Source of the DNA: Planctomycetota bacterium
GTDB taxonomy: Bacteria; Planctomycetota; UBA1135; GCA-002686595
Assembly: GCA_012959525.1 (NCBI GenBank)
Contig: DUDB01000080.1
Span: 1-64,000 of the forward strand
Length of the DNA: 64,000 bases
Direction: 5' to 3'
A program made the translations under genes and the position numbers. Below the pieces are notes generated by a model. That model was given only the letters and a program-made list of their open reading frames with translations, was not told the DNA's origin and made no database searches. Positions within the stretch are counted from its first letter, which is position 1. Every line of letters begins with the position of its first letter. Positions 1-64,000 of the stretch are shown here, piece by piece.

Positions 1-35
1 AGAAGGGCCAGCAAGAGAAGTACGCGCATCGTCAT
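1..35 (-). CDS. Start of an exported protein (partial, runs off the window)
   Basis: Reading the minus strand from position 35 gives MTMRVLLLLAL and then the window ends. A Met-Arg start followed by a Leu/Ala run is what the beginning of a signal peptide looks like. A GAGGGG sequence lies upstream but about 15 bases from the first ATG, so the second ATG at 29 is no better placed. It sits 68 bases downstream of the sulfatase on the same strand and could be in one transcript with it. Only 11 codons are visible, so function cannot be judged and even the gene call is tentative. Confidence 0.35.
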   Translation of the reverse strand, partial: MTMRVLLLLAL

Positions 36-103
36 ACAGGGTACCAAGAACCCCTCAATTGTCCGGTTCCAGACAACAAGCGTACTCCAGGGGCACCCTC
101 CGT

Positions 104-2002
104 TCAGTTTCGGGCGGCCATGCGTTTGATCAGGCGCCCGACGTAGCCCCGGAACTTGTCGGGGATGGCGGAGGACTCCAGGGGCAGGTCCCCAAGTGCC
201 TTGGAGATGGCCGGATCGTTCAGACCAAGAGCATCGAGGGTGCCCAGGGCGAGGACGGCGTCCCAGATCCCGGTCCGGGTCATGTCGGCGCACTCCAGTA
301 GCGTCTCCACGGCGTCTTCGCGCTCGTCGGCCTCACCGAACCGGATGAGTAACTCGGCAGAGGCGATGCGGACGGCGTTTGCAGGATCGTCCAATAGCTT
401 GCCGAGTTCCGAGCGCTTGGGGTGCTCGGGGTCGGGACCCAGAATGCCCACGCCGAGGGCAGCCCAGTAACGCACGGCGCTGTCCGGGTCATCAAGAGAG
501 TCCTGCATCCACTTGCGGTGAGGTTGCAGCTCAGGCGCTTCCGTGTTCGTGTTCCAACTGCTGGCTCGTTCGGCCATGGCCAGGATACGGCCGATGTCAT
601 AGCGCTCGTCTTTCGCGCCCCAGGTCCGGGGGGCGCTCTCCCCCGCCCGCGCGTGCAACTCGCATTCGGGCAGGAATCCCAGGTCGCGGATGGCCATAGC
701 TTGTTCCCGTTGGGCGTCCTGCAGGCGCTCACGCACGGCACGGTAGTTTGAGTCGTGCGCCAGGTTGTTCACCTCGTCCGGATCGTTCTGCAGATCGTAG
801 AGTTCCAAGGGCGGCTTGGTTTCCCAGAAGTAGGTCTGAGGGGGTTGTAGCTTGCCCCGGTCGTAGAGCTCCTTCCAAATGCGCGTTGTCGGCGTCTGGA
901 ACATGTAGTCCAGATACTGGCCGTAGATGCGGTGGGGCATGTAGTTGCGGATGAAGATGAAGCGGCCATCGGTGACCGAGCGCACCAGGTCGTAGCGCTC
1001 GTCCATGCGCCCGCGGTAGCCGTGCATGAAGGCGGGAGCCGGCGTTGCCTGCTTGCCCGCGATGGCTGCACCCTGCATGTAATCGGGGATACTCAGCCCG
1101 GCCAGGCTGAGCACGGTGGGGGCCAGGTCCACGAAGCTGACCAGCCTGTTGCTGACACCCCCGGCCTCGTATCCCTCCGGAGCCAAATGGGCCCAGCGCT
1201 CGGGGAAGTGCACGAGCATGGGCACGTGCAGCCCCGAGTTGTAGGGCCAGCGCTTGGAGCGTGGCATGCCTGAGCCGTGATCGCTGAAGTAGAAGACGAT
1301 CGTGTCGTCGGCCAGGCCGTCGGCTTCGAGCTGGGCCAGGACGCCTCCCACCTGGGCGTCCATCTCGCTGATTTTGTCGTGGTACTGGGCCCAGTCCTGT
1401 CGCACCTCGGGCGTGTCCGGGTGATAGGCAGGAAGCGGCACCGTCTTCGGGTCGTGAACGGCTTCGTGCGGGCGCGTGCGGATGCGGCTCTCGTGGCTGA
1501 TCGTGAAGTTGAACACGGAGAAGAAGGGCTGCCCTTCCGCACGCTGGCGCCAATGTCCCTTGCCCCCGGAGAAGTCCCAGATCTTGCCGGGCTTGTGGAA
1601 GTTGTAGTCCTCCTTGGAGCGATTGCTGCAGTAGTAGCCGGCCTCGCGCAGCCGCTGGGGAAAGAGGCGCATGCCCTCGGGCAGGTTTATCTTGGAGCGC
1701 ATATTCAGGGCGCCCAGGCTGGGAGCGTGCACCCCCGTGATCAAGGTCGTGCGCGCCGGCGCGCAGACCGGAGCATTGGACCAGGCGCGAGCGTAGCGCA
1801 GGCTGCGCGCGCTCAGACGGTCCAGATTGGGCGTCGTGGCGTACTCGTCCCCGTAACAACCCAAGTGTGGCCCGTTGTCCTCACTGGTGATCCACAGGAT
1901 GTTGGGCCGTGCCTCCGATTCCTGGGCCTGGATCGAACCCAGAATCACGACAAACACCGCTGCGGTGCCTGTGAGGAACCGCAGCGGCGTTTGGTTGAGC
2001 AC
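104..2002 (-). CDS. Exported sulfatase with C-terminal HEAT-like repeats
   Basis: A Cys-type sulfatase of 632 residues, predicted to hydrolyse sulfate esters (probably on a sulfated polysaccharide) outside the cytoplasm. Residues 1-27 form a signal peptide ending near SIQAQ. The metal-binding start of the fold is at 34-43 (PNILWITSED). The signature CAPAR is at 80-84, Cys80 being the residue that becomes formylglycine, and SDHGSG lies near 245. After the sulfatase domain (to about 470) come about 130 helical residues with repeated 'DDPxxAVRxxAAxxL' segments, a HEAT-like pattern that is not part of the usual core. The start is GTG. The barrel gene upstream ends 15 bases before it, suggesting co-transcription. 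Substrate cannot be read from the sequence. Confidence 0.9.
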   Translation of the reverse strand: MLNQTPLRFLTGTAAVFVVILGSIQAQESEARPNILWITSEDNGPHLGCYGDEYATTPNLDRLSARSLRYARAWSNAPVCAPARTTLITGVHAPSLGALNMRSKINLPEGMRLFPQRLREAGYYCSNRSKEDYNFHKPGKIWDFSGGKGHWRQRAEGQPFFSVFNFTISHESRIRTRPHEAVHDPKTVPLPAYHPDTPEVRQDWAQYHDKISEMDAQVGGVLAQLEADGLADDTIVFYFSDHGSGMPRSKRWPYNSGLHVPMLVHFPERWAHLAPEGYEAGGVSNRLVSFVDLAPTVLSLAGLSIPDYMQGAAIAGKQATPAPAFMHGYRGRMDERYDLVRSVTDGRFIFIRNYMPHRIYGQYLDYMFQTPTTRIWKELYDRGKLQPPQTYFWETKPPLELYDLQNDPDEVNNLAHDSNYRAVRERLQDAQREQAMAIRDLGFLPECELHARAGESAPRTWGAKDERYDIGRILAMAERASSWNTNTEAPELQPHRKWMQDSLDDPDSAVRYWAALGVGILGPDPEHPKRSELGKLLDDPANAVRIASAELLIRFGEADEREDAVETLLECADMTRTGIWDAVLALGTLDALGLNDPAISKALGDLPLESSAIPDKFRGYVGRLIKRMAARN

Positions 2003-2017
2003 GATTGTCCGCAGTGC

Positions 2018-2626
2018 TTACAGGTAGACGCGCAGGCCGATCATGATGCTGTCGAAATCGTCTCCGCTTTCGTAGGAGAGGCCCAAGCCCACCCTGTCGG
2101 TGAGACTGTAGATGCCACCAGCAGTGATGAGGGTGTCATCCGCGCCGTCAATCTCAAGCAACTCCACCCCTATGCCCAGTTCCACCGTGTCCGATGCCTG
2201 CACGCGAAACCCACCGGCAAGGGCGTAACCATTCTCGCTTCCGGTTCCGCTCCCAAGGCCGGGGATCGTCAAGTCCACTTCCATATCGGCGTAGGCGGCT
2301 GAGGCGTATACGTCCAAACCAGATCCTGCATCCATGTGCGTCCCGAGGCCAATTCTCAGGACCGACAGGTCGAGTGAGGCCGGGGAGGGTACGTCCATCG
2401 AGTAGTTCGTGTTGCTGGCGAAGACGTAGCTTGAATCTCCGATCGGGAACGAGCCGCCAAAGCGGACGTCGTCAGAGTCCACTCCATCAAAGTCCCCTTG
2501 GCCTAGTCCGAGCTCGACGAATCGGTAACTGAACGAAGACTCACCGCCTTGGTGGGACAGCGAATGTGGGATGGCCGGTGAAGTCGCGGGCGTGGACACA
2601 AGCAGGGCGAGGGCGAGGAGAGACAT
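2018..2626 (-). CDS. Outer-membrane beta-barrel-like protein
   Basis: A 202-residue protein with an N-terminal signal peptide (MSLLALALLVSTPATS) followed by alternating hydrophobic/polar strands rich in Gly, Asp and Ser. Strands such as SYRFVELGLGQ, VYASAAYADMEVDL and VGLGLSYESG, and the ending IMIGLRVYL, fit a small eight-strand outer-membrane barrel of the porin/OmpA-like kind. The start is well supported by AAAGGAG a few bases upstream of the ATG. The gene is 15 bases upstream of the sulfatase gene, so it may be expressed with it. No family could be named, and a secreted beta-protein remains possible. Confidence 0.65.
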   Translation of the reverse strand: MSLLALALLVSTPATSPAIPHSLSHQGGESSFSYRFVELGLGQGDFDGVDSDDVRFGGSFPIGDSSYVFASNTNYSMDVPSPASLDLSVLRIGLGTHMDAGSGLDVYASAAYADMEVDLTIPGLGSGTGSENGYALAGGFRVQASDTVELGIGVELLEIDGADDTLITAGGIYSLTDRVGLGLSYESGDDFDSIMIGLRVYL

Positions 2627-2767
2627 GTTGCTCCTTTGAGTGTGGGGGGGGCTTCATGCACCACCTGTCGGTACATGCGTGGAATCTGGCAGGGATTCTA
2701 TGTCCAAAAGGCCAAAGAGATCCAGAACCTACCCCATGACCGTCCAGTTCTGCCCCCCCGTCAGTGA

Positions 2768-3700
2768 TCAACTCTGCTGGACGTTCACGTCCTGGGTTGG
2801 GTAGGGGATGGAGATGCCCTTTTCGTCGAAGGTGAGTTTCACCTTCTCGGTGATGTCCGAGAGCGCGCTCCAGTAGTCGTCCGTCTTCACCCAGGGGCGT
2901 ACCTTCAGGTTGACGCTACTGTCGGCCAGTTCGGCCACGGCCACGCTGGGCTCCGGGTCTTTCAGCACCCGGTCGTCTGCGTTCAGGATCTCCATCAGGG
3001 TCGTCTTGGCCAACTGCAGGTCATCTCCGTATCCGATTCCGAACACCATGTCGATGCGACGTGTGGCACGCGTCGAGTAGTTGGTGATCGTGCCGCCGAA
3101 GATTGCGCTGTTGGGCACAATGATCTCGCGGTTGTCGCCCGTGCGCATGACCGTTGTGAAGATAGTGATTTTCTCAACCGTTCCGGCGACGCCGCCGGCC
3201 TCCACGTAATTCCCTGTCGTGAAGGGCCGGAAGAGAATCAAAAGCACACCCGATGCGAAGTTGCCGAGCGAGTCCTGTAGGGCAAATCCCAGCGCCAAAC
3301 CCGCCGCGCCGATCAAGGCCACCATGGACGAGGTGTCGATGCCCAGCTGTCGTACGGCGGCAACCACCACAAAGAGCATCATCAGCCCGTGGGCGATCGA
3401 CCCCAGGAAGTTGACCAGGATGGCATCCAGCTTGGCGCGCGCCATGAGGGTGCGCAGGCCCTGCGCTGCGGCTGCGACGATTCGCTTGCCGATCAAGAAG
3501 ATCAGCAGGGCAATCAGCAGATTCGCGCCCCACTCGATGACGTTGGCCTGCAACAAGTCCAGGTAGTGCGCGACGAGGCCCTCTTCGGCCTGTGTCCCAG
3601 ACCCTTGTGCAGCCAGGGACTCCTCGACGCCCAACTCCTTGAAGAACTCACCGTCCTCCGAATCTTGCGCGATCAAACCAAGTGCGATGGATGTCCACAT
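2768..3700 (-). CDS. MscS-family mechanosensitive channel
   Basis: A 310-residue small-conductance mechanosensitive channel, close to the 286 residues of E. coli MscS; it would open under membrane tension to release solutes in hypo-osmotic shock. An acidic N-terminal segment (about 45 residues) is followed by three membrane spans at roughly 55-75, 95-115 and 122-145. The pore-lining helix has the Gly/Ala pattern LIGAAGLALGFALQDSLGN typical of TM3. The beta domain follows (FTTGNYVEAGG, IIVPNS) and a C-terminal alpha/beta domain ends at the PTQDVNVQQS tail. The gene stands 31 bases downstream of the two-component pair; no functional link is evident. Confidence 0.92.
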   Translation of the reverse strand: MWTSIALGLIAQDSEDGEFFKELGVEESLAAQGSGTQAEEGLVAHYLDLLQANVIEWGANLLIALLIFLIGKRIVAAAAQGLRTLMARAKLDAILVNFLGSIAHGLMMLFVVVAAVRQLGIDTSSMVALIGAAGLALGFALQDSLGNFASGVLLILFRPFTTGNYVEAGGVAGTVEKITIFTTVMRTGDNREIIVPNSAIFGGTITNYSTRATRRIDMVFGIGYGDDLQLAKTTLMEILNADDRVLKDPEPSVAVAELADSSVNLKVRPWVKTDDYWSALSDITEKVKLTFDEKGISIPYPTQDVNVQQS

Positions 3701-3731
3701 GGCCGCAGCCTAGCGTGCGGCCCGGCCCGGT

Positions 3732-5066
3732 TCACCTTCCGTCTGTAGCGGTGCGCGCCGGGTCTTCAAGCGCGGCCTCCATGCTGAACCGGAACGCCGT
3801 GCCGCCCCCCTCACGGGTCTCGTGGGTCACGCTGGCGGACATCAGACGGGCCAGACCGCGCACGATGGCGAGGCCCAGGCCCACACCACCCTCGTGGGCG
3901 ATGAACGGCTCAAAGGGACGGCCCTCTAGCTCGTCGGCAAGTCCTTGGCCTGTGTCTTCAACGCTCAGCACCAGGCGCGTGCGATTCCAATCGCTCGTGG
4001 GCAGAAGGGAGGCGCGCAGGGTGACCGTTCCCTCGGCTGTGTGACGCACCGCGTTTTCGACGAGGTGTGTGAGCACCTGCCCCAAGCGGTTGGCGTCACA
4101 TTGGATATGGGTTTCGCCGTGATTCCCCAGGTCCACCTTCAGGACGATGCCCTTCTCTTCCGCGAGCGCACGGTAGGGCTGGATGGCGCGGAGCAGCAGA
4201 TCCCCGATTCCGACGGACGTGGTCCGCAGACCCCATTCGCCTGCCTCCAGCTGGTGCAGATCCATGACGCGCGTGAGAGTCTCCATGATCTTGCTGCTGG
4301 AGGAGATGACAGTGCTGAGGTCGACGCCCTTCTCGTCGAGCAGGACCGTATCCAGAAGCTGGCTCAGGTCCGTGCCCATCTGGTCCGCCAACTGGACGAG
4401 GAAGCGGGCTCTGGACTTGGAAGCCTGCTCGGCCGCGGCCTGGGCCTTGGTCAGCGCCAGGTTCATGGTCTCCAGTGACGAGGCATAGGCGCTCTGCTCG
4501 ACCTGCGCGCGCTCCAGGTGCGCGATCAGGTGCTGCTCCCGGCGTGATGCGTTCCACTTTTCCGTAAGAGCAGAGGCCATCTGCCGGATCTCCACCGGAT
4601 CGAAGGGCTTCTTCAGGATCAGCAGGCGGTCCGTGCACCCCAAAGCGGCAACCGTCTGATCCCAACTGTAGTCGGAGTAGGCGGTGCAGATGACCACTTG
4701 CAGGTGCGCGTCGACCTCCCATAGTCGGCGTACGGTCTCCACGCCGTCCCAGCCATCGCGCATACGGTTGTCCACGAAGGCCAGGGCGAAGGGCTCCTCA
4801 TCGTGGCAGGCCTGGGTGACCATTGTCAGGCCTTCCTCGCCACTGTAGGCCGAGCTCAACTCGAAGGCTCCATAGTCCTTGGTGGGGGCCTCTTCGCCGC
4901 CGAAAAAACCGGCGCGCGCCACGGCGAGGTCCCGAGAGGGGCCAAGTTCGCTGCGCGCTGGGGTCAGGAGCTTCACAACATCTCCATGAATCGCGGGCGA
5001 GTCATCGATGATCAGGATCCGTCGGTTGGACTCGTGAGCCGGATTGGATTCAAATCGCCCGCTCAT
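3732..5066 (-). CDS. Receiver domain fused to a histidine-kinase-like ATPase lacking the phospho-acceptor His
   Basis: A 444-residue signalling protein. Residues 15-170 form a receiver domain with the acidic pair D21/D22, phospho-acceptor D99 (FVDNRM), T128 and K152; it has an insertion around 35-70 compared with a minimal CheY. A coiled coil follows at 175-220. At 222-235 the dimerisation helix reads FLVQLADQMGTDLS, where FLANMSHEIRTPL is usual: the acceptor His position is Asp228. The ATPase domain is complete, with an N box (NRLGQVLTHLVENAVRH), DTGQGL, and VGLGLAIV. The start at 5066 overlaps the kinase stop as ATGA, so the two are translationally coupled and probably work together. It could be a receiver that modulates the upstream kinase, or a pseudo-kinase. 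Confidence 0.85.
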   Translation of the reverse strand: MSGRFESNPAHESNRRILIIDDSPAIHGDVVKLLTPARSELGPSRDLAVARAGFFGGEEAPTKDYGAFELSSAYSGEEGLTMVTQACHDEEPFALAFVDNRMRDGWDGVETVRRLWEVDAHLQVVICTAYSDYSWDQTVAALGCTDRLLILKKPFDPVEIRQMASALTEKWNASRREQHLIAHLERAQVEQSAYASSLETMNLALTKAQAAAEQASKSRARFLVQLADQMGTDLSQLLDTVLLDEKGVDLSTVISSSSKIMETLTRVMDLHQLEAGEWGLRTTSVGIGDLLLRAIQPYRALAEEKGIVLKVDLGNHGETHIQCDANRLGQVLTHLVENAVRHTAEGTVTLRASLLPTSDWNRTRLVLSVEDTGQGLADELEGRPFEPFIAHEGGVGLGLAIVRGLARLMSASVTHETREGGGTAFRFSMEAALEDPARTATDGR

Positions 5067-6739
5067 GCCACGTCCTCCCGGCGCGCGATCTGGGACACGG
5101 CAGGGCTGGTGGGCAGCTCCAGGGTGAACGTCGCACCCAGCCCTTCTCCCGCACTGCTCGCCCAAAGGGCTCCGCCCATTTCCCGGGCCGCGATGGCGGC
5201 CGTATGCAGCCCGTAGCCGTGCCCGTCTTCCTTGGTCGTGAATCCAAGATCGAACACCTTGCCCATGCAATCGGGGGTGATGCCTACGCCCGTGTCTTCA
5301 ACCTCGATCAGGACCCGTGCCGGACTGGTGCGGTGTACCCGCAGGGTCAGGCGGTTCACATTCGAGGGGCTTGAGGTCATGGACTGGCGGGCGTTCTGAA
5401 CGAGGTTGACCAGGATCTCAATCAGGTTGTTCTTGTCCGTCTCAATGCTGTCGGCTTCATCGAACTCACGTACCACCTCGAGGCTCGCATCGGTACCCAG
5501 TCCGTGGTTCGTGATTCGCAGCGCCTCCTCCAGCCGGTCACCCAACCGCACTTCCTCAGCACGGTCGATCAGATCCGCGCGCCCCTGCTGGCAACGGATG
5601 AGATCGCAGATGTGTTCGATACCCTCGCTCAGGATCTGGACCTCTACCGCCAGGCCGCGCCGCTCGTCACCCAACTGGATGGAGAGGGCGTTCAGGAGCG
5701 GGCGTAGGTGTTGCCCGCGTGTGTCCTGTGCGACGAACGCCGCCAGGTCGTCCTTGTGTCCTTCCAGGGCTTCGGCGATCCCACTCAGATCTCCCAGGCT
5801 CAGATCATCGATCTGCTTGGAGACCACGGATGCAGAGATATTCACGCTGTTCAGCACGTTTCCCATGTTGTGCAGCACACCACCGAGCTCGCGCGAGTCG
5901 GAGGTCTGCGGGGAAGAGGTTTGGGTTCCGAAGCCGTACTCTCTTCGCGAAAGCAGGAAGGCACACAACGCCCACGCCAGGGAGCCCAGACCTATCGACC
6001 AGTACAGGGAACGGTCTAGTACTGGCTGGGCGAGCTTCTCCAGGCTCATTGTGCTGCGGGCTGATAGCAGAAGTTGCGGTCGGCCTGCCACGTCTCCAAA
6101 GGCTTGGTAGGCCACCAATGTTCCTGACTTGTCGCGCCGCACGATGTGCGATTCGTGAGATAGCAAGGGCAGGGTCTGGTCGGCGTCCGGGGGGAGAATG
6201 GTCCGGGTGCCGAGATCCCAGAGCCTGCAATCCAGGCCCGTGTTGCGGGCGAAGGCCGTGGCCCATTCAGAGCCGAGCAGACGGGCCAGCATCAAACTTC
6301 TCGGTTGTCCGCCCGTGTCAGCCAGGTCCAAGGACAGGAGGCTGAGCAGGAGAGGATCCCCCGACGGCGTTCGCCACAGCCCTGCCAGCTTGGCCCCGTC
6401 TACGACGGGCAGATCTGCGGGCATCTCAAGATTACCGCGCTGAACGTGTACCTCCGGTGTGCCTCGCTCGGAGAAGCTGACGACCCACAATGCGTCCACG
6501 TTTTCAGGGCGCTCTGAGAAAGGCCCTCCCCGCATCTTCAGGGACTGGGCGAGAGAGGTGAGTTGTCCCACTTCACCCTGCAGAGCCGTGCTCATCTGCA
6601 TGGCCTCCCGGCGAACGGTATCGCTCTCAACGCGAGCCACGTGCGAGTGGACGGCTTCGCTCTGCTCGTGGTGCGTCCAGAGGACGGCGAGGGCGAGTCC
6701 TCCCGCGAGGAGGGTCAGGGTGAGAGGACGGTCAGGCAT
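5063..6739 (-). CDS. Membrane sensor histidine kinase
   Basis: A 558-residue sensor kinase. One membrane span lies at about 5-21 and a second at 245-263, enclosing a roughly 220-residue extracytoplasmic sensor domain with no recognised fold. The cytoplasmic part starts with LGGVLHNMGNVLNSVN, where His290 is the predicted autophosphorylation site; the HNMGN type of dimerisation helix differs from the common SHEIRTP form. The ATPase domain has the N box NLIEILVNLVQNARQSM, DTGVGI, the F box FTTKEDGHGYGLH and a final GATFTLELP. It overlaps the downstream receiver/ATPase gene by four bases, so that protein is the likely partner. The input signal is unknown. Confidence 0.9.
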   Translation of the reverse strand: MPDRPLTLTLLAGGLALAVLWTHHEQSEAVHSHVARVESDTVRREAMQMSTALQGEVGQLTSLAQSLKMRGGPFSERPENVDALWVVSFSERGTPEVHVQRGNLEMPADLPVVDGAKLAGLWRTPSGDPLLLSLLSLDLADTGGQPRSLMLARLLGSEWATAFARNTGLDCRLWDLGTRTILPPDADQTLPLLSHESHIVRRDKSGTLVAYQAFGDVAGRPQLLLSARSTMSLEKLAQPVLDRSLYWSIGLGSLAWALCAFLLSRREYGFGTQTSSPQTSDSRELGGVLHNMGNVLNSVNISASVVSKQIDDLSLGDLSGIAEALEGHKDDLAAFVAQDTRGQHLRPLLNALSIQLGDERRGLAVEVQILSEGIEHICDLIRCQQGRADLIDRAEEVRLGDRLEEALRITNHGLGTDASLEVVREFDEADSIETDKNNLIEILVNLVQNARQSMTSSPSNVNRLTLRVHRTSPARVLIEVEDTGVGITPDCMGKVFDLGFTTKEDGHGYGLHTAAIAAREMGGALWASSAGEGLGATFTLELPTSPAVSQIARREDVA

Positions 6740-6943
6740 GGGTCGGGTTTTCCCTCTCCTGAATCGACCTCCTAGTCCGGCCCTCTTGACCCAATCCTGG
6801 CCCCACAGCCTCTAGCCTTGTGGCCGCGCGTGACGTCCCCCCAAACCCCCTCTCAGGGCCCCTGCGGTGCCCCCCGGGGGTCTCACTTCGGGACGGGCAG
6901 GACGCATTGCGTGGCGCCGATCCCTAGGTTCTTCTACTTGGCT

Positions 6944-9361
6944 CTAGGCGCTGCAGCGCGCCAGATAAGCGGCCGCATCGAATGCGTCGACCTGGATCAG
7001 GTCCAGCTGGGCGTCGAACGCGTCCTGAACCTGGCCGCGCTCCTCTGCTGAGAGGATGCCCTTCTCCACGGCCAGCTCGAGCAGTCCGTCCTTCGAGCGG
7101 GGCAGCTCGCCCGCCCGTTGGGCCGCCTTGATCTTGCCCCGCAGGGTCGCCGTGGCCTGCAGGAGATCGTAGCCGCGGTCCAGGGAGCCCAGGCCGGGCT
7201 CGTCACGCGGGGGTAGGTAGATGCCTCGTGTCATGCGCGTGCGAAGGTCCGCATCGGAGATGACTGCGCGGGCCACTTCACTGCAGCGCCGATCGCTTGG
7301 GCCGCGCAGTGTCCGACCAAGCGGCAGGACAACGACCCGCCCAATTCGACCGAGAAGGCGGTTGGGCAAGTTGTCCAGCACGCCACTGAGAGCGTCTTGG
7401 ATGTTCTGCTCGGCGGTCTCCATGGCCCAGGACATGAGCGGCGCGTCACTTGAACGCGCACCCTCGTCCTGGAAGCGCTTGAGCGTTGCCGAGCCGAGAT
7501 ACAGCCAGGCCAGGGCATCCGCCAGCCGTCCGGTGATCATCTCCTTGCGCTTGAGTGTGCCACCCAAGGAGCCCATGGCCAGCTCGGCGGTGAACTCAAA
7601 GCCCGCCGCCAGACGCGTCATGCGCGAGAAGTGCTTGGCTGCCGGTCCGGGGCGCGGCGAGGGAGCCAGCAGATTCCCGGTCAGACCCATGAGGATCGAG
7701 CGGGTCATGTTGGTGGTGATGAGTCCCACGTGCTTGAAGAGAGCACCGTCAAAAGCCTTCAGGTCATTGGTGCGCGCAGCTTCCATTTCGGTGAAGGCGT
7801 GGGGGTGGCAACGGATGGCACCTTGACCAAAAATGATCATGGTGCGCGTCAGGATGTTGGCGCCCTCGACGGTGATTCCGATTGGTATGCCCTGGTAAGC
7901 GGCTGCAAGAACGTTGCGCGGGCCGCGCGAAATTCCAGCGCCGCCCTGTATGTCCATGCCGTCGTTGACTACGTCCCGCATGCCCTCGGTCATGTAGGCC
8001 TTGACGATGGCGGACAGCACGGAGGGCTTCTGGCCGGCCGCTACCGAAGCTGCGGTCAGGCGACGGGCCCCATCCATCCAGTACGTGTTGCCAAAGATGC
8101 GCGCCAAGGGCTCTTCAATACCCTCGAACTTGCTGATGGGCATGCCGAACTGCTCGCGCAATAGGGTGTAGGCGCTCACTGCACGGGTCGTACCCATGGC
8201 CCCGGCCGCAGCCAGGCCCGGGAGGGAGATGGAGCGGCCCGCGGAGAGGCAATCCATCAACATACGCCAGCCCTGTCCCGCCATGGCCTTGCCGCCAATG
8301 ATGGCATTCAGGGGCACGAACACGTCCTCTCCCTGGGTGGGGCCGTTGAGGAACTTGACGCCCAGGGGGTCGTGTCGATCGCCAACGTGGACGCCGGGCA
8401 GAGCCGTGTCCACCAAGGCACATGTGATGCCCCGTTCGGTCTCGTCACCCAATAGGTGCTCGGGGTCTTTCAGCTTGAACGCCAGTCCGAGAAGGGTCGA
8501 GATGGGAGCGAGCGTGATGTAGCGCTTGTTCCAGTTGAGCCGGATACCCAGGGTTTCCTTGCCCATCCACGTGTCGTGGCAGACCACCCCAGAGCTGGTC
8601 ATCGCGCCCGCATCCGAGCCTGCGCCGGATTCAGTCAGGGCGAACGCCGGAACCTCCAGGCCCTTGGCGAGACGCGGCAGGTAGTGGTCTTTTTGTGCTT
8701 CCGTGCCATAGTGGGCGAGCAACTCGGCGGGGCCCAGAGAGTTGGGGACCATGACCGTGACGGCAAGGGTGATGTTGTGGCTCGAGACCTTGGTCACGAT
8801 GGCAGAGTTAGCTTCGGCCGAGAATCCAAGCCCTCCGTATTCCTCGGGAATGATGATGCCCATGAAGCCCTTGGCCTTCAGGTACTCCCATGCTTCTGCA
8901 CTCAGGTCACCTTCCGCGTCCACCTGCCCACCGTCCACAAGCCTGCAGAGGTGTTCGACTTCGTTGTCCAGGAAGGCCTGTTCGCGTGCGCTCAATCCGG
9001 GGCCTTGAAAGGCGAGGAGCTTCTTCCAGTCCGGCCGACCCGTGAACAGATCCGCATCCCACCAAACCGTTCCTGCTTCGAGAGCTGTGCGCTCCGTCTC
9101 GCTCATGACGGGGAACATGGGCTTCATCAGCTTGAGCAGGTGCTTTGTGACCAGCAAGCGACGCACGGGTGGGAAGCCGGCAATGACGACGAATACGGCG
9201 GCGATGCTGGTGATCACCCAGAAGAGGATGGACGGATCTTCCGGTCCTCGCTGCCAGTTCCAGAGCACGTAGGCTAGCGGGACACACCAAGCCCAGAAGG
9301 CACGCCCCATGAAGAGCAGCGTCAAGGCGAGCAGGAGCGGCAGAATGACTGTCAGGATCAT
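6944..9361 (-). CDS. fadE: Long acyl-CoA dehydrogenase of the FadE type
   Basis: An 805-residue acyl-CoA dehydrogenase, the same length class as E. coli FadE (814); it would catalyse the first, FAD-dependent step of fatty-acid beta-oxidation. The N-terminus has two or three hydrophobic segments (to about residue 70), as in FadE, suggesting membrane association. The core follows with GIIIPEEYGGLGFS, FALTESGAGSDAGAM, and the segment IQGGAGISRGPRN. The Glu of ITVEGANILTRT fits the catalytic base. About 200 residues after the core match the DUF1974-like C-terminal part of FadE. It stands alone, 117 bases downstream of the methyltransferase/kinase fusion gene; the other acyl-CoA genes are far away, at 56.5-61.3 kb. 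Confidence 0.92.
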   Translation of the reverse strand: MILTVILPLLLALTLLFMGRAFWAWCVPLAYVLWNWQRGPEDPSILFWVITSIAAVFVVIAGFPPVRRLLVTKHLLKLMKPMFPVMSETERTALEAGTVWWDADLFTGRPDWKKLLAFQGPGLSAREQAFLDNEVEHLCRLVDGGQVDAEGDLSAEAWEYLKAKGFMGIIIPEEYGGLGFSAEANSAIVTKVSSHNITLAVTVMVPNSLGPAELLAHYGTEAQKDHYLPRLAKGLEVPAFALTESGAGSDAGAMTSSGVVCHDTWMGKETLGIRLNWNKRYITLAPISTLLGLAFKLKDPEHLLGDETERGITCALVDTALPGVHVGDRHDPLGVKFLNGPTQGEDVFVPLNAIIGGKAMAGQGWRMLMDCLSAGRSISLPGLAAAGAMGTTRAVSAYTLLREQFGMPISKFEGIEEPLARIFGNTYWMDGARRLTAASVAAGQKPSVLSAIVKAYMTEGMRDVVNDGMDIQGGAGISRGPRNVLAAAYQGIPIGITVEGANILTRTMIIFGQGAIRCHPHAFTEMEAARTNDLKAFDGALFKHVGLITTNMTRSILMGLTGNLLAPSPRPGPAAKHFSRMTRLAAGFEFTAELAMGSLGGTLKRKEMITGRLADALAWLYLGSATLKRFQDEGARSSDAPLMSWAMETAEQNIQDALSGVLDNLPNRLLGRIGRVVVLPLGRTLRGPSDRRCSEVARAVISDADLRTRMTRGIYLPPRDEPGLGSLDRGYDLLQATATLRGKIKAAQRAGELPRSKDGLLELAVEKGILSAEERGQVQDAFDAQLDLIQVDAFDAAAYLARCSA

Positions 9362-9478
9362 GACGGGTGGCGGCGGCCGATAAAGAGAGCGGGATAGGTC
9401 AGGATTGGCACTAGCAACGCTTCAAACAATAGCCTGAATCGAGGGGCAAAGTGGGCACAGAATCGTGGTTGGGGGGGC

Positions 9479-11278
9479 CTATGCCAGCCCAAACTGCCGT
9501 CGGACCCACTGAGGACGGCTGTAGTCCCAATTGCGTTCGCTCATGCCGGCCATGAACCCCGGCAGCGTTCGCTCAAGGCACGCTCGGACTTCGCCCTTCA
9601 GCCCAAGGCGCTCAGAGTACAGATCCAAAGCGGCTCGTTCATGGGGGAGCCAGTTACCAGCCCGGACCCTCGCGCACGCCTCCGCAGCGTTCCAGCTGTG
9701 CCCCTTGGAGAGATGCACGATCAGGTGCAAGAGATCCAGGTAGGGCAGGAAACAGCGTTCGCTCGCGCCCCAATCGAAGTAGGCCACCACCTTCCCGTTG
9801 GATCGAACCTGCAGGTGTTTGGGACGCAGGTCCGCGTGGTAGAGGACCAGTGGAACGCGTTGGCCGACGAGACTGGCGCGAGCATCTTCGTGCATGGCCT
9901 GCAACGCGTCTGCCGTCCCATCGTGGCCGCACAAGCTGCGGGCCAATTGAAATCGCGGGCTGACGAGTTCTGCGAAGCGTGCTTCATCCATCAGCGCATC
10001 GGGCTCCACTACTAACTCGGAGAAATCCAGAGCCACGTCCATCAAGAGGTTCTTCTCAACGGAGGCCCCGCCCGTCAGCTGCGGTGCCGCTAGCCCGCTG
10101 AGCCTGCGTTCACAGTGCAAGAACAGACCTTCGATGCGTTCGGCTATCAGGGGCTCGGGAATCGGCAGCTTGGGGTGTTCCGTGCGGATGTGCCGCAAGA
10201 AGTCTGCATCGTTGCGCAGCATTCGCTCGGTGGACGGATTCGTGGGAATGTGCAGGATCCAGTATCCGGGCGGCGCGCCTTCGAGGTCAGAGAGAGCATG
10301 TGGCTCGGCGCCGTGGGGGCGGGTCTGCACCAAGCAGTTGTTGCTGCGGGTCGAGACGACGTGCTCCACCTGCGGGGTGGGTTCATCGAGACGCTCGGCG
10401 ATGGCGGCCAGGATACGATCCAGACGCTGGGTGCCGGCCTCCCCGCGGGATCCGTGGATGGCGAAGGAGGGCGTCAGCCAGGGAAACAGGCCCGCTCTGG
10501 CCGCCAGGGTCTTGAGGCGGTTCTTGCGCTCCATGGGGCCTATCGTCAGTCGGGGCAGCTCAGCGTCGAGGGCCACCACGTGGCTGAAGTCCCGTGAGTG
10601 GGGGTAGAGCGCATAGGAGCGCAGGGCCACTCCATCCGTCTGCAGGGCAGAGCGCGTTCCGGCCCAGGTGCGCTCACCGGATCGGGGGAACAGGGCCGCA
10701 TTCATCCAGCCGAGGGCGCCGGCTTTTTCGTGTTGGCCGCGCATGCCCGTGGAGCGCTTGTACGCCAGCCGATTGTTCGCGCTGACCCACAGTTCGCCTT
10801 GGCAAACACGCCATAGCTCCTCCACGCCGTGTCCCCAGCCCAGCGTGGGGTGGGGGAGGCCCTCTTCTTGCACGACGAGATCGAAGCTGTCATCGGCGAA
10901 GGGCAGCCGAGGGTCGGTACCTGCCAGGAGGCTCTGACCCGGGTGGTCCAAGGACGCGTCACGCAAATTGGCGAAGGACAGCCGGAGTGCGCAGGTATCC
11001 ACGCGCAGCACCTTGAATCCCAGGTGCCCGAGGGCGGCGGGGGTGCCGGAGCAGGCATCGCCGATGAACAGGGCCCGTCCGCCGCTGGCTTCGAGCAGAG
11101 GGGCGAAGGCGCCGCGTCCGGCGTCCAACAAGAGAGCAAAGGCGTCTGCGCTCTCATTGGTCAGCTCAAGGAGCAGCTTCTCAAGGACCTGCTTGAAGCC
11201 CTCGCCGTCGCGCGCACGCTGCAGGGCCTGGGTGATGGCGGCAGCCAGATCCGGGGGGGTAGGTCGGGGAACGGGCAT
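9479..11278 (-). CDS. Fusion of a class I methyltransferase domain and an APH/choline-kinase-like phosphotransferase
   Basis: A 599-residue two-domain protein. Residues 65-200 look like a class I SAM-dependent methyltransferase: a glycine-containing loop LFIGDACSGTPAALGHLG ending in VLRVD, then PFADDSFDLVVQEEG and EELWRVC. The C-terminal 250 residues resemble aminoglycoside/choline kinases: HADLRPKH at 481-488 is the catalytic loop (D483), though the Asn usual at the last position is His488, and AYFDWGAS (D502) is the metal-binding loop. The gene lies 18 bases downstream of a WbsX/GH99-like gene, a family often found in polysaccharide clusters, so action on a glycan or lipid-linked sugar is a guess. 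Substrates for either domain are unknown. The fold assignments rest on motifs only. Confidence 0.7.
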   Translation of the reverse strand: MPVPRPTPPDLAAAITQALQRARDGEGFKQVLEKLLLELTNESADAFALLLDAGRGAFAPLLEASGGRALFIGDACSGTPAALGHLGFKVLRVDTCALRLSFANLRDASLDHPGQSLLAGTDPRLPFADDSFDLVVQEEGLPHPTLGWGHGVEELWRVCQGELWVSANNRLAYKRSTGMRGQHEKAGALGWMNAALFPRSGERTWAGTRSALQTDGVALRSYALYPHSRDFSHVVALDAELPRLTIGPMERKNRLKTLAARAGLFPWLTPSFAIHGSRGEAGTQRLDRILAAIAERLDEPTPQVEHVVSTRSNNCLVQTRPHGAEPHALSDLEGAPPGYWILHIPTNPSTERMLRNDADFLRHIRTEHPKLPIPEPLIAERIEGLFLHCERRLSGLAAPQLTGGASVEKNLLMDVALDFSELVVEPDALMDEARFAELVSPRFQLARSLCGHDGTADALQAMHEDARASLVGQRVPLVLYHADLRPKHLQVRSNGKVVAYFDWGASERCFLPYLDLLHLIVHLSKGHSWNAAEACARVRAGNWLPHERAALDLYSERLGLKGEVRACLERTLPGFMAGMSERNWDYSRPQWVRRQFGLA

Positions 11279-11296
11279 GGGATTGAGACCTCCAGC

Positions 11297-12400
11297 CTAG
11301 CGCGATTCCCGTGCGTTCCGCACAGCCTCCATCCAACCCATTCCGAATCGCTCATCGGGTTCCAGGTAGTGGCCCTCAGCCCACTCATTCAGGGATGCCA
11401 CGAAAACCAAGCCAGAATCAGCCTGTTGCTCGAAAGCGAGGGCCTGCTCTAGGGCGTGCTGGAACAGCTCTGGATTTTCGCCGGTAACGACCGGGGACCA
11501 AGGGTATTTGCCCGGGATCTCCTGGCCGAAGTCCGCTGCGCGCGGGGATGCGTCCCAACCGGGGGCCACCGAGGGCATGTAGGGCAGACCTGAGCGTTCG
11601 CCGAATGCCGGCCATTGCTCGGCACGGCGGGCGGTGCACTCACCGTAGTCCTGCAAGGACGGCCCCTTCCACTCGGGCAGCAGGACGTAGTGCGTCACGC
11701 TGTCGAACCCGACCTCGCGCACGTGCCCGATCACCTCCTCGGACGGATCAATCGCAGCGAGGTGCAGGTCGGGGTAGCCGTTTCCGGATAGCCATGCGCG
11801 CGCCTTGGAGATGGCCTCTTGGGCGTTGTCGAGCCCCATTTCGCGCAGGAAGAAGGTGGAATCAAAAATCGAGAAGTAGGCGCGGCCTTCGTGAAGCATG
11901 TAGTTGGATCGCGAGAAGTAATGCTCAGCCAGGTGGGCGATCAGTGCGCCAAAGTCCTCGACGTCGCTGGGGACGCGCCGCGTCTCGTCAATGACCGGCA
12001 GGTCCTTGCGCCGTACGGGCAGAACTCTGCGCGGCATGCGGTTGGCCCACATCAGAGCGAAGGGCGCTCGGGAACCGCTGGGGCTGGCCAGGAAGCCCAG
12101 GTCCAGGGCGTCCTCGAAGACGCGTTTGCCCCGGCACCAGAAGAACCCGTGCACGAAGGCGTCGACGCCGTGGTCCAGCGCCAGTCGAACCCGCCGCTCG
12201 ACTTCCGTGGGGTCGCGGTCATCGTAGGTGCCCCACAGGGGCAGGCGCGGCTGAGAGTGTCCCTCGAAACGCGGCCTGCAGCCTTGCACCAACTCCCACT
12301 CGGTGAATCCCGGGTGGAAGGACACATCCCGCTCGGGGATCGGGTGCCAGCCCGGGTAGACGTAGGCGCAGACGCGGGGTGTGCGGGGCTCCTTGGGCAT
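11297..12400 (-). CDS. WbsX / GH99-like domain protein
   Basis: A 367-residue protein of the family annotated as glycosyltransferase WbsX or GH99-like. Supporting segments are VCAYVYPGWHP near the start, a (beta/alpha)-barrel-like HGVDAFVHGFFWCRGKR near 95, and the family hallmark NEWAEGHYLEPDERFG near the C-terminus. No signal peptide is visible, so it is probably cytoplasmic. Family members occur in O-antigen and capsule clusters and are related to endo-alpha-mannosidases; whether this one makes or cuts glycosidic bonds cannot be told. The next gene downstream is the methyltransferase/phosphotransferase fusion, 18 bases away, likely in the same transcript. Confidence 0.75.
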   Translation of the reverse strand: MPKEPRTPRVCAYVYPGWHPIPERDVSFHPGFTEWELVQGCRPRFEGHSQPRLPLWGTYDDRDPTEVERRVRLALDHGVDAFVHGFFWCRGKRVFEDALDLGFLASPSGSRAPFALMWANRMPRRVLPVRRKDLPVIDETRRVPSDVEDFGALIAHLAEHYFSRSNYMLHEGRAYFSIFDSTFFLREMGLDNAQEAISKARAWLSGNGYPDLHLAAIDPSEEVIGHVREVGFDSVTHYVLLPEWKGPSLQDYGECTARRAEQWPAFGERSGLPYMPSVAPGWDASPRAADFGQEIPGKYPWSPVVTGENPELFQHALEQALAFEQQADSGLVFVASLNEWAEGHYLEPDERFGMGWMEAVRNARESR

Positions 12401-12465
12401 CGTGCCGATCCTACGGGCGTGCCCCTGTGGCGGTGGGCATTCCCTTCAAAACGACCGACATTGAA

Positions 12466-12494
12466 GCAGCCCGCATGGGTTGGATGCGGGCTGC
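12466..12494 (-). terminator. Hairpin downstream of the MFS gene
   Basis: Arms GCAGCCCGCAT (12466-12476) and ATGCGGGCTGC (12484-12494) pair perfectly over 11 bases around a 7-base loop. On the minus strand, further pairing with bulges extends the stem, and TTTT follows at 12449-12452, about 13 bases beyond the core stem. This fits a factor-independent terminator for the MFS gene, which ends at 12559. On the plus strand no T run follows. Confidence 0.6.
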
Positions 12495-12558
12495 GATCTT
12501 CATTGTCGTGACCGACAACTACAAGTTGAGGTGACGCCCCGCGTCACTCAGGGGGAGG

Positions 12559-14145
12559 TCAGGTGCCGCCTTCCTCGGTCAGCTCGACGGGTTTGTAGCC
12601 GCCCTTCGAACGGAAGTAGAGGGCAATGAGGCCAAAGACCACGAGCAGGATCAGGGGGAAGCGGACGGCGTACTTGAGCACGTCGCGACCAGCGGAACCC
12701 TTGCTCGTATCGTAGGCCTCCTGGGCCGGACCCTGTTCCGCAGCTGGGAGCGCGGCGAAGTACGCGTTGGCCTTCTCCGGGTCGATCTTCTCGTGCTCCA
12801 TCCAGAAGAGGCTGCCGGGCGCCGTGGCCTCTTCGGCGAGGGCCGGTTGCTCCGCAACGGTATTGTCGTGGATCGAGCGATCGAAGGCGACGCCCAGGAT
12901 GGGGCCGCCGACGATCCCGGCCGACAGCAAGCCGATGGCGGAGACGGTATTGAGGGTCAGCGCACCCCCCTTGGGGTAGCGTTCCGAGACGAAGCCCAGC
13001 ACACAGGGCCAGTAGTAGGTCTGCCCCAGGGCGTAGAGTACGAAGGCGATGAAAATCGCCGTGCCAGCCGCGCTTGATAGCCAGTAGAGCCCGATGGCGG
13101 AGAAGACACCGCTCAGGCAGAGAAGGCCGGGTGGGCTGAAGAACTTCAGGACGCTTCCCGCGTACACACGCAGGATGAGCATGATGGCGGCAGAGAAGAC
13201 CAAAGCGAAAGCGGGGTTGATGTTCCAGTCGTTCTCAAGTACGGGAGTCATCAACTCCTTGATGAAGCCATCGGTCCCGAGTTCTGCGGTCGCGACCGGG
13301 ATCATCAGGAGACACATCAGGAAGAACAACGGCTTGCCGAGGCCGCGCACCATCACCCCGTACACTGCGCCCACCGCCAGACCGGCCATCACGCTCGTCT
13401 TGAACCAGTCCTCAGGGAGGATCTTGCCGCTCAGGGTGTAGTACTGGTTGCCCACTTCGTAGATGACCAGGACCGAGGCGAGGGCCGCGCCCAAGAAGCC
13501 GACCTGGCGTAGCATCTCCATGTACGACACCCCGGCCTGCACACGCTCGTCCACGGGGAACTTGCACGGCAGATACATGAAGCCGTAGGCGATCACAGGC
13601 AGAATGACCCAAAGCGCGTGGAAGTTCCACGAGAGTCCGCCCTCCACGAGGGCGTCCGAGCCGATGATGATCAGCGTTCCACCCACCAGGCCAGCGGGCC
13701 AGGCGGCGTGGAGGATGGTCAGCCACTTGGTCTTCTCCTTGGGGTAGACCGCGGCGCAAACGGGGTTGATGACGGCCTCGACGATGCCGTGCCCGAGACC
13801 TGCGCACAGGGCGAAGGCGTATAGGGTCCCATAGCTGTCGGCGAAGAAGGTACCGACCCCCGCAAGCCCTTGGAGCAGGAACGCGCCGATCATGGGCGCC
13901 TTGTACCCGGTCCTGTCCACGACCAGGCTGAAGCCGATCATCGTCAGGGCGATGGGCCACAGGGCGGCGCCGAAGATCTGGCCGACCTGTTGCTGCGTCA
14001 GGTCGAGTTCGGCGCCGTAGGTGCCCTGCATGGCGACGCGGAACGCGAAGCCGAAGCCTGCTGCTGCAAGGGAGAGGAAGCTGGCCCAGAAGAGGATCTT
14101 CTTCTCGTGGGCGGATAGATCGCTACCAGTCACGACACCGTTCAT
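12559..14145 (-). CDS. Major facilitator superfamily transporter
   Basis: A 528-residue integral membrane protein with about twelve hydrophobic segments in two halves. It shows MFS features: a loop 2-3 motif around VVDRTGYKAPMIGAF, a long hydrophilic middle loop, and a second-half counterpart near VSERYPKGGALTL. The C-terminal end carries an extra periplasmic-looking insertion of about 80 residues (FDRSIHDNTVAEQ onward) before a last span. The start at 14145 is preferred over an ATG 36 bases upstream because AAGGAA lies just before it. Substrate is unknown; sugar transport is a guess from the neighbouring glycan genes. It is followed by the hairpin at 12466-12494. Confidence 0.85.
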   Translation of the reverse strand: MNGVVTGSDLSAHEKKILFWASFLSLAAAGFGFAFRVAMQGTYGAELDLTQQQVGQIFGAALWPIALTMIGFSLVVDRTGYKAPMIGAFLLQGLAGVGTFFADSYGTLYAFALCAGLGHGIVEAVINPVCAAVYPKEKTKWLTILHAAWPAGLVGGTLIIIGSDALVEGGLSWNFHALWVILPVIAYGFMYLPCKFPVDERVQAGVSYMEMLRQVGFLGAALASVLVIYEVGNQYYTLSGKILPEDWFKTSVMAGLAVGAVYGVMVRGLGKPLFFLMCLLMIPVATAELGTDGFIKELMTPVLENDWNINPAFALVFSAAIMLILRVYAGSVLKFFSPPGLLCLSGVFSAIGLYWLSSAAGTAIFIAFVLYALGQTYYWPCVLGFVSERYPKGGALTLNTVSAIGLLSAGIVGGPILGVAFDRSIHDNTVAEQPALAEEATAPGSLFWMEHEKIDPEKANAYFAALPAAEQGPAQEAYDTSKGSAGRDVLKYAVRFPLILLVVFGLIALYFRSKGGYKPVELTEEGGT

Positions 14146-14295
14146 GGATTTCCTTCGGAGGGAGGGGTCTGGGGGGAGCACTTTGGGGAGGAGGGGGCCT
14201 CCCCGGCGGGGTTATCTAAACGAATCCCCACGTTCTACGCACTCTTCCTCCCCGGTGAGCGGCCCGCAGGTCCCGTGGGGGCGTGCGAGCAGGCC

Positions 14296-15030
14296 CTAGA
14301 AGGACTCCACGAGCCAGGGCACCACGAGACCCGCGACTTCGTCGAGGCGGTCGGTGAAGCAATGATCCGCCCCCTCGACAGGGGCCAGCAGAGCCCTGTG
14401 GGGGCAGGCCTGGGCGCAGCGCACCGAATCCTCGAAGGGCACCAACTCGTCCTCGGTGCCGTGAACCAGGAGCCAGGGGGCCTCCACCTGGCTGGCCTGG
14501 GGCAGAGTGGTCTGGATCTCGCGCGCATCCTCAAGGAAAGACTCGCTGAGCTGCGCGTGCTCACGATCGAGCATGCAGTCCTCTCCAGGGGTGAGGTGTC
14601 CGAAGTGGCGCTGCATGAATCCGTGCACCTCCGTCATGCCTGCCAGGGAAACCAGTGCGCCGATGCGCTCGTCGGCGGCCGCGCGCATGACGCCCACCGC
14701 GCCTCCCATACTGTGGCCCATGTAGGCCACGCTCCATCCTTCCAGTGCATCGATCACCGCACCCAGGTCGGCGATCTCCTTGGAAATGCAGCTGTCCACG
14801 AATTGTCCCTCGGAGTCCCCGTTGCCCGAGAAGGAGAAGCGAAGCGAAGCGAGGCCTGCGGCGGACAGTGCATCACAAAGATGGGTCAGGTAGGGCCGGT
14901 CGTGGTGTGAGGTGACGCCGTGGCCGATGACAACCACCTTGCGATCGGCAGCCTGTGCGTCCTCTTGCCCAGGCGTGAACACGTGGTCCAGGCGCTCGCC
15001 CGATTCGTTGTGAATCTCCAGGGAAGTCAT
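14296..15030 (-). CDS. Alpha/beta hydrolase
   Basis: A 244-residue serine hydrolase of the alpha/beta fold. The nucleophile elbow GHSMGG is near residue 107; the acid is in HGTEDELVPFED and the base His in EGADHCFTD, so the triad looks complete. KVVVIGHGVTSHHDRPYL near the start fits the oxyanion-hole segment. There is no signal peptide. The family includes esterases and acyl hydrolases; the closest-looking type is the BAAT/dienelactone-like cytoplasmic group, but the substrate is not evident. Its ATG overlaps the stop of the SGNH-like gene by four bases (ATGA), so the two are translationally coupled. Confidence 0.85.
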   Translation of the reverse strand: MTSLEIHNESGERLDHVFTPGQEDAQAADRKVVVIGHGVTSHHDRPYLTHLCDALSAAGLASLRFSFSGNGDSEGQFVDSCISKEIADLGAVIDALEGWSVAYMGHSMGGAVGVMRAAADERIGALVSLAGMTEVHGFMQRHFGHLTPGEDCMLDREHAQLSESFLEDAREIQTTLPQASQVEAPWLLVHGTEDELVPFEDSVRCAQACPHRALLAPVEGADHCFTDRLDEVAGLVVPWLVESF

Positions 15031-16334
15031 TTGTCTTGGGTGGGGTCACTGTCGTTTCCGGACGGCTCCGGGAGCCCCATCATCCGTGCGATGTTGCCCG
15101 CCAGGATCCTGTTGCCTTCCTGCGTCACGTGGCAGCTGTCCACGTAGATCGTCTGGGGCACCTCCTTGAAGGTGTCGCAGGCATCCAGGGCCTCCACGCC
15201 CGCCTCGCGCAGCTCGCGGAGAGCTTCGCGCAGGAGCGGGTAGCCGCGGACCACGGCCGGATGGAGTCCCTCCTCATCGATCCCGACGCGCCGCTCCTCT
15301 TCGGTCATGACCTTGGACCCCTCGTCGTGCAGGGTCGGCTGCAACACGTGCACGTAGCGGATCCCGCGCGCCTCGCACAGCTGGTGCATGGCCAGCGACG
15401 AGCGCTTCCAGCAGGCGACTGCCTCAAGCACCGCGTCGCGGCCCGCCGTGCTGGCCGTGTAGCCCACCGCGCCGGCGCCCTTCAGGCGCTGCGTGCGGGA
15501 ATCGATCAGTTCCGCTTGTGCCCGCGCCCACTTGTCCTGGTAGCGGGCCACGCGCGAGAGGGCCAGGGTTCCAGTCAGCGCGCTCGCGCAATCCCCCCGC
15601 TCAAGGAGGCGGTTGCCCAACTCCCACACCTTCTGCTGGGCCTGATGGACTCGCAGGAGACCGTCCAATTCGGCGCCATCGATTTCCTGGCCCGCGAGAA
15701 GCGAACCCCATTGCCCCCGAGAGGGAAAGCTGGGCTCCACCCCCGAGCCCAGATTACCGCTGCTGATGCGCAGCTCGTTCAGGCCGTCCAGGTTGAGGAC
15801 CAGGTCCGGGTGGCAACCCTGGGAGAGAAGGTAGGCCAACTGGGTCAGTTGTTGGGGTTGCTTGTAGCCCGGCACCGAGAGGCCGAAGACGCGCACCTCT
15901 CGGCCTCCCGTGGCGCCTGAATTCTCCAGGGACTTCAGGAGGATCCCCAGCCCCTTGCCCTGGAAACCCGCCGCCACCGACCCGCCCTGGGACACAACCA
16001 CGTACGCGTCCTTCTGCCCCGAGCGGAAGCGCTCCACGATCTTCGCCGTGCGCACGGCCACCGTTCGGTGCACGTAGCCCGAATAGGGCTGCAGTTCGTA
16101 CTGGGGGCCGTGGCTCTTGCCCGGTGCGTTCGCCTCGGCCATCACTCCGGCCGTCAGGCCGCTCACCGCTTCCATGGTGCTCCTGATGGCCCTCTCCGCC
16201 GCGGCCCTCTCGTAGCCACGTCCTTCCATATTCAGCCACAGCCGCGTGGCACCTTCCGCCAGGGCCATTGCGCCAAGTAGCGAGATCAGACCCAGGAGCA
16301 AACGGCGCCGCATGGGATTAGGATACGCCTCCAC
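15027..16334 (-). CDS. Membrane-anchored SGNH/GDSL-hydrolase-like protein
   Basis: A 435-residue protein with an N-terminal hydrophobic segment (RRRLLLGLISLLGAMALAEGA) that is either a signal peptide or an anchor. The ATG at 16313, seven codons in, is an equally good start. Later features fit an SGNH hydrolase: SQGGSVAAGF (block I Ser), VLNLDGLNEL (block III Asn) and VDSCHVTQEGN (block V Asp and His). The middle region is long and helical, more than in short GDSL esterases. Such proteins act on acyl esters of polysaccharides or lipids in the periplasm. It is coupled to the downstream alpha/beta hydrolase and diverges from trmB across 43 bases. Confidence 0.7.
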   Translation of the reverse strand: MEAYPNPMRRRLLLGLISLLGAMALAEGATRLWLNMEGRGYERAAAERAIRSTMEAVSGLTAGVMAEANAPGKSHGPQYELQPYSGYVHRTVAVRTAKIVERFRSGQKDAYVVVSQGGSVAAGFQGKGLGILLKSLENSGATGGREVRVFGLSVPGYKQPQQLTQLAYLLSQGCHPDLVLNLDGLNELRISSGNLGSGVEPSFPSRGQWGSLLAGQEIDGAELDGLLRVHQAQQKVWELGNRLLERGDCASALTGTLALSRVARYQDKWARAQAELIDSRTQRLKGAGAVGYTASTAGRDAVLEAVACWKRSSLAMHQLCEARGIRYVHVLQPTLHDEGSKVMTEEERRVGIDEEGLHPAVVRGYPLLREALRELREAGVEALDACDTFKEVPQTIYVDSCHVTQEGNRILAGNIARMMGLPEPSGNDSDPTQDK

Positions 16335-16377
16335 CCGGGCGAGTTCACGCCGAACCCGCTATCCTCCTCAGCCCGTC

Positions 16378-17061
16378 ATGCCGCGCACCAAACGACAGAA
16401 GTGGGCCTCCAACCTGGGCCTGGAGAGGGTCCTTGAGCCCTCTGTGAGGGACGCCGTCCACGGGCCCAGCGACCATCGAGGCCAGTGGCACGCAAACGTG
16501 TTCGGTAACGCGCATCCGATCACCTTGGAGCTGGGTTGCGGCAAGGGCGAGTACACCGTCGAGCTTGCGCGGCGGCATCCCGAGCGCAACTTCATCGGTG
16601 TGGACATCAAGGGGCACCGCTACTGGCATGGAGCCCATGCCGCTGCCCAGGCCGGCTTGACCAACGCCGCCTTCCTGCGCGCGAAGATCGAGTTCATCGA
16701 GAACCACCTAGCCCCTGGCGAGGCGCACGAGATCTGGCTGCCCTTCTCGGATCCCCAGCCCGGCGACGAGCGCGGCACCAAGCGCCTCACCGGCGCGCCT
16801 TTTCTAGAGCGCTACCGGCGACTCCTCGGCTCAGGGGGCATCGTGCACGTGAAGACGGACAGCCGCTTCCTGCACGAGCAGACCCTGCTGAGTGCCGCAG
16901 CCTGTGGGGTGCAGGTCACCCACGAGATCGAGGACCTGTATGCCTCCTCTGGTACGGATTGCGAACCGGCACTGAAGGAGTGGCTGGCCATCCAGACGCG
17001 TTACGAAGAGCGTTGGCTGGGCCGCGGCTGCACGATCTCCTACCTGCAGTTGAAGCTCTAA
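16378..17061 (+). CDS. trmB: tRNA (guanine-N7-)-methyltransferase
   Basis: A 227-residue enzyme that methylates G46 in the variable loop of tRNA using S-adenosylmethionine. The SAM-binding motif ELGCGKGEYTVELARRHP begins near residue 50, followed by FIGVDIKGHRYWHGA, and WLPFSDPQPGDERGTKRLT carries the family's conserved Asp/Pro/Arg segment (commonly FPDPWPKKRHxKRR), here in a variant form. The C-terminus has GGIVHVKTDSRFLHE. The length is typical. The start at 16378 gives MPRTKRQKW, matching the family's basic N-terminus; reading further upstream runs into the divergent gene. Confidence 0.9.
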   Translation: MPRTKRQKWASNLGLERVLEPSVRDAVHGPSDHRGQWHANVFGNAHPITLELGCGKGEYTVELARRHPERNFIGVDIKGHRYWHGAHAAAQAGLTNAAFLRAKIEFIENHLAPGEAHEIWLPFSDPQPGDERGTKRLTGAPFLERYRRLLGSGGIVHVKTDSRFLHEQTLLSAAACGVQVTHEIEDLYASSGTDCEPALKEWLAIQTRYEERWLGRGCTISYLQLKL

Positions 17062-17095
17062 ATGCAGTGCCGCCGGGGCGGATTCAGGCCGAGGG

Positions 17096-17848
17096 CTAAG
17101 GTAGTTCGCGGATACGAATGTTGCGAAATGCGACGGCTGCACCTTCCGCTTCGAGGGCCAGGTAGCCCGTCGCCGGCTTGCATTCGTTTCCTCCGCTGAC
17201 CTCCTCGCCGTTGACCCACAGTCGCACCTCGCCGTTGATAGCGCGGATGTAGTAGTGGTTCCACTCATTGTGCTTTCGCACGAGGCGCTGGGTGGGGAAG
17301 CAGCGCGAGCTCTTTGGATTGCCGACGGTGTAGGTTGTGTTGCCTGCCGTGTAGTCGATCATCGGAGTGAACGCCGTCATGGATGACGGGCCGACGGGGA
17401 AGACGTCGCCGTGGCTCGTAAACCAGTTTGAATGCTCTCCGTTGCGGCTCTTCTCCCAGTTCTCCTCGTAGCCGAGGTCGAGTACCTGAACCTCGATGCC
17501 CTGCCGTGGCAGCGAGCCCGGCGGCAGGTCGGTGAACGCGGACTCGGGGCACCACAGGAAGACACCCGAGTTGCCGCCGTGCGTTTCATGCTTCCACTCG
17601 AGGACCATCTCGAAGTTCGTGTATTGCTTCTGCGTGCGTGCGCCGCCAACGGGTGTGCCGCTGCATTGGATGACTCCGTCCACCTCCTTCCAGGTGTTCT
17701 CATCACCATTCACGTTGACGAAGTCCGCGAGCGTGAGCTCGCTCCAGCCCTCACCCGTGATGTGCGCAACGGGCAGGTCAGCGCGCGGAGAGACCGCAAG
17801 AGCGAGGAGCGGTAGGGCGACTAGGGGCAGGTGGCGCATGATATTCAT
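17096..17848 (-). CDS. Exported DUF1080 (3-keto-disaccharide hydrolase-like) protein
   Basis: A 250-residue protein with a signal peptide (LPLVALPLLALAVSPRA) and a LamG-like beta-sandwich of the DUF1080 type. Family segments are WKEVDGVIQCSG, NFEMVLEWKHETHGGNSGVFLW, GIEVQVLDLG, NEWNHYYIRAINGEVRLWVNGEEV and GYLALEAEGAAVAFRNIRIREL. Members are abundant in Planctomycetota and Verrucomicrobiota, and some hydrolyse 3-keto-glycosides. It would act in the periplasm or outside the cell. The SDR gene ends 60 bases upstream on the same strand, and trmB ends 34 bases away on the other strand. Confidence 0.88.
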   Translation of the reverse strand: MNIMRHLPLVALPLLALAVSPRADLPVAHITGEGWSELTLADFVNVNGDENTWKEVDGVIQCSGTPVGGARTQKQYTNFEMVLEWKHETHGGNSGVFLWCPESAFTDLPPGSLPRQGIEVQVLDLGYEENWEKSRNGEHSNWFTSHGDVFPVGPSSMTAFTPMIDYTAGNTTYTVGNPKSSRCFPTQRLVRKHNEWNHYYIRAINGEVRLWVNGEEVSGGNECKPATGYLALEAEGAAVAFRNIRIRELP

Positions 17849-17908
17849 GCTCGCCAGCCTAATCGCCAGCCAGTACGACAGGAAGTGCGCGTCGTTCCAG
17901 ACCGAGGG

Positions 17909-19588
17909 CTACCAGCGCGTCGGCTCGTAGTCCTTCAGGAACTGACCCCAGCAGTGCACGCCGGTGTTGAATCCGGTGATGATGGGGTCGAGGACCCGCG
18001 CGGCTCCGTCCACGGAGTCCAGGGGCGGTGCGAAGCGTTGCGAGTGTTCTTTTTCGACGGCCTGCTCGAAGGGGTCTTCGTCCGTGACCCAGCCGGTGTC
18101 CACGCTGTTCATGTGGATGCCGCTCTTGAAGTAGTCCGCCGCCGAGGTGCGGGTCATCATGTTGAGCGCGGCCTTGGCCATGTTGGTGTGGGGATGGCGC
18201 GTGGTCTTGAAGGTGCGATAGAACTGGCCCTCCATGGCGGAGACGTTGACCACGTGCTTGTCAGTGCTCTCGATCCTGGCCATCAGGGGCTTGAGCTTCG
18301 CCGTCAGGACGAAGGGCGCCACGGAGTTCACCAACTGCACCTCGATCAACTCCACGGTGGGGACCTCGTTCAGCTCCATGCGCCAGGAGTTCTTGCGCCG
18401 CAGGTCGAGTTGCTGACCCTCGCCGTCCAGCATGCTCTCGGGGAAGAACTTCGCCTGATCCGCTTCACCAAGGAGGTCGAGCTGGCTCATGCCTGCCGCA
18501 CGGGTCAGACCCTGGAGTTCTGTTGAAGTACTCCCTGTTTGAAGTGTGGCGTTCGGTGCCGCACTCTCCTCCCCGGTCGGGAGTTGAGTCGCCCCCCCCG
18601 TCACCTGGGGGGCCGCCTTCAGGTCGTGGATCAGGTTCTCGTGCTTGTGCACCAGCGCCCGCGCCTCAGGGGGCAGATCTTCATAGATCTCCGACTCCAT
18701 CAGATGTGCGCTGTAGGCCGGTGGCCGACGCACGGTCTGGCAGGCGTTGTGGATCAGAAAGTCCAAGCGCTCGAAGTCCTCGTTCACGTGAGCCGCGAAG
18801 GCCTCGACGCTGGGCGTGTGGCGCAGGTCCAGGCCGTAGATGTGCAGGCGCTCCCGCCATTCTGCGGAGTCGGGCTCGGCGGCGAAGCGTCTGGCCGAAT
18901 CGCACGGGAAGCGGGTCGTGGCGATCAGGCTCGCTCCTGCGCGCAGGAGCATGAGGGACGCCTCGTAGCCGATCTTCACCCGCGATCCGGTGACGAGGGC
19001 CACGCGCCCCGAGAGGTCCGCCGTCTGATGGCGCTTGGCCCAGTTGAGCTCGGCGCACTCCGGACACATGGCGTCGTAGTGGGGGTGCAGGTCCTGGTAG
19101 TCCTCCTTGCAGATGTAGCAGCGCGCCGGCTCCTCCAGTCGCCTTGCCGCCTGCTCGCCTTCTTTCGGTTGCCAGGCCTGCTTCTCCAGCAGGTCCCGGT
19201 CCCGCTCGCTGATGTCGAGGCTGGGGGGCGCCACCGGATAACGCAGGGAGCGCTTGAGTGCGCGATTGCTCGTGGCGTTCAGGGCGGCATCGTCCACGCT
19301 GCGCACCTGTTCACGCGCTCTCTTGCGGCGCGCGTTGCTGAAGACGCGCCGTGCCTTGCGGTCGGGAAGGGCGATCAACCCGGCGGACATCCGCAACCGA
19401 TTGAGCACCTCCTCGTCCAGGGCCGCCAGTTGGCGTGGATCCTGGGCCAGGGACTCCAGCCACTTCAGGAGCTGCTCCCGCTGTTCTGCGGAGGGTGCAC
19501 CACCATCGGGAGAGTCTTGATCGGGTTCCATGGTCAGGTCGGGGGAATGGCCCCGGCGGGGGATTCTACCCCTTCCATCCCGAGTCAT
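17909..19588 (-). CDS. Atypical short-chain dehydrogenase with an N-terminal zinc-ribbon-like segment
   Basis: A 559-residue protein. Residues 1-150 are charged and helical. At 157-178 two CxxC pairs (C157/C160 and C175/C178) look like a zinc ribbon. The Rossmann domain begins at 195 with [11 protein letters not shown], followed by IATTRFP, and [16 protein letters not shown], where a plain NNAG would be usual. An insertion of about 110 residues follows. In the active site VNVSAMEG supplies Ser, but the YxxxK motif reads TNMAK (T468, K472), so the catalytic Tyr is replaced. The start at 19588 overlaps the propeller gene's stop (ATGA); the ATG at 19531 is an alternative. Possibly an NAD(P)-binding protein with altered chemistry. 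Confidence 0.75.
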
Positions 19589-20931
19589 CTTCCCCCGGCC
19601 ATCTTCCCCGAGGACTCTTCTGAGAGGCAGTACAGGTGTCGCTCGCCCCGCAGGATAAGGTCGCGCCCCACCAGCGCGGCCGAGGCGCTGAAGGAGTCGT
19701 CGAGCCGATTCACGGCGAGCACCTCGGGGTTGCCATCGGTGTGGCTCAGTACCAGCGTGGCACCATCACGGTCGGTGATGTAGACGCGCCCCGCCGCCGC
19801 GACCGGACTGGAGTAGATGTTGTACATGCCCTCCAAGCGGAAAGGCCCGGCGGGTTCGGAGCCGGTCTGCACGTGCACCCTTGAGAGCACGCCCTGGTAG
19901 TGACTCAGGTAATAGACCCAGTGACCGTGGAGTAGGGGGGAGGGCACGTAGGGTGTCCCACGCTTGCGTGTCCAGGCCACGTGCTCGCCGCCGGTCAGGT
20001 CTCCGCTCGCTCCCTCAAGACCGATGGCGATCAGGGACTTCTTCTCGTAGCTGCTACCCAGAATGACCATGCCATGGCCGACCACGGGGGAGGCGACGAC
20101 ATTGTTGGAGAGGCCGCCGCACTCCCAGATTTGCTTGCCCGTCTTCAGGTCGTACCCGCGGGCACGGTTTGTGCCGCTCACGATCACTTGAGTCGTCTCG
20201 CCCACCTGCGCGATTGCTGGCGAGGCCCAGGACGTGACCTCATCGCGCTCTGCCCGCCAGAGCTCTTCGCCGTTCGATCGATTGAGGGCCACAACAAACG
20301 ATGCGCCCTCGTGGTCCCAGTTGACGACCAGGGTCCCACCGTGGAGCACAGGGGAAGATCCCTCCCCGTGCCCGTGCTTGACCTGCATCTGTCCAAGGTC
20401 CCGCGACCAGAGAAGCTTGCCGTCATGGGTGTAGCCGAAGAGGCCGTTGGAGCCGAAGTGCGCCACGAACACCTCGCCGTCCACCACGGGTGAGCTGGAG
20501 GCCAGGGTGCCGGAGACGTGAGCGCCCGCATGGGGAAGGACCTCGCGTGCCGTCTGTTGCCAGAGGACTTCTCCCGATTCGCGATCCAGGCACAGGGCCA
20601 CGAAGCGCTGCTTGCGCGTGAGGGGCGCGTTGTCGTGAGCTCCCGGCGCATCATCGGGAACGGGTGGCAGCTCCTCGCCCACGGGGATGGCCGCGGTCAC
20701 GAAGATGCGCTGGCCCCAGACCACCGGTGAGCCGTGACCCGCCCCGGGCAGGGCCGTCTTCCAGCGCACGTTCTTGTCCTCGCTCCACGAGAGCGGCGGG
20801 TCCGCGCTGGGGGCCGAACCATTACCCAGGGGACCGCGCCAGCCCGGCCAGTTGACGGTTTGCTCGCTCGCCACCCCGTTCTGGGTGAAGCCCGTGAGCG
20901 GAACCAGCGCCATGAGAAGGGAACACCACAT
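19585..20931 (-). CDS. Exported PQQ-type beta-propeller protein
   Basis: A 448-residue protein with a signal peptide ([18 protein letters not shown]) and then [11 protein letters not shown], a motif that opens many planctomycete PQQ-like propellers. Repeated blade sequences follow, such as [45 protein letters not shown] and [15 protein letters not shown]. Known relatives are mostly unassigned exported proteins; no quinoprotein dehydrogenase active-site ligands were recognised, so enzyme activity should not be assumed. It overlaps the downstream SDR gene by four bases and is divergent from the PLP decarboxylase across only 44 bases that contain an inverted repeat. Confidence 0.85.
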
Positions 20932-20936
20932 ACCTG

Positions 20937-20962
20937 CGCTACGATACCACGGCGGCGTAGCG
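20937..20962. promoter_or_regulatory. Inverted repeat between divergent genes, possible operator
   Basis: CGCTACG (20937-20943) and CGTAGCG (20956-20962) are perfect 7-base arms separated by 12 bases, in the 44-base gap between the propeller gene (starts at 20931, minus) and the decarboxylase gene (starts at 20976, plus). The position is right for a shared operator or a hairpin in the leaders, but no regulator is encoded nearby and chance cannot be excluded. Confidence 0.3.
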
Positions 20963-20975
20963 TACTCTCCCCGCC

Positions 20976-22385
20976 ATGACCAGGCCTCTGCCCCAACCCA
21001 GTGCCCCCCTGGACCTCGACGCCGCCCGCATGGAGCGTCTGACGGAGCAGGCCAACCGATTCGTCATCGATCACCTGACAATCCTCGGTGAGCAGCCTTC
21101 CTGGGACACGGAGGGGGGGGAGCGTCTTGGTCAAGAGCTGACGCGCCCCCTACCCGAAGCGGGTCGTCCCTTCGAGGAGACCCTGGACGACATGGGTCGC
21201 GCCATCGCCAAGTCCTACAACACCGCGTCGGGTAGCTACATGGCCTACATCCCCGGCGGCGGCTTGTATCCTGCCGCGTTGGCGGACTACGTCGCCTCGG
21301 CCACCAATCGCTACGTGGGCATGCATGACGCCGCGCCGGCGTTGGTGGCCATCGAGCTCATGGCCATCGATTGGTTGCGGGAGTTCGTCGGCTACCCGGA
21401 GGGAGCCGAGGGACTGCTCACAACCGGAGGCACCCTCTCGACTCTGGTGGCGCTGGTGACCGCGCGCACGGTGCGCCTGGGGGACGACATGGCAGGTGCC
21501 ACCTACTACACCTCGGAGCAGGCCCACAGCTGCATCGCCAAGACGGCGCGCCTGGTGGGGCTGCCCAGCGCGGGCCTGCGGCTCATCCCGACCGACGAGC
21601 GTCTGCGCATGGATCCCGCCGCGCTGGCCGAGCAGGTCGCCGCCGATCGCGTCGAGGGCCTGCGACCCTTCCTGGTCGCGGCGACTGCGGGCACGACCAA
21701 CACGGGGGCCGTGGATCCCGTTCCGGCCATCGCGGACCTCTGCGAGAGCGAGGGGCTGTGGCTGCACGTGGACGGAGCCTACGGGGGCTTCTTTCGCGGT
21801 GTCCCCGGGGGCCACGAACTCCTCCCCGGGCTGGAGCGTGCGGACAGCCTCGTTCTCGATCCTCACAAGAGCCTGTTCCTTCCCTATGGCACTGGCTGCC
21901 TTCTGGTGCGGGAGCCCGGCCAGCTGCAGCAGGTCCACGGTTCCTCGGCGGACTACCTGCAGGATCTGACTCCGACGGCTCACAACTTCGCTGAGATGTC
22001 TCCGGAGTTGACCCGCGAAGCGCGTGGCCTGCGGGTTTGGGCAGCCATTGACTTCTACGGGGCCGAGGCCTTGCGCGATGCTCTTCGCGAGAAGCTCGAG
22101 CTTGCACAATGGCTGCATGACGAACTGTCAACCCTTGAGGGGATTGAGATGTGCGACAGCCCTCAACTCTCCGTCGTGTCCTTTCGGTTTCGGGCTCCGG
22201 ATGGGGACAGCGATGCGTTCAACGAAGCGTTGCTCCACAAGATCAATGCGCGTCGGCGGATCTTCCTGTCCTCCACCAGAATCAACGGTCAGTTCACTCT
22301 CCGAGTCTGCCTCCTACATTTCCGAACGAGCGGTCATGAAGTGAAGGTAGCGCTCACGGAGATTCAAGCAGCTGCAGCCACCTGA
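20976..22385 (+). CDS. PLP-dependent group II amino-acid decarboxylase
   Basis: A 469-residue decarboxylase of the aromatic-amino-acid/glutamate decarboxylase family. PLP-binding features are visible in order: GLLTTGGTLSTLVAL, the stacking His in EQAHSCIAK, AGTTNTGAVDP, Asp in LHVDGAYGGFF, and the Schiff-base Lys in VLDPHKSLFLPYGTG. The length is typical (about 470-490). Substrates of the family include aromatic amino acids, glutamate, 2,4-diaminobutyrate and cysteine sulfinate; the sequence alone does not decide. No operon partner: a terminator follows at 22436-22471 and the next gene runs the other way. Confidence 0.88.
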   Translation: MTRPLPQPSAPLDLDAARMERLTEQANRFVIDHLTILGEQPSWDTEGGERLGQELTRPLPEAGRPFEETLDDMGRAIAKSYNTASGSYMAYIPGGGLYPAALADYVASATNRYVGMHDAAPALVAIELMAIDWLREFVGYPEGAEGLLTTGGTLSTLVALVTARTVRLGDDMAGATYYTSEQAHSCIAKTARLVGLPSAGLRLIPTDERLRMDPAALAEQVAADRVEGLRPFLVAATAGTTNTGAVDPVPAIADLCESEGLWLHVDGAYGGFFRGVPGGHELLPGLERADSLVLDPHKSLFLPYGTGCLLVREPGQLQQVHGSSADYLQDLTPTAHNFAEMSPELTREARGLRVWAAIDFYGAEALRDALREKLELAQWLHDELSTLEGIEMCDSPQLSVVSFRFRAPDGDSDAFNEALLHKINARRRIFLSSTRINGQFTLRVCLLHFRTSGHEVKVALTEIQAAAAT

Positions 22386-22435
22386 CATGTACAGCATCCG
22401 TGGGCACTCAGCGACCGTGCGCGGATGGCAAACAG

Positions 22436-22471
22436 AAAAGCGCACCCCGCCAGGTGGCGAGGTGCGCTTTT
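22436..22471. terminator. Bidirectional intrinsic terminator
   Basis: AAAAGCGCACC (22436-22446) pairs perfectly with GGTGCGCTTTT (22461-22471). The loop itself folds (CGCC/GGCG around AGGT). Each strand ends the stem with a run of four T, so it can stop transcription from both the decarboxylase gene (ending at 22385) and the converging FG-GAP gene (ending at 22491). Confidence 0.85.
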
Positions 22472-22490
22472 GAAATCTGCAGTTGCTCTG

Positions 22491-24104
22491 TTACTTGAAG
22501 GTGATGGAAACAGCTTCCGAGAAACCAGTGGGCATGCCACCCATGTTGCGGTGCCAGTACTGGAAGTTCCAGGTTTGGCCAGCGAGGATCGTCGCACCAC
22601 CTGAGCTGGGGATGCCGAAGCTCGGACCACCGGTGAGGGTGGAGGAAATATCCGTAACGAACATGCCCATCATGTCGGTCATGCCCGTGTCCTTGGTGTA
22701 GCGGCCGATGGCCGCGCCGGCGAGGCAGAGGTTGCCACTGGCACCGAAGAGCGCGCCATCAATAATGCTGTTGCCCGAACCAATCAGGAGGTAAGTGAAC
22801 TGGTTCATCGGAGCACCCATCATCATCAAGTTGACCGGGCCGCCGAGGTCGCATCCCGAGGGAGTCAGGGTCGCCGCGTTGAGCGTACTCCCATCAGCCA
22901 CGGTGCAGAACTTGTTCCAGCAGGGAGGAGCCAGATCGTACTCATAGGCCGATCCCGCGTTCATGATGACGTCGTCGTCGTACACCGAGCCGACCACCAG
23001 GCCAGCTCCGCTGACGTCGATGCTGGATCCGTACAGGTCGCTCATCGCGGCGTCCGAAGCAAGAATCTTGTACTCCTGCAACTGAGTGGCGAAGTCAAAC
23101 ACGTAGACGGAGCCGGCGTTCATCGTGGCGTCGTCGTCGAAGGGGGCGCCCATGGCGACCCGACCACCGTCAAAGCTCACGGAGTATCCGAACTCATCGT
23201 TGGCGTCTCCATCAGTGGCCGTGAACTTGCCCATCTGCATGTTCATTCCCAGGTGGAACAGGTAGACGGCACCCGTGTCCATGTCGCCCGTTGATAGGCG
23301 GTCGTGCTTATGAGAGGAGATGATGGCGTTGCTGCCCTCAAGGTCCACCATCCAACCGAAACGGTCCCCAGTCATCATGTCCATGGGCTCAAACTTGTGG
23401 GTTTGCGCCCCGGTCGTCGCGTCGAAGACATAGGCTGCACCGTGGTCACCATGAAGGTCCGCACCGACGAGCACACTGTTGCCCGAGATGGAGACCGACC
23501 AGCCCATCATGTCGCCCGCAGATCCATCGGAGGCAGTCAGAGAGTGCAGCTGCGTCGACGTGGCGACGTCAAAGACAAAGGCCTCGCCAGAGTCGACACC
23601 CATGGGGTCACGGGTATAGGCGCCAACGGCCGCGATGCCGTTGTCGATGTCCACGCCAATACCGAAGTGGCCCATCATGACCATCGTGTTGGGAACAAGG
23701 CGTCCGACTTCGAGGCCGGTGGTCAGGTCATAGACGTATACCGCGCCCACCATGTTCATGCCCATCACATCGTGATGGGGGGAGCCCACCAAGAGAGTGT
23801 CTCCTTCGATGGCCAGGTCGAATCCAAACTTGTCGCCAGAACCGCCATCGGCGGGCTGCAAGATGTAGAGCTCCATGCCCATAGTCCTGTCGTAGACATA
23901 GACGGCGCCCGTATCGACTCCGTTGACCACGGCATTGCGAGCACTGACTACGACGTAATTGCCCTCGACGACTACGGAATGGCCAAAGGCATCGCCCATT
24001 CCGGCGTTGGAAGCAACGTATTTACGAGTCTGCGTCTGGCCCGTTGCGAGACCGGTGACCAAAGCGCCGGCGGCACAGAGTGAGAGAAAGCGGTTGTGTT
24101 TCAT
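22491..24104 (-). CDS. Methionine-rich secreted FG-GAP repeat protein
   Basis: A 537-residue exoprotein. A signal peptide (FLSLCAAGALVTGLATG) is followed by about seven blades of an integrin-like FG-GAP propeller, each with GDxFGxSVxxxGxxxxVG and GAVYVYD-like strands, to about residue 400. A separate C-terminal domain of about 125 residues starts around PPCWNKFCTVADGS and ends WNFQYWHRNMGG...VSITFK; I know such tails from secreted planctomycete proteins, and they may mediate export or anchoring. Methionine is unusually common (35 of 537), clustered in the loops as MMMGAPM, MNMQMG and MTDMMGM. No Shine-Dalgarno sequence precedes the ATG. Role unknown; adhesion or metal binding are possibilities. 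Confidence 0.8.
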   Translation of the reverse strand: MKHNRFLSLCAAGALVTGLATGQTQTRKYVASNAGMGDAFGHSVVVEGNYVVVSARNAVVNGVDTGAVYVYDRTMGMELYILQPADGGSGDKFGFDLAIEGDTLLVGSPHHDVMGMNMVGAVYVYDLTTGLEVGRLVPNTMVMMGHFGIGVDIDNGIAAVGAYTRDPMGVDSGEAFVFDVATSTQLHSLTASDGSAGDMMGWSVSISGNSVLVGADLHGDHGAAYVFDATTGAQTHKFEPMDMMTGDRFGWMVDLEGSNAIISSHKHDRLSTGDMDTGAVYLFHLGMNMQMGKFTATDGDANDEFGYSVSFDGGRVAMGAPFDDDATMNAGSVYVFDFATQLQEYKILASDAAMSDLYGSSIDVSGAGLVVGSVYDDDVIMNAGSAYEYDLAPPCWNKFCTVADGSTLNAATLTPSGCDLGGPVNLMMMGAPMNQFTYLLIGSGNSIIDGALFGASGNLCLAGAAIGRYTKDTGMTDMMGMFVTDISSTLTGGPSFGIPSSGGATILAGQTWNFQYWHRNMGGMPTGFSEAVSITFK

Positions 24105-24695
24105 TGCTAGAGGAGGGCTTGGAGGTTTGCGAATAACGCCAGCGAATCTTGGCGCGAGAATGCATGTAAGCAGAATGTCAGGGCCGCTTCCTGGACGGCT
24201 CCTGATGCAGTAAGGGGGCCGAGTGAAGTGCCAGTTTGCTAAGTATATCTCCGCACCTGAAAACAGGGCTGTTTTTTAGCTGACCCGTAAGAAACGCCAT
24301 GTACGCGGCCTTTTGGCCGTTCTGTCGGTGTCTGGGTGGGCTCTTGGCCTACGCTTGTCCCTCTTTGATGTTGCGGATCGTCCGTGCCGGGGGAAATCAC
24401 GTCGAGCCCCTCCACGCCATCCTGCCTTGTGTACCCAACCCTCTTCTGGGCACGATTATTCTCAGGGGTAGGGTCCGGGAGGGCCTCCACCGGAGGAGAC
24501 CATCTAATGGTCTAGGGAGGCCGGATCGAGGCGAGACCTGGACCGGCACGGGCCGGGACGGCGGAGGCGTTCGGGCTGAGGTGCCACCATGACCCTCCAC
24601 AAGGATGCACTCTTTACGCCAAGTCCAGTCCGGGGTCATCCAAAGGGGGCCTCAGGGAACCTTGTTGGTCGACATCTCCCACCCAAGTATCTAAC
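24105..24695. other. 591-base non-coding divergent region
   Basis: No convincing gene: short frames here lack family features. It should hold the promoters of the divergent FG-GAP gene (minus) and the AddB-like gene (plus). It contains AAAACA/TGTTTT around GGGC followed by two further T (24260-24277), a short CGGCC-TTTT-GGCCG hairpin (24306-24319), and a GC-rich set of nested hairpins between about 24449 and 24585, listed separately. Confidence 0.6.
24482..24522 (+). ncRNA. Candidate structured RNA element with two exclusive hairpins
   Basis: GGCCTCC (24482-24488) pairs with GGAGGCC (24516-24522), enclosing AGACCAT (24497-24503) paired with ATGGTCT (24507-24513) around CTA. The left arm can instead form CCTCC-ACC-GGAGG (24484-24496). 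Outer short pairings (GGTCC with GGACC, GGCAC with GTGCC) extend the possible fold to about 24449-24585. It matches no RNA family I recognise; it could be the leader of the gene at 24696, a small RNA, or just GC-rich DNA. Confidence 0.25.
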
Positions 24696-27497
24696 TTGCC
24701 CAGCATGGGGTCCACGGTTCGCTGCTTTCTCGGTTGGGATGGCCCCGCTGTGGACCTGGCGGCTGAGTGGCTGACGCGGGAGTGCGGTGCTGACCTTGGC
24801 GGCACCGTCGTCGCGCTCCCGGGTTCCCGAGCTGGCCGCCTGCTGGTTGAGCGCCTGGGGCAGGCCCAGCCGCCTGATTGGCAGCCGCCGACCATTGTGA
24901 CGACCGGACAGCTGACCGACGAGTTCCTGCACCTGGATCGTCCCAGCGCTGCGCGCCTGGTGCGCACCCTCTCTTGGGAGCAGGCCCTGCGCCAACTCAG
25001 TGACTCGGAGCTGGGAGCCCTGGCATCCAGGCCTCCGGAGGTCCACGAGGGTGCCGCCTGGCGACGGCTGGCCAGCGAGGTGCGCGGTGTCTTCGCAACC
25101 CTCTCCGCGGAGGGGTTGGACTTTGCCACCGTAAGCGGGGAGGCGATGGGCTCCCGGAGTCGTGGCGAGCAAAGACGCTGGGAAGCTCTCTCCAGGGCGC
25201 AGACCCTGGCTGAGGACTATCTGGCCAAGGCCGAGCTGTGCGACCCGCACCGTGGCCGTCTTGCGGCTCTCCAGCGGGGAGACCTGATCGATCCGGAGAG
25301 ACCGGTTGTCCTGGTGGGGGTGGTGGATGCCATTGGGCTCGTGCGGCAGTTGGTTGAGGCGTTGGGCCAGGCTGGCGGGGTTGTTCACGCCCTGATCTTC
25401 GCGCCCGAAGAATGTAGTGAGGCCTTCGATGCGATGGGTTGCTTGGAACCCGATGCCTGGTTGGGGCGGGCTTGGACCCCGCCCCTCGATGCTTGGCATG
25501 TCGCCCTGGGCCCAGATGATCAGTCTCAGCAGGCCATTCGCTCCATTGGCCTCTGGGAGGGCAAGTACACGGCCGAGCAGATCACCATCGGAGTTGCGGA
25601 CCGTGAAGTGGCACCGTTTCTTGAACGCGCGTTTCAGGAGCAGGACGTCTTCGCCCGCGATGCCGAGGGCACCGGGCTGGGCAGTACGCCCCCGGCGCGA
25701 CTGCTCTCAGGCATTGCCAGCTTTCTGGGTCGAGGCCGATTCGCCGACCTGGCCGGACTCGTGCGGCATCCTGATCTGGAGACCTACCTGTGTGCCGGTC
25801 TGGATCTAGATGGCTACGCGGCGGGGCAGTTGTTCGATGAGTACCACAACGATCACCTTCCGGGATCCCAGCCGCGTCCCTGGTTACGGGCTCTGAGTGG
25901 TTCCAAGGTCCGGCGTAGCGAATTGGCCCAGCAACTGGGTGAGGCCGTACAGGAGTGGCTCGCCCCGTTGGGGGGGCGTCCCCGTTCATTGAGCGAGTGG
26001 GCTGGCCCGGTGCGCGACGTGTTGGGGGCGGTCTATGGAGAGCGCGAGTTCGACTCGAGCCATCCCGAACATCGCCTGCTGCGGGCAGGGCTCAGGGGGT
26101 TGGCCGAGGGACTTGAACACATCGCTGAGTTGCCCAATGCGGCCAACCCTGAAGTGGGTGCTGCGGAGGCGCTGGAAATCTTGCTGGGTGAAATCGCGGC
26201 CGAGCGGGTTCCGCCCCGTGCCGCAGCTCCAGAAGAAGCCGCCGTCGAGTTGCTTGGCTGGCTCGAGCTCGCCATGGACGAGGCCCCGGCCCTGGTGGTG
26301 ACGGGCTTCAACGAGGGCTTCATGCCCGAGGCGGTGCAGGGTGATGGGTGGCTGCCAGATGGGCTGCGCCAGGAGTTGGGACTGCCTGCCGACAAGGGGA
26401 GGCTGGCTCGCGATCTTTACACCCTCGAATGGCTTACGAACAGTCGCGAGGAATTCGTGCTGATCTCGGGACGTCGCACCCTGGACGGCGACCCCTTGCG
26501 CCCCAGCCGGCTGGCCTTCCATGGCAGCCCAGAGCAGGCGCTTGAAGGTGTACGTCACTTCCTACCCCAAGAAGATGCTGAAGTCCTGGATGCAGTGACG
26601 CCTCTGGGCCGTGCAAAGCTGAAGATGCCTCCGGTGCTAACTCCTCCCGGTGACTGGAGTGCTTCAGCCATCAGTGACTATCTAGCCTCCCCTTACATTT
26701 TCTGTCTCAGGAAGCTGGCTGGTCTCCAGACGCTGGATGATCGGGATCAGGAAATGGGGCCGATGCTGTTCGGCATCATCGGGCACGAAGTACTGAATCA
26801 GTTCGGCCAGAGTGATCTGACCGCTAGTACGGATCCCAAGGCCATCGCAAGCCTCTTGAACGCGGCCCTGGAATCCGAGTGTTCCAGGCGCTTTGGGAGT
26901 GCAGCCTTACCGGCGGTGCAGTTACAGAGCCGGCAGCTTGCCTATCGGTTGGATCTCTTTGCCCAGCGGCAGGCTGCAAGGGCCGCAGAGGGTTGGCGTA
27001 TCGAACACGTCGAGTGGGCACCCTCCGGCTCCGTGACCCTGGACGTGGATGGGCAGGATGCCACCTTTGTGGGCCGCATCGACCGGATCGACCGCCATGA
27101 GGACGGGCGCTGGGCCATCCTGGACTACAAGTTCGGGGAGAAGGCCAAGTACCCGAAGACGGAACATCTGCGCAGGGGGGAGTGGGTGAACGTTCAGCTG
27201 CCCCTCTATGCCCTCTTGGCGCGGGAGGTGATAGGGGACGTCCACCCGGAGTTGGGCTACTTCAATCTGGCGGCTACCGAGAGCGACTCCGGCGTCCAGC
27301 TTGCCAAGGAGTTTGATGGGGCGGCTCTCGATGCAGCCCTGGATGCGGCACGCCAGGTGGTCCGGGAGGTCCGTGAACAGCTATCCCGTGATGAGCCTGA
27401 TTTCGATCTAGGCCAACCCAAGATCTTCGACCCGATCCTGGCGGAGCTATGCGGACAGGGGTTGCTCACTCTTGACGGCGAGGAGGAAGAAGAGTGA
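24696..27497 (+). CDS. AddB-like PD-(D/E)XK nuclease subunit
   Basis: A 933-residue protein resembling AddB/RexB, the second subunit of a double-strand-break-processing helicase-nuclease. The N-terminal half resembles a helicase fold that has lost its Walker A motif (GSRAGRLLVERL in its place). The C-terminal 250 residues hold a RecB-family nuclease: SASAISDYLASPYIFCLRKL, FGIIGHEVLNQF, VGRIDRIDR, the metal site AILDYKFG, and NVQLPLYALL (the QxxxY motif). I do not see the four-Cys iron-sulfur cluster of Gram-positive AddB. The stop overlaps the GTG of the AddA-like gene, so the two are coupled, as expected for subunits. Calling the pair addAB is an inference. Confidence 0.8.
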   Translation: MPSMGSTVRCFLGWDGPAVDLAAEWLTRECGADLGGTVVALPGSRAGRLLVERLGQAQPPDWQPPTIVTTGQLTDEFLHLDRPSAARLVRTLSWEQALRQLSDSELGALASRPPEVHEGAAWRRLASEVRGVFATLSAEGLDFATVSGEAMGSRSRGEQRRWEALSRAQTLAEDYLAKAELCDPHRGRLAALQRGDLIDPERPVVLVGVVDAIGLVRQLVEALGQAGGVVHALIFAPEECSEAFDAMGCLEPDAWLGRAWTPPLDAWHVALGPDDQSQQAIRSIGLWEGKYTAEQITIGVADREVAPFLERAFQEQDVFARDAEGTGLGSTPPARLLSGIASFLGRGRFADLAGLVRHPDLETYLCAGLDLDGYAAGQLFDEYHNDHLPGSQPRPWLRALSGSKVRRSELAQQLGEAVQEWLAPLGGRPRSLSEWAGPVRDVLGAVYGEREFDSSHPEHRLLRAGLRGLAEGLEHIAELPNAANPEVGAAEALEILLGEIAAERVPPRAAAPEEAAVELLGWLELAMDEAPALVVTGFNEGFMPEAVQGDGWLPDGLRQELGLPADKGRLARDLYTLEWLTNSREEFVLISGRRTLDGDPLRPSRLAFHGSPEQALEGVRHFLPQEDAEVLDAVTPLGRAKLKMPPVLTPPGDWSASAISDYLASPYIFCLRKLAGLQTLDDRDQEMGPMLFGIIGHEVLNQFGQSDLTASTDPKAIASLLNAALESECSRRFGSAALPAVQLQSRQLAYRLDLFAQRQAARAAEGWRIEHVEWAPSGSVTLDVDGQDATFVGRIDRIDRHEDGRWAILDYKFGEKAKYPKTEHLRRGEWVNVQLPLYALLAREVIGDVHPELGYFNLAATESDSGVQLAKEFDGAALDAALDAARQVVREVREQLSRDEPDFDLGQPKIFDPILAELCGQGLLTLDGEEEEE

Positions 27498-30400
27498 GCG
27501 AGCACGAGAAGCGCTGTCACCGGATCTTCCTGGCCTCCGCCGGAACGGGGAAGACCTACCGCCTGAGCGGCAGGTTCCTGGATCTACTCTTGGCGGGAGC
27601 CAAGCCGCGCTCGATCCTCGCCACCACCTTCACTCGCAAGGCTGCCGGGGAGATTCTTGATCGCGTGCTGAAACGCCTGGTGGAGGCTGTTGACGATGGC
27701 AAGCAGCGCAAGGAGTTGGCGAGCTGTCGCGACTTTGGCTCCAGCTTCGAATCCGAGGGCGCTCTAAACCTGCTCGCCAATCTCGTGCGCCGGCTGGATC
27801 GGTTCGAAGTACGCACGCTGGATTCGTTTTTCATTCATCTGGGCCGGCTCTTTGCATTGGACCTGGACCTGGCACCCCAGTGGTCGGTGGCCCAGGGTCC
27901 GGAGGCGGACGAGGTCACAGCCGAAGCACTGGCCGCCCTGCTGGAGGAGCTTGACGGCCCGGATGACGAGGCTCAGTTCGCCGAGCTCCTGCGGGAGATC
28001 ACCGCCAGCAAGGGCGCGGGCCGATCGGTGCACCGGGCACTGATCCAGCTGGTCGAGCGCGGTCGGGACGTGTTCCTTGATAGCTCGCCCGAGGCCTGGA
28101 ACTGCGTGCACCCCGGACCTGCAGTGGAGCCCGAGCTGTTGGCGGAGACGCGGGCCACCATCGAGTCTCTCCCGGTTCCCAAGAAAAAAGACGGGGAGGA
28201 GGTCCAGAATTGGAAGAAGGCGCGAGAGAACATCCTGGATCTGCTGGATCAGGAGGATTGGAAGGGTCTGCTGGGCCTTGGGCTGGTTGGGAAAGTCCTG
28301 CATGGAGAGCCCAAGTTCTCCAGCCGCGACATCGAACTTCCTTGGGTGGACGCCATCGGTGTGCTCCTGCGACAGATTGGCCACGTACTGCACAGCAGTC
28401 TTGTCGTGCGCAATGAACGCATCGTTGAGTTGCTTACGCGCTACGAGAAACTTCTGCAGGACGTCAAACGGGACCGCGGCCTGTACGAGTTCGCAGACAT
28501 CCCCCGCGCTCTAGCCCCCCGTGAACCCGGAACCCCCGGGCCAATAGCCGGCCGGGACCTGGATCTGGCCTATCGTCTGGACGCCACCTTGGACCATCTC
28601 CTCTTGGATGAGTTCCAGGACACCGCCCCCGTCCAGTGGCGCGTCCTCTCCGAGATGGCCGAGAACATCTGTGCCGACGGTAGTGGCGAACAGAGTTTCT
28701 TCTGTGTGGGCGACGTGAAGCAGTCCATCTACGGCTGGCGTTCAGCGGAGCCGCGCCTGTTGGAAGGCCTCAGCAAGCACCTGAACGTGAAAGGTGAGGC
28801 GCTGAAGAAGAACTACCGCTCATCGGGGGTGATCCTCGACACGGTCAATCAGGTATTCCAGTCACTCTCGTCCTCGTCTGTGTTCGAGGAAAAAGGGAAG
28901 CAGGCTCACCTGCAGGCCGCCCAGCAATTCGAGCGCACATTTGAAGAGCACGAAGCTGGCGCAGATCTACCGGGAGCGGCAGAGCTGCGCCAGGCACGTC
29001 CCGCTGTAGGGGATGAAAAGGACTGGATGCCCGTGATCGAGCTGGCGGCGGAGCGTGTTGTGGCCTTGGCCAGGGAGTGTCCCGAGGCGACCATCGGCGT
29101 GCTGCTGCGCGCCAACAAAGTCATCCCGCGCCTGATCGCAAAACTCCAGATGGAGGGTCTTCCCGTGAGTGGGGAGGGCGGCAATCCACTCACCGACTCG
29201 GCGGCCGTCTTGCACCTGCTGTCCTTGCTGCACCTTGCGGATCACCCATCCGACACCATGGCCGCCTTCCACCTGTCGTCTTCACCCTTGCCGGCCGTGT
29301 TGGGTTGCGCCGATGTGATGGAGGATCGGATGGCCCTGTCCCGATCGGTGCGAGAGAAGCTCGCCGAGTGTGGGTTGGGACAATTGTGCGCGGACCTTGA
29401 ACCGGCAGTGCGTGAGCATTCCGCCTACAGTGAGTGGGACCGCCGCCGGTACCGCCAGCTTTGCGATGTGGCTTTCGCCTGGGCCGAGCACCCGGGCTTG
29501 CGAGCCGATCGCTTTGTGGATCTCGTGCGTGCCCACAAGGTGGAGGTTCCCGCCGCCGCGCGCATCAAGGTCATGACCGTGCACGCTTCCAAGGGCCTGG
29601 AGTTCGATGCGGTCATCCTCCCCGAGCTCGATGGAAGCCTGGCGACGAACCGCTGGACCTTCCTGGTGAATCGTCCCGACCCGCGCGGCATGTTGATGAC
29701 CGCCACCATCAACCCCAGCAAGGATGTGGCTGCACTCGACCCGTCTCTCAGCCAGCTCTATCTGGATCAGTCCATGCGCGAGGTGCGGGAGGCCCTGTGT
29801 GTGCTCTACGTGGGCATGACCCGCGCCAAACATCGCTTGGAGATGTTGGTACGTGATCGCAAGGGAAAGGACGGGGGAACCAGCCCGGCCGGGATTCTCC
29901 GCACCATGCTGGGCACCGATGGCGCCGATGGAACGGTGCTCTGGCGCCACGGGGATTCCACGGACTCTTGGTTACCTGAGGAACAGAACGAGCCAGCCCC
30001 CGCGAACGCCCCAGAGAAACCTCTGCTGGGTCTCGCCGTCACCGCAGGGCCTCGGCGCCTGCCTCGCCGGTCTCCCTCCTCGGAAGAGGGTGGTTGGGTC
30101 CAGAGTGGCGCGACGCTCTTGGCGCCTCCCTCAAACACCGGTACCCGCTTTGGTCTGGTGGTGCACCGCTACCTGCAGGAGTACGAATGGCCCGCCGAGG
30201 CGGAGCTGGACGAGGACGCGCTCCTGGCCCTGGGCCTTTCCATTGAGCCGGACGAGGCCCTGTGCCGAGACGCGCTCGCCTATGTGAAGCGGGCTCTTGA
30301 TACTTCGGACATCCGGGCTGCCTTGGGCAGGCCGGATGGTGGTAGCGGTGGCGGAGAGTGGGAGGTCTGGTGCGAACGGGACTACTGTCTCGTTCTTCCC

Positions 30401-30673
30401 GGCGATTCTGGACCGGTCACCTGGTGCGGCTCCTTTGACCGGGTCATCGTGCAGCGCAAGGATGGTGCGTACGTGTCCGCGATCATCCAGGACTACAAGA
30501 CGGACCGTGTGGACGACGACAACCTCGAAGAACGGGTTGCCCATTACACCCCGCAACTGCTTGCCTACAGGCAAGCCCTGGCTTCGATGACGGGCCTCGC
30601 ACAGGAAGCGATAGGGGCGCAGTTGCTATTCCTGGGTTCGGGCATCGTGAGCGAGGTAGGCCCTTCCGACTGA
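27494..30673 (+). CDS. UvrD/Rep helicase-nuclease, AddA-like
   Basis: A 1059-residue superfamily 1A helicase with a C-terminal nuclease. The start is GTG overlapping the AddB-like stop. Motif I is ASAGTGKTYRL, Ia FTRKAAGEIL, II LLLDEFQDTAPVQW, III VGDVKQSIYGWRSAEP, IV KKNYRSS, V IKVMTVHASKGLEFD, VI LYVGMTRAKHRLEML: all are intact, so ATP-driven unwinding is expected. The C-terminal nuclease has VVHRYLQEYEW, GSFDRVI, IQDYKTDRVDD and QLLAYRQAL. It is somewhat shorter than B. subtilis AddA (about 1230). Together the two subunits would resect double-strand breaks for RecA loading; recN lies at 43971 in this same window. Confidence 0.88.
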   Translation: MSEHEKRCHRIFLASAGTGKTYRLSGRFLDLLLAGAKPRSILATTFTRKAAGEILDRVLKRLVEAVDDGKQRKELASCRDFGSSFESEGALNLLANLVRRLDRFEVRTLDSFFIHLGRLFALDLDLAPQWSVAQGPEADEVTAEALAALLEELDGPDDEAQFAELLREITASKGAGRSVHRALIQLVERGRDVFLDSSPEAWNCVHPGPAVEPELLAETRATIESLPVPKKKDGEEVQNWKKARENILDLLDQEDWKGLLGLGLVGKVLHGEPKFSSRDIELPWVDAIGVLLRQIGHVLHSSLVVRNERIVELLTRYEKLLQDVKRDRGLYEFADIPRALAPREPGTPGPIAGRDLDLAYRLDATLDHLLLDEFQDTAPVQWRVLSEMAENICADGSGEQSFFCVGDVKQSIYGWRSAEPRLLEGLSKHLNVKGEALKKNYRSSGVILDTVNQVFQSLSSSSVFEEKGKQAHLQAAQQFERTFEEHEAGADLPGAAELRQARPAVGDEKDWMPVIELAAERVVALARECPEATIGVLLRANKVIPRLIAKLQMEGLPVSGEGGNPLTDSAAVLHLLSLLHLADHPSDTMAAFHLSSSPLPAVLGCADVMEDRMALSRSVREKLAECGLGQLCADLEPAVREHSAYSEWDRRRYRQLCDVAFAWAEHPGLRADRFVDLVRAHKVEVPAAARIKVMTVHASKGLEFDAVILPELDGSLATNRWTFLVNRPDPRGMLMTATINPSKDVAALDPSLSQLYLDQSMREVREALCVLYVGMTRAKHRLEMLVRDRKGKDGGTSPAGILRTMLGTDGADGTVLWRHGDSTDSWLPEEQNEPAPANAPEKPLLGLAVTAGPRRLPRRSPSSEEGGWVQSGATLLAPPSNTGTRFGLVVHRYLQEYEWPAEAELDEDALLALGLSIEPDEALCRDALAYVKRALDTSDIRAALGRPDGGSGGGEWEVWCERDYCLVLPGDSGPVTWCGSFDRVIVQRKDGAYVSAIIQDYKTDRVDDDNLEERVAHYTPQLLAYRQALASMTGLAQEAIGAQLLFLGSGIVSEVGPSD

Positions 30674-30744
30674 TACCCATTGCTTGCGGGTTCGACCGGA
30701 TTGCGTATGTCGGATTCCCCATGTCCGTGGATAGCATTGGAGCC

Positions 30745-32223
30745 ATGGCCTGGCAGGCAAGTACACGATGGCTTTGGAGCTCCTCACTGGTTGTGCTGGG
30801 TGCGGGACCCGTTCTGGGGCAGGCGCAATGGAGTCAATTTCGCGGGCCGGGAGGTCTTGGCGTCGCGCCCGATGACCAGACATTGCCCGCGAAGCTGGAC
30901 AAGGCCGAGAACCTGACCTGGTCCTGCGAGATTCCGCCGGGCCACTCATCACCCTGCATCTGGGGGGATCGCATCTTCATCACGGGTGCCACCGACCGTG
31001 AGGTGCAGACGCTCTGCATCGATCGCAACAGTGGCAAGGTGCTCTGGTCGCGCTCGGCCATGACGGACATGTTCGAGGGTCGGCACAGCATCAACAGCTC
31101 GGCCACCCCTTCGCCCACGACAGACGGGGAGCACGTATTTGTGTACTTCGGTTCCTGTGGACTCATCTGCTACGACCTTGACGGCAAGGAGTGCTGGCTG
31201 AGGCGCATGCGGATTCCGGAGAACATGTACGGCACTGCGGCATCACCGATCCTGGCAGGAGGGCGGCTCGTGTTCTTACGCGACAATGCAACCGGCTCGT
31301 TTCTGGAGGTTATCGAGCCCGCTACCGGTGAGACGATCTGGCGCAAGGAGAGGGAGGGGTTCACCGCGAGCTGGTCTACTCCCCTCATCTGGAACAACGG
31401 CGGGGTGGACGAGATCGTGTGCTACGGCGTGGGTTGGGTTACCGCCTATGCGCTTGAGGACGGGGACGAACGCTGGTCCCTCCCGGGATTGACCGATGAA
31501 CCGTGCATCACTCCAATCACGGGTGATGGTCTGGTCTATATCACCTCCTACAACATGCGCACTAACCCGGAGGTCATCGGCCTCCCGGATTACGCTGTGC
31601 TGCTTGAGCAATACGACGAGGACGGAGACGGCTCCCTGAGCTATGAGGAGGCGCGCCCGAACGCGAGCATCCTCTCGCGTTTCGACGCCGACGGTGAGGG
31701 TGACCACCCCCTTCCCGGTTTCTTCCGCTTCCTGGATCGCGACCGGGATGGGCAGGTGACGAGTGAGGAGTGGGGCCGCATGTACGAGTTCCTGAACCAA
31801 TTCCAGTTCGCCAATGGCCTGCTCGCCATCCGCCCCGGGAATGAGGACCGCGACACCCAGATCGTCTGGCAGCATCGACGCGGTGTCCCGGAGTGTCCCT
31901 CCCCACTTCTCTATGGTGGACGCCTGTTCATGGTCAAGAACGGTGGCATTCTCTCGTGCCTCGACGCCAAGACGGGAGCCTTGCATTTCCAGGAGCGGTT
32001 GGATGCAGGCGGACCGTACTACGCGTCTCCCGTGGCTGGAGACGGAAAGGTCTACATGGCATCGGCACGCGGGGTCGTGACGACCCTGGAAGCCGGCAAA
32101 GAGCTCAAGGTGCTCTCGAGCACAGATCTTGAAGAGCGAATCATGGCTTCCCCGGCCCTGCTTGGTGGCACGGTGTTCATCCGCACAGAGACTCACATGT
32201 ATGCCTTTCACGTCAATTCGTAG
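30745..32223 (+). CDS. Exported PQQ-type beta-propeller with two inserted EF-hands
   Basis: A 492-residue protein (eight more from an ATG at 30721). Signal peptide MAWQASTRWLWSSSLVVLGAG then QWSQFRGPGGLG, the same opening motif as the propeller at 19585. Blades include TLCIDRNSGKVLWSRS, CYDLDGKECWLRRM and CLDAKTGALHFQERL. Between blades, at about 290-345, sit two canonical calcium-binding EF-hand loops, DEDGDGSLSYEE and DRDRDGQVTSEE. Propeller/EF-hand combinations are known among exported planctomycete proteins, without assigned function. It is 71 bases downstream of the AddA-like gene and 50 bases upstream of the serine hydrolase gene. Confidence 0.82.
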   Translation: MAWQASTRWLWSSSLVVLGAGPVLGQAQWSQFRGPGGLGVAPDDQTLPAKLDKAENLTWSCEIPPGHSSPCIWGDRIFITGATDREVQTLCIDRNSGKVLWSRSAMTDMFEGRHSINSSATPSPTTDGEHVFVYFGSCGLICYDLDGKECWLRRMRIPENMYGTAASPILAGGRLVFLRDNATGSFLEVIEPATGETIWRKEREGFTASWSTPLIWNNGGVDEIVCYGVGWVTAYALEDGDERWSLPGLTDEPCITPITGDGLVYITSYNMRTNPEVIGLPDYAVLLEQYDEDGDGSLSYEEARPNASILSRFDADGEGDHPLPGFFRFLDRDRDGQVTSEEWGRMYEFLNQFQFANGLLAIRPGNEDRDTQIVWQHRRGVPECPSPLLYGGRLFMVKNGGILSCLDAKTGALHFQERLDAGGPYYASPVAGDGKVYMASARGVVTTLEAGKELKVLSSTDLEERIMASPALLGGTVFIRTETHMYAFHVNS

Positions 32224-32273
32224 ATCAAACTCCCCGTCCTTACTTGGTTGAATTCAATACCTAGGAAATGAAC

Positions 32274-34094
32274 ATGACTCTTCGCTATGCCCTTGGCTTC
32301 GGCACCATGCTCGTTCTTTCTGGCCTTCCTTTGGAGGCGCAGGAGGATTCCCTCGCACGTTCGCCCGAGGCAGTCAGCTTCCCCGTGTCGGATCCGGCGA
32401 GCCAGGGGATTTCTGCCGAGGCACTCGCTGCTCTGGTGGACGAGGTCAACGACTATCTGGAGCGCGACCTCATCGTTGGCGGGGAGTTGATGGTGATCAA
32501 GAACCGTCACACGGTGTTGCACGAGTACTTTGGCGAATCCGATCGCGAGAGTGAGACGGCCTGGGGGCCGGGGACTGTCTGCAATATCCGCTCCATGACC
32601 AAGCCCATCACGGCTACGGCCGCGCAGCTGCTTGTGGATCGCGGGAAGCTCGACCTGGATGCGCCGGTGGCCCAGTATCTTCCGGGCTTCAAGACGGAGG
32701 AATCAGGAGCGATCACTGTGCGCCAGCTGATAACGCATCGCGCGGGCCTGCCTCTCACGATTCTCACCTCTATAGATGAGTTTGAGAGTCTGGTTGATAT
32801 GGGCAACGCGATGGGGGAGCGCGGCCCGGAGTTCGAACCGGGGAGTCGCTTCTGGTACTCGGACATCGGCACCGACACCTTGGGGGCTGTGGTTGAAGTG
32901 GCGGCCGGCATGAGACTTGACCGGTTCGTGACGGAGGAGCTTCTGGTCCCGCTCGGCATGCAGAGTTCCTTCTACTTCATCGACGACGAGGACCCGAGGC
33001 GTTCTCGAATCGCCAGCCTGTATGCGGGAGGCATGGGGAAATGGAAGCGCTTCCTGGATCCTGACGAGGGCTCGTTCTATCCCTTCGCCTGGGGATCCCA
33101 GTCGGTGTATTCGACCCCGGAGGACTACGGCAGGTTCCTCGCCATGTGGATGGACGGTGGAAGGGTGGGCGACAAGCAGCTGCTCTCTGAGGCCGCTATT
33201 GAACGCACCCTGACGCCCGTCAGCGAGATGACGATGATGGGTAGCACCGCTCGTTTCCCAACTTCATTCACCGGGCTGGAGGTGTTCTACGGGCAGATGT
33301 CCGTCCTGCACGTGCCGAAGACCGCCGTGGGCAAGGGGCCAGCGACAATCCTCGGGCACTCGGGCTCGGATGGAACGATTGCCTGGGCCTGGCCCAAGCG
33401 CGACCTCATGGTCCTCTATTTCACCCAGTCCCGTGGTGGGGGTACGGCCCTGCGGTTGGAGGAGACCTTGGATCGCAATCTGATAGCACCTCAGATCCAT
33501 GCCAGCGCCGTCGTGCCGGACGAACTCCAACCATTTCTCGGCACCTATGTCGCAGATTGGGGAACTCACATGAAGGAGGAATTCCAAGTGGAGTACCGGG
33601 CGGGCAAGTTCATCCTCGACGTGCCGAGCCAGATGCGGTTTGAGCTCGCGCGCCGAGAGGGTGAGGAGAAGTGGTCCTTTGCAATCGCGCCCACCCTTTC
33701 CGTTTGGTTTGAGCGTGATGGGGAAGGTGAGGTGGACTGCCTGCGCATTCACCAGGGCCCGCTGACCTTCGAGGCCCCCCGCAAGGGGACGCCCCATGAG
33801 AAGGAGTACTACGAGTCGATCCGTGCGGATGCCAAGACCCTTGCGAAGTACTTTGGCACCTACGATGACCCGGACGAGGATGATCACGCCGTGGTTCGCA
33901 TTGACGGTGACTATCTGGCGGTGGACACGACAGCGGCCGTATTTCACCTGTGGAAGGTGCCCATCAATGACACCTGGCAGGTGCGCGAGCAGCCCATGAT
34001 CTCAGTTTCCTTTCAGGAAGAGGACGGGAAGGTGGTCTCCCTCACGCGTCACATGCCGGGCGGTAAGACCCTGGTCTGCAAGCGCATCGAGTAG
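32274..34094 (+). CDS. Exported serine hydrolase, beta-lactamase / class C family
   Basis: About 606 residues. The ATG at 32274 is preferred because AGGA ends seven bases before it, while the ATG at 32268 is too close. Signal peptide MTLRYALGFGTMLVLSGLPLEAQ. The beta-lactamase-like domain has the SxxK motif as SMTK (near residue 107), the Tyr motif as WYSD, and HSGSDGT in place of the third KTG motif. About 170 residues after it (AVVPDELQPFLGTYV onward) are beta-rich, a common accessory region in such esterases and D-aminopeptidases. Predicted periplasmic; the substrate is unknown. It ends 11 bases from a converging gene with no terminator between. Confidence 0.87.
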   Translation: MTLRYALGFGTMLVLSGLPLEAQEDSLARSPEAVSFPVSDPASQGISAEALAALVDEVNDYLERDLIVGGELMVIKNRHTVLHEYFGESDRESETAWGPGTVCNIRSMTKPITATAAQLLVDRGKLDLDAPVAQYLPGFKTEESGAITVRQLITHRAGLPLTILTSIDEFESLVDMGNAMGERGPEFEPGSRFWYSDIGTDTLGAVVEVAAGMRLDRFVTEELLVPLGMQSSFYFIDDEDPRRSRIASLYAGGMGKWKRFLDPDEGSFYPFAWGSQSVYSTPEDYGRFLAMWMDGGRVGDKQLLSEAAIERTLTPVSEMTMMGSTARFPTSFTGLEVFYGQMSVLHVPKTAVGKGPATILGHSGSDGTIAWAWPKRDLMVLYFTQSRGGGTALRLEETLDRNLIAPQIHASAVVPDELQPFLGTYVADWGTHMKEEFQVEYRAGKFILDVPSQMRFELARREGEEKWSFAIAPTLSVWFERDGEGEVDCLRIHQGPLTFEAPRKGTPHEKEYYESIRADAKTLAKYFGTYDDPDEDDHAVVRIDGDYLAVDTTAAVFHLWKVPINDTWQVREQPMISVSFQEEDGKVVSLTRHMPGGKTLVCKRIE

Positions 34095-34105
34095 CGCCGC
34101 AGGGC

Positions 34106-35275
34106 TCAGTTCCAGCTCAGCTCGCCACGTATAGCGAAGTGGTCGCTGTAGCCCTCTTCCCAGGTGCCCCTGAATTTTCGGAATCGTGCGGGCCGCTGGG
34201 CGTTCTTCTCCGTGTCGCGCAGGAAGTCGGGCGCGTGGGCCCTTACCGAACCCTCGACGTAGTCGAGCCCCTGGCCATCCAAGAGGCCCGGGCTGACGAT
34301 GATCTGATCGAAGACGTTCCAGGTCCAGTCGTTCCAATAGTAGTACGTGCCGTGGTCGCTCTCAGCGAAGAGTGACCAGGTGGGGTTGTAGAGGCGCGGA
34401 GTGGTCTGCTTGTCATTCTGGGTGAGCAGGTTGTTCGGGTGCGCGACCGTGCGGCGTTCGCGCACAGCACCCAGGACCTCGTGTACCGAAGCATCAAAGG
34501 GATCGTCGTTGAAATCTCCCATGATGAGCACCTCCGCTTCGCGACCGTCCTGAGCCGCGGTACGCATGCGCTCATCTACCAGGGCACGTACGACCGTCGC
34601 CGCCATCTCCCGTCGCGGCGCTGAAACTTCTCGGCCCCCGTAGCGTGAGGGCCAGTGGTTGACCAAGACGGTCAGAGGGCGGGATTGGATCTGAAGTTGG
34701 ACTTCAAGAACTCCACGTGTCGGCCGCACACCTTCACCCAGGTCGATGGGGTGCAGGACCGGCTCGCCCGTGATGCCCAAGGGGCTCGCGACCAAGAGGG
34801 CGAGATCGATGCCGCGCAGGTCGGGAGAGTCCAGGTGTGCGATCTGATAGCCCCGAGCGGCGATGGCTGCGTGGCTCACCAGATCCTCCAAGGTCCGTCG
34901 GTTCTCCACTTCGCACACCCCGAGGACGTCCACGTCCAGGGCGTCGATGGCCTCGGCGAGGTGACGAACCTTCAAGGCGTAGCGTTCCTGGGTCCACTCA
35001 TTTGCGGGCAGGTACTCATCATCGCCTTCGTTGTCCGGATCATCCTCGGCGTCGAAGAGATTCTCCAGGTTCCAAAACGCGAAAGGCACGGATCCACTAT
35101 CCGCTGACGGGCTGTTCGGGGGGGGTGGGCAGCAAGCCACCAACCCCAGGGCGATCAGGAGACCAACCCTGGGAGAGCGTACAGTGCGCCCGAAGCGGCT
35201 CAGAAGTGGGAAAATTTGACCCAAGATGAATGTGGGGTGCGGAGACAAGGATGCACCAAGAGCCCATGGTGGCAT
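34106..35275 (-). CDS. Endonuclease/exonuclease/phosphatase-family lipoprotein
   Basis: About 389 residues; the start is uncertain. A hydrophobic stretch ending in LLIALGLVACC looks like a lipoprotein signal with the Cys anchor near residue 48, so the true start may be downstream of the ATG (a TTG at ILGQIF is one option). The DNase I-like fold has its catalytic segments: AFWNLENLFD, VCEVENRRTLEDL, VNHWPSRYGG, IMGDFNDDPFDAS and EGYSDHFAIRG, which supply the metal-binding Glu/Asn and the His/Asp pair. Family members cut nucleic acids or phosphoesters; a periplasmic lipoprotein may scavenge phosphate or nucleotides. Confidence 0.85.
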   Translation of the reverse strand: MPPWALGASLSPHPTFILGQIFPLLSRFGRTVRSPRVGLLIALGLVACCPPPPNSPSADSGSVPFAFWNLENLFDAEDDPDNEGDDEYLPANEWTQERYALKVRHLAEAIDALDVDVLGVCEVENRRTLEDLVSHAAIAARGYQIAHLDSPDLRGIDLALLVASPLGITGEPVLHPIDLGEGVRPTRGVLEVQLQIQSRPLTVLVNHWPSRYGGREVSAPRREMAATVVRALVDERMRTAAQDGREAEVLIMGDFNDDPFDASVHEVLGAVRERRTVAHPNNLLTQNDKQTTPRLYNPTWSLFAESDHGTYYYWNDWTWNVFDQIIVSPGLLDGQGLDYVEGSVRAHAPDFLRDTEKNAQRPARFRKFRGTWEEGYSDHFAIRGELSWN

Positions 35276-35383
35276 GGTTAGGGGCCCAATAACAGCCCCT
35301 GAGGCCCTGCCGCTGTTGGCCCCTGACAGCGTCCGCGGCAGGGGACCATGGTTCCAAAGCCGTAAATTTCAAACAGGATAGGA

Positions 35384-35413
35384 TTGTCTTCCGTAGGTCA
35401 TTTGACCGATAAA
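35384..35413 (+). promoter_or_regulatory. Possible promoter with an inverted repeat in its spacer
   Basis: TTGTCT (35384-35389) and GATAAA (35408-35413) are each 4/6 matches to sigma-70 boxes with an 18-base spacer. The inverted repeat GGTCA-TT-TGACC (35396-35407) fills most of that spacer, the place where MerR-type activators or simple repressors bind. It ends 16 bases before the Cys-rich gene that opens the efflux cluster. Chance matches of this quality are common. Confidence 0.3.
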
Positions 35414-35423
35414 CGCCCCCGTA

Positions 35424-35840
35424 ATGTCTGCTCTCACCCACGTCCGACTCCTGATTCTCGCTTGTCTGCCGGCGCTCCTGGTGCCCCGCGGCGTGGAGAT
35501 GGGTTGGTGCCTGTGCCCGGCGATCGCTCCGGAGCATGGCTCGCCCTGCTGCCTGATGGAGCAAGACGAAGGCGATGTGGATGACACGGGCCTGGCCGGC
35601 AAGAGTTGTGACGAGAGCGACTGCCCCTCTTGCCACGATGTGGACATACCGGATTTTGAGGAGTTCCTGGATACGAATCCGGCTCCCCAGACCCACAACG
35701 CGGCGCCCCTGTTCGCGAGCCTCTTCAAGGATGAGGTCGTTCGGACTTTGGAGCGAACGAATGAACGCTGCGTGAGGCCGCCCCCGTTGGGGGTGACGCC
35801 ATCGGGCCTGCTGCCCGGCACGGCACCCATGCGCAACTGA
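35424..35840 (+). CDS. Small Cys-rich exported protein at the head of an efflux cluster
   Basis: A 138-residue protein with a signal peptide (LTHVRLLILACLPALLVPRG). The mature part has a regular cysteine set: CLC at about 29-31, CC near 42, then CDESDCPSCHDVDIPDF, i.e. C-x4-C-x2-C followed by His-Asp. The spacing suggests metal binding or disulfides in the periplasm. I recall small proteins with a CxC...CC...CxxC-HD-VP(L)-like layout ahead of efflux operons in other phyla, but I cannot confirm a family. The next gene is a TolC-type factor 68 bases downstream, in the same direction. Function unknown; metal sensing or chaperoning for the exporter is an inference. Confidence 0.65.
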   Translation: MSALTHVRLLILACLPALLVPRGVEMGWCLCPAIAPEHGSPCCLMEQDEGDVDDTGLAGKSCDESDCPSCHDVDIPDFEEFLDTNPAPQTHNAAPLFASLFKDEVVRTLERTNERCVRPPPLGVTPSGLLPGTAPMRN

Positions 35841-35848
35841 CTCGGCTG

Positions 35849-35880
35849 GTCGGCTTTTTTTCCGACGGGTGAATCCCGTC
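35849..35880 (+). promoter_or_regulatory. Two mutually exclusive hairpins between the Cys-rich and TolC-type genes
   Basis: GTCGG (35849-35853) can pair with CCGAC (35862-35866) around a T-rich loop, or GACGGG (35864-35869) with CCCGTC (35875-35880). They share GAC at 35864-35866, so only one forms fully at a time. No T run follows the second stem. They might tune read-through or translation of the downstream gene; no more can be said. Confidence 0.25.
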
Positions 35881-35908
35881 AGTCGTTCCAGTTTCCCCTC
35901 CGCTCTTC

Positions 35909-37375
35909 ATGCGGAACCATGCCATGCCGAGTCACTCATGGGCCAGGTTTCTACCAAGGCCCGAATTCCAAATCCTGATGCCTGCCGTTCTTCTGGCGGC
36001 CTGCGCTGCACCGGCAGCGCTGAACAGCCAGCCCGGCGATATCGTCAAGAGTGTCGATCAGCGAGACCTCTCTCACATTGATGTGGGGGAAGTGATTGAG
36101 ATTGCACGCCTTGAAGCGATAGAGCTGCCCCTGCCCAGCGCCGAAGATCTGGCTGACCCTGCTCAGAAAGGTTACTGGCAGGCCTGTGCCTACACCTGGA
36201 ACCCAGCGGTGCGTGCGTCCCGCCGCGGACTTGAGAGCGCAGTCGCCTTGGCGGAGTCTGCTGGTGCTCCGAGCCCGATGTCCTTTCAAGCGATGCTCAA
36301 TCAGGCCTCAGGTGGGAGCGGCCTCTTGGTTGGCCAGTCCTCGGTTGAGTTGACCCGCCTCTTGGGCATGGGCCCTTCCGCGGCCGAGCGCGAATTGGCA
36401 ACGACCGAGGTGCTTGAGGCCACGGTTGGCTTGGAGCTGGCACTCTGGAATGCTGGATTCGCTGTGGAGAGGTCCCGGGTAACCCTGGCCGCTGTCCGTG
36501 CCCGATACTCTGCCCTCGATAAGCTAAATCGGGACCTGCGAGAGGATCGCGTCCGCCTCAAGATCCTGAACGACCATGGACGCCTGCCCGCAGCAGCGTG
36601 GGAGGGAGTCGAGGCGCGTACGGCAGCGCTGGACGCGGCAGTTTCTCGCCTGCATGTTCTCGAAAAGACAGCCGAGTCAATGCTCTCGCGGGCGAGCGGC
36701 CTTCCAATGGGGCACCCCTCGCTTGCCGTCCCCGCCTGGAATCAGATCCCACACGAAAATCTGGACGCCGGCTCGTGGCCACAGAACGAGGAGCTTCTTG
36801 CTCGGCATCCACTGCTGCGGGTGAGGCGTATTTCCTTGTCCATCGCCGAGGCGCAGCTGCGCGAGGTTGCATCCAAGGCCTGGCCTTCCATTCGGCTCGG
36901 AGTCGAGACTGGACTGAACCCTGCCACCCTGCCGTTTGCAGGACTCTTGAGCTTGCAGTGGCCATTCCCCTCAAGTTGGCGGGGCAAGCTTGAAGCGGCG
37001 GAGGCCCGGCGTGCTCGCCAGTTGGAACGAATCGAGGAGTCCTATCTCGATCAGATTGCACGAGTAGATCAGGCCCATGCGACCTACGAAAATGCGCTGA
37101 TCAAGCATCATCTCTACTCCCCTTCGATGGAGTGGGGCGCTGAGGCCATGTGGCGCGCCTCTCGTGCACGACTTCATGAGGGTCTTGAGCCCATGTCCGA
37201 ATGGTTTGACTTTTTCGATAAGCGCCTTGGCTCCGTCCACTTAGTCATGGATGCCTGGGAGTATGAACAACTCTCTCGAATCGGACTACAGAAAGAACTG
37301 GGGCCCGGAAGCTCCAACAGCAGGCCTGTGCAACCCTCTGAACCCGTAAGTGAGGTGACCCTGTGGACTCAGTAA
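35909..37375 (+). CDS. TolC-family outer-membrane efflux lipoprotein
   Basis: Up to 488 residues. The lipobox PAVLLAACAAP puts the lipidated Cys at residue 32 of the longest form; the ATG at 35924 is another possible start. The rest is helical with Ala/Leu/Glu heptads and the duplicated organisation of outer-membrane efflux proteins: LASxxxxL-type helices at roughly 150-270 and 330-460, and RHPLLRVRRISLSIAEAQLREV, the 'NPxl' helix of the second repeat. It would form the trimeric outer-membrane tunnel for the adaptor and ABC pump encoded next. Its last 13 bases overlap the GTG of the adaptor gene. Confidence 0.82.
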   Translation: MRNHAMPSHSWARFLPRPEFQILMPAVLLAACAAPAALNSQPGDIVKSVDQRDLSHIDVGEVIEIARLEAIELPLPSAEDLADPAQKGYWQACAYTWNPAVRASRRGLESAVALAESAGAPSPMSFQAMLNQASGGSGLLVGQSSVELTRLLGMGPSAAERELATTEVLEATVGLELALWNAGFAVERSRVTLAAVRARYSALDKLNRDLREDRVRLKILNDHGRLPAAAWEGVEARTAALDAAVSRLHVLEKTAESMLSRASGLPMGHPSLAVPAWNQIPHENLDAGSWPQNEELLARHPLLRVRRISLSIAEAQLREVASKAWPSIRLGVETGLNPATLPFAGLLSLQWPFPSSWRGKLEAAEARRARQLERIEESYLDQIARVDQAHATYENALIKHHLYSPSMEWGAEAMWRASRARLHEGLEPMSEWFDFFDKRLGSVHLVMDAWEYEQLSRIGLQKELGPGSSNSRPVQPSEPVSEVTLWTQ

Positions 37376-38865
37376 AGTCAGACATTGATCTTGAGGCTTT
37401 GGCGCGACCGAGGTCAGGCATCAACCCTCCCAAGCGAAGTGCGCTCCGCTGGTTGGTTCCAGCACTATTACTGCTGGGTTTTGCTGGCGTCTTGGCCACG
37501 ACCCTGCAGGACTACTTTGCGCCCGTGGTCGAAGTGAGCATCATCCGCCCCCAGTCCTCCGTTGGCGGTGAAGCTGGCGCAGTCTCAGTTGGGCAGGTTG
37601 TGCTGCAGGCTGCGGGTTGGGTCGAGCCCGATCCGTTCCCCATTCAGGTTCCGACGCTCGCGCCCGGTACGGTCAGACAAATGCTCGTGGAGGAGTCGGA
37701 CAAAGTCAGCGCGGGGGACCCCGTCGCCCGACTGGTGGATGAAGATGCACGGATCGCCCAGGACGAGGCGGAGGCCGTGCTGGAGGTGCGCCAAGCCGAG
37801 CTGGTGGAGTCCGGAATCATCATCGGTCGCGAGCGACTGGAGGAGGGTATTGAGACCAAGTTGGCCGTGGCGACGAGTGAGGCCACCCTCAACGGGGCCA
37901 AAGCCGCTGCGGAGATACAGGCTGCCGCCGAAGTCGAAGGCTCTGAACAGTTGAAGTTGGCGGAATCCACGCTGCGTGTGCAATTCGACCTGGAGATTGC
38001 CGGTGCCACGAGCCCTTGGCAGGTGGAGAACGCCCAGTCCGGCGTCCTGCAGGCCCGCGCCAAACTGGACGGCCTGAAAGCTCAAACCGCTTTGGCCCAG
38101 GCCAGCATGGCTGCGGCGCAGGCTGTGAATGATCGAGCCGCGTCGGACGTGCGCCTGTTGTTCAAGGATCGTTTGGATCTGGCCCGGACCCGATCTAAGC
38201 GTGCAACCGCTGAAGTGCAGACTGCTCGAGCCCGCCTGCAGGAAGCCAGTCTGCGGTTGGAGCGGATGATCGTCCGTGCTCCTGTGGACGGAGTGGTCCT
38301 GGCCCGGCTTGCTGTGCCGGGGATGACCCTGAACGGCGGGTCGGTTTGCACTCTCTACGATCCCAATTCACTCCGCGTGCGGGTGGACGTTCCCCAGGCA
38401 GATGTGTCCGGGCTCCAGATCGGCCAGCGGGTCGAGATCCTCTCGGAGTCGCGCAAGGGCCAGCCTTATCAGGGGGAGGTTCTACGCGTGGTTCAAAGGG
38501 CGGACATACAAAAGGTCACCTTGCAGGTGCACGTGCGCGTGAACGACGAGGACGAACTGCTGCGGCCCGAGATGCTCGTCCAGGCTCGTTTCTTTGGGAC
38601 GGGCGACGCTCTTGATCCTTCCTTGTCCCCTGAGGCCTCGAATCTCGTTCTCATCCCCACCCGCGTGCTGGTGGGAGAGACGGCCTGGGTTGTGGATGGG
38701 ACCACAGGCTTGGCTGCGAAGCGCACCCTCACCCTGGGCAACGTACGAGGCGACCATACGGAGGTTCTCTCCGGACTGAATATCAGTGACAAGGTGGTGG
38801 ACCAAGGGCATCAACAACTCGCGGAAGGGGATCGAATCGTGATCCGGAAGAAATCAACACAATGA
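37363..38865 (+). CDS. HlyD/MacA-type periplasmic adaptor
   Basis: A 500-residue membrane-fusion protein. The start is GTG inside the end of the TolC-type gene. One membrane anchor lies at about 27-48 (LRWLVPALLLLGFAGVLATT). It is followed by a lipoyl half (APGTVRQMLVEESDKVSAGDPVARL), a long helical hairpin at about 125-300 rich in Ala/Glu/Gln, the second lipoyl half (MIVRAPVDGVVLARLAVPGM), and beta-barrel and membrane-proximal domains (VDVPQADVSGLQIGQRVEI onward). It would link the inner-membrane ABC pump to the outer-membrane tunnel. The stop overlaps the ATPase start (ATGA). Confidence 0.88.
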   Translation: MDSVKSDIDLEALARPRSGINPPKRSALRWLVPALLLLGFAGVLATTLQDYFAPVVEVSIIRPQSSVGGEAGAVSVGQVVLQAAGWVEPDPFPIQVPTLAPGTVRQMLVEESDKVSAGDPVARLVDEDARIAQDEAEAVLEVRQAELVESGIIIGRERLEEGIETKLAVATSEATLNGAKAAAEIQAAAEVEGSEQLKLAESTLRVQFDLEIAGATSPWQVENAQSGVLQARAKLDGLKAQTALAQASMAAAQAVNDRAASDVRLLFKDRLDLARTRSKRATAEVQTARARLQEASLRLERMIVRAPVDGVVLARLAVPGMTLNGGSVCTLYDPNSLRVRVDVPQADVSGLQIGQRVEILSESRKGQPYQGEVLRVVQRADIQKVTLQVHVRVNDEDELLRPEMLVQARFFGTGDALDPSLSPEASNLVLIPTRVLVGETAWVVDGTTGLAAKRTLTLGNVRGDHTEVLSGLNISDKVVDQGHQQLAEGDRIVIRKKSTQ

Positions 38866-39566
38866 GCTTTGCCAATTTGACGAACGTGACACGGCGCTAC
38901 ACCAAGGGCGGGCATGCGGTTACCCCTCTAGAGCGGGTAGATCTGTCAATCGAGGCCGGTGAGTTCTTCGTACTGCTGGGCCCGTCGGGCAGCGGCAAGA
39001 CGACCCTCTTGAACCTCCTCGCCGGTATCGACGAGGCCGACGAGGGTCGGATTGAGGTGGCTGGCACGGACCTGACCAAGGCGTCGTCCCGTGCGCTTGC
39101 CCGCTGGCGCTCGGATCACATTGGCTATGTCTTCCAGCAGGCCAACCTCGTTCCCGTGCTGACGGCCTACGAGAACGTGGACTTGCCTCTCTGGCTCCTG
39201 CCTCTCTCGAGGTCGGAGCGTCATCAGCGAGTCAGTCTAGCCTTGGAGGCCGTGGGTCTAAGCGACCGGGCGGACCACCGTCCTGGCCAACTTTCCGGCG
39301 GCCAAGAGCAGCGCGTGGCCATCGCCCGCGCCCTGGTGACGGACCCCGATTTGATCTTGGCCGATGAGCCCACGGGGAACCTGGACGCCGAGTCCGCGGC
39401 TGGCATCCTTCACCTCTTGCAGCGACTCAATTCGGAGCGCGGCAAGACGATCGTGATGGTCACGCACGACCCACGAGCGGCCGACCACGGCACACGTGTG
39501 ATGCACCTTGACAAGGGCCAACTGCACGCGATGCCGTCAGATGAATCGGAGGCCAGCAGGGCATGA
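38862..39566 (+). CDS. ABC transporter ATPase, MacB/LolD type
   Basis: A 234-residue ATP-binding subunit. Walker [11 protein letters not shown] near residue 38, Q loop [18 protein letters not shown], signature [15 protein letters not shown] (Glu in place of the second Gln of the usual SGGQQQR), Walker [13 protein letters not shown] and switch His in MVTHDPRAA. The [10 protein letters not shown] segment is characteristic of the LolD/MacB/FtsE group that pairs with FtsX-like permeases. It overlaps the flanking genes by four bases at both ends, so the exporter subunits should be made together. Confidence 0.93.
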
Positions 39567-40705
39567 AACTCACCAAACTCATCTGGCGGAACCTGTTCCG
39601 CCGCCCCGGCCGCACCTTCCTGTCGGTGTGTGGGATTGCCTGTGCTATGACCCTGCTCATGCTCGTGGAGAGCCTGAGCATGGGCATGAGTGAGGCCCTC
39701 TCCGGCGACGAATCAGCGCGTACGCTGATCGTCTATCGCAAGAACCGCTACTGCCCGCAGACCTCGTTCCTACCCGAGTGGTACACCACTCGCATCGCCG
39801 ATGTGCCAGGTGTTGAATCTGTACTCCCGGTGAAGGTCTACCTGAGTAACTGCCGCGCAAGCCTGGATCTTGTGGCTTTCCAAGGCGCGCCGGTGGACAC
39901 CTTGCTCAAGGCTCGTTCCATTAAGTTGACCGACGGCAACATAGAGCAATTCCGAACCGAGCACGATGCTGCCCTGGTGGGGTCGGACTTCGCCTCACGC
40001 AAGGGTTTGAGTGTGGGCGACACCTTCCGCTTTGGTGACATCGACGTGAAAGTACGTGGCATCTTCGAATCCGAGGCAGCCATCGAGGAGGGGCTGATCT
40101 TGACGCACCTGGAATTTCTCCAGCGCGCAGGCCCGGTCAACCGACTGGGGACTGTCACCCAGTTCGAGGTCAAGTTGACGGATGCTTCGAAGGCCCGTGA
40201 AATTTCCCGCGAGATAGACAGCTTGTTTGCAACTGCCGAGGAGCCGACGGACACCCGGGCCCAGGTGGCATTTCTTGAGCGGGCGACTCGTGACCTGCGA
40301 GAGATCCTCGGTATCGGACGCCTATTGGGATTGGCCTGCGTGATCGTCGTCCTGGCCCTGGTAGCCAACACGATTTTCATGTCGGTACAGGAAAGAGTGC
40401 GGGAGTTCGGCGTCTTTCGGACGCTCGGTTTCCGTGAGGAGCACCTTGCCTGGGTCGTTCTGGCGGAGAGCCTCGCCCTGAGTTTCTTGGGTGGTCTGCT
40501 TGGCCTGGGGGTATCCCTGGCGATCCTGAAGGGGATGCATCTGTCCATTGGGACGGAGGGCGTCGCCGTGAACTTCGCCTCCTCGCCGGCACTCTTCGCG
40601 CGTGGTCTGGTCATCGCCCTCGCGACCGGCGCCGTGGCTGGCCTGGCACCCGCCATTCGGTCGGCGCGTGCGCCCATCGTGGCTTCCCTAAGGAGTGCAA
40701 CGTGA
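39563..40705 (+). CDS. FtsX-like ABC permease 1
   Basis: A 380-residue permease. One N-terminal span (TFLSVCGIACAMTLLMLVE) is followed by a periplasmic MacB-like domain of about 220 residues and three C-terminal spans. RLLGLACVIVVLALVANTIFMSVQERVREFGVFRTLGF contains the hallmark coupling segment (ERxxEFGVFRTLG) that contacts the ATPase. It pairs with the next gene, most likely as a heterodimer. The FtsX fold moves substrates from the periplasmic side or from the membrane rather than pumping them from the cytoplasm in known cases (MacB, LolCDE). Confidence 0.88.
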   Translation: MKLTKLIWRNLFRRPGRTFLSVCGIACAMTLLMLVESLSMGMSEALSGDESARTLIVYRKNRYCPQTSFLPEWYTTRIADVPGVESVLPVKVYLSNCRASLDLVAFQGAPVDTLLKARSIKLTDGNIEQFRTEHDAALVGSDFASRKGLSVGDTFRFGDIDVKVRGIFESEAAIEEGLILTHLEFLQRAGPVNRLGTVTQFEVKLTDASKAREISREIDSLFATAEEPTDTRAQVAFLERATRDLREILGIGRLLGLACVIVVLALVANTIFMSVQERVREFGVFRTLGFREEHLAWVVLAESLALSFLGGLLGLGVSLAILKGMHLSIGTEGVAVNFASSPALFARGLVIALATGAVAGLAPAIRSARAPIVASLRSAT

Positions 40706-41844
40706 GAGGCCTACCCCTCGACTACGCCATCCGGAATCTGATGCGTCATCCAATGCGGACTATCTTGACCGCGGGGGCCAGTGCATTGGTAACGGCACTC
40801 TTGGTGGCCACGACGTCTTTTGTGCGCGGTCTGGACGGGACCTTCTCTGGAGCCGCCCAGCCCGACACGGCCATTCTCCTGTCGACCGTGTCCCAGCGTG
40901 ACGTGGTGCGCTCGTCGGTCTCCGCCGGGCTCGGCGAACTCGTGAGCGCCTCGGTACCTGGAGTTGAGGTCACCTCCGGTGAGATCCACATGGGAACCAG
41001 CGTGCGCCTGGGGGCCGAGGACGGGCCCATCTACCCTGGGTTCGTGCGTGGTGTCTCCGATGAGGCTTACTCCATTCATGAGGCCGTGACCGTGACGTCG
41101 GGTCGGATTCCGCGCACGGGCGAGATCCTTGTGGGGCGTTTGGCCGCCAGCCAGATGGGCGTCGACCCTTCGGCGCTGCCGCTGGGCGAGGTACTCTGGA
41201 TCGAGAGCACCCCCTTTGAAATCGTGGGCACTTTTTCTGCGCCAGGAACCACCCTCGAGGCGGAACTGTGGACGCCGGTGGCGCCATTGCGTGGCATTGT
41301 CCAACGCGAGGATGACTCGGTCCTGTTCGTACGAATGGCATCCAGTGACTTCGCCGATCTCAATCTCTTCACGGCCCGCAGGCTCGATTTGGAGCTCGTG
41401 ATGATCCCGACCGCCGTCTATTACCGCGAGTTGACCGACTACTTCGGGCCGATTCGTAACATGGCCTGGGCTCTGGCGGTGATCATCGCCGGAGCCGCCC
41501 TGTTCGGTGGCGCCAACACCATGGGCGCTGCAGTCCAGGACCGAATGCGCGAGCTCGCGACCCTGCGGGCGGTGGGCTATTCGGGTTGGCATCTGGCCAA
41601 GTCCCTGGCCCAGGAGTCGGTGCTCCTGGCCTGTGCGGGCGGCCTGGCAGGCCTGCTGGTGGCCCGCTTCGCTTTGGATGGCACCTCCGTTGGCTTGGCC
41701 ATGAGCGCCTTCGCCCTTGAACTCGATGCCGTCAGCATCCTCGTCGGTTTTGCCGGGGCGTTCCTGCTGGGCATCCTGGGCGTGGCCCCTGCTGCATTCC
41801 GTGCCTCGAGGATCTCAGTGGCCTTGGCTCTCAAGGACACTTGA
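40702..41844 (+). CDS. FtsX-like ABC permease 2
   Basis: A 380-residue permease with the same plan as its neighbour: N-terminal span ILTAGASALVTALLVATTSF, a periplasmic domain with VTSGRIPRTGEILVGRLAA (typical of the MacB periplasmic core), and three C-terminal spans with AAVQDRMRELATLRAVGYS as coupling segment. The start is GTG, with TAAGGAG ending eight bases upstream inside the previous gene, and a GTGA overlap. The two permeases are the same length and probably arose by duplication. Confidence 0.88.
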   Translation: MRGLPLDYAIRNLMRHPMRTILTAGASALVTALLVATTSFVRGLDGTFSGAAQPDTAILLSTVSQRDVVRSSVSAGLGELVSASVPGVEVTSGEIHMGTSVRLGAEDGPIYPGFVRGVSDEAYSIHEAVTVTSGRIPRTGEILVGRLAASQMGVDPSALPLGEVLWIESTPFEIVGTFSAPGTTLEAELWTPVAPLRGIVQREDDSVLFVRMASSDFADLNLFTARRLDLELVMIPTAVYYRELTDYFGPIRNMAWALAVIIAGAALFGGANTMGAAVQDRMRELATLRAVGYSGWHLAKSLAQESVLLACAGGLAGLLVARFALDGTSVGLAMSAFALELDAVSILVGFAGAFLLGILGVAPAAFRASRISVALALKDT

Positions 41845-41906
41845 TCCAGACCTCCAAACACTCCTTCCGTGCTACTGTCTCCACCCGGTACTTCGACCCC
41901 TTTTCC

Positions 41907-42419
41907 ATGACCATGCGCCATCCCTACTTCGCCCTTCTTGCCTTCTCGACCCTCGCGCTCTCCGGCTGCGGATCTTCGGAAGCTGTTCAGCCCGAAGCAT
42001 GGCCCGTCCTCTCTGAGCGTTTCCACAGTGCCACCGAGCCTGGTCAGGCGCAGAGCGTTGGGTCCTTGCGCGTTGGCGCAGGATCCGGAGCGGACGTTGT
42101 GGTTCTGGGACGGGTGCGCGATATCTCCGAACGTTCGGCTTTCACCCTGGCGGACATGGCCCTGATGAGTTGTGCCGCGATGGATGAGCCCGACCACTGC
42201 TCCACGCCCTGGGATTACTGCTGCGAGGATCCAGCGGCGCTCAAGTTGGGCACCCTAGTGGTGGAGTTCACGGAGAACGGAACCCCGGTCAAGGAGACGG
42301 CCAAAGGATTCCACGGATTGGACCATCTCTCCGAGGTGGTCGTCACGGGCAAGCTCACCATCGATGACGTGGGGAACATGAGCGTGGCTGCGAACACGGT
42401 CTACGTCCGCTCAGAGTGA
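41907..42419 (+). CDS. Cys-containing lipoprotein with a CSTPWDYCC motif
   Basis: A 170-residue lipoprotein; lipobox TLALSGCG with Cys19. A TTG at 41841 overlapping the previous stop would add 22 residues, but the ATG at 41907 gives a normal lipoprotein signal. The mature part resembles a small beta-barrel/OB-like fold: VVLGRVRDISERSAFTLAD, then MSCAAMDEPDHCSTPWDYCC, GTLVVEF, LSEVVVTGKLTID and SVAANTVYV. Four cysteines cluster in one 20-residue loop and may bind metal or form disulfides. I believe proteins with this TPWDYCC loop recur in planctomycetes, without assigned function. Position at the end of the exporter set suggests an accessory periplasmic role. Confidence 0.65.
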   Translation: MTMRHPYFALLAFSTLALSGCGSSEAVQPEAWPVLSERFHSATEPGQAQSVGSLRVGAGSGADVVVLGRVRDISERSAFTLADMALMSCAAMDEPDHCSTPWDYCCEDPAALKLGTLVVEFTENGTPVKETAKGFHGLDHLSEVVVTGKLTIDDVGNMSVAANTVYVRSE

Positions 42420-43960
42420 GAACCTCCGGCGAGGTGAACCCAGCCAGCCCCGCGCCTCTACTCAAGGCGCCCCTGGCTCGAGGTTTAGCCCTCGCCGTCC
42501 TCACCTGTGCCCTCTTGACGGGTGCTCGCAGCGCGATGGGATCGGGTCTGGCGACAGAGCCCAAGGTCCGTCCCAACATCTTGTTCTTGTTCGCGGACGA
42601 CCAGCGCCCCGACACGATTGCTGCCTTGGGCAACGAGTTCATTGAGACCCCGAGCCTCGACAGGTTGGTGGCCGAGGGTACGAGTTTCTTGAACAACCAC
42701 TGCATGGGTTCCACCAGCGGGGCCGTTTGTCTGCCCTCGAGGGCAATGGTGATGAGCGGTCGTAGCCTGCATCGGGTCAAGACTGATCTGGCGGGTGTAA
42801 CGACCCTGGGGGAGGCACTGGGCAGGGGGGGGTACCGAACTTTTGGTACGGGCAAGTGGCACAACGGATCGGGGTCTTTTGCGCGCAGCTTTGATGAGGG
42901 CAAGTCCGTCTTCTTCGGGGGGATGTCCGATCACAACAGGGTGCCGCTGCAGGACCTGAAGGCTGACGGCTCGGGCTTCTCCGAAAAACGGACCGGTCAA
43001 GGGCACTCCACCGACATCTTCGCAGACGCGGCAGTGGATTTTCTCGAGGGTTACGGTGCATCTGAGCGCGATCAACCCTTCTTTGCATACGTGGCTTTCA
43101 CCGCGCCCCATGATCCACGCGATCCTCCGGTGCGCTGGCGCGAGCATTACGCTGCGGCTCTCCCGCCTCTGCCAGCCAACTTTCTGCCCCAGCACCCCTG
43201 GGCCTTCGATGTGGGCACCTTGGTTATTAGGGACGAAGTCCTCGCCGGTTGGCCAAGGGATCCGAAGATCGTCGGAGAGCAGTTAGGAGAGTACTACGGC
43301 CTGATCTCCCACGTGGACCAGCAGGTGGGTCGCATCCTCGACACCCTCGATCGTTTAGAGCTGGATGAGAACACCCTTGTGATCTACTCCGCTGACCACG
43401 GCCTTGCCGTGGGCAGCCACGGACTACTTGGCAAGCAGAATCTCTACGAGCATTCGATGGGTTGTCCTCTCATCCTGCGGGGCCCGGGCATTCCAGTGGG
43501 AGAGGTGCGAGAGGCTTTGACCTACCTCTTCGACATCTACCCCACCCTGTGCGAGGTCGCGGCTGTGCCGGTGAATGAAACGGTCGAGGGTCGGAGCTTC
43601 TTGGCGTTCACCAAGGGTGTGGGGCCACCTACTCGGGAGTCGCTGTTCACGGTCTACCAGCGCAGCCAGCTCGCTGTGCGCGATGGGCGCTGGAAGCTGA
43701 TCCGCTTCCCCAAGATTGACGTGACCCTGCTCTTCGACCTCGAGGCCGATCCCCTTGAGACCCACGACCTGGCTGCCGAACCGGAGCATGTTTCAACCCT
43801 GAATCGCATGCAGGCCCTGCTTCAGGCTCACCAAACGGAGTTTGCGGACAAGACCCTGTGGACCGCCCAGGAGTTGGGCCCCAAACAGGTGGACTTATCC
43901 GGTCGCACTCGTAAGCCTGATAGGCACCAGCCCAAATGGATCAAGAAGAAGTACTTCTAG
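42416..43960 (+). CDS. Exported sulfatase
   Basis: A 514-residue Cys-type sulfatase. Signal peptide around ARGLALAVLTCALLTGARSAMG, metal site PNILFLFADDQRPD at 53-66, signature CLPSR at 105-109 (Cys105 becomes formylglycine), GKWHNG near 145, YSADHGLAVGSHGLLGKQNLYEH near 325, and the usual C-terminal domain. Unlike the sulfatase at 104-2002 it has no helical repeat tail. The GTG start overlaps the lipoprotein stop by four bases, and recN follows after 10 bases. Its place between an exporter and recN makes a common pathway unlikely; the coupling is probably a matter of packing. Confidence 0.9.
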   Translation: MRTSGEVNPASPAPLLKAPLARGLALAVLTCALLTGARSAMGSGLATEPKVRPNILFLFADDQRPDTIAALGNEFIETPSLDRLVAEGTSFLNNHCMGSTSGAVCLPSRAMVMSGRSLHRVKTDLAGVTTLGEALGRGGYRTFGTGKWHNGSGSFARSFDEGKSVFFGGMSDHNRVPLQDLKADGSGFSEKRTGQGHSTDIFADAAVDFLEGYGASERDQPFFAYVAFTAPHDPRDPPVRWREHYAAALPPLPANFLPQHPWAFDVGTLVIRDEVLAGWPRDPKIVGEQLGEYYGLISHVDQQVGRILDTLDRLELDENTLVIYSADHGLAVGSHGLLGKQNLYEHSMGCPLILRGPGIPVGEVREALTYLFDIYPTLCEVAAVPVNETVEGRSFLAFTKGVGPPTRESLFTVYQRSQLAVRDGRWKLIRFPKIDVTLLFDLEADPLETHDLAAEPEHVSTLNRMQALLQAHQTEFADKTLWTAQELGPKQVDLSGRTRKPDRHQPKWIKKKYF

Positions 43961-43970
43961 ATCCTCGACC

Positions 43971-45749
43971 ATGCTTACCGAACTCACCATCCGCGACCTG
44001 GCTCTGATCGAGAGCGCGTCCCTCTCCTTCCAAGGAGCCTTGAACGTCATTACCGGAGAGACCGGGGCGGGCAAGAGTTTGCTCATCGATGCGCTCGAAC
44101 TGCTGCTCGGACGCCGTGCGCGTTCGGGCCTGATTCGGGCCGGCGCAGAACGTGCGAGGGTTGAAGGCCGCTTTGTCGTGCAGGGCTTGGGGCGCGTGGG
44201 CTACGGAGCTCAGGTGGAAAAGTGGCTTGCGAGTCAACTGCCAGAGGTCTTGGATGAATGGCGCGAGGAGCGCGAGTTTCAGGGGAAGGATGGCGATGCC
44301 GAGCAGGATCTGGAGTTGATCCTGACCCGCACCCTCTCAAAGGATGGACGCAGCAGCGCGCATGTAAATCATCGACCCGTGACCCAGAAGGTGCTGCGCG
44401 AATTGGCCTCGCAGTTGGTGGAGATTCATGGACAGAACGATCACCAACGCCTGTTTGAGGCGGCCGAGCAGCGCGCCTTGTTGGACACATTCGGTGGATT
44501 GGAAGACGCCTTGGCTGGCTACAGAGAGCGCCGTGCGTCCTGGTTGGAAGAGGCGCAGCGCCTGGAGGAGTTCGAGTCGCAAGAGGCTGAGCGGTTGGAG
44601 CGCCTCGACCTGTTGCGTTTTCAGATCAGCGAACTCAGTGACCTCGCCCCTCAAACGGGAGAGGTCCTCGGTCTGCAAGATGAACGGGAGTTGCTGCGGC
44701 ACGCGGGCGAATTGTCCACAGAGTTGGGTGGGATTCTGGGGAGCCTGTCGGAGCATGACGGGGCGGCCTTGGATCGCGTGCGCCAGGCGGAGCGGCAGTT
44801 GAGCCAGTGGGGCGCACGCGTTCCTGGGCTAGATGACGCGGTGGCGAGCCTGCGGGAAGTGAGTGCCCACTTGGAGGATGCCGTAGCGAATCTGGTCTCC
44901 TTCGCCGATGGAGTCGAGGCCAATCCTCCGCGTCTGGAGGTGGTAGAGGAGCGTCTGAGCAACCTGGAGAGGCTGATGCGCAAGTTCCGGACGGATGGAG
45001 ACGGGCTGGCCCAAAAACACGCTGACCTCAGCCAAGAGTTGGATGCCCTCGAGTCGGCTCAACAAGACCGCGATCAATTGACTGACGAGGTGGCTCGCAG
45101 GCGGGCCGGGGTCGAGGAGGCGGCTGCGCGGCTGAGCCAAGGGCGGGCCGATCTTGTTCCGCGTCTTCGAGAGGCGGTGCACGGCGGGCTGGAAGAGTTG
45201 GGTCTGGCCAACGCGCAGTTCGACGCTGCTCTTCTACCGCGGGCGGATGAAGTCGATAATGGCGCGCCGAGCCTCTCGGTGGACCGCAAGCGCTTTGGCG
45301 AGCATGGTGCCGAGGACGTCGAGTTCCTGTTGGCTGCCAACCCCGGCGAGCCCTCGAGCCCTTTGCGGGAGGTGGCCTCGGGCGGTGAAGCTGCGCGCAT
45401 CATGCTGGCGTTGAGGGGAGCGCTGGCCGTCAAGCAATCCACGCCTACCCTGATCTTCGACGAAGTGGACGCCGGCGTAGGGGGGCGGCTCGGTCCTCAG
45501 GTGGCCGCGCACCTCCAGGGGCTGGGAGCCGTACACCAGATCTTGTGTGTCACCCACCTGGCGCCCATTGCCGCCCGGGCCGCGCATCACCTGCGCGTAG
45601 CCAAGAGCGTCGAGGATGGCCGTACACGCACCCGGGTTCAGGCCCTTGCGGGAGACGATCGCATGGCCGAGGTGGCCGACATGATCAGTGGCGGCCGGGA
45701 TCAGGCCACGGCTCTGGCGGAAGCTCGCCGTCTGCTTGCGGCGCAATAG
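43971..45749 (+). CDS. recN: DNA repair ATPase RecN
   Basis: A 592-residue SMC-like ATPase acting early in double-strand-break repair. MLTELTIRDLALIESASLSF and GALNVITGETGAGKSLLIDALELLLG are near-invariant RecN N-terminal sequence, with Walker A at GETGAGKS. Two coiled-coil arms follow, with VEIHGQNDHQRLFEAAEQRALLD between Walker A and the first arm. The signature is EVASGGEAARIMLAL, Walker B is LIFDEVDAGVGGRLG, and ILCVTHLAPIAARAAHH is the switch segment. The length is somewhat longer than the usual 550-570. The start at 43971 gives the canonical N-terminus. Confidence 0.95.
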   Translation: MLTELTIRDLALIESASLSFQGALNVITGETGAGKSLLIDALELLLGRRARSGLIRAGAERARVEGRFVVQGLGRVGYGAQVEKWLASQLPEVLDEWREEREFQGKDGDAEQDLELILTRTLSKDGRSSAHVNHRPVTQKVLRELASQLVEIHGQNDHQRLFEAAEQRALLDTFGGLEDALAGYRERRASWLEEAQRLEEFESQEAERLERLDLLRFQISELSDLAPQTGEVLGLQDERELLRHAGELSTELGGILGSLSEHDGAALDRVRQAERQLSQWGARVPGLDDAVASLREVSAHLEDAVANLVSFADGVEANPPRLEVVEERLSNLERLMRKFRTDGDGLAQKHADLSQELDALESAQQDRDQLTDEVARRRAGVEEAAARLSQGRADLVPRLREAVHGGLEELGLANAQFDAALLPRADEVDNGAPSLSVDRKRFGEHGAEDVEFLLAANPGEPSSPLREVASGGEAARIMLALRGALAVKQSTPTLIFDEVDAGVGGRLGPQVAAHLQGLGAVHQILCVTHLAPIAARAAHHLRVAKSVEDGRTRTRVQALAGDDRMAEVADMISGGRDQATALAEARRLLAAQ

Positions 45750-45860
45750 GCGCGCGTTTCGGCCCCACTTTCTGAGCCCAATCCACGGGTTTCCGCCTCC
45801 AGGGGTTTCACCTTGGCAGAGGACGCTATTCTCTTGGGCCGTTCCGCTCTCCCCTGACTC

Positions 45861-46850
45861 ATGTCCCTGCAGCAAGCCCTCCGATTCGAACCCCAGGCCT
45901 TTCAACGCGTCTGGGGTGGCGAGCGTCTCCAACACCGATTGCGTGGGGAGCTTGCGTGGCCTTCCCAAACGGGGGAGGCCTGGCTGCTATGCGATCGGCC
46001 TGAGCAGGCTTCCGCAGTAGCTGAGGGACCTCTGTCGGGGCGGACGCTGGACGGGCTGATGTTGTCAGAGGAAGCAGCGTTGCTGGGCGAGTCTGCCCCT
46101 TCCGTCACCGGCAGCTTTCCCCTCATCGTCAAGTGGCTCGATACAGCGGAGTTGCTTTCCTTGCAGGTTCATCCCGGTGAGAGTTTGGCCAAGCGCCTGG
46201 GAGCCGAACCCAAGGACGAGTGCTGGTACATCTGTGATGCTGAGCCGGGGAGTGTCCTGTATCTGGGTCTGCGTGAAGGCGTGGATGCCGCCGCCTTTGC
46301 AGATGCGAGTGCGAACGGCGCTGTGCTTGAACTCTTGCAGAGCTTCACCCCACGGCCCGGAGATTTCTTCCACGTGCCTGCGGGAACTCTGCACTCGGTC
46401 GGCGCGGGATTGACCTTGGTGGAGATTCAGCAGAACTCGGATAGCACCTATCGCGTTCACGACTGGGACCGGGCGGGTCTGGACGGCAAGTGTCGTCAGT
46501 TGCACCGTGAGGAGGCCCTGCAGGCCATCATCTTTGGCCGCAAGGTGCAGGGCGCCATTCGAACGCGCGCAGATGATGAGGCCGCAGTGAACCCCATGTC
46601 TACACTGCTTGATGTGGGCCCGTTCCAGGTGCAGAAACTGCAGGTCCTTGAGGACTACCGGGACAATACCCAGGGACGTGCGTGGGTCTACGTTGTTCTC
46701 GCAGGCAGCGGTGCCCTGCGCGTGGGCAAGAACGAGGCCTGTCACATGAGAGCCGGCGATGCCTGGCTCATTCCTGCGGACTGCGAGAATTATTCGATCA
46801 CCGAATCCGATGGGGATTTGGAATTGCTGCGCGTCGAGGCACGTGCCTGA
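45861..46850 (+). CDS. manA: Mannose-6-phosphate isomerase, type I
   Basis: A 329-residue zinc enzyme interconverting mannose 6-phosphate and fructose 6-phosphate, feeding GDP-mannose and hence glycan synthesis. Family segments are FQRVWGGERL, PLIVKWLDTAELLSLQVHPGES with zinc ligands Gln and His, KDECWYICDAEPGS with a ligand Glu, and FFHVPAGTLHSVGAGLTLVEIQQNSDSTYRVHDW with the last His and the active-site Arg. The length fits the short bacterial type I group. It is 111 bases after recN and 17 bases before the pseudouridine synthase start. Confidence 0.9.
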   Translation: MSLQQALRFEPQAFQRVWGGERLQHRLRGELAWPSQTGEAWLLCDRPEQASAVAEGPLSGRTLDGLMLSEEAALLGESAPSVTGSFPLIVKWLDTAELLSLQVHPGESLAKRLGAEPKDECWYICDAEPGSVLYLGLREGVDAAAFADASANGAVLELLQSFTPRPGDFFHVPAGTLHSVGAGLTLVEIQQNSDSTYRVHDWDRAGLDGKCRQLHREEALQAIIFGRKVQGAIRTRADDEAAVNPMSTLLDVGPFQVQKLQVLEDYRDNTQGRAWVYVVLAGSGALRVGKNEACHMRAGDAWLIPADCENYSITESDGDLELLRVEARA

Positions 46851-46867
46851 ATCAGGAGAAACTCAGA

Positions 46868-48166
46868 GTGCGTGGACGAAGAGATGGATCGCGACGATCC
46901 TCACGAAGAAGTTCCGGAGGCCGTGGGGCGGGTTCTAGCCGCGCGGGCGGTGGTGCCCGTGGTGCCCGTGGTGGGCGAGGGCGAGGAGCCCGAGGTGGTG
47001 GGCCGCGCAAGGTCAGCGCGCGTCGGCCCGCGGCCAGCAGCTCCTCTGCGCGGGACTCGGCATCGGCCGACCCTCTGGTGCGTCTCAACAAGTACCTGGC
47101 CGACCATGGCATAGCCTCGCGCCGAGCCTGTGACCTCCTGATCGAGCAGGGCAAGGTCACCATCGACGGCATGCCCGTGTCCGAGTTGGGCACAAAGGTC
47201 AACCCCTTCGAGCAGACCGTGGAGGTGGATGGAACGCCGTTGCGTCCGGAAGGTGCCTCGCGTCGCTATTACCTACTGCACAAGCCTGCAGGAGTGGTCT
47301 GCACCAATGAACGCAGTGAGAACCGTCCGCGGGCCATCGATCTGATTACCGACCGGGACAAAGGCCGTATCTACACGGTAGGCCGCTTGGACGAGGAGAG
47401 CACGGGTCTCATCCTGCTCACCAATGACGGTGAGTTTGCACAGCGCGTAGCCCATCCGCGCTACGGAGTGCCCAAGACCTATCGGGTCACTCTGCACGGA
47501 CGCATCCATGACGAAGCCGTCCAGAAGGTCCGTGACGGCGTGTACCTCTCTGATGGCCGAACGGGCGGGGCACGAATTCTGATCCGCCGACGATCCGCTT
47601 CTTCCTCCGTACTGCTCGTGACCCTACGCGAAGGTCGCAACCGTGAAGTACGCAGGGTCTTTGCGGACGTAGGATTCAAGGTCGTGGGCTTGGCGAGGGT
47701 GGACATCGGTCCTCTGAGCGCCCGTGGGTTGCGTGCTGGAAAATGGCGCCCGCTCTCGCGCGAAGAGGTGGAGGCGCTGCTCGACCTTGCTGACGAAGAG
47801 CAGGCACTTGAGCCTTTGGACACTCCGCGCCAACGACAGGTTTCACGCTTGGAATCAGCCGAGGAGTTGGAAGAGGAGTGGACCCCTGGAGGGCCATCGC
47901 GCGGTGGATCACCCCGGGGTCATCGTCCCCGGACGGAACCGAAGGGCGAGGACGAGCCTCGTCGCGGTGATGGTGATGGTGATGGTGATGGTGGTGGTGG
48001 TGGCGGTGGGTCCCGCAGGAGCAGCAGCCCACGTCGCAGCTCGCGCCGCGGCTCGGGGGGACCCAGGCGACGGGGTGGGGGCGGACCTCGGGGTCGAGGA
48101 GGGCCTCGACGCGGCTCTTCCAGGCGCGGTGGTGCATCTAGTGATCGCGGTCGTAGGGGACGCTGA
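46868..48166 (+). CDS. RsuA/RluB-family pseudouridine synthase with RG-rich tails
   Basis: A 432-residue rRNA pseudouridine synthase. The GTG start is decided by AGGAG nine bases upstream. Residues 1-75 are Arg/Gly/Ser-rich. An S4 domain follows (VRLNKYLADHGIASRRACDLLIEQGKVTIDG), then the catalytic domain: LLHKPAGVVCTN, YTVGRLDEESTGLILLTNDGEF with catalytic Asp, KTYRVTL, and LREGRNREVRRVFADVGFKVVGLARVDIGP. After the core (about residue 300) come roughly 130 residues of low complexity: acidic, then DGDGDGD and a Gly run, then dense RRGGGG/RGRGG repeats. RluB family members modify 23S rRNA near 2605 (E. coli), RsuA 16S U516; which applies here is not decided. Confidence 0.85.
   Translation: MRGRRDGSRRSSRRSSGGRGAGSSRAGGGARGARGGRGRGARGGGPRKVSARRPAASSSSARDSASADPLVRLNKYLADHGIASRRACDLLIEQGKVTIDGMPVSELGTKVNPFEQTVEVDGTPLRPEGASRRYYLLHKPAGVVCTNERSENRPRAIDLITDRDKGRIYTVGRLDEESTGLILLTNDGEFAQRVAHPRYGVPKTYRVTLHGRIHDEAVQKVRDGVYLSDGRTGGARILIRRRSASSSVLLVTLREGRNREVRRVFADVGFKVVGLARVDIGPLSARGLRAGKWRPLSREEVEALLDLADEEQALEPLDTPRQRQVSRLESAEELEEEWTPGGPSRGGSPRGHRPRTEPKGEDEPRRGDGDGDGDGGGGGGGSRRSSSPRRSSRRGSGGPRRRGGGGPRGRGGPRRGSSRRGGASSDRGRRGR
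47966..48010 (+). repeat. In-gene GGTGAT/GGT microsatellite
   Basis: Four GGTGAT units followed by GGT units, in frame, encode the DGDGDGD and Gly run of the pseudouridine synthase C-terminal tail. Units of 6 and 3 bases keep the frame when copy number changes. Confidence 0.8.
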
Positions 48167-48168
48167 GC

Positions 48169-49479
48169 TTGAATCGCACCCAGACCAAGCCCGCAAGCAA
48201 GGGCTCCTTGTGCGGAGCCTCGATCACGGAGCACCGACTGCGAAATGGTTTGCGGGTTCTGATTGCCGAAAGGCACCTGGACCCGGTGGTGGCCGCGATG
48301 ATTTTCTATCGCGTCGGCTCATGCCACGAGAAACCCGAGGAAGCGGGCCTGTCCCACTTTCTCGAGCACATGATGTTCAAAGGCACCGCGCAGCTCGGCA
48401 AGGGCGAGGTCGACCGCATCACGACTTGCCTCGGCGGCTCCAACAACGCCTTCACCACCCCGGACCACACGGCTTACTGGTTTGAGCTAGCGTCCGATCG
48501 TTGGGAGGGTGCGCTGGAGATCGAAGCGGATCGCATGCAAGGCCTGCTGTTGGATCCAGTTGAGTTCGAAGCCGAGAAGGCGGTTGTGCTGGAGGAGCTG
48601 GCCATGGGTCTGGATGATCCTTGGAGGCGCCTGTCCCGTGCCGTGCAGGAGATCCTCTTCGGGCGCCACCCTTACGCGCGACCGGTGATTGGGTACACGG
48701 ACATTCTTCAGCGCGTCGGCCCCGCGGAGATGCGCGAGTACTACTCCCGCTTCTATCAACCCGCCAACGCCACCGTCGTACTCTGCGGCGATCTGAGCCC
48801 CAGCTCCGCCTTGAAGCAGGTGCGCAAGCACCTGGGTGGTTTGCAGGGCAGCTTTGATCCCGGTGCCGCGCCCTATAGACCCACGCCACCCGAGCCCGAC
48901 GGCGAGCGCCGCGTGCAACTGTCCTGGGACGATCCGACGACTCGCATGGTCATGGCCTGGCCCACAGTTCCGGTCGGAACGGACGTGGACTTTGCATTCG
49001 ACGTGTTGACCACCATTCTCACTGCGGGTCGGCTCTCGCGCATGTACCGTTCGCTGGTGATCGAGAAAGGCCTCGCCACTTCGATCAGCACCAGTAATGA
49101 CACTCGCTCTGAAGGCGGGGCGTTCTGGCTATATGCTGAAGCCGCACCGGGAGTGACTCCCGCGGACCTAGAGAGCGCCATCGACGCCGAGCTCGGCCAG
49201 CTGCATGAGCAGCTGGTGAGCCCAAGCGAAATGAAGCGCGCCAAGGCCCTCCTTGTCGCCGGAGCGGCCGCGGAAGGAGAGACCGTCAGTGATCTGGCGG
49301 AGCACATCGGCGGCTATGCCATGGATGCGGAGTGGACACTGACTCTGGAGCTCTCCGAGCGGCGCAAGAAGGTCACAGCCAAGGCCCTGCAGGCTGCCGT
49401 GCGCGAGTATCTCGTGCCCAGGCGCCGGGTGGTGGGATGGAGCCTTCCTGGTGATTCGGGGCAGGAGAGCAAAGCGTGA
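48169..49479 (+). CDS. M16-family zinc peptidase (active subunit)
   Basis: A 436-residue processing-peptidase-like protein. The TTG start two bases after the previous stop, with AGGGGAC upstream, gives MNRTQTK. The inverted zinc motif HFLEH is at 63-67 and EAEKAVVLEEL near 140 supplies the third ligand. The second half has the usual SWDDPTTRMVMAWPTVP and a final helical domain. No signal peptide is seen, so it may be cytoplasmic, although many M16B pairs act in the periplasm. The next gene, overlapping by four bases, is the partner subunit without a zinc site. Confidence 0.9.
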   Translation: MNRTQTKPASKGSLCGASITEHRLRNGLRVLIAERHLDPVVAAMIFYRVGSCHEKPEEAGLSHFLEHMMFKGTAQLGKGEVDRITTCLGGSNNAFTTPDHTAYWFELASDRWEGALEIEADRMQGLLLDPVEFEAEKAVVLEELAMGLDDPWRRLSRAVQEILFGRHPYARPVIGYTDILQRVGPAEMREYYSRFYQPANATVVLCGDLSPSSALKQVRKHLGGLQGSFDPGAAPYRPTPPEPDGERRVQLSWDDPTTRMVMAWPTVPVGTDVDFAFDVLTTILTAGRLSRMYRSLVIEKGLATSISTSNDTRSEGGAFWLYAEAAPGVTPADLESAIDAELGQLHEQLVSPSEMKRAKALLVAGAAAEGETVSDLAEHIGGYAMDAEWTLTLELSERRKKVTAKALQAAVREYLVPRRRVVGWSLPGDSGQESKA

Positions 49480-50786
49480 GTGCCTTCACGGATCTGGTAG
49501 CGGCCAGGGGGCAGGTCCCAGTAGTGACCCTCCCCCGAGCACGGTTCGAGCTCGATTGTGGCGCGCGCCTCGTGGTTTCGGCTCGCCCTGGCGCTCCCAT
49601 CACTGCGGTGCGTATCCACGTGCGAGGCGGCCGCAGTCAGGATGAGCTCGGCAAGGAGGGCACCGCATTCTTGACGGGGACCCTCGCCGATCAGGGAACG
49701 GATTTGCACGACGAGATGGGTCTGGCCACGCTGCTTGAGCCTGCGGGTGGCGGTATTCGCGGGGACGCCGCGGGTCTCTCGGGCGCGATCCAAGGCGACT
49801 CGTGGGGGTTGCTGCTCGACAGCATGGCGGAGGTCGTCCTGGGTGCGGCCTATCCAGCCGGGCCAGTCAAGCGTCAGCAGCAACGCATCCTCGCGCGCAT
49901 GGAAGCTCAGGTCGCAGACCCCCACGCGCAAGCTGCGCGCCGATTCAGAACACTGGTCTACGGCAAGAACTGGCTGGGCCAACCCGTGTCCGGAACTGTG
50001 GAGAGCCTGTCCTCAATCACCCCGGCCGATCTGCGCCGCCATCGAAAGCGGCACTGGCGCCCCGAGCGGGCGATGATTGCAGTGTGCGGCGACCTGGATC
50101 CCGAGAAGGTGCGAAGGAAGTTGAACCGCCTACTACGCTCCTGGAAAAAGGGCCGACCGTTCGAGACCAAACCCCTTCGGTTTCCCAAACGTGGCGTGCG
50201 CGTGGACGCGTTCCGTCGCCAGCGCGAGCAGGTGCACGTGTACCTCGGCCACTTGGGCATCAAGCGCGCCGATCCGGACTACGCTGCCTTGACTGTGATG
50301 GATCACGTGTTGGGCACGGGTCCCGGATTCACCAACCGCATTACCCGCCGGCTACGGGATGAGTTGGGGTTGGCTTACTCTGTGCAGGCCGACATTCACT
50401 CCAGCGCGGGCACTCATCCGGGGATCTTCCAGGCCTACATCGGCACCTCGCCCCAGCACCTACCGACTGCGGTGCAGGGCTTCCTGCGTGAGATCCATCG
50501 CATTCGGGATGAAGTGGTGGGGGAGGAGGAGTTGAGAGTTGCCCGTGATTTTGTCGTGGGCTCCTTCGCTCTGGGCTTCGAACGGGCCAGTCGACGCGCG
50601 GCTTTCCTCGTGGCCTCTGAGCTGCATTCGCTGCCTGACGACGTGCTCGAGACCCTCCCCAAGGAGATTGCGGCCGTGACGGCTGAGGACGTTCAACGCG
50701 TCGCCAATCAGCACCTGCATCCGGACAAGTGCTGCCTGTCGGTTGCGGGCCCGGTCCGCAAGCAGGACCTTCGCCCGCTGCTCTAG
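49476..50786 (+). CDS. M16-family peptidase-like partner subunit lacking the zinc site
   Basis: A 436-residue protein of the same family and length as its neighbour. Where the zinc motif is expected it reads EGTAFLTGTLADQG, with no HxxEH, so it should be catalytically silent. The substrate-positioning Arg/Tyr pair (ITRRLRDELGLAYSVQADIHSSAGTHPG) is kept in the second half, as in the alpha-type partners of M16B heterodimers. GTG start overlapping the previous stop. The two probably form a heterodimer in which this chain holds the substrate. Confidence 0.88.
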   Translation: MSAFTDLVAARGQVPVVTLPRARFELDCGARLVVSARPGAPITAVRIHVRGGRSQDELGKEGTAFLTGTLADQGTDLHDEMGLATLLEPAGGGIRGDAAGLSGAIQGDSWGLLLDSMAEVVLGAAYPAGPVKRQQQRILARMEAQVADPHAQAARRFRTLVYGKNWLGQPVSGTVESLSSITPADLRRHRKRHWRPERAMIAVCGDLDPEKVRRKLNRLLRSWKKGRPFETKPLRFPKRGVRVDAFRRQREQVHVYLGHLGIKRADPDYAALTVMDHVLGTGPGFTNRITRRLRDELGLAYSVQADIHSSAGTHPGIFQAYIGTSPQHLPTAVQGFLREIHRIRDEVVGEEELRVARDFVVGSFALGFERASRRAAFLVASELHSLPDDVLETLPKEIAAVTAEDVQRVANQHLHPDKCCLSVAGPVRKQDLRPLL

Positions 50787-50929
50787 GCCGTTCTGTTGGA
50801 ACCCTGTTTCTCACGGAATAAGTGAAACCGGTGTGCAGGGGAGGCGTCTATTTGGGGTGTATCCCCAGGGGTGGCCGGGGGCCCGGAGGTGGGTGCAATC
50901 TGTTGAGGGGCCCCGTGTGCACAGTTGAG

Positions 50930-51002
50930 TCTCTACTGAGTCTCTACTGAGCCTCTACTGAGCCTCTACTGAGCCTCTACTGAGCCTCTACTGAGCCTCT
51001 AC
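50930..51002. repeat. Tandem array of an 11-base unit
   Basis: Six full copies and a partial seventh: TCTCTACTGAG twice, then CCTCTACTGAG four times, then CCTCTAC. Only the first base varies between the two versions, so the array is nearly perfect. It abuts the terminator of the minus-strand gene. The unit is far too short for CRISPR and has no spacers. Confidence 0.95.
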
Positions 51003-51006
51003 AAAC

Positions 51007-51036
51007 GAAAAGGGAGGCCGCCGCAGCGTCCTCCCT
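51007..51036 (-). terminator. Intrinsic terminator of the minus-strand CHAT cluster
   Basis: On the minus strand AGGGAGG (51036-51030) pairs with CCTCCCT (51017-51011) around a GC-rich loop and is followed by TTT at 51010-51008, continuing CGTTTG. It lies 50 bases past the stop of the 192-residue gene and would end the sigma/anti-sigma/CHAT transcript. Confidence 0.65.
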
Positions 51037-51084
51037 CTCCGTCTCTCTTCTGGCGATACTTCTTCTCTAGTAGCTCTCCGGTCC

Positions 51085-51663
51085 TCACACCGGGGGCAAC
51101 ACTTCGTCCTCCACGACGGGAGGTCCGCCACCTTTCTTGTCGTCCACCGGAATGGGGACAGGCACGTGCGCGCTGGCCAATGCCTCGTAGTCCTGCAGTC
51201 CGGAATGGGCGGCAATCAAGGCCGCTGGCAAGAGGCCCGTTACGGGCCGCTCGTGTTTCAGTTCTCCTCGCTCACTCGTCCAACCCAGGGAGAAGTTCTG
51301 GGCACTCTGGATCCAAAGGGATCCCGCGTCGGCTCGGCGGACGCTGGCGACTTCCAGGGCACCGGTGTTGCGCCAGGTGTCCGATGCCAGGGCGATGACG
51401 TCGAACAGAAGGGCATCGGCAGCGCCGCGCGGGAAGGGGTAGACCAAGGACTCGCCGGGTTCGACCCGTGCGGCGCCCGTGGCACCCAGGTCCTCATCTC
51501 CAACCACCAGAACCTGGGGCAGGGGGGAGAGGTTGTGAATGGCGAAGTGGTTCTCGTTTACCTGGATCAGCATCTCCACTTGGGCCTGCTCGAGAGCCTC
51601 GGGCAGGTCGAAGGGGGTGGGGAGTTGGCTGAAGAGGGCGGCGCAGAGGGCGGTGGTGAACAT
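51085..51663 (-). CDS. Unrecognised 192-residue protein downstream of the CHAT gene
   Basis: The start is well supported by AGGAG eight bases upstream of the ATG. I do not recognise the family. The N-terminus (MFTTALCAALFSQLPTPF) is only weakly signal-like. The middle is beta-rich with HFAIHNLSPLPQVLVVGDEDLG, RVEPGESLVYPFPRGAADALLFDVIAL and SLWIQSAQNFSLGW, which suggests an Ig-like or jelly-roll sandwich. The last 25 residues are Pro/Val/Asp-rich (VPVPIPVDDKKGGGPPVVEDEVLPPV) and look disordered. It is 123 bases after the CHAT gene and before the terminator, so it is probably the last gene of that cluster; a CHAT substrate or ligand is conceivable. Confidence 0.6.
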   Translation of the reverse strand: MFTTALCAALFSQLPTPFDLPEALEQAQVEMLIQVNENHFAIHNLSPLPQVLVVGDEDLGATGAARVEPGESLVYPFPRGAADALLFDVIALASDTWRNTGALEVASVRRADAGSLWIQSAQNFSLGWTSERGELKHERPVTGLLPAALIAAHSGLQDYEALASAHVPVPIPVDDKKGGGPPVVEDEVLPPV

Positions 51664-51786
51664 GTCTCACTCCTGCCAGCGGGTCGTTGCCCGTTGACCC
51701 CCCCGTTATCGGAATCGGCGTGGGTGCAGCTTGAGCCTCCAGTGCCAAGAAACGGAAAAACCTTCCACCTTGCCCCTCAGGGGGGA

Positions 51787-54318
51787 CTATTCGCGGCCCA
51801 TGGCCCGGAAAGCAGCCCAATCCTGGGGGCCGTGACCCAATGAGCGCAGGTGCTTGCGCGCTTCCTGAGCGGCTCCTGCAGGGGCGACCCCTGTTTCCAG
51901 GCTCTCGTGGTAGGCCAGGGCAAATGTCTGGGCCGCAGAGTCCGAAATGGGCCAGAGGGTCACTAGGAGGTTGCGAGTTCCCGCTTCCAGGAAAGCCCGT
52001 GCTACCCCGTGGGACCCTTCGGCGTCGATCGTCCGGCCCCCAGCGGTCTCGCAAGCAGCCAATACAACGAGCGGCAGCCGTGGGGCCGCACTCAAGACCT
52101 GTTCAGGGCACAGGACCTCTCCCCCAGAGAGCAGCAGTCCCACCGGTGCAAGGCGACCCTCCGCGCAACCGGGGGCGGGCACCAGATGCGTTGCCAGGTG
52201 AAGGGGACGTCCGCTCTCCATGGCAGCCTCAAGGGCGGGACGCACAAAGGCTGTGCCGGTCAGGAGGTTGGCGTCGGGGTGCATGCGCCCAAGCTGAGCG
52301 AGCTCCCGCGCCGCACCGGGTAGGAGAGCTACCCGCTCCTCGCTCCCCAGAGGGCTGCCCATCAGGTTCCAGGGAGTGTCCACCGCGAGGGGCGCCGCTG
52401 CCTCGCCCAATGGCAAGCCCGGGAGAACCAGAGGGGTTAACAGATCGTCGAGCCAGGACCCATCCACTCCGAGCAGGCTCATGGGCAGAGCCTCGAGAGG
52501 CCCGTGCAAGAGGAAGAGCGCGCGCGCACCGACCCCAGCGGATTTGAGGTGGTCGCGCAGCTCCACCGGCAACAAGGCTGCGCCGATCTCCTGCCCCAAG
52601 ACCTCCGCCCGCGGCAGGTCGCCAGCGACGACGGCCTCGCGCAGTCTGCGCACGGCTCCCTCAAGGCTGCGCCGGCCCAGAGGGCGCGAGCTGGCCCCGG
52701 CCCGTCCGCTGGCGTCCACCCAGACCACCACCGTGGAGTCGGCTCCCACCGCAAACGTCACAAGCCCCAGATCGAAGCGCGCGGCCCAGCTGAGCAACTC
52801 TTCGGACGTGATCCGTGTGTCGACGGGTCGCAGCCGACGGGATTGGTTGTCCTCGATGACCCGTGCGGCGCTGAGCGGGTCTCCCAGCTCGGCGTGCGCC
52901 CGGGCCAGCAGGGTCAGGGTGTGGATGCCCACCCACTCGCCGACAATGCTGCCCGCCTGATCTTGCACCCGTCCCGCCTTCCGCCGGCCTTCGTCCAAGG
53001 CGCTTTCCAGATAGGGCAGAGCCTGAGCCGGTTGCCCCGAAGCGAGCCAGCTCTCTCCCATGAGGGAGGCCGCTTCCACCTGACCTTGAGGGGACCAGCG
53101 GGCGCGCTGATCTGAATCCGCGAGCAGGGCGCGCACCCGGTCGGGTGCGCCTTCGGCCATGGCCAGAGCCGCTCTGGCCAGAGCATTGAACTCGCCGGCT
53201 TCGGAGCCAAGCCCTTGAACCTCACGACGTGCCGAGACCAGGTCGCCGGTGCGCAGGTAGGTCACTGCGAGCATTCCTCGCCACTGGGCTTGGTCTCCGG
53301 CGAGCTTGGGTGCATGGCTCGTTAGGAAGGCCAGCGCGGCTTCCGCGCGGTCATCGGCCAGGAGCCGTGCGGCGTGCTCCCGAGCAAGGGGCCAACTGTC
53401 GATGGGGGAGGTGAGGCTGGCCCAGGTAGCCAGATGTTCGTCCACCTCCCGCAGGTTGCCCGCATCCTTGGCTAGATCTACCAGGCCGGAGAGGGCGCGC
53501 TCCTGGTACTCGAAACGCCCGACGTCCTGGGCCAGACGCAGGCAATCTTCGAAGACCTCGCGCGCCCGTCCGTGCTCTGCGCGCGCCCGGGCCAGACGGC
53601 CGCGCAGCCAGAGTGGCTCGAGCCGCGGGGTGACCTGTCCGGCGCGTTCGAAGAGCCACAGACTGCTGTCGATGTGGCCCGATACAAGGCCGGGCAACTC
53701 CTGTCGGCGTGCGTCAGTCAGATCGAGGGCCTGTTCGAATTCATGGAGCTCGACGCGCGCCAGGAGCGCGTAACTCTGGGCGGCCGGCACCACGTCCTCA
53801 CGTCTCTCGGCCTCGGTGGCCAAGTTCTCCAGCGCCGTACACAGGGACCGGACCTCTTGGCGCCAGTCGGGATTCGGCCCAAGATTCTCCTGACTCGACT
53901 GCTCGTAATTCGCGCGGAGGGTCTGGAAGGTCTTCCGAAGCGTCAAGAATGTCCGTTCGGCTTCCAACCCGCGGGCTCGCTGACCCGGCGTGAGCCGTAA
54001 GTAGTACCGGGCCACAGCCAGGGTGTCGCAGCGAGAAAAGTCCACACACAAGCTCTCGGCCTGCTGCAGCAACTGCCTGGCGACATCTTCTTCAGCCCCT
54101 TCTCCGGCACGCAATGCAGAGAGCGTGCGGACGAATGCGGTCAATTCTCCTTGTGCCGGGTTCGCTTGTTGAGCAAAGCCTGAAGGGGTCCACGCAAGTA
54201 GGCCCACGGCCGCCAGGAAGGGCACGGTGCCAACGGCCGTTCTGCGTCTGTGCAGGGCTCGCTGCGGCCAGCCCAGTGCTCCCTGGTGGGGTTGGGTGGA
54301 CAACCGCTGCGTGGACAC
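51787..54318 (-). CDS. Exported CHAT-domain caspase-like protease with TPR-like repeats
   Basis: An 843-residue protein. The start is GTG. Residues 24-50 form a signal peptide (HRRRTAVGTVPFLAAVGLLAWTPSGFAQQ), so the protein should be exported. About 450 helical residues of TPR-like repeats follow (for example RGRLARARAEHGRAREVFEDCLRLA). The CHAT domain covers roughly 530-843: LFLLHGPLEALPMSLL, the catalytic His711 in LHLATHL and Cys756 in VVLAACETAGG, then GVARAFLEAGTRNLLVTLWPISD. The dyad is intact, so it is a predicted cysteine protease of the separase/caspase clan. It lies six bases after the anti-sigma gene. Known CHAT proteases cleave specific partners; the anti-sigma ectodomain is the obvious candidate. 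Confidence 0.88.
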   Translation of the reverse strand: MSTQRLSTQPHQGALGWPQRALHRRRTAVGTVPFLAAVGLLAWTPSGFAQQANPAQGELTAFVRTLSALRAGEGAEEDVARQLLQQAESLCVDFSRCDTLAVARYYLRLTPGQRARGLEAERTFLTLRKTFQTLRANYEQSSQENLGPNPDWRQEVRSLCTALENLATEAERREDVVPAAQSYALLARVELHEFEQALDLTDARRQELPGLVSGHIDSSLWLFERAGQVTPRLEPLWLRGRLARARAEHGRAREVFEDCLRLAQDVGRFEYQERALSGLVDLAKDAGNLREVDEHLATWASLTSPIDSWPLAREHAARLLADDRAEAALAFLTSHAPKLAGDQAQWRGMLAVTYLRTGDLVSARREVQGLGSEAGEFNALARAALAMAEGAPDRVRALLADSDQRARWSPQGQVEAASLMGESWLASGQPAQALPYLESALDEGRRKAGRVQDQAGSIVGEWVGIHTLTLLARAHAELGDPLSAARVIEDNQSRRLRPVDTRITSEELLSWAARFDLGLVTFAVGADSTVVVWVDASGRAGASSRPLGRRSLEGAVRRLREAVVAGDLPRAEVLGQEIGAALLPVELRDHLKSAGVGARALFLLHGPLEALPMSLLGVDGSWLDDLLTPLVLPGLPLGEAAAPLAVDTPWNLMGSPLGSEERVALLPGAARELAQLGRMHPDANLLTGTAFVRPALEAAMESGRPLHLATHLVPAPGCAEGRLAPVGLLLSGGEVLCPEQVLSAAPRLPLVVLAACETAGGRTIDAEGSHGVARAFLEAGTRNLLVTLWPISDSAAQTFALAYHESLETGVAPAGAAQEARKHLRSLGHGPQDWAAFRAMGRE

Positions 54319-54324
54319 GGGAAG

Positions 54325-55368
54325 CTAGCGTCCCGGGTTGGAGCCCAGGTACGAATCGCGTTCGCTGCTGGGAGGCAGGCGGCGAGCTGCCGCACGAGCA
54401 TCGGTCCAATATCCCGCCTCGTGAAGGGACCGGACGCGCTCACGCACGTCCTGCTCCTCAGTGAGGGCTTGCAGGAACGAGTCATTGTGGCGCACTTCGA
54501 AATCCCGCTCGCCCAGGGGCTGCTCCAAACCGTTAACCGTGGCGTGGGCTTCCCAGGTGTAGTGACCCACGGGCAGTATCTGACCGAGCGCCAGCTCAGG
54601 TCCGTCACCGTTGAGCTGAGTCACCCGGCTGCCCTCGGCGAAGGCACCACCCCCATGGGCTCGCAAGATGATCGTGTAGCTCTGTGCCTCGGCAACCGGG
54701 TTCACTTCGAAGAGGAGGTCCTGGTTCTCGGACGCGAGCAGCACCGGGCCGCGGGGGAAGAGGAGGCTGCCCTCGGCACTGCCGCGCAGGAGTGGGTAGG
54801 TGGGCAGATCGTACGGGGCATCCCCTCCCTGGAAGAGCATCAAGCCACCCACGAGGGCCGTCAGGGCCGCGGCAATGGGGGCCAGACGACGAAGGATGCG
54901 GATGGGCGCCGGACGGTGCCCGCCCTGCGGCATCCCCCATGACGCGGGCCGGGTCGGAAGGTCCTCGCCGGTGTCGGCCGCAGCTTGGTGGCGCACAGCC
55001 GGGGACCAGTCCAAGGGAACCGGGGGGGAAGACTCCAAGGAAATCAGGAGATCGGCGCACTCCTTGCACTCGGTCAAGTGACAGAGGACCTCATCTTGGC
55101 TCTGCGGATCGAGCGGAACGTAGCCAGGGCCCTTGGCGAAGTCGTAGAGGGTCCCCGCGGAGGGGCAACCGCCCGTGCTGGGGGTCTGGCCATCGAGCCA
55201 ATCATCCGCTGCACGAAGCATCTCCAACCGCGCGCCGTGGACGGGGTGCGCCGTGATGTTGGCGAGGCCTGCCTCGGGGAGTTCATCCCAATGGGTGAGC
55301 AATTCGATGACGTTGGGATCGTCCGGCCCGTCGGGCAGACTTCCTCTTCCTTGGTTCAGAGAGTCCAT
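54325..55368 (-). CDS. Membrane anti-sigma-like protein with a zf-HC2 zinc motif
   Basis: A 347-residue single-pass protein. The ATG at 55368 has GAGGT upstream; a GTG at 55464 overlapping the sigma stop would add 32 residues. H97-x3-C101-x2-C104 (HLTECKEC) is the zinc motif of ZAS/zf-HC2 anti-sigma domains, though it lies farther from the N-terminus than usual. One membrane span lies at 160-180. The outer part has a beta-sandwich of the Fn3 kind (FPRGPVLLASENQDLLFEV, LPVGHYTWEAHATVNG) and a helical tail (RVRSLHEAGYWTDARAAARRL). Directly after the ECF sigma gene, it is most likely its regulator, with a sensory or cleavable outer domain. Confidence 0.8.
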   Translation of the reverse strand: MDSLNQGRGSLPDGPDDPNVIELLTHWDELPEAGLANITAHPVHGARLEMLRAADDWLDGQTPSTGGCPSAGTLYDFAKGPGYVPLDPQSQDEVLCHLTECKECADLLISLESSPPVPLDWSPAVRHQAAADTGEDLPTRPASWGMPQGGHRPAPIRILRRLAPIAAALTALVGGLMLFQGGDAPYDLPTYPLLRGSAEGSLLFPRGPVLLASENQDLLFEVNPVAEAQSYTIILRAHGGGAFAEGSRVTQLNGDGPELALGQILPVGHYTWEAHATVNGLEQPLGERDFEVRHNDSFLQALTEEQDVRERVRSLHEAGYWTDARAAARRLPPSSERDSYLGSNPGR

Positions 55369-55460
55369 AGCTGACCTCGTTTCCGCAGCCCAGCCGTCAT
55401 GGGGGGCAGATTTCTTCCCAATCCTGGGAAAAGGGCTATCGGGGCGGCTGTGAGGGGCCT

Positions 55461-56039
55461 TCACTCGGTGACCCCCTCATATGCGTATTGGTTCAAGAGC
55501 ACCCTGCGCATGCTCACCACGGCTTTTCGCAGGCGGTACTTCGTCTGCTCCAGGGAGATTCCAAGGCTGCGGGAAATGGAGCCCATGGTCTGTGTATCCA
55601 CGAACCGGAGGTTCAAGAGCTCCTGCTCTTCTGGATCGAGCTGGCCCATGGCGGAGCGCACCATGTCCCCGATTTCACCGGTACCGGCGCGCTCATCGGG
55701 GCCTGGAGTTTCGTCCACCCGGTCGGGAATCTCGTCCCCCCCGCGTGCCGGGCCCGGGCGGCTACGCGCGCCCTGGCGGCGCTTGAGGTCGACGCAGCGG
55801 CACCAGGCCACGCGGTACAACCAAGTCCCAAAGGAGCCCTTGTCGGGGTCGAAGGTGCCACGGTCCAGCCGTTCAAGGGCATAGACCACCAAGTCCTGGT
55901 AGAGGTCCTCCCGTCCGTTGGGATCCGATTCGAAGTGGCCGATGCAGTGGTAGAACAGTGAACGGTAGCGCTCGAGAAATACCTTTACGGCCTCCTCTTC
56001 GCGGTCGCGTAGCCCTTTTACGATTAGATGCTCTTCCAC
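55461..56039 (-). CDS. ECF-type RNA polymerase sigma factor
   Basis: A 192-residue sigma-70 family factor with only regions 2 and 4. Region 2 has YQDLVVYALERL, FDPDKGSFGTWLYRVAWCRCVDLKRR; a charged linker follows (about 90-120); region 4 has LDPEEQELLNLRFVDTQTMGSISRSLGISLEQTKYRLRKAVVSMRRVL with the helix-turn-helix. GTG start with GGGGGGAAG upstream. It would direct polymerase to a dedicated set of promoters, usually including its own. The anti-sigma-like gene follows, with its possible GTG overlapping this stop. Confidence 0.92.
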   Translation of the reverse strand: MEEHLIVKGLRDREEEAVKVFLERYRSLFYHCIGHFESDPNGREDLYQDLVVYALERLDRGTFDPDKGSFGTWLYRVAWCRCVDLKRRQGARSRPGPARGGDEIPDRVDETPGPDERAGTGEIGDMVRSAMGQLDPEEQELLNLRFVDTQTMGSISRSLGISLEQTKYRLRKAVVSMRRVLLNQYAYEGVTE

Positions 56040-56528
56040 TGTCAGCTTCCCCCCGGGACCGACTGTGGTGCCGATTCCCTAGGACTGGGATAGGGATTTG
56101 GGAGAGGGGATGCAACTCGGTGGTTTGGGCCGAGTCTTCCCCGAGGTGAGGGATGGAAGGTCGGCTAGGCCGGTCCGTGGGTTGCAATCCTCCTCGCAGG
56201 CTGCTTAAGACCTCGTTCATTGGCCTTGGGGGCATGAACCGCGGCCCGGATACGATTCTGCGGCACTGTTCAACGAGGCAGAATCTGACCCCCAATAGGG
56301 GCGAACTTAAGCCAAATTTACACCCATCCCACCTGTCTTCGCGTCCCGGCGCGCGGTAATGTGTTGCCCCGAATTTGGCGCTCAGAGCGGACCCGGAAAC
56401 AGGCCCGAGACAGGCCCGAGACAGGCTCCGAGACAGGCTCCGAGACAGGCTCCGAGACAGGTCAGGAGGGCAGGCTGGAGCGGTCCCGGCCTCGCCGCTT
56501 GCCGTTGCCAACACACCCCCCGAATACC
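56040..56528. other. 489-base divergent regulatory region
   Basis: Lies between the sigma gene (minus) and the thiolase gene (plus) and must hold both promoters, but no clear -35/-10 or ECF-type box was found by eye. It contains the tandem repeats at 56405-56461 close to the thiolase start. No gene is seen: an upstream extension of the thiolase frame is open but encodes only a repetitive SETG-type sequence unlike any thiolase N-terminus. Confidence 0.6.
56405..56461. repeat. Tandem array of a 12-base unit upstream of the thiolase gene
   Basis: CCGAGACAGGC, then three copies of CCGAGACAGGCT, then CCGAGACAGG: five units, perfect apart from one missing base in the first. The array ends 67 bases before the thiolase ATG and could act on its leader or promoter. 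Confidence 0.9.
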
Positions 56529-57710
56529 ATGCGCGACGTTGTCATTGCCAGTGCCTGCCGGACACCAATCGGTAGCTTCCAGGGAAGCCTGGCTGGGTTT
56601 ACGGCTCCTCAGTTGGGTGCCCTGGCTGCTGGCGAAGCTCTGCGGCGGGCTGGCGTCGAGGCCGACGTCGTTCAGGAAGTCATTTTCGGCAACGTGCTGA
56701 CCGCAGGCGCGGGGCAGAACCCGGCTCGGCAGGTAGCGCGCGCGGCGGGCATTCCCGATCAGGTGGGCTCCCTCACGATCAACAAGGTCTGCGGTTCCGG
56801 TCTCAAGGCCGTCATGCTCGCAGCCCAGGCCATACGCGCTGGTGATGCGGACTGTGTTCTGGCGGGCGGAATGGAGAGCATGTCCGGAGCACCTTACTTG
56901 ATGCCCGCGGCCCGTACCGGTGCGCGGCTGGGGCACGCTGAGTTGATCGACTCCATGGTCCACGACGGGCTGTGGGACGTGTACAACGACTTCCACATGG
57001 GGATCACGGGCGAGCTCGTGGCGGACAAGTATGAGATCACGCGCGAGGAGCAGGACGCCTTTGCCGCGGCCAGTCACAATCGAGCCGAGGCAGCGACCGA
57101 GGCCGGACGGTTCGATGCGGAGCGCTTTGCCGTTGACGTTCCGCAGCGCAAGGGCGATCCGGTCGCATTTAACAGCGATGAGTCCATTCGGTCGGGCATG
57201 ACCGCTGACAAGCTCTCTGGTCTGCGTGCCGCCTTCAAGAAAGACGGCAGCGTCACCGCCGGGAACGCTTCTTCCATCAATGATGGTGCAGCGGCCCTGC
57301 TCGTGATGAGCGCCGATCGCGCGCAAGCTCTCGGCGTGACACCCTTGGCCACGATTCGAGCCTACTCTACCGGCGGCTGCGCACCCGAGTGGGTGATGAT
57401 GGCACCGCAGGAGTCCATTCAAGGCTGCTCTTCGAAGGACGGGAAGGCACCAGGCGACTACGACCTGCACGAGATCAACGAGGCCTTCTCGGTCGCGGCT
57501 ATCGCCCTACAACGCCAACTGGACCTCGATCCAGAGCGGATCAACGTGAATGGCGGCGCAGTAGCCCTTGGACATCCCATCGGAGCTTCGGGGGCGCGCA
57601 TCCTCGTGACCCTCTTGCACGCCATGCAACAGCGCGATGCGCAAACCGGCATGGCTTCCCTCTGTCTCGGCGGTGGCAACGCAGTCTCCATGGCTGTTGA
57701 GCGCGGCTGA
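56529..57710 (+). CDS. Acetyl-CoA C-acetyltransferase (thiolase)
   Basis: A 393-residue thiolase II-type enzyme, reversibly joining two acetyl-CoA or cleaving 3-ketoacyl-CoA. The start at 56529 gives [21 protein letters not shown], the normal N-terminus. Nucleophilic Cys88 is in [11 protein letters not shown], then [43 protein letters not shown] with the catalytic His, and the second Cys in [10 protein letters not shown]. It opens a plus-strand operon with hbd-type and acyl-CoA dehydrogenase genes (10-48 base gaps), so short-chain acyl-CoA degradation or butanoate metabolism is likely. Confidence 0.94.
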
Positions 57711-57720
57711 TCCTCTGCAC

Positions 57721-58581
57721 ATGTCTGAACTTCACTTTCCAAAGGTCGCCGTGATCGGCGCGGGCACCATGGGCAATGGCATTGCCCAAGTATTCGCCGC
57801 TGGCGGAGCACAGGTGCTACTCGTGGATACAAATGCCGAGGCGCTTGCTGGTGGCCAGGCGACCATAGAGAAGAACCTGGGACGCATGGTCTCCAAGGAA
57901 CGTATCACCCGGGAAGCTGCGGATGCGTCACTGGGACGATTGCAGGGCGCGACCGAGTTGACGGCCATCACCGATCAGACCCTGATCGTGGAGGCCATCG
58001 TCGAGCGAGAGGACGTCAAGGCGGCGGTGTTTGCCGAGTTGGACTCGATCACAGTCCCCGAGGCCATTCTGGCCTCGAACACCTCATCCATCTCGATCAC
58101 CAAGATCGCTTCCGCCACCAAGCGCCCCGAGCAGGTCATCGGGATGCACTTCATGAATCCCGTGCCCTTGATGAAGCTCGTGGAGGTTATCCGAGGGCAG
58201 GCCACAAGTGATGACGTCACGCGCAGGGTGATGGAGAGCTCCGCTGCCCTGGGCAAGACCCCCGTGGAGGTCAACGACTCTCCGGGCTTCGTCTCCAACC
58301 GCATATTGATGCCCATGATCAATGAGGCCGTCTTCTGCCTGATGGAGGGCGTGGCGGATTGCGAGGGGATCGATACGGTCATGAAGTTGGGCATGGCGCA
58401 CCCCATGGGGCCACTGACCTTGGCAGACCTCATCGGCCTCGACGTCTGCCTAGACATCATGGACGTCCTGCACGAGGGCTTCGGGGACAGCAAGTACCGT
58501 CCGTGCCCATTGCTAAAGAGCATGGTCGCCGATGGACATCTGGGCCGGAAGACAGGCAAGGGATTCTACGACTACGCATAG
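57721..58581 (+). CDS. hbd: 3-hydroxybutyryl-CoA dehydrogenase
   Basis: A 286-residue NAD(P)-dependent 3-hydroxyacyl-CoA dehydrogenase. Rossmann motif [16 protein letters not shown] at 10-25, [13 protein letters not shown], the catalytic His in [37 protein letters not shown], and the C-terminal domain with [20 protein letters not shown] and GFYDY. The length is typical of the stand-alone enzyme. It lies 10 bases after the thiolase gene. The start at 57721 is chosen from the family's N-terminus; no Shine-Dalgarno sequence is seen. Confidence 0.93.
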
Positions 58582-58608
58582 GCTTGCACCCCCATCCACT
58601 GATCCAAC

Positions 58609-59751
58609 ATGGAATTCGAACTTAAAGAAGACCACCGCATCATGCGCGACATGGCGCGTGAATTTGCCGCCAATGAACTGGCGCCGCGAGCCACCCGTCA
58701 TGACCGTGAAGAGCGCATCGACCCGGACCTGTTCGGGATGATTGGCGAGATGGGCTTCTTTGGCCTGAGCATTCCCGAGCAGTACGGGGGGTTCGACGCG
58801 GGCGCCTTGAGTCTGGCCATTGTCCTTGAAGAGCTCAACCACGCTTGTGCTTCGACGGGGGTGACCGTCTCGGTTCACGCCAGCTTGGTCTGTACGCCCC
58901 TCGTCAAGTTCGGGACCGAGGAGCAAAAGGCCTACTGGCTGCCCAAGCTCGCTACGGGCGAGGTGATTGGCGCCTACTCATTGACCGAGGCCGGAGCAGG
59001 ATCCGATGCTGCGGCCTTGAGTAGCACTGCGGTGCGAGACGGCGATGAGTGGGTGCTGAACGGCACCAAGCTGTTCGTCACTACAGGCGAGCAAGCGGGA
59101 CTCGTGATCGGGTACTTCCGCACGGATCCCGAAGCGCCCAAGGCACGCGGGATCAGCGCCTTTCTGGTCGACGCCAAGACGCCCGGCTACAAGGTCGGCA
59201 AGAAAGAGAAGAAGACAGGCCTGCGCGGCTCGTCGACGACGGAGTTGATTTTTGAGAATTGTCGTGTCCCCGCAGATGCCCTGCTGGGTGAGGTTGATCG
59301 GGGCTTTCAGATCGCCATGGACACTCTCGATGGGGGCCGCATTGGCATTGCCGCCCAGTCCCTTGGGATCGGGCGCGCCTGCTTGGAGGCGTCTTTGAAG
59401 TACTCCCGGGAGCGCGAGCAGTTTGGCAAGCCCATCGGGCGCTTCCAGGCCGTGCAGTGGAAACTGGCGGACATGGCCACGCGCCTCGACGCTGCCCGCC
59501 TCCTGACTCACCGCGCGGCATGGCTGCGCGACCGAGGTGAGCCCTGCGGAATGCAGGCGGCCCAAGCAAAGCTCGCCGCTTCGACCACCGCCAACTTCTG
59601 CGCAGACGAATGCCTCCAGATTCACGGCGGCGCGGGCTACACCGACGACTTCCACGTGGAACGCCTGTTCCGTGATGCGCGCATCACGGAAATCTACGAG
59701 GGCGCCACCGACATCCAACGACTAGTGATCGCCCGCCACCTCCTCAAGTAG
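58609..59751 (+). CDS. Short-chain acyl-CoA dehydrogenase
   Basis: A 380-residue flavoprotein of the butyryl-CoA dehydrogenase type. It shows YSLTEAGAGSDAAAL (FAD/substrate loop), LRGSSTTELIFENCRVP, RIGIAAQSLGIGRACLEASLKYSREREQFGKPI, QIHGGAGYTDDFHVERLFRDARITEIYEGATDIQR; the Glu of YEGAT is the expected catalytic base. An electron-transfer flavoprotein would be the acceptor, and none is encoded in the window. It is 27 bases after the hbd gene, in the same operon. Confidence 0.93.
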   Translation: MEFELKEDHRIMRDMAREFAANELAPRATRHDREERIDPDLFGMIGEMGFFGLSIPEQYGGFDAGALSLAIVLEELNHACASTGVTVSVHASLVCTPLVKFGTEEQKAYWLPKLATGEVIGAYSLTEAGAGSDAAALSSTAVRDGDEWVLNGTKLFVTTGEQAGLVIGYFRTDPEAPKARGISAFLVDAKTPGYKVGKKEKKTGLRGSSTTELIFENCRVPADALLGEVDRGFQIAMDTLDGGRIGIAAQSLGIGRACLEASLKYSREREQFGKPIGRFQAVQWKLADMATRLDAARLLTHRAAWLRDRGEPCGMQAAQAKLAASTTANFCADECLQIHGGAGYTDDFHVERLFRDARITEIYEGATDIQRLVIARHLLK

Positions 59752-59799
59752 CACAGCTCTCCGAACTTCTCTTTCAAATCGCACCGCCGAGGTAAAGCC

Positions 59800-60084
59800 A
59801 TGAGCACAAGTTCCGACCGCGATATCCTCAACATTGACGAAGCCGCCGAGCTCCTTGGCGTGAGCGTCAAGACCTTCAACAAAGTCCTGCACGCCGAGGC
59901 GCTTCCTGCGCGCAAGATCGGCCGCGAATGGAAATTCTCGCGACGCGCCCTGATCGAGTGGGTGGGTTCGGGAACCTCGACCGAATTCTACCGCGACAAT
60001 GGGGACGGCCCCTCGGCCTCCGGCCGGGAGAAGCATGAAACCGCAGCCCGCCGCTCCGCGGGCTGGCAAATCGAACTCGACTGA
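59800..60084 (+). CDS. Small excisionase/MerR-like helix-turn-helix protein
   Basis: A 94-residue protein of the HTH_17 (excisionase-type winged helix) family: [46 protein letters not shown] fills residues 11-55, with the usual '[10 protein letters not shown]' and 'grkWrf' positions. The C-terminal 40 residues are hydrophilic and look disordered. No integrase or mobile element is nearby, so an excision role is unlikely. It sits between two acyl-CoA dehydrogenase genes in the same direction (48 and 29 base gaps) and may be a local regulator of the operon. Confidence 0.8.
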
Positions 60085-60113
60085 CGCGGCGCCCCACTCA
60101 CCCCTCAAACCTC

Positions 60114-61295
60114 ATGAACGCACTGCCCGGAATCCAGCACGCCTTCGACCTCACAGAGGACGAGCGCAGCATTCAGGAAATGGTGGCGGACTTCGCCCAG
60201 AACGAAGTGGCTCCCATTGCCGCCGAGATCGACGAGAACCATCGTTTCCCCACAGAGTTGTGGGACAAGATCGTCGAGATCGGGCTGCCGGGCATTCCCT
60301 TCCCCGAGGAGTTGGGCGGATCGGAATCAAGCACCCTGGCCTACGTTCTGGCCGTAGAGGAGCTCTCCAAGGTGTGCGGCTCAACGGGCCTGACCTTTGC
60401 GGCTCACGTGAGCCTCGGGACCTACCCCATCTTTCGTTGGGGAGGATCCGATCTGGCAGGCGAGTACGTCCCACGCCTGATTTCGGGTGAATACATGGGC
60501 GCCTACGCATTGACCGAGCCGGGCGCCGGTTCCGATTCGGGCGGCACCCAGACCACGGCCGTGCTGGATGGGGATGAGTACGTCCTCAATGGGAGGAAGT
60601 GCTTCACCACGAACGCCAACCACGCCGGTGTGTTCATTTGCACCGCCGTGACGGACAGGTCCCTTGGAGCCAAGGGCATCAGTGCCTTTGTCGTACCCCG
60701 TAACGTGGACGGGTTCAGCCTCGAGAAGGGCGAGGCCAAGCTCGGTATGCGGGGTTCGGATTGGGCCAGCCTGGTATTCGAGGATGCGCGCATTCCCGCC
60801 GACCACCTTCTGGGATCCAAGGAGGATGGCTTCAAGACATTCATGAAGACCCTCGATGGGGGCCGCATCTCCATTGGCGCCCTCGCCCTTGGGATTGCCG
60901 AAGGCGCCTATCAAGAGTCCTTGCGCTACGCGACCGAGCGGGAGGCCTTCGGCAAGACCCTCGCCGACCAACAGGCCGTACAGTTCAAGCTGGCGGATAT
61001 GGCGACCCAGATCGAGGCCGCCCGCCATCTCGTCTACCACGCTGCGCGACTGAAGGATGCGGGCCTGTCTTTCTCCAAGCAGGGTGCCATGGCGAAGTTG
61101 ATGAGCTCAGAGGTTGCCATGAAGGTGACCTATGACGCGATCCAGATTCACGGCGGCTATGGCTACACGCGCGAGTACCCCGTGGAGCGCATGTGGCGCG
61201 ATGCCAAGCTCTGCACCATAGGCGAAGGAACGAGTGAGATTCAGCGTCTGGTAATCTCTCGCCTGATCCTGCGGGATGCTACGCGCGTAGGCTAA
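60114..61295 (+). CDS. Acyl-CoA dehydrogenase
   Basis: A 393-residue acyl-CoA dehydrogenase related to, but clearly different from, the one at 58609. Family segments are [117 protein letters not shown], and [35 protein letters not shown] with the likely catalytic Glu in GEGTS. Two paralogues in one operon suggest different chain lengths or branched substrates. The MBL hydrolase gene follows after 10 bases. Confidence 0.93.
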
Positions 61296-61305
61296 GGTCG
61301 ACCCC

Positions 61306-62214
61306 ATGACGGCCCCCTCCGATTCCACTCCCTGGACAAAGGAGAGTGTGATGGTGGGAGAGTGGCGCGTGACGGCCCTCTCCGATGGGTTCTTGCGCCT
61401 GGATGGTGGAGCCATGTGGGGGGTTGTTCCCGCCACCATCTGGCGGGCCATGACACCTGCGGCGGAGGACAACACGATTCGATTGGCCCTGCGCCCGTTC
61501 CTTCTCGAACGGGGGACCCAAAAAGTCGTCGTCGAAGGGGGTGTGGGGGATCGTTGGTCGGACAAGTTGCGCGGGATCTACCACATCGATCGGAGTACAA
61601 GTCTCAGGGAGACGGTGATCGCTTGCGGGGTCGACCCCGACCAGATCACCGAGGTCGTGGCTTCTCACTGCCACTGGGATCACATAGGCGGCCTGGTGGA
61701 AGAGACGGACGGGGTGCCCGCTCCGCTGTTCCCCAATGCACGCCACTTCATGCCACAGGTGGAATTCGAGATGGCCAAGGACCCTGACCCGATTCGGCGG
61801 GGATCTTATCGACCTGAAGATGCCCTCCCTCTGGAAGCGGCAGGCCTTGTCGAGGCCTTTGATGCACGTGACGTCGCAAGCCTGGAGCTCTTCGACGGCT
61901 TGCACGTGCGCCATGTCGGCGGCCACTCGGACGGGGTTTGCCTGGTCACGGTCAACGAGATGGCCAGTGGCGAAACGGCCGCCTTCTGGGCGGACATCGT
62001 TCCGACGACCCATCACATTCAACCCCCCTACATCATGGCCTACGACGTGAATGCAGGCGTCTCCTATGAGCAGCGCTCAGCGCTACTTGAGGAGGCGGCG
62101 CGCGAAGGGTGGATTGGGATGTTCTATCACGATGCCGACCGTGCGTTCGCCCGGATCGTCCGAGAGGGTCGGCGGTTTGGGTTGGGGGATGTGGAGTTGA
62201 TCGGGGGCAGTTGA
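61306..62214 (+). CDS. Metallo-beta-lactamase-fold hydrolase
   Basis: A 302-residue hydrolase. The metal motif HCHWDH (HxHxDH) lies near residue 120 in EVVASHCHWDHIGGL; further ligands are in RHVGGHSDGVCL, WADIVPTTHHI and MFYHDADRAFARI. The order resembles the AHL-lactonase-like branch of the fold, but no quorum-sensing genes are near. AAGG lies eight bases before the ATG. It closes the acyl-CoA operon, so it may hydrolyse an ester or thioester intermediate; that is inference. Confidence 0.87.
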   Translation: MTAPSDSTPWTKESVMVGEWRVTALSDGFLRLDGGAMWGVVPATIWRAMTPAAEDNTIRLALRPFLLERGTQKVVVEGGVGDRWSDKLRGIYHIDRSTSLRETVIACGVDPDQITEVVASHCHWDHIGGLVEETDGVPAPLFPNARHFMPQVEFEMAKDPDPIRRGSYRPEDALPLEAAGLVEAFDARDVASLELFDGLHVRHVGGHSDGVCLVTVNEMASGETAAFWADIVPTTHHIQPPYIMAYDVNAGVSYEQRSALLEEAAREGWIGMFYHDADRAFARIVREGRRFGLGDVELIGGS

Positions 62215-62359
62215 GCACCTGGATTGGGGACCGCAGCTCTCCTCGATGGGGATCGCTCACTTCCCCGCGGCCTCAAAAAAAAACTCCACCGCGTTCTTCC
62301 CACCTCTCCTTCCTCCCGGGTAAACACTCCTCTCCACTTTTCACCCACCCTCCACTCCA

Positions 62360-63064
62360 ATGCTCCTGCCCCTGCTCCTCACCGCCCTCGCGACCCCTCA
62401 AGACGCCGAAACCAAACCTGTCTGGACAGGAGCCGTGACCGCAGGCATCAGTGTGACCGAGGGGAATACCGACATCAAGAAGGCCTCCGCCACGGCTGAT
62501 GTGAAGAAGGAGCTCGCCGCTTCGCGCTACACCTACGGCCTCTCCTGGAACTTCTCACAGGAATCGGATCTCATCACCCAACGCAAGTCGTTCGGGAAGG
62601 CCCAGTACGACCGCTTCTTTACGGAGAAGACCTACTGGCTGGCCCAGTCCAGTGCGGAAGCTGACGCGCAGGCGGGGGTCGATCTACGGACAACCCTTGG
62701 CGCGGGTGCTGGACGTCAGCTCCTCTCTTCAGAGAATTGGGACGCATCCGCTGAGTTGGGGCTGACCTGGTTCAATCAGGAAGAGGCCGGAGCTGAAGCC
62801 CAGAGCTACATGGCCGGTCGATTGGCCTACAACCTGGGCTGGAAGCCCAACGATCGCTGGGAGTTCTTGCAGAGCGCCGAGGTCTACCCCAGCGTGGAAG
62901 ACTCGAACGACGTGTATTCAAAGCTCGACACGCGAGCGAAGGCCACCATCGGGGACAACATGTTCGCCCAGGTGCAGTGGGTCATGGACTGGGACAATAC
63001 TCCTGCTTCGGGTGCCGAGAGAGTGGACAGCCTCTACCTGTTGACCATCGGCTGGAAATTCTAG
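62360..63064 (+). CDS. DUF481-family outer-membrane protein
   Basis: A 234-residue protein with a short signal peptide (MLLPLLLTALATPQD) and the DUF481 (YdiY-like) pattern: WTGAVTAGISVTEGNTDIKKASATADV, then long amphipathic beta strands (TYGLSWNFSQESD, GRLAYNLGWKPNDRWEFLQSAEVYP, KATIGDNMFAQVQWVMDWDN) and a final aromatic residue (LLTIGWKF) as expected for an outer-membrane barrel. Role unknown in the family. The 145-base leader is pyrimidine-rich and has an A9 run but no Shine-Dalgarno sequence. Confidence 0.8.
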   Translation: MLLPLLLTALATPQDAETKPVWTGAVTAGISVTEGNTDIKKASATADVKKELAASRYTYGLSWNFSQESDLITQRKSFGKAQYDRFFTEKTYWLAQSSAEADAQAGVDLRTTLGAGAGRQLLSSENWDASAELGLTWFNQEEAGAEAQSYMAGRLAYNLGWKPNDRWEFLQSAEVYPSVEDSNDVYSKLDTRAKATIGDNMFAQVQWVMDWDNTPASGAERVDSLYLLTIGWKF

Positions 63065-63076
63065 AGAGCACTCCGG

Positions 63077-63997
63077 TCAGTTCAGCTCAGCCGGCATCTG
63101 GAAGACCACCGTTTCCAGCTTGCCAGGCATTTCGTGGCACTCACCGACGCCCATTTCTGTCAGGCGGTTCAGCACCAGCTTCACCAAGGACTCGGGTGCA
63201 GAGGCGCCCGCGGTGACGCCGACCTTTCTGACGCCTTCGACCCATTCGTTTTGAATTTGGTCGGGATGGTCGACGAGATAGGAGGGCACGCCGTGACGCT
63301 CTCCTAGCTCGCGCAGGCGATTGGAGTTGGATGAGTTGGCAGAACCCACCACGAGCAGCAACTGCACGTCGGGGAGCAGTCCCTTGACGGCGTTCTGCCG
63401 ATTCTGTGTGGCGTAGCAGATGTCCGTCACGTCGGGGCCCTGGATGGCGGGAAAGCGCTGGGTGAGGGCTTCGATGGCGTCGCGGGTGTCGTCGACTGAG
63501 AGCGTCGTCTGGGTGACGTAGGCCAGTCTTGCCGGATCGGCTACCTCAAGGGCCTCGACCTCCGCCACCGTGGAGAGGATGTGGACCTTGCCGGGGATGC
63601 GGCCCTGGGTGCCCTCCATCTCCGGGTGCCCCGGGTGGCCGATCAAGATCACCTCGCGGCCATTGTTGGCGTAGTGGATGGCCTGGTTGTGGACCTTGGT
63701 CACCAGGGGGCACGTGGCGTCGATGATCTTTAGGCCTCTCTCACGGCCCTCGCGCACGATGGCATCGGAGACCCCATGGGCGCTGAAGATGGTGACCCCA
63801 CCGCTGGGGATTTCTTCAAGGGAGCGGACGAAGATGGTTCCCCGTGACTCCAGGTCCTCCAGCACGTGCTTGTTGTGAACGATTTCGTGCAGCACGTACA
63901 CCGGGGTGCCGTATCTCTCCAGGGCCCGCTTGACGATCTCTATGGCGCGGTCGACACCCGCACAGAAGCCGCGAGGGTTGGCGAGGTGCGCGTCCAT
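63077..63997 (-). CDS. ispH: 4-hydroxy-3-methylbut-2-enyl diphosphate reductase
   Basis: A 306-residue iron-sulfur enzyme, the last step of the non-mevalonate isoprenoid pathway. It opens with LANPRGFCAGVDRAIEIV and carries the three cluster Cys: C12, C96 (DATCPLVTKVH) and C194 (DICYATQNRQ). HEIVHNKHV, SAHGVS, GHPGHPEMEGT, TQTTLSVDDT, SANSSNSNRL and VTAGASAPE are all in place. The length is typical of the short bacterial form. The start codon lies three bases inside the window edge but the protein looks complete. Confidence 0.96.
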   Translation of the reverse strand: MDAHLANPRGFCAGVDRAIEIVKRALERYGTPVYVLHEIVHNKHVLEDLESRGTIFVRSLEEIPSGGVTIFSAHGVSDAIVREGRERGLKIIDATCPLVTKVHNQAIHYANNGREVILIGHPGHPEMEGTQGRIPGKVHILSTVAEVEALEVADPARLAYVTQTTLSVDDTRDAIEALTQRFPAIQGPDVTDICYATQNRQNAVKGLLPDVQLLLVVGSANSSNSNRLRELGERHGVPSYLVDHPDQIQNEWVEGVRKVGVTAGASAPESLVKLVLNRLTEMGVGECHEMPGKLETVVFQMPAELN

Positions 63998-64000
63998 TCC

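Follow-up and report, generated by a model that had tools for sequence, protein, structure and literature searches.

A distinct SDR family lacking the YxxxK tyrosine and carrying a finger-like N-terminal head

Introduction

SDRs form one of the largest enzyme superfamilies, and no residue of theirs is better known than the tyrosine of the YxxxK motif. Pteridine reductases (PTR1) keep YxxxK and have the middle Gly of the cofactor loop replaced by a basic residue, and mitochondrial dienoyl-CoA reductase (DECR) has its catalytic Tyr 15 residues before the Lys. FabI is reported to use Tyr156 and Lys163 for catalysis, and the SDR motif has also been described in the form YxxMxxxK (PMC10864336). Active sites without the Tyr have also been described: a passage on eugenol synthase argues a role for the equivalent Lys (PMC1991597), and one on the Burkholderia cenocepacia enzyme BcSDR, which reads LxxxK, places a water at the Tyr position and gives the authors' suggestion of Ser or Asn as the base (PMC11614110).

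Here, we describe an SDR-like gene of a Planctomycetota bacterium (GCA_012959525.1, contig DUDB01000080.1), located in a stretch of 64,000 nucleotides that is called the window below. Sequence comparison places its product in an uncharacterized, distinct SDR family that lacks the Tyr and has a finger-like head, and suggests an active enzyme whose catalytic site has changed.

Gene and reading frame

The features of the gene are listed by their coordinates in the window, with residues numbered from the start of the full frame and counts referring to the aligned rows that cover each position.

17909 to 19588 (-): SDR-like protein, whole reading frame, 559 codons; probable start Met20
19178 to 19489 (-): N-terminal helical region, residues 34 to 137; no clear Pfam or PDB relative seen
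19055 to 19120 (-): C157-x2-C160 ... C175-x2-C178, probable structural zinc site; C157 and C160 in 134/134, C175 and C178 in 135/135
18968 to 18991 (-): TGSRVKIG, cofactor-loop motif, Lys205 replacing the middle Gly of TGxxxGIG; R203 in 135/135, K205 in 134/135 (Arg in the other)
18905 to 18919 (-): TTRFP after the second strand; R226 in 135/135
18722 to 18751 (-): [10 protein letters not shown] at the NNAG position, residues 280 to 289; N281, A282, Q284 and T285 in 135/135, R288 in 134/135
18359 to 18721 (-): insertion, residues about 290 to 410, from the NNAG-like motif to the next core helix; N400 and W402 in 135/135
18227 to 18247 (-): NVSAMEG, tetrad Ser450 and invariant Glu453; S450 in 133/135 (Thr in 2), E453 in 135/135
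18215 to 18226 (-): QFYR (455 to 458) with tyrosine Y457; 97/122 and 98/135 rows, 10/28 representatives
18173 to 18196 (-): HPHTNMAK, with His465, His467, Thr468 (the Tyr position) and Lys472; all four in 135/135 rows and 28/28 representatives

All the features named in the original prediction were present: TNMAK (residues 468 to 472) stands where YxxxK is expected, the ten-residue motif takes the place of NNAG, and the Rossmann fold is preceded by two CxxC pairs. The Pfam profile adh_short scored 62.2 bits against a cut-off of 26.6, split in two stretches of which the best covered residues 195 to 286, while the best stretch of adh_short_C2 was 413 to 502, with the insertion sitting between the two matched halves.

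The first ATG of the frame overlaps the stop codon of the upstream PQQ-propeller gene. Since the frame of this ATG meets a stop after two codons in the copy from the same genus (L002, part of the same contig as L021), and Met20 is common to both, translation probably starts at Met20 (19531), which would give a protein of 540 rather than 559 amino acids. A TAGAAT box lies between the stop of the upstream gene and Met20 (19563 to 19568, minus strand), is present in the same-genus contig too, and might be the promoter -10 box of the SDR-like gene. Comparison with the one same-genus homologue over 537 codons gave 391 identical, 96 silent and 50 residue-changing codons. The resulting dN of 0.052 against a dS of 0.386 indicates that the gene is under purifying selection. 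A sequencing or frameshift artefact was ruled out by the full-length agreement among homologues and the low dN/dS, and a chance origin of the motifs by their preservation family-wide.

Homologue sets

Conservation was counted in two nested alignments. The 122-row set holds 20 plus 109 extracted sequences minus six duplicates (L101, L102, L107, L021, L022 and L034) and identical sequences; the 136-row set adds ten hand-picked distant or fragmentary rows with weaker matches and four plasmid rows. Because L138 and L139 are fragments, N-terminal and C-terminal respectively, and L013 is devoid of the N terminus, 134 or 135 of the 136 rows cover a given site, and a single apparent Arg at position 472 comes from the tail of L138, which is misaligned. 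Since the rows include near-copies and are not independent, counts were repeated on representatives at 100% (132), 90% (108) and 70% identity (28), and the conservation outcome was unchanged. As the homologues were collected by similarity to the family, they show what the family keeps and not how frequent a feature is among SDRs. The search patterns NACQTVRR and D[KQ]H[VI]VNVS favor those stretches in the 80 loci L021 to L100; rows from the whole-genome and plasmid searches are free of this pattern bias.

The active site lacks the tyrosine in every family member seen

Position 468 was Thr in all 135 covering rows and Tyr in none. TNMAK was conserved among the homologues, as mostly was the motif at the NNAG position, and together with the presence of all four Cys in every covering row this upheld the proposal of a distinct family, an outcome that speaks for the family and not for SDRs at large because the rows were found by similarity to it. 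Asn421 and Glu453 were likewise invariant (135/135 covering rows and 28/28 representatives at 70% identity). The most distant members (L130 to L133) kept HTNMAK and the Cys pairs and had most of the linker of the insertion absent, and the four plasmid homologues kept HPHTNMAK and had no Tyr at 457. This last residue, the tyrosine of QFYR, appeared in only 1 of the 13 most distant rows covering the position and was replaced across the family by Ser, Asn, Gly, Glu, Gln, Ala and others.

As a control, the PF00106 profile found 17 places in the window's own genome, which were aligned via a crude profile. Nine other SDRs (in L140 to L148) read YxxxK at the aligned site, and one further SDR (seen in L143 and L150) reads Y-x6-K like FabI (ENYGFMAPAK). 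Two domains in very long frames (L151 and L155), which we would guess to be polyketide-synthase-like, kept the Tyr and not the Lys. Leaving out L149, L153 and L156, the window protein was alone among the own-genome SDRs aligned there in having Thr at the site.

Cofactor loop, NNAG position and insertion

Of the marks of classical SDRs, YxxxK, TGxxxGxG and NNAG were absent and the tetrad Asn and Ser were present. The replacement of the middle Gly by Lys205 in TGxRVKIG is a departure that the original prediction did not list. An invariant Arg after the second strand usually means NADP(H) in SDRs, and Arg226 suggests such a preference here. At the NNAG position the family reads (N/H/S)NA(C/A)QT; residue 283 was Cys in 116 of 122 rows and Ala in 6, and L134 and L135 have Ser in place of this Cys. 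The large insertion that had been predicted is there at about residues 290 to 410, but only about 326 to 365 is a variable linker (pLDDT under 50 at 334 to 338 and 343 to 352), both ends being conserved.

Predicted structure and the N-terminal head

The AlphaFold2 model built from 66 rows had a mean pLDDT of 85.9 and a pTM of 0.83. Solved SDRs matched its residues from about 184 to 555 with Z up to 23 (best 4z0t, Z 23.2, rmsd 3.1, 232 aligned), human DECR1 (1w6u) being among them with Z 21.6, rmsd 3.5 and 253 aligned, so that the predicted fold can be assigned with confidence to the SDR superfamily. The active-site helix spans residues 466 to 488, with Thr468 on its first turn and His465 just ahead of it. 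Under ideal-helix geometry, His465, Thr468 and Lys472 would share one face and His467 would point elsewhere, His465 itself lying outside the helix proper. The loop 454 to 460 beside the site is poorly predicted (pLDDT under 50 at 454 to 456 and 458 to 460).

The four Cys of the head were kept in 28/28 representatives at 70% identity and probably hold a structural zinc. In the model, a strand (150 to 156) is followed by C157 and C160, a second strand (163 to 166), and C175 and C178 at the start of a helix (176 to 186). The earlier description as zinc-ribbon-like is fair as far as four invariant Cys go, but the modeled order of strands and helix looks more like a treble clef, and no solved fold matched clearly. 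Folded alone, the head was predicted with pLDDT 85.7 and pTM 0.61, and its comparison with solved structures gave nothing convincing (best PDB E 1.3, best Z 2.3). Pfam matches to finger-like families were weak, the most frequent being DUF2039, matched by 11 of the 66 members with a best E of 0.0079.

Distribution of the family

Of 101 relatives searched, 74 gave an SDR-like match of some kind at E up to 0.001 and only 30 (own genome included) gave one under 1e-50; one same-genus genome gave none. Sampling of 294 genomes from the own phylum found the family in 40 at E up to 1e-25. For a Rhodanobacter genome, 22 of 97 members of its family were positive, and for a genome titled Spartobacteria, 2 of 115 members of its phylum, the central genome being included in both counts. 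A collection of 84,980 species encoded at least 567 relatives among at least 590 pattern-bearing stretches. The best 80 of these at least 567 relatives (L021 to L100) came, by title, from Planctomycetota, Myxococcota, Verrucomicrobiota, Gemmatimonadota, Acidobacteriota, Elusimicrobiota, Spirochaetota and Pseudomonadota; phylum labels here are record titles, and titles of bins may be wrong. Among 72,556 plasmid records, four matched at an E limit of 1e-40 (Tsukamurella, Deinococcus and two Streptomyces). Two annotated plasmid relatives carry the plain name "SDR family NAD(P)-dependent oxidoreductase," so that what sets the family apart is hidden by the annotation. A single-protein scan of viral contigs, sensitive to close relatives only, found no relative, and PADLOC gave no defense-system match at E up to 0.01.

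Going by record titles, relatives are thus patchily spread over ten phyla. The sequence is strongly held by comparison with this patchy distribution: the 47 rows L040 to L099 of alignment A2 had 51 to 56% identity to the window protein. The phyla clustered in a 78-row tree, with 13 label changes against 41 in shuffles, and the window protein fell in a group of 17 rows, titled Planctomycetota (7) and Myxococcota (5) or unassigned (5). The relative on a contig titled Klebsiella pneumoniae (L086) clustered with Verrucomicrobiota-titled rows, and this title looks like that of a mislabeled bin. The window protein was the only family copy found in its own genome (92.76% complete). Elsewhere in the order, one genome encodes two divergent copies (G085:C22:751-2307 and G085:C205:29787-31241). 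A distant homologue lies behind leucine-rich repeats in an open frame of 990 amino acids (L136:193-3162, minus strand), where LRR_6 scored 38.7 bits for the whole protein and no single stretch alone passed 0.01.

Gene context

By Pfam, the gene is flanked by a PQQ-propeller gene upstream and a 3-keto-disaccharide-hydrolase-like gene downstream, and the same-genus contig (L002/L021) is the only other locus in which these neighbors adjoin it. Among the remaining loci searched, distant relatives lie away from the SDR-like gene: those of the propeller in L084 and L032 (30 to 32% identity), and those of the hydrolase-like protein in L050 (36%), with weaker matches in L056, L064 and L074 (25%). Under crude gene finding that took in some antisense frames, no neighboring gene family was found in more than 7 of the 80 loci L021 to L100. 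No operon partner that would name a pathway was found among the loci examined, and without a recurring neighbor family none is named here. In the window itself, the gene at 22491 to 24104 (minus strand) encodes an FG-GAP repeat protein (PF14312, seven stretches) that looks unusually Met-rich, with runs such as MGMNM and MDMMTG, and the 435-amino-acid frame at 15027 to 16334 (minus strand) had no Pfam match up to E 0.1.

A possible histidine-based proton donor

The case for catalysis lies in the retained Asn, Ser and Lys and in how strictly the site is conserved. Our preferred reading, held tentatively and at somewhat less than an even chance, is a stand-alone and probably NADP(H)-dependent SDR oxidoreductase in a family of its own, with His465, perhaps together with Glu453, as proton donor and a structural zinc in the head. 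His465 lies seven residues before Lys472, in the register of FabI Tyr156-x6-Lys163, and since the spacing of HxxTxxxK is that of YxxMxxxK, it would be the likeliest donor. By this analogy, His465 would stand in for Tyr156 and act as proton donor or acceptor, perhaps in a pair with Glu453 from across the loop, while Thr468 would fill the classical Tyr position and Lys472 would hold the nicotinamide ribose as in other SDRs. The insertion may cap the active site, the four Cys would keep the zinc in the N-terminal head, and the many conserved basic residues (R203, K205, R226, R288 and K461) point to NADP(H) as cofactor and to an anionic substrate. Against the assignment of His465, His467 and Thr468 are equally invariant, so that conservation does not single it out, the loop next to the site is poorly predicted, and the gene context gives no pathway. 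A fuller version, doubtful although a real possibility, would be a widespread SDR family in which the Tyr was swapped for a histidine-based center (His465, His467 and Glu453), possibly with a catalytic metal, forming an N-S-His-K site beside the zinc module; we found no description of such a site in the literature searched. No literature on the family was recognized in open-license papers, motif letters included, which is weak evidence of absence.

Nothing need replace the Tyr if Lys472 does the proton work with Ser450 or a bound water. This is a somewhat unlikely reading for which eugenol synthase and BcSDR are precedents and with which the conservation of Lys472, Ser450 and Asn421 agrees, but it leaves the strict invariance of HxHT and Glu453 unexplained. 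Alternatively, His465, His467 and Glu453 could bind a metal that polarizes the substrate in place of the Tyr, as HxH and Glu in 135/135 rows would allow. With His467 within the helix and His465 just before it, however, the geometry is awkward for one metal; we know of no metal-dependent SDR of the HxH-plus-Glu kind and consider this very unlikely. Another base was a plausible part of the original prediction, but the Tyr of QFYR that it offered is disfavored by its lack of conservation: Tyr457 does stand 15 residues before Lys472, in the manner of dienoyl-CoA reductase, whose DECR1 structure is among the fold matches, but with Ser, Asn, Gly and others in its place outside 98/135 rows and 10/28 representatives this is a highly improbable base. 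The suggested NAD(P)-sensing role, as a non-oxidoreductase sensor or regulator that binds NADP(H) and talks to a partner through its zinc finger, draws on the absence of the Tyr in all 135 covering rows, on the Cys head in every covering row and on the one distant relative with leucine-rich repeats in the same open frame. We regard it as unlikely: it fits less well with the strict conservation of Asn421, Ser450 (Thr in 2), Lys472 and the His and Glu around the site, residues among the most conserved that a pure sensor would need less, and no neighboring gene family recurs in more than 7/80 loci.

The family is Tyr-less in every member seen, over ten phyla by record titles, with the rest of the site and HxHT kept. 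It therefore offers a clean natural test of Tyr-free SDR catalysis and merits biochemical work, while not being categorically new.

Comparison with known systems

With classical SDRs (Pfam PF00106; FabG, gluconate 5-dehydrogenase, tropinone reductase), which provide the best solved-structure matches (Z about 23), the family shares the Rossmann fold and the tetrad Asn, Ser and Lys. Unlike them, it has Thr for Tyr, Lys for Gly of TGxxxGIG, NA(C/A)QT for NNAG, a long insertion and a finger-like head. The divergent SDRs of the FabI type (YxxMxxxK) resemble it, by register alone, in that the candidate acid His465 is likewise seven residues before the Lys, but the residue is His and not Tyr in 135/135 rows, and the Cys head and the insertion are additions. 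Several PTR structures gave profile matches to the window protein, and the basic residue of the PTR1 cofactor loop is found here, whereas YxxxK is not, and the score is no closer than that of many other SDRs. The Tyr of the DECR type is present in the window protein and is not a feature of the family (98/135, 10/28). In BcSDR and eugenol synthase the active-site Lys is kept and the Tyr lost, as in the present family; compared by description, the passages on these two enzymes mention neither an HxHT motif nor Cys pairs. Tyr-less SDRs as such are already known, and what the present family adds to them is a variant with the HxHT motif and the Cys head.
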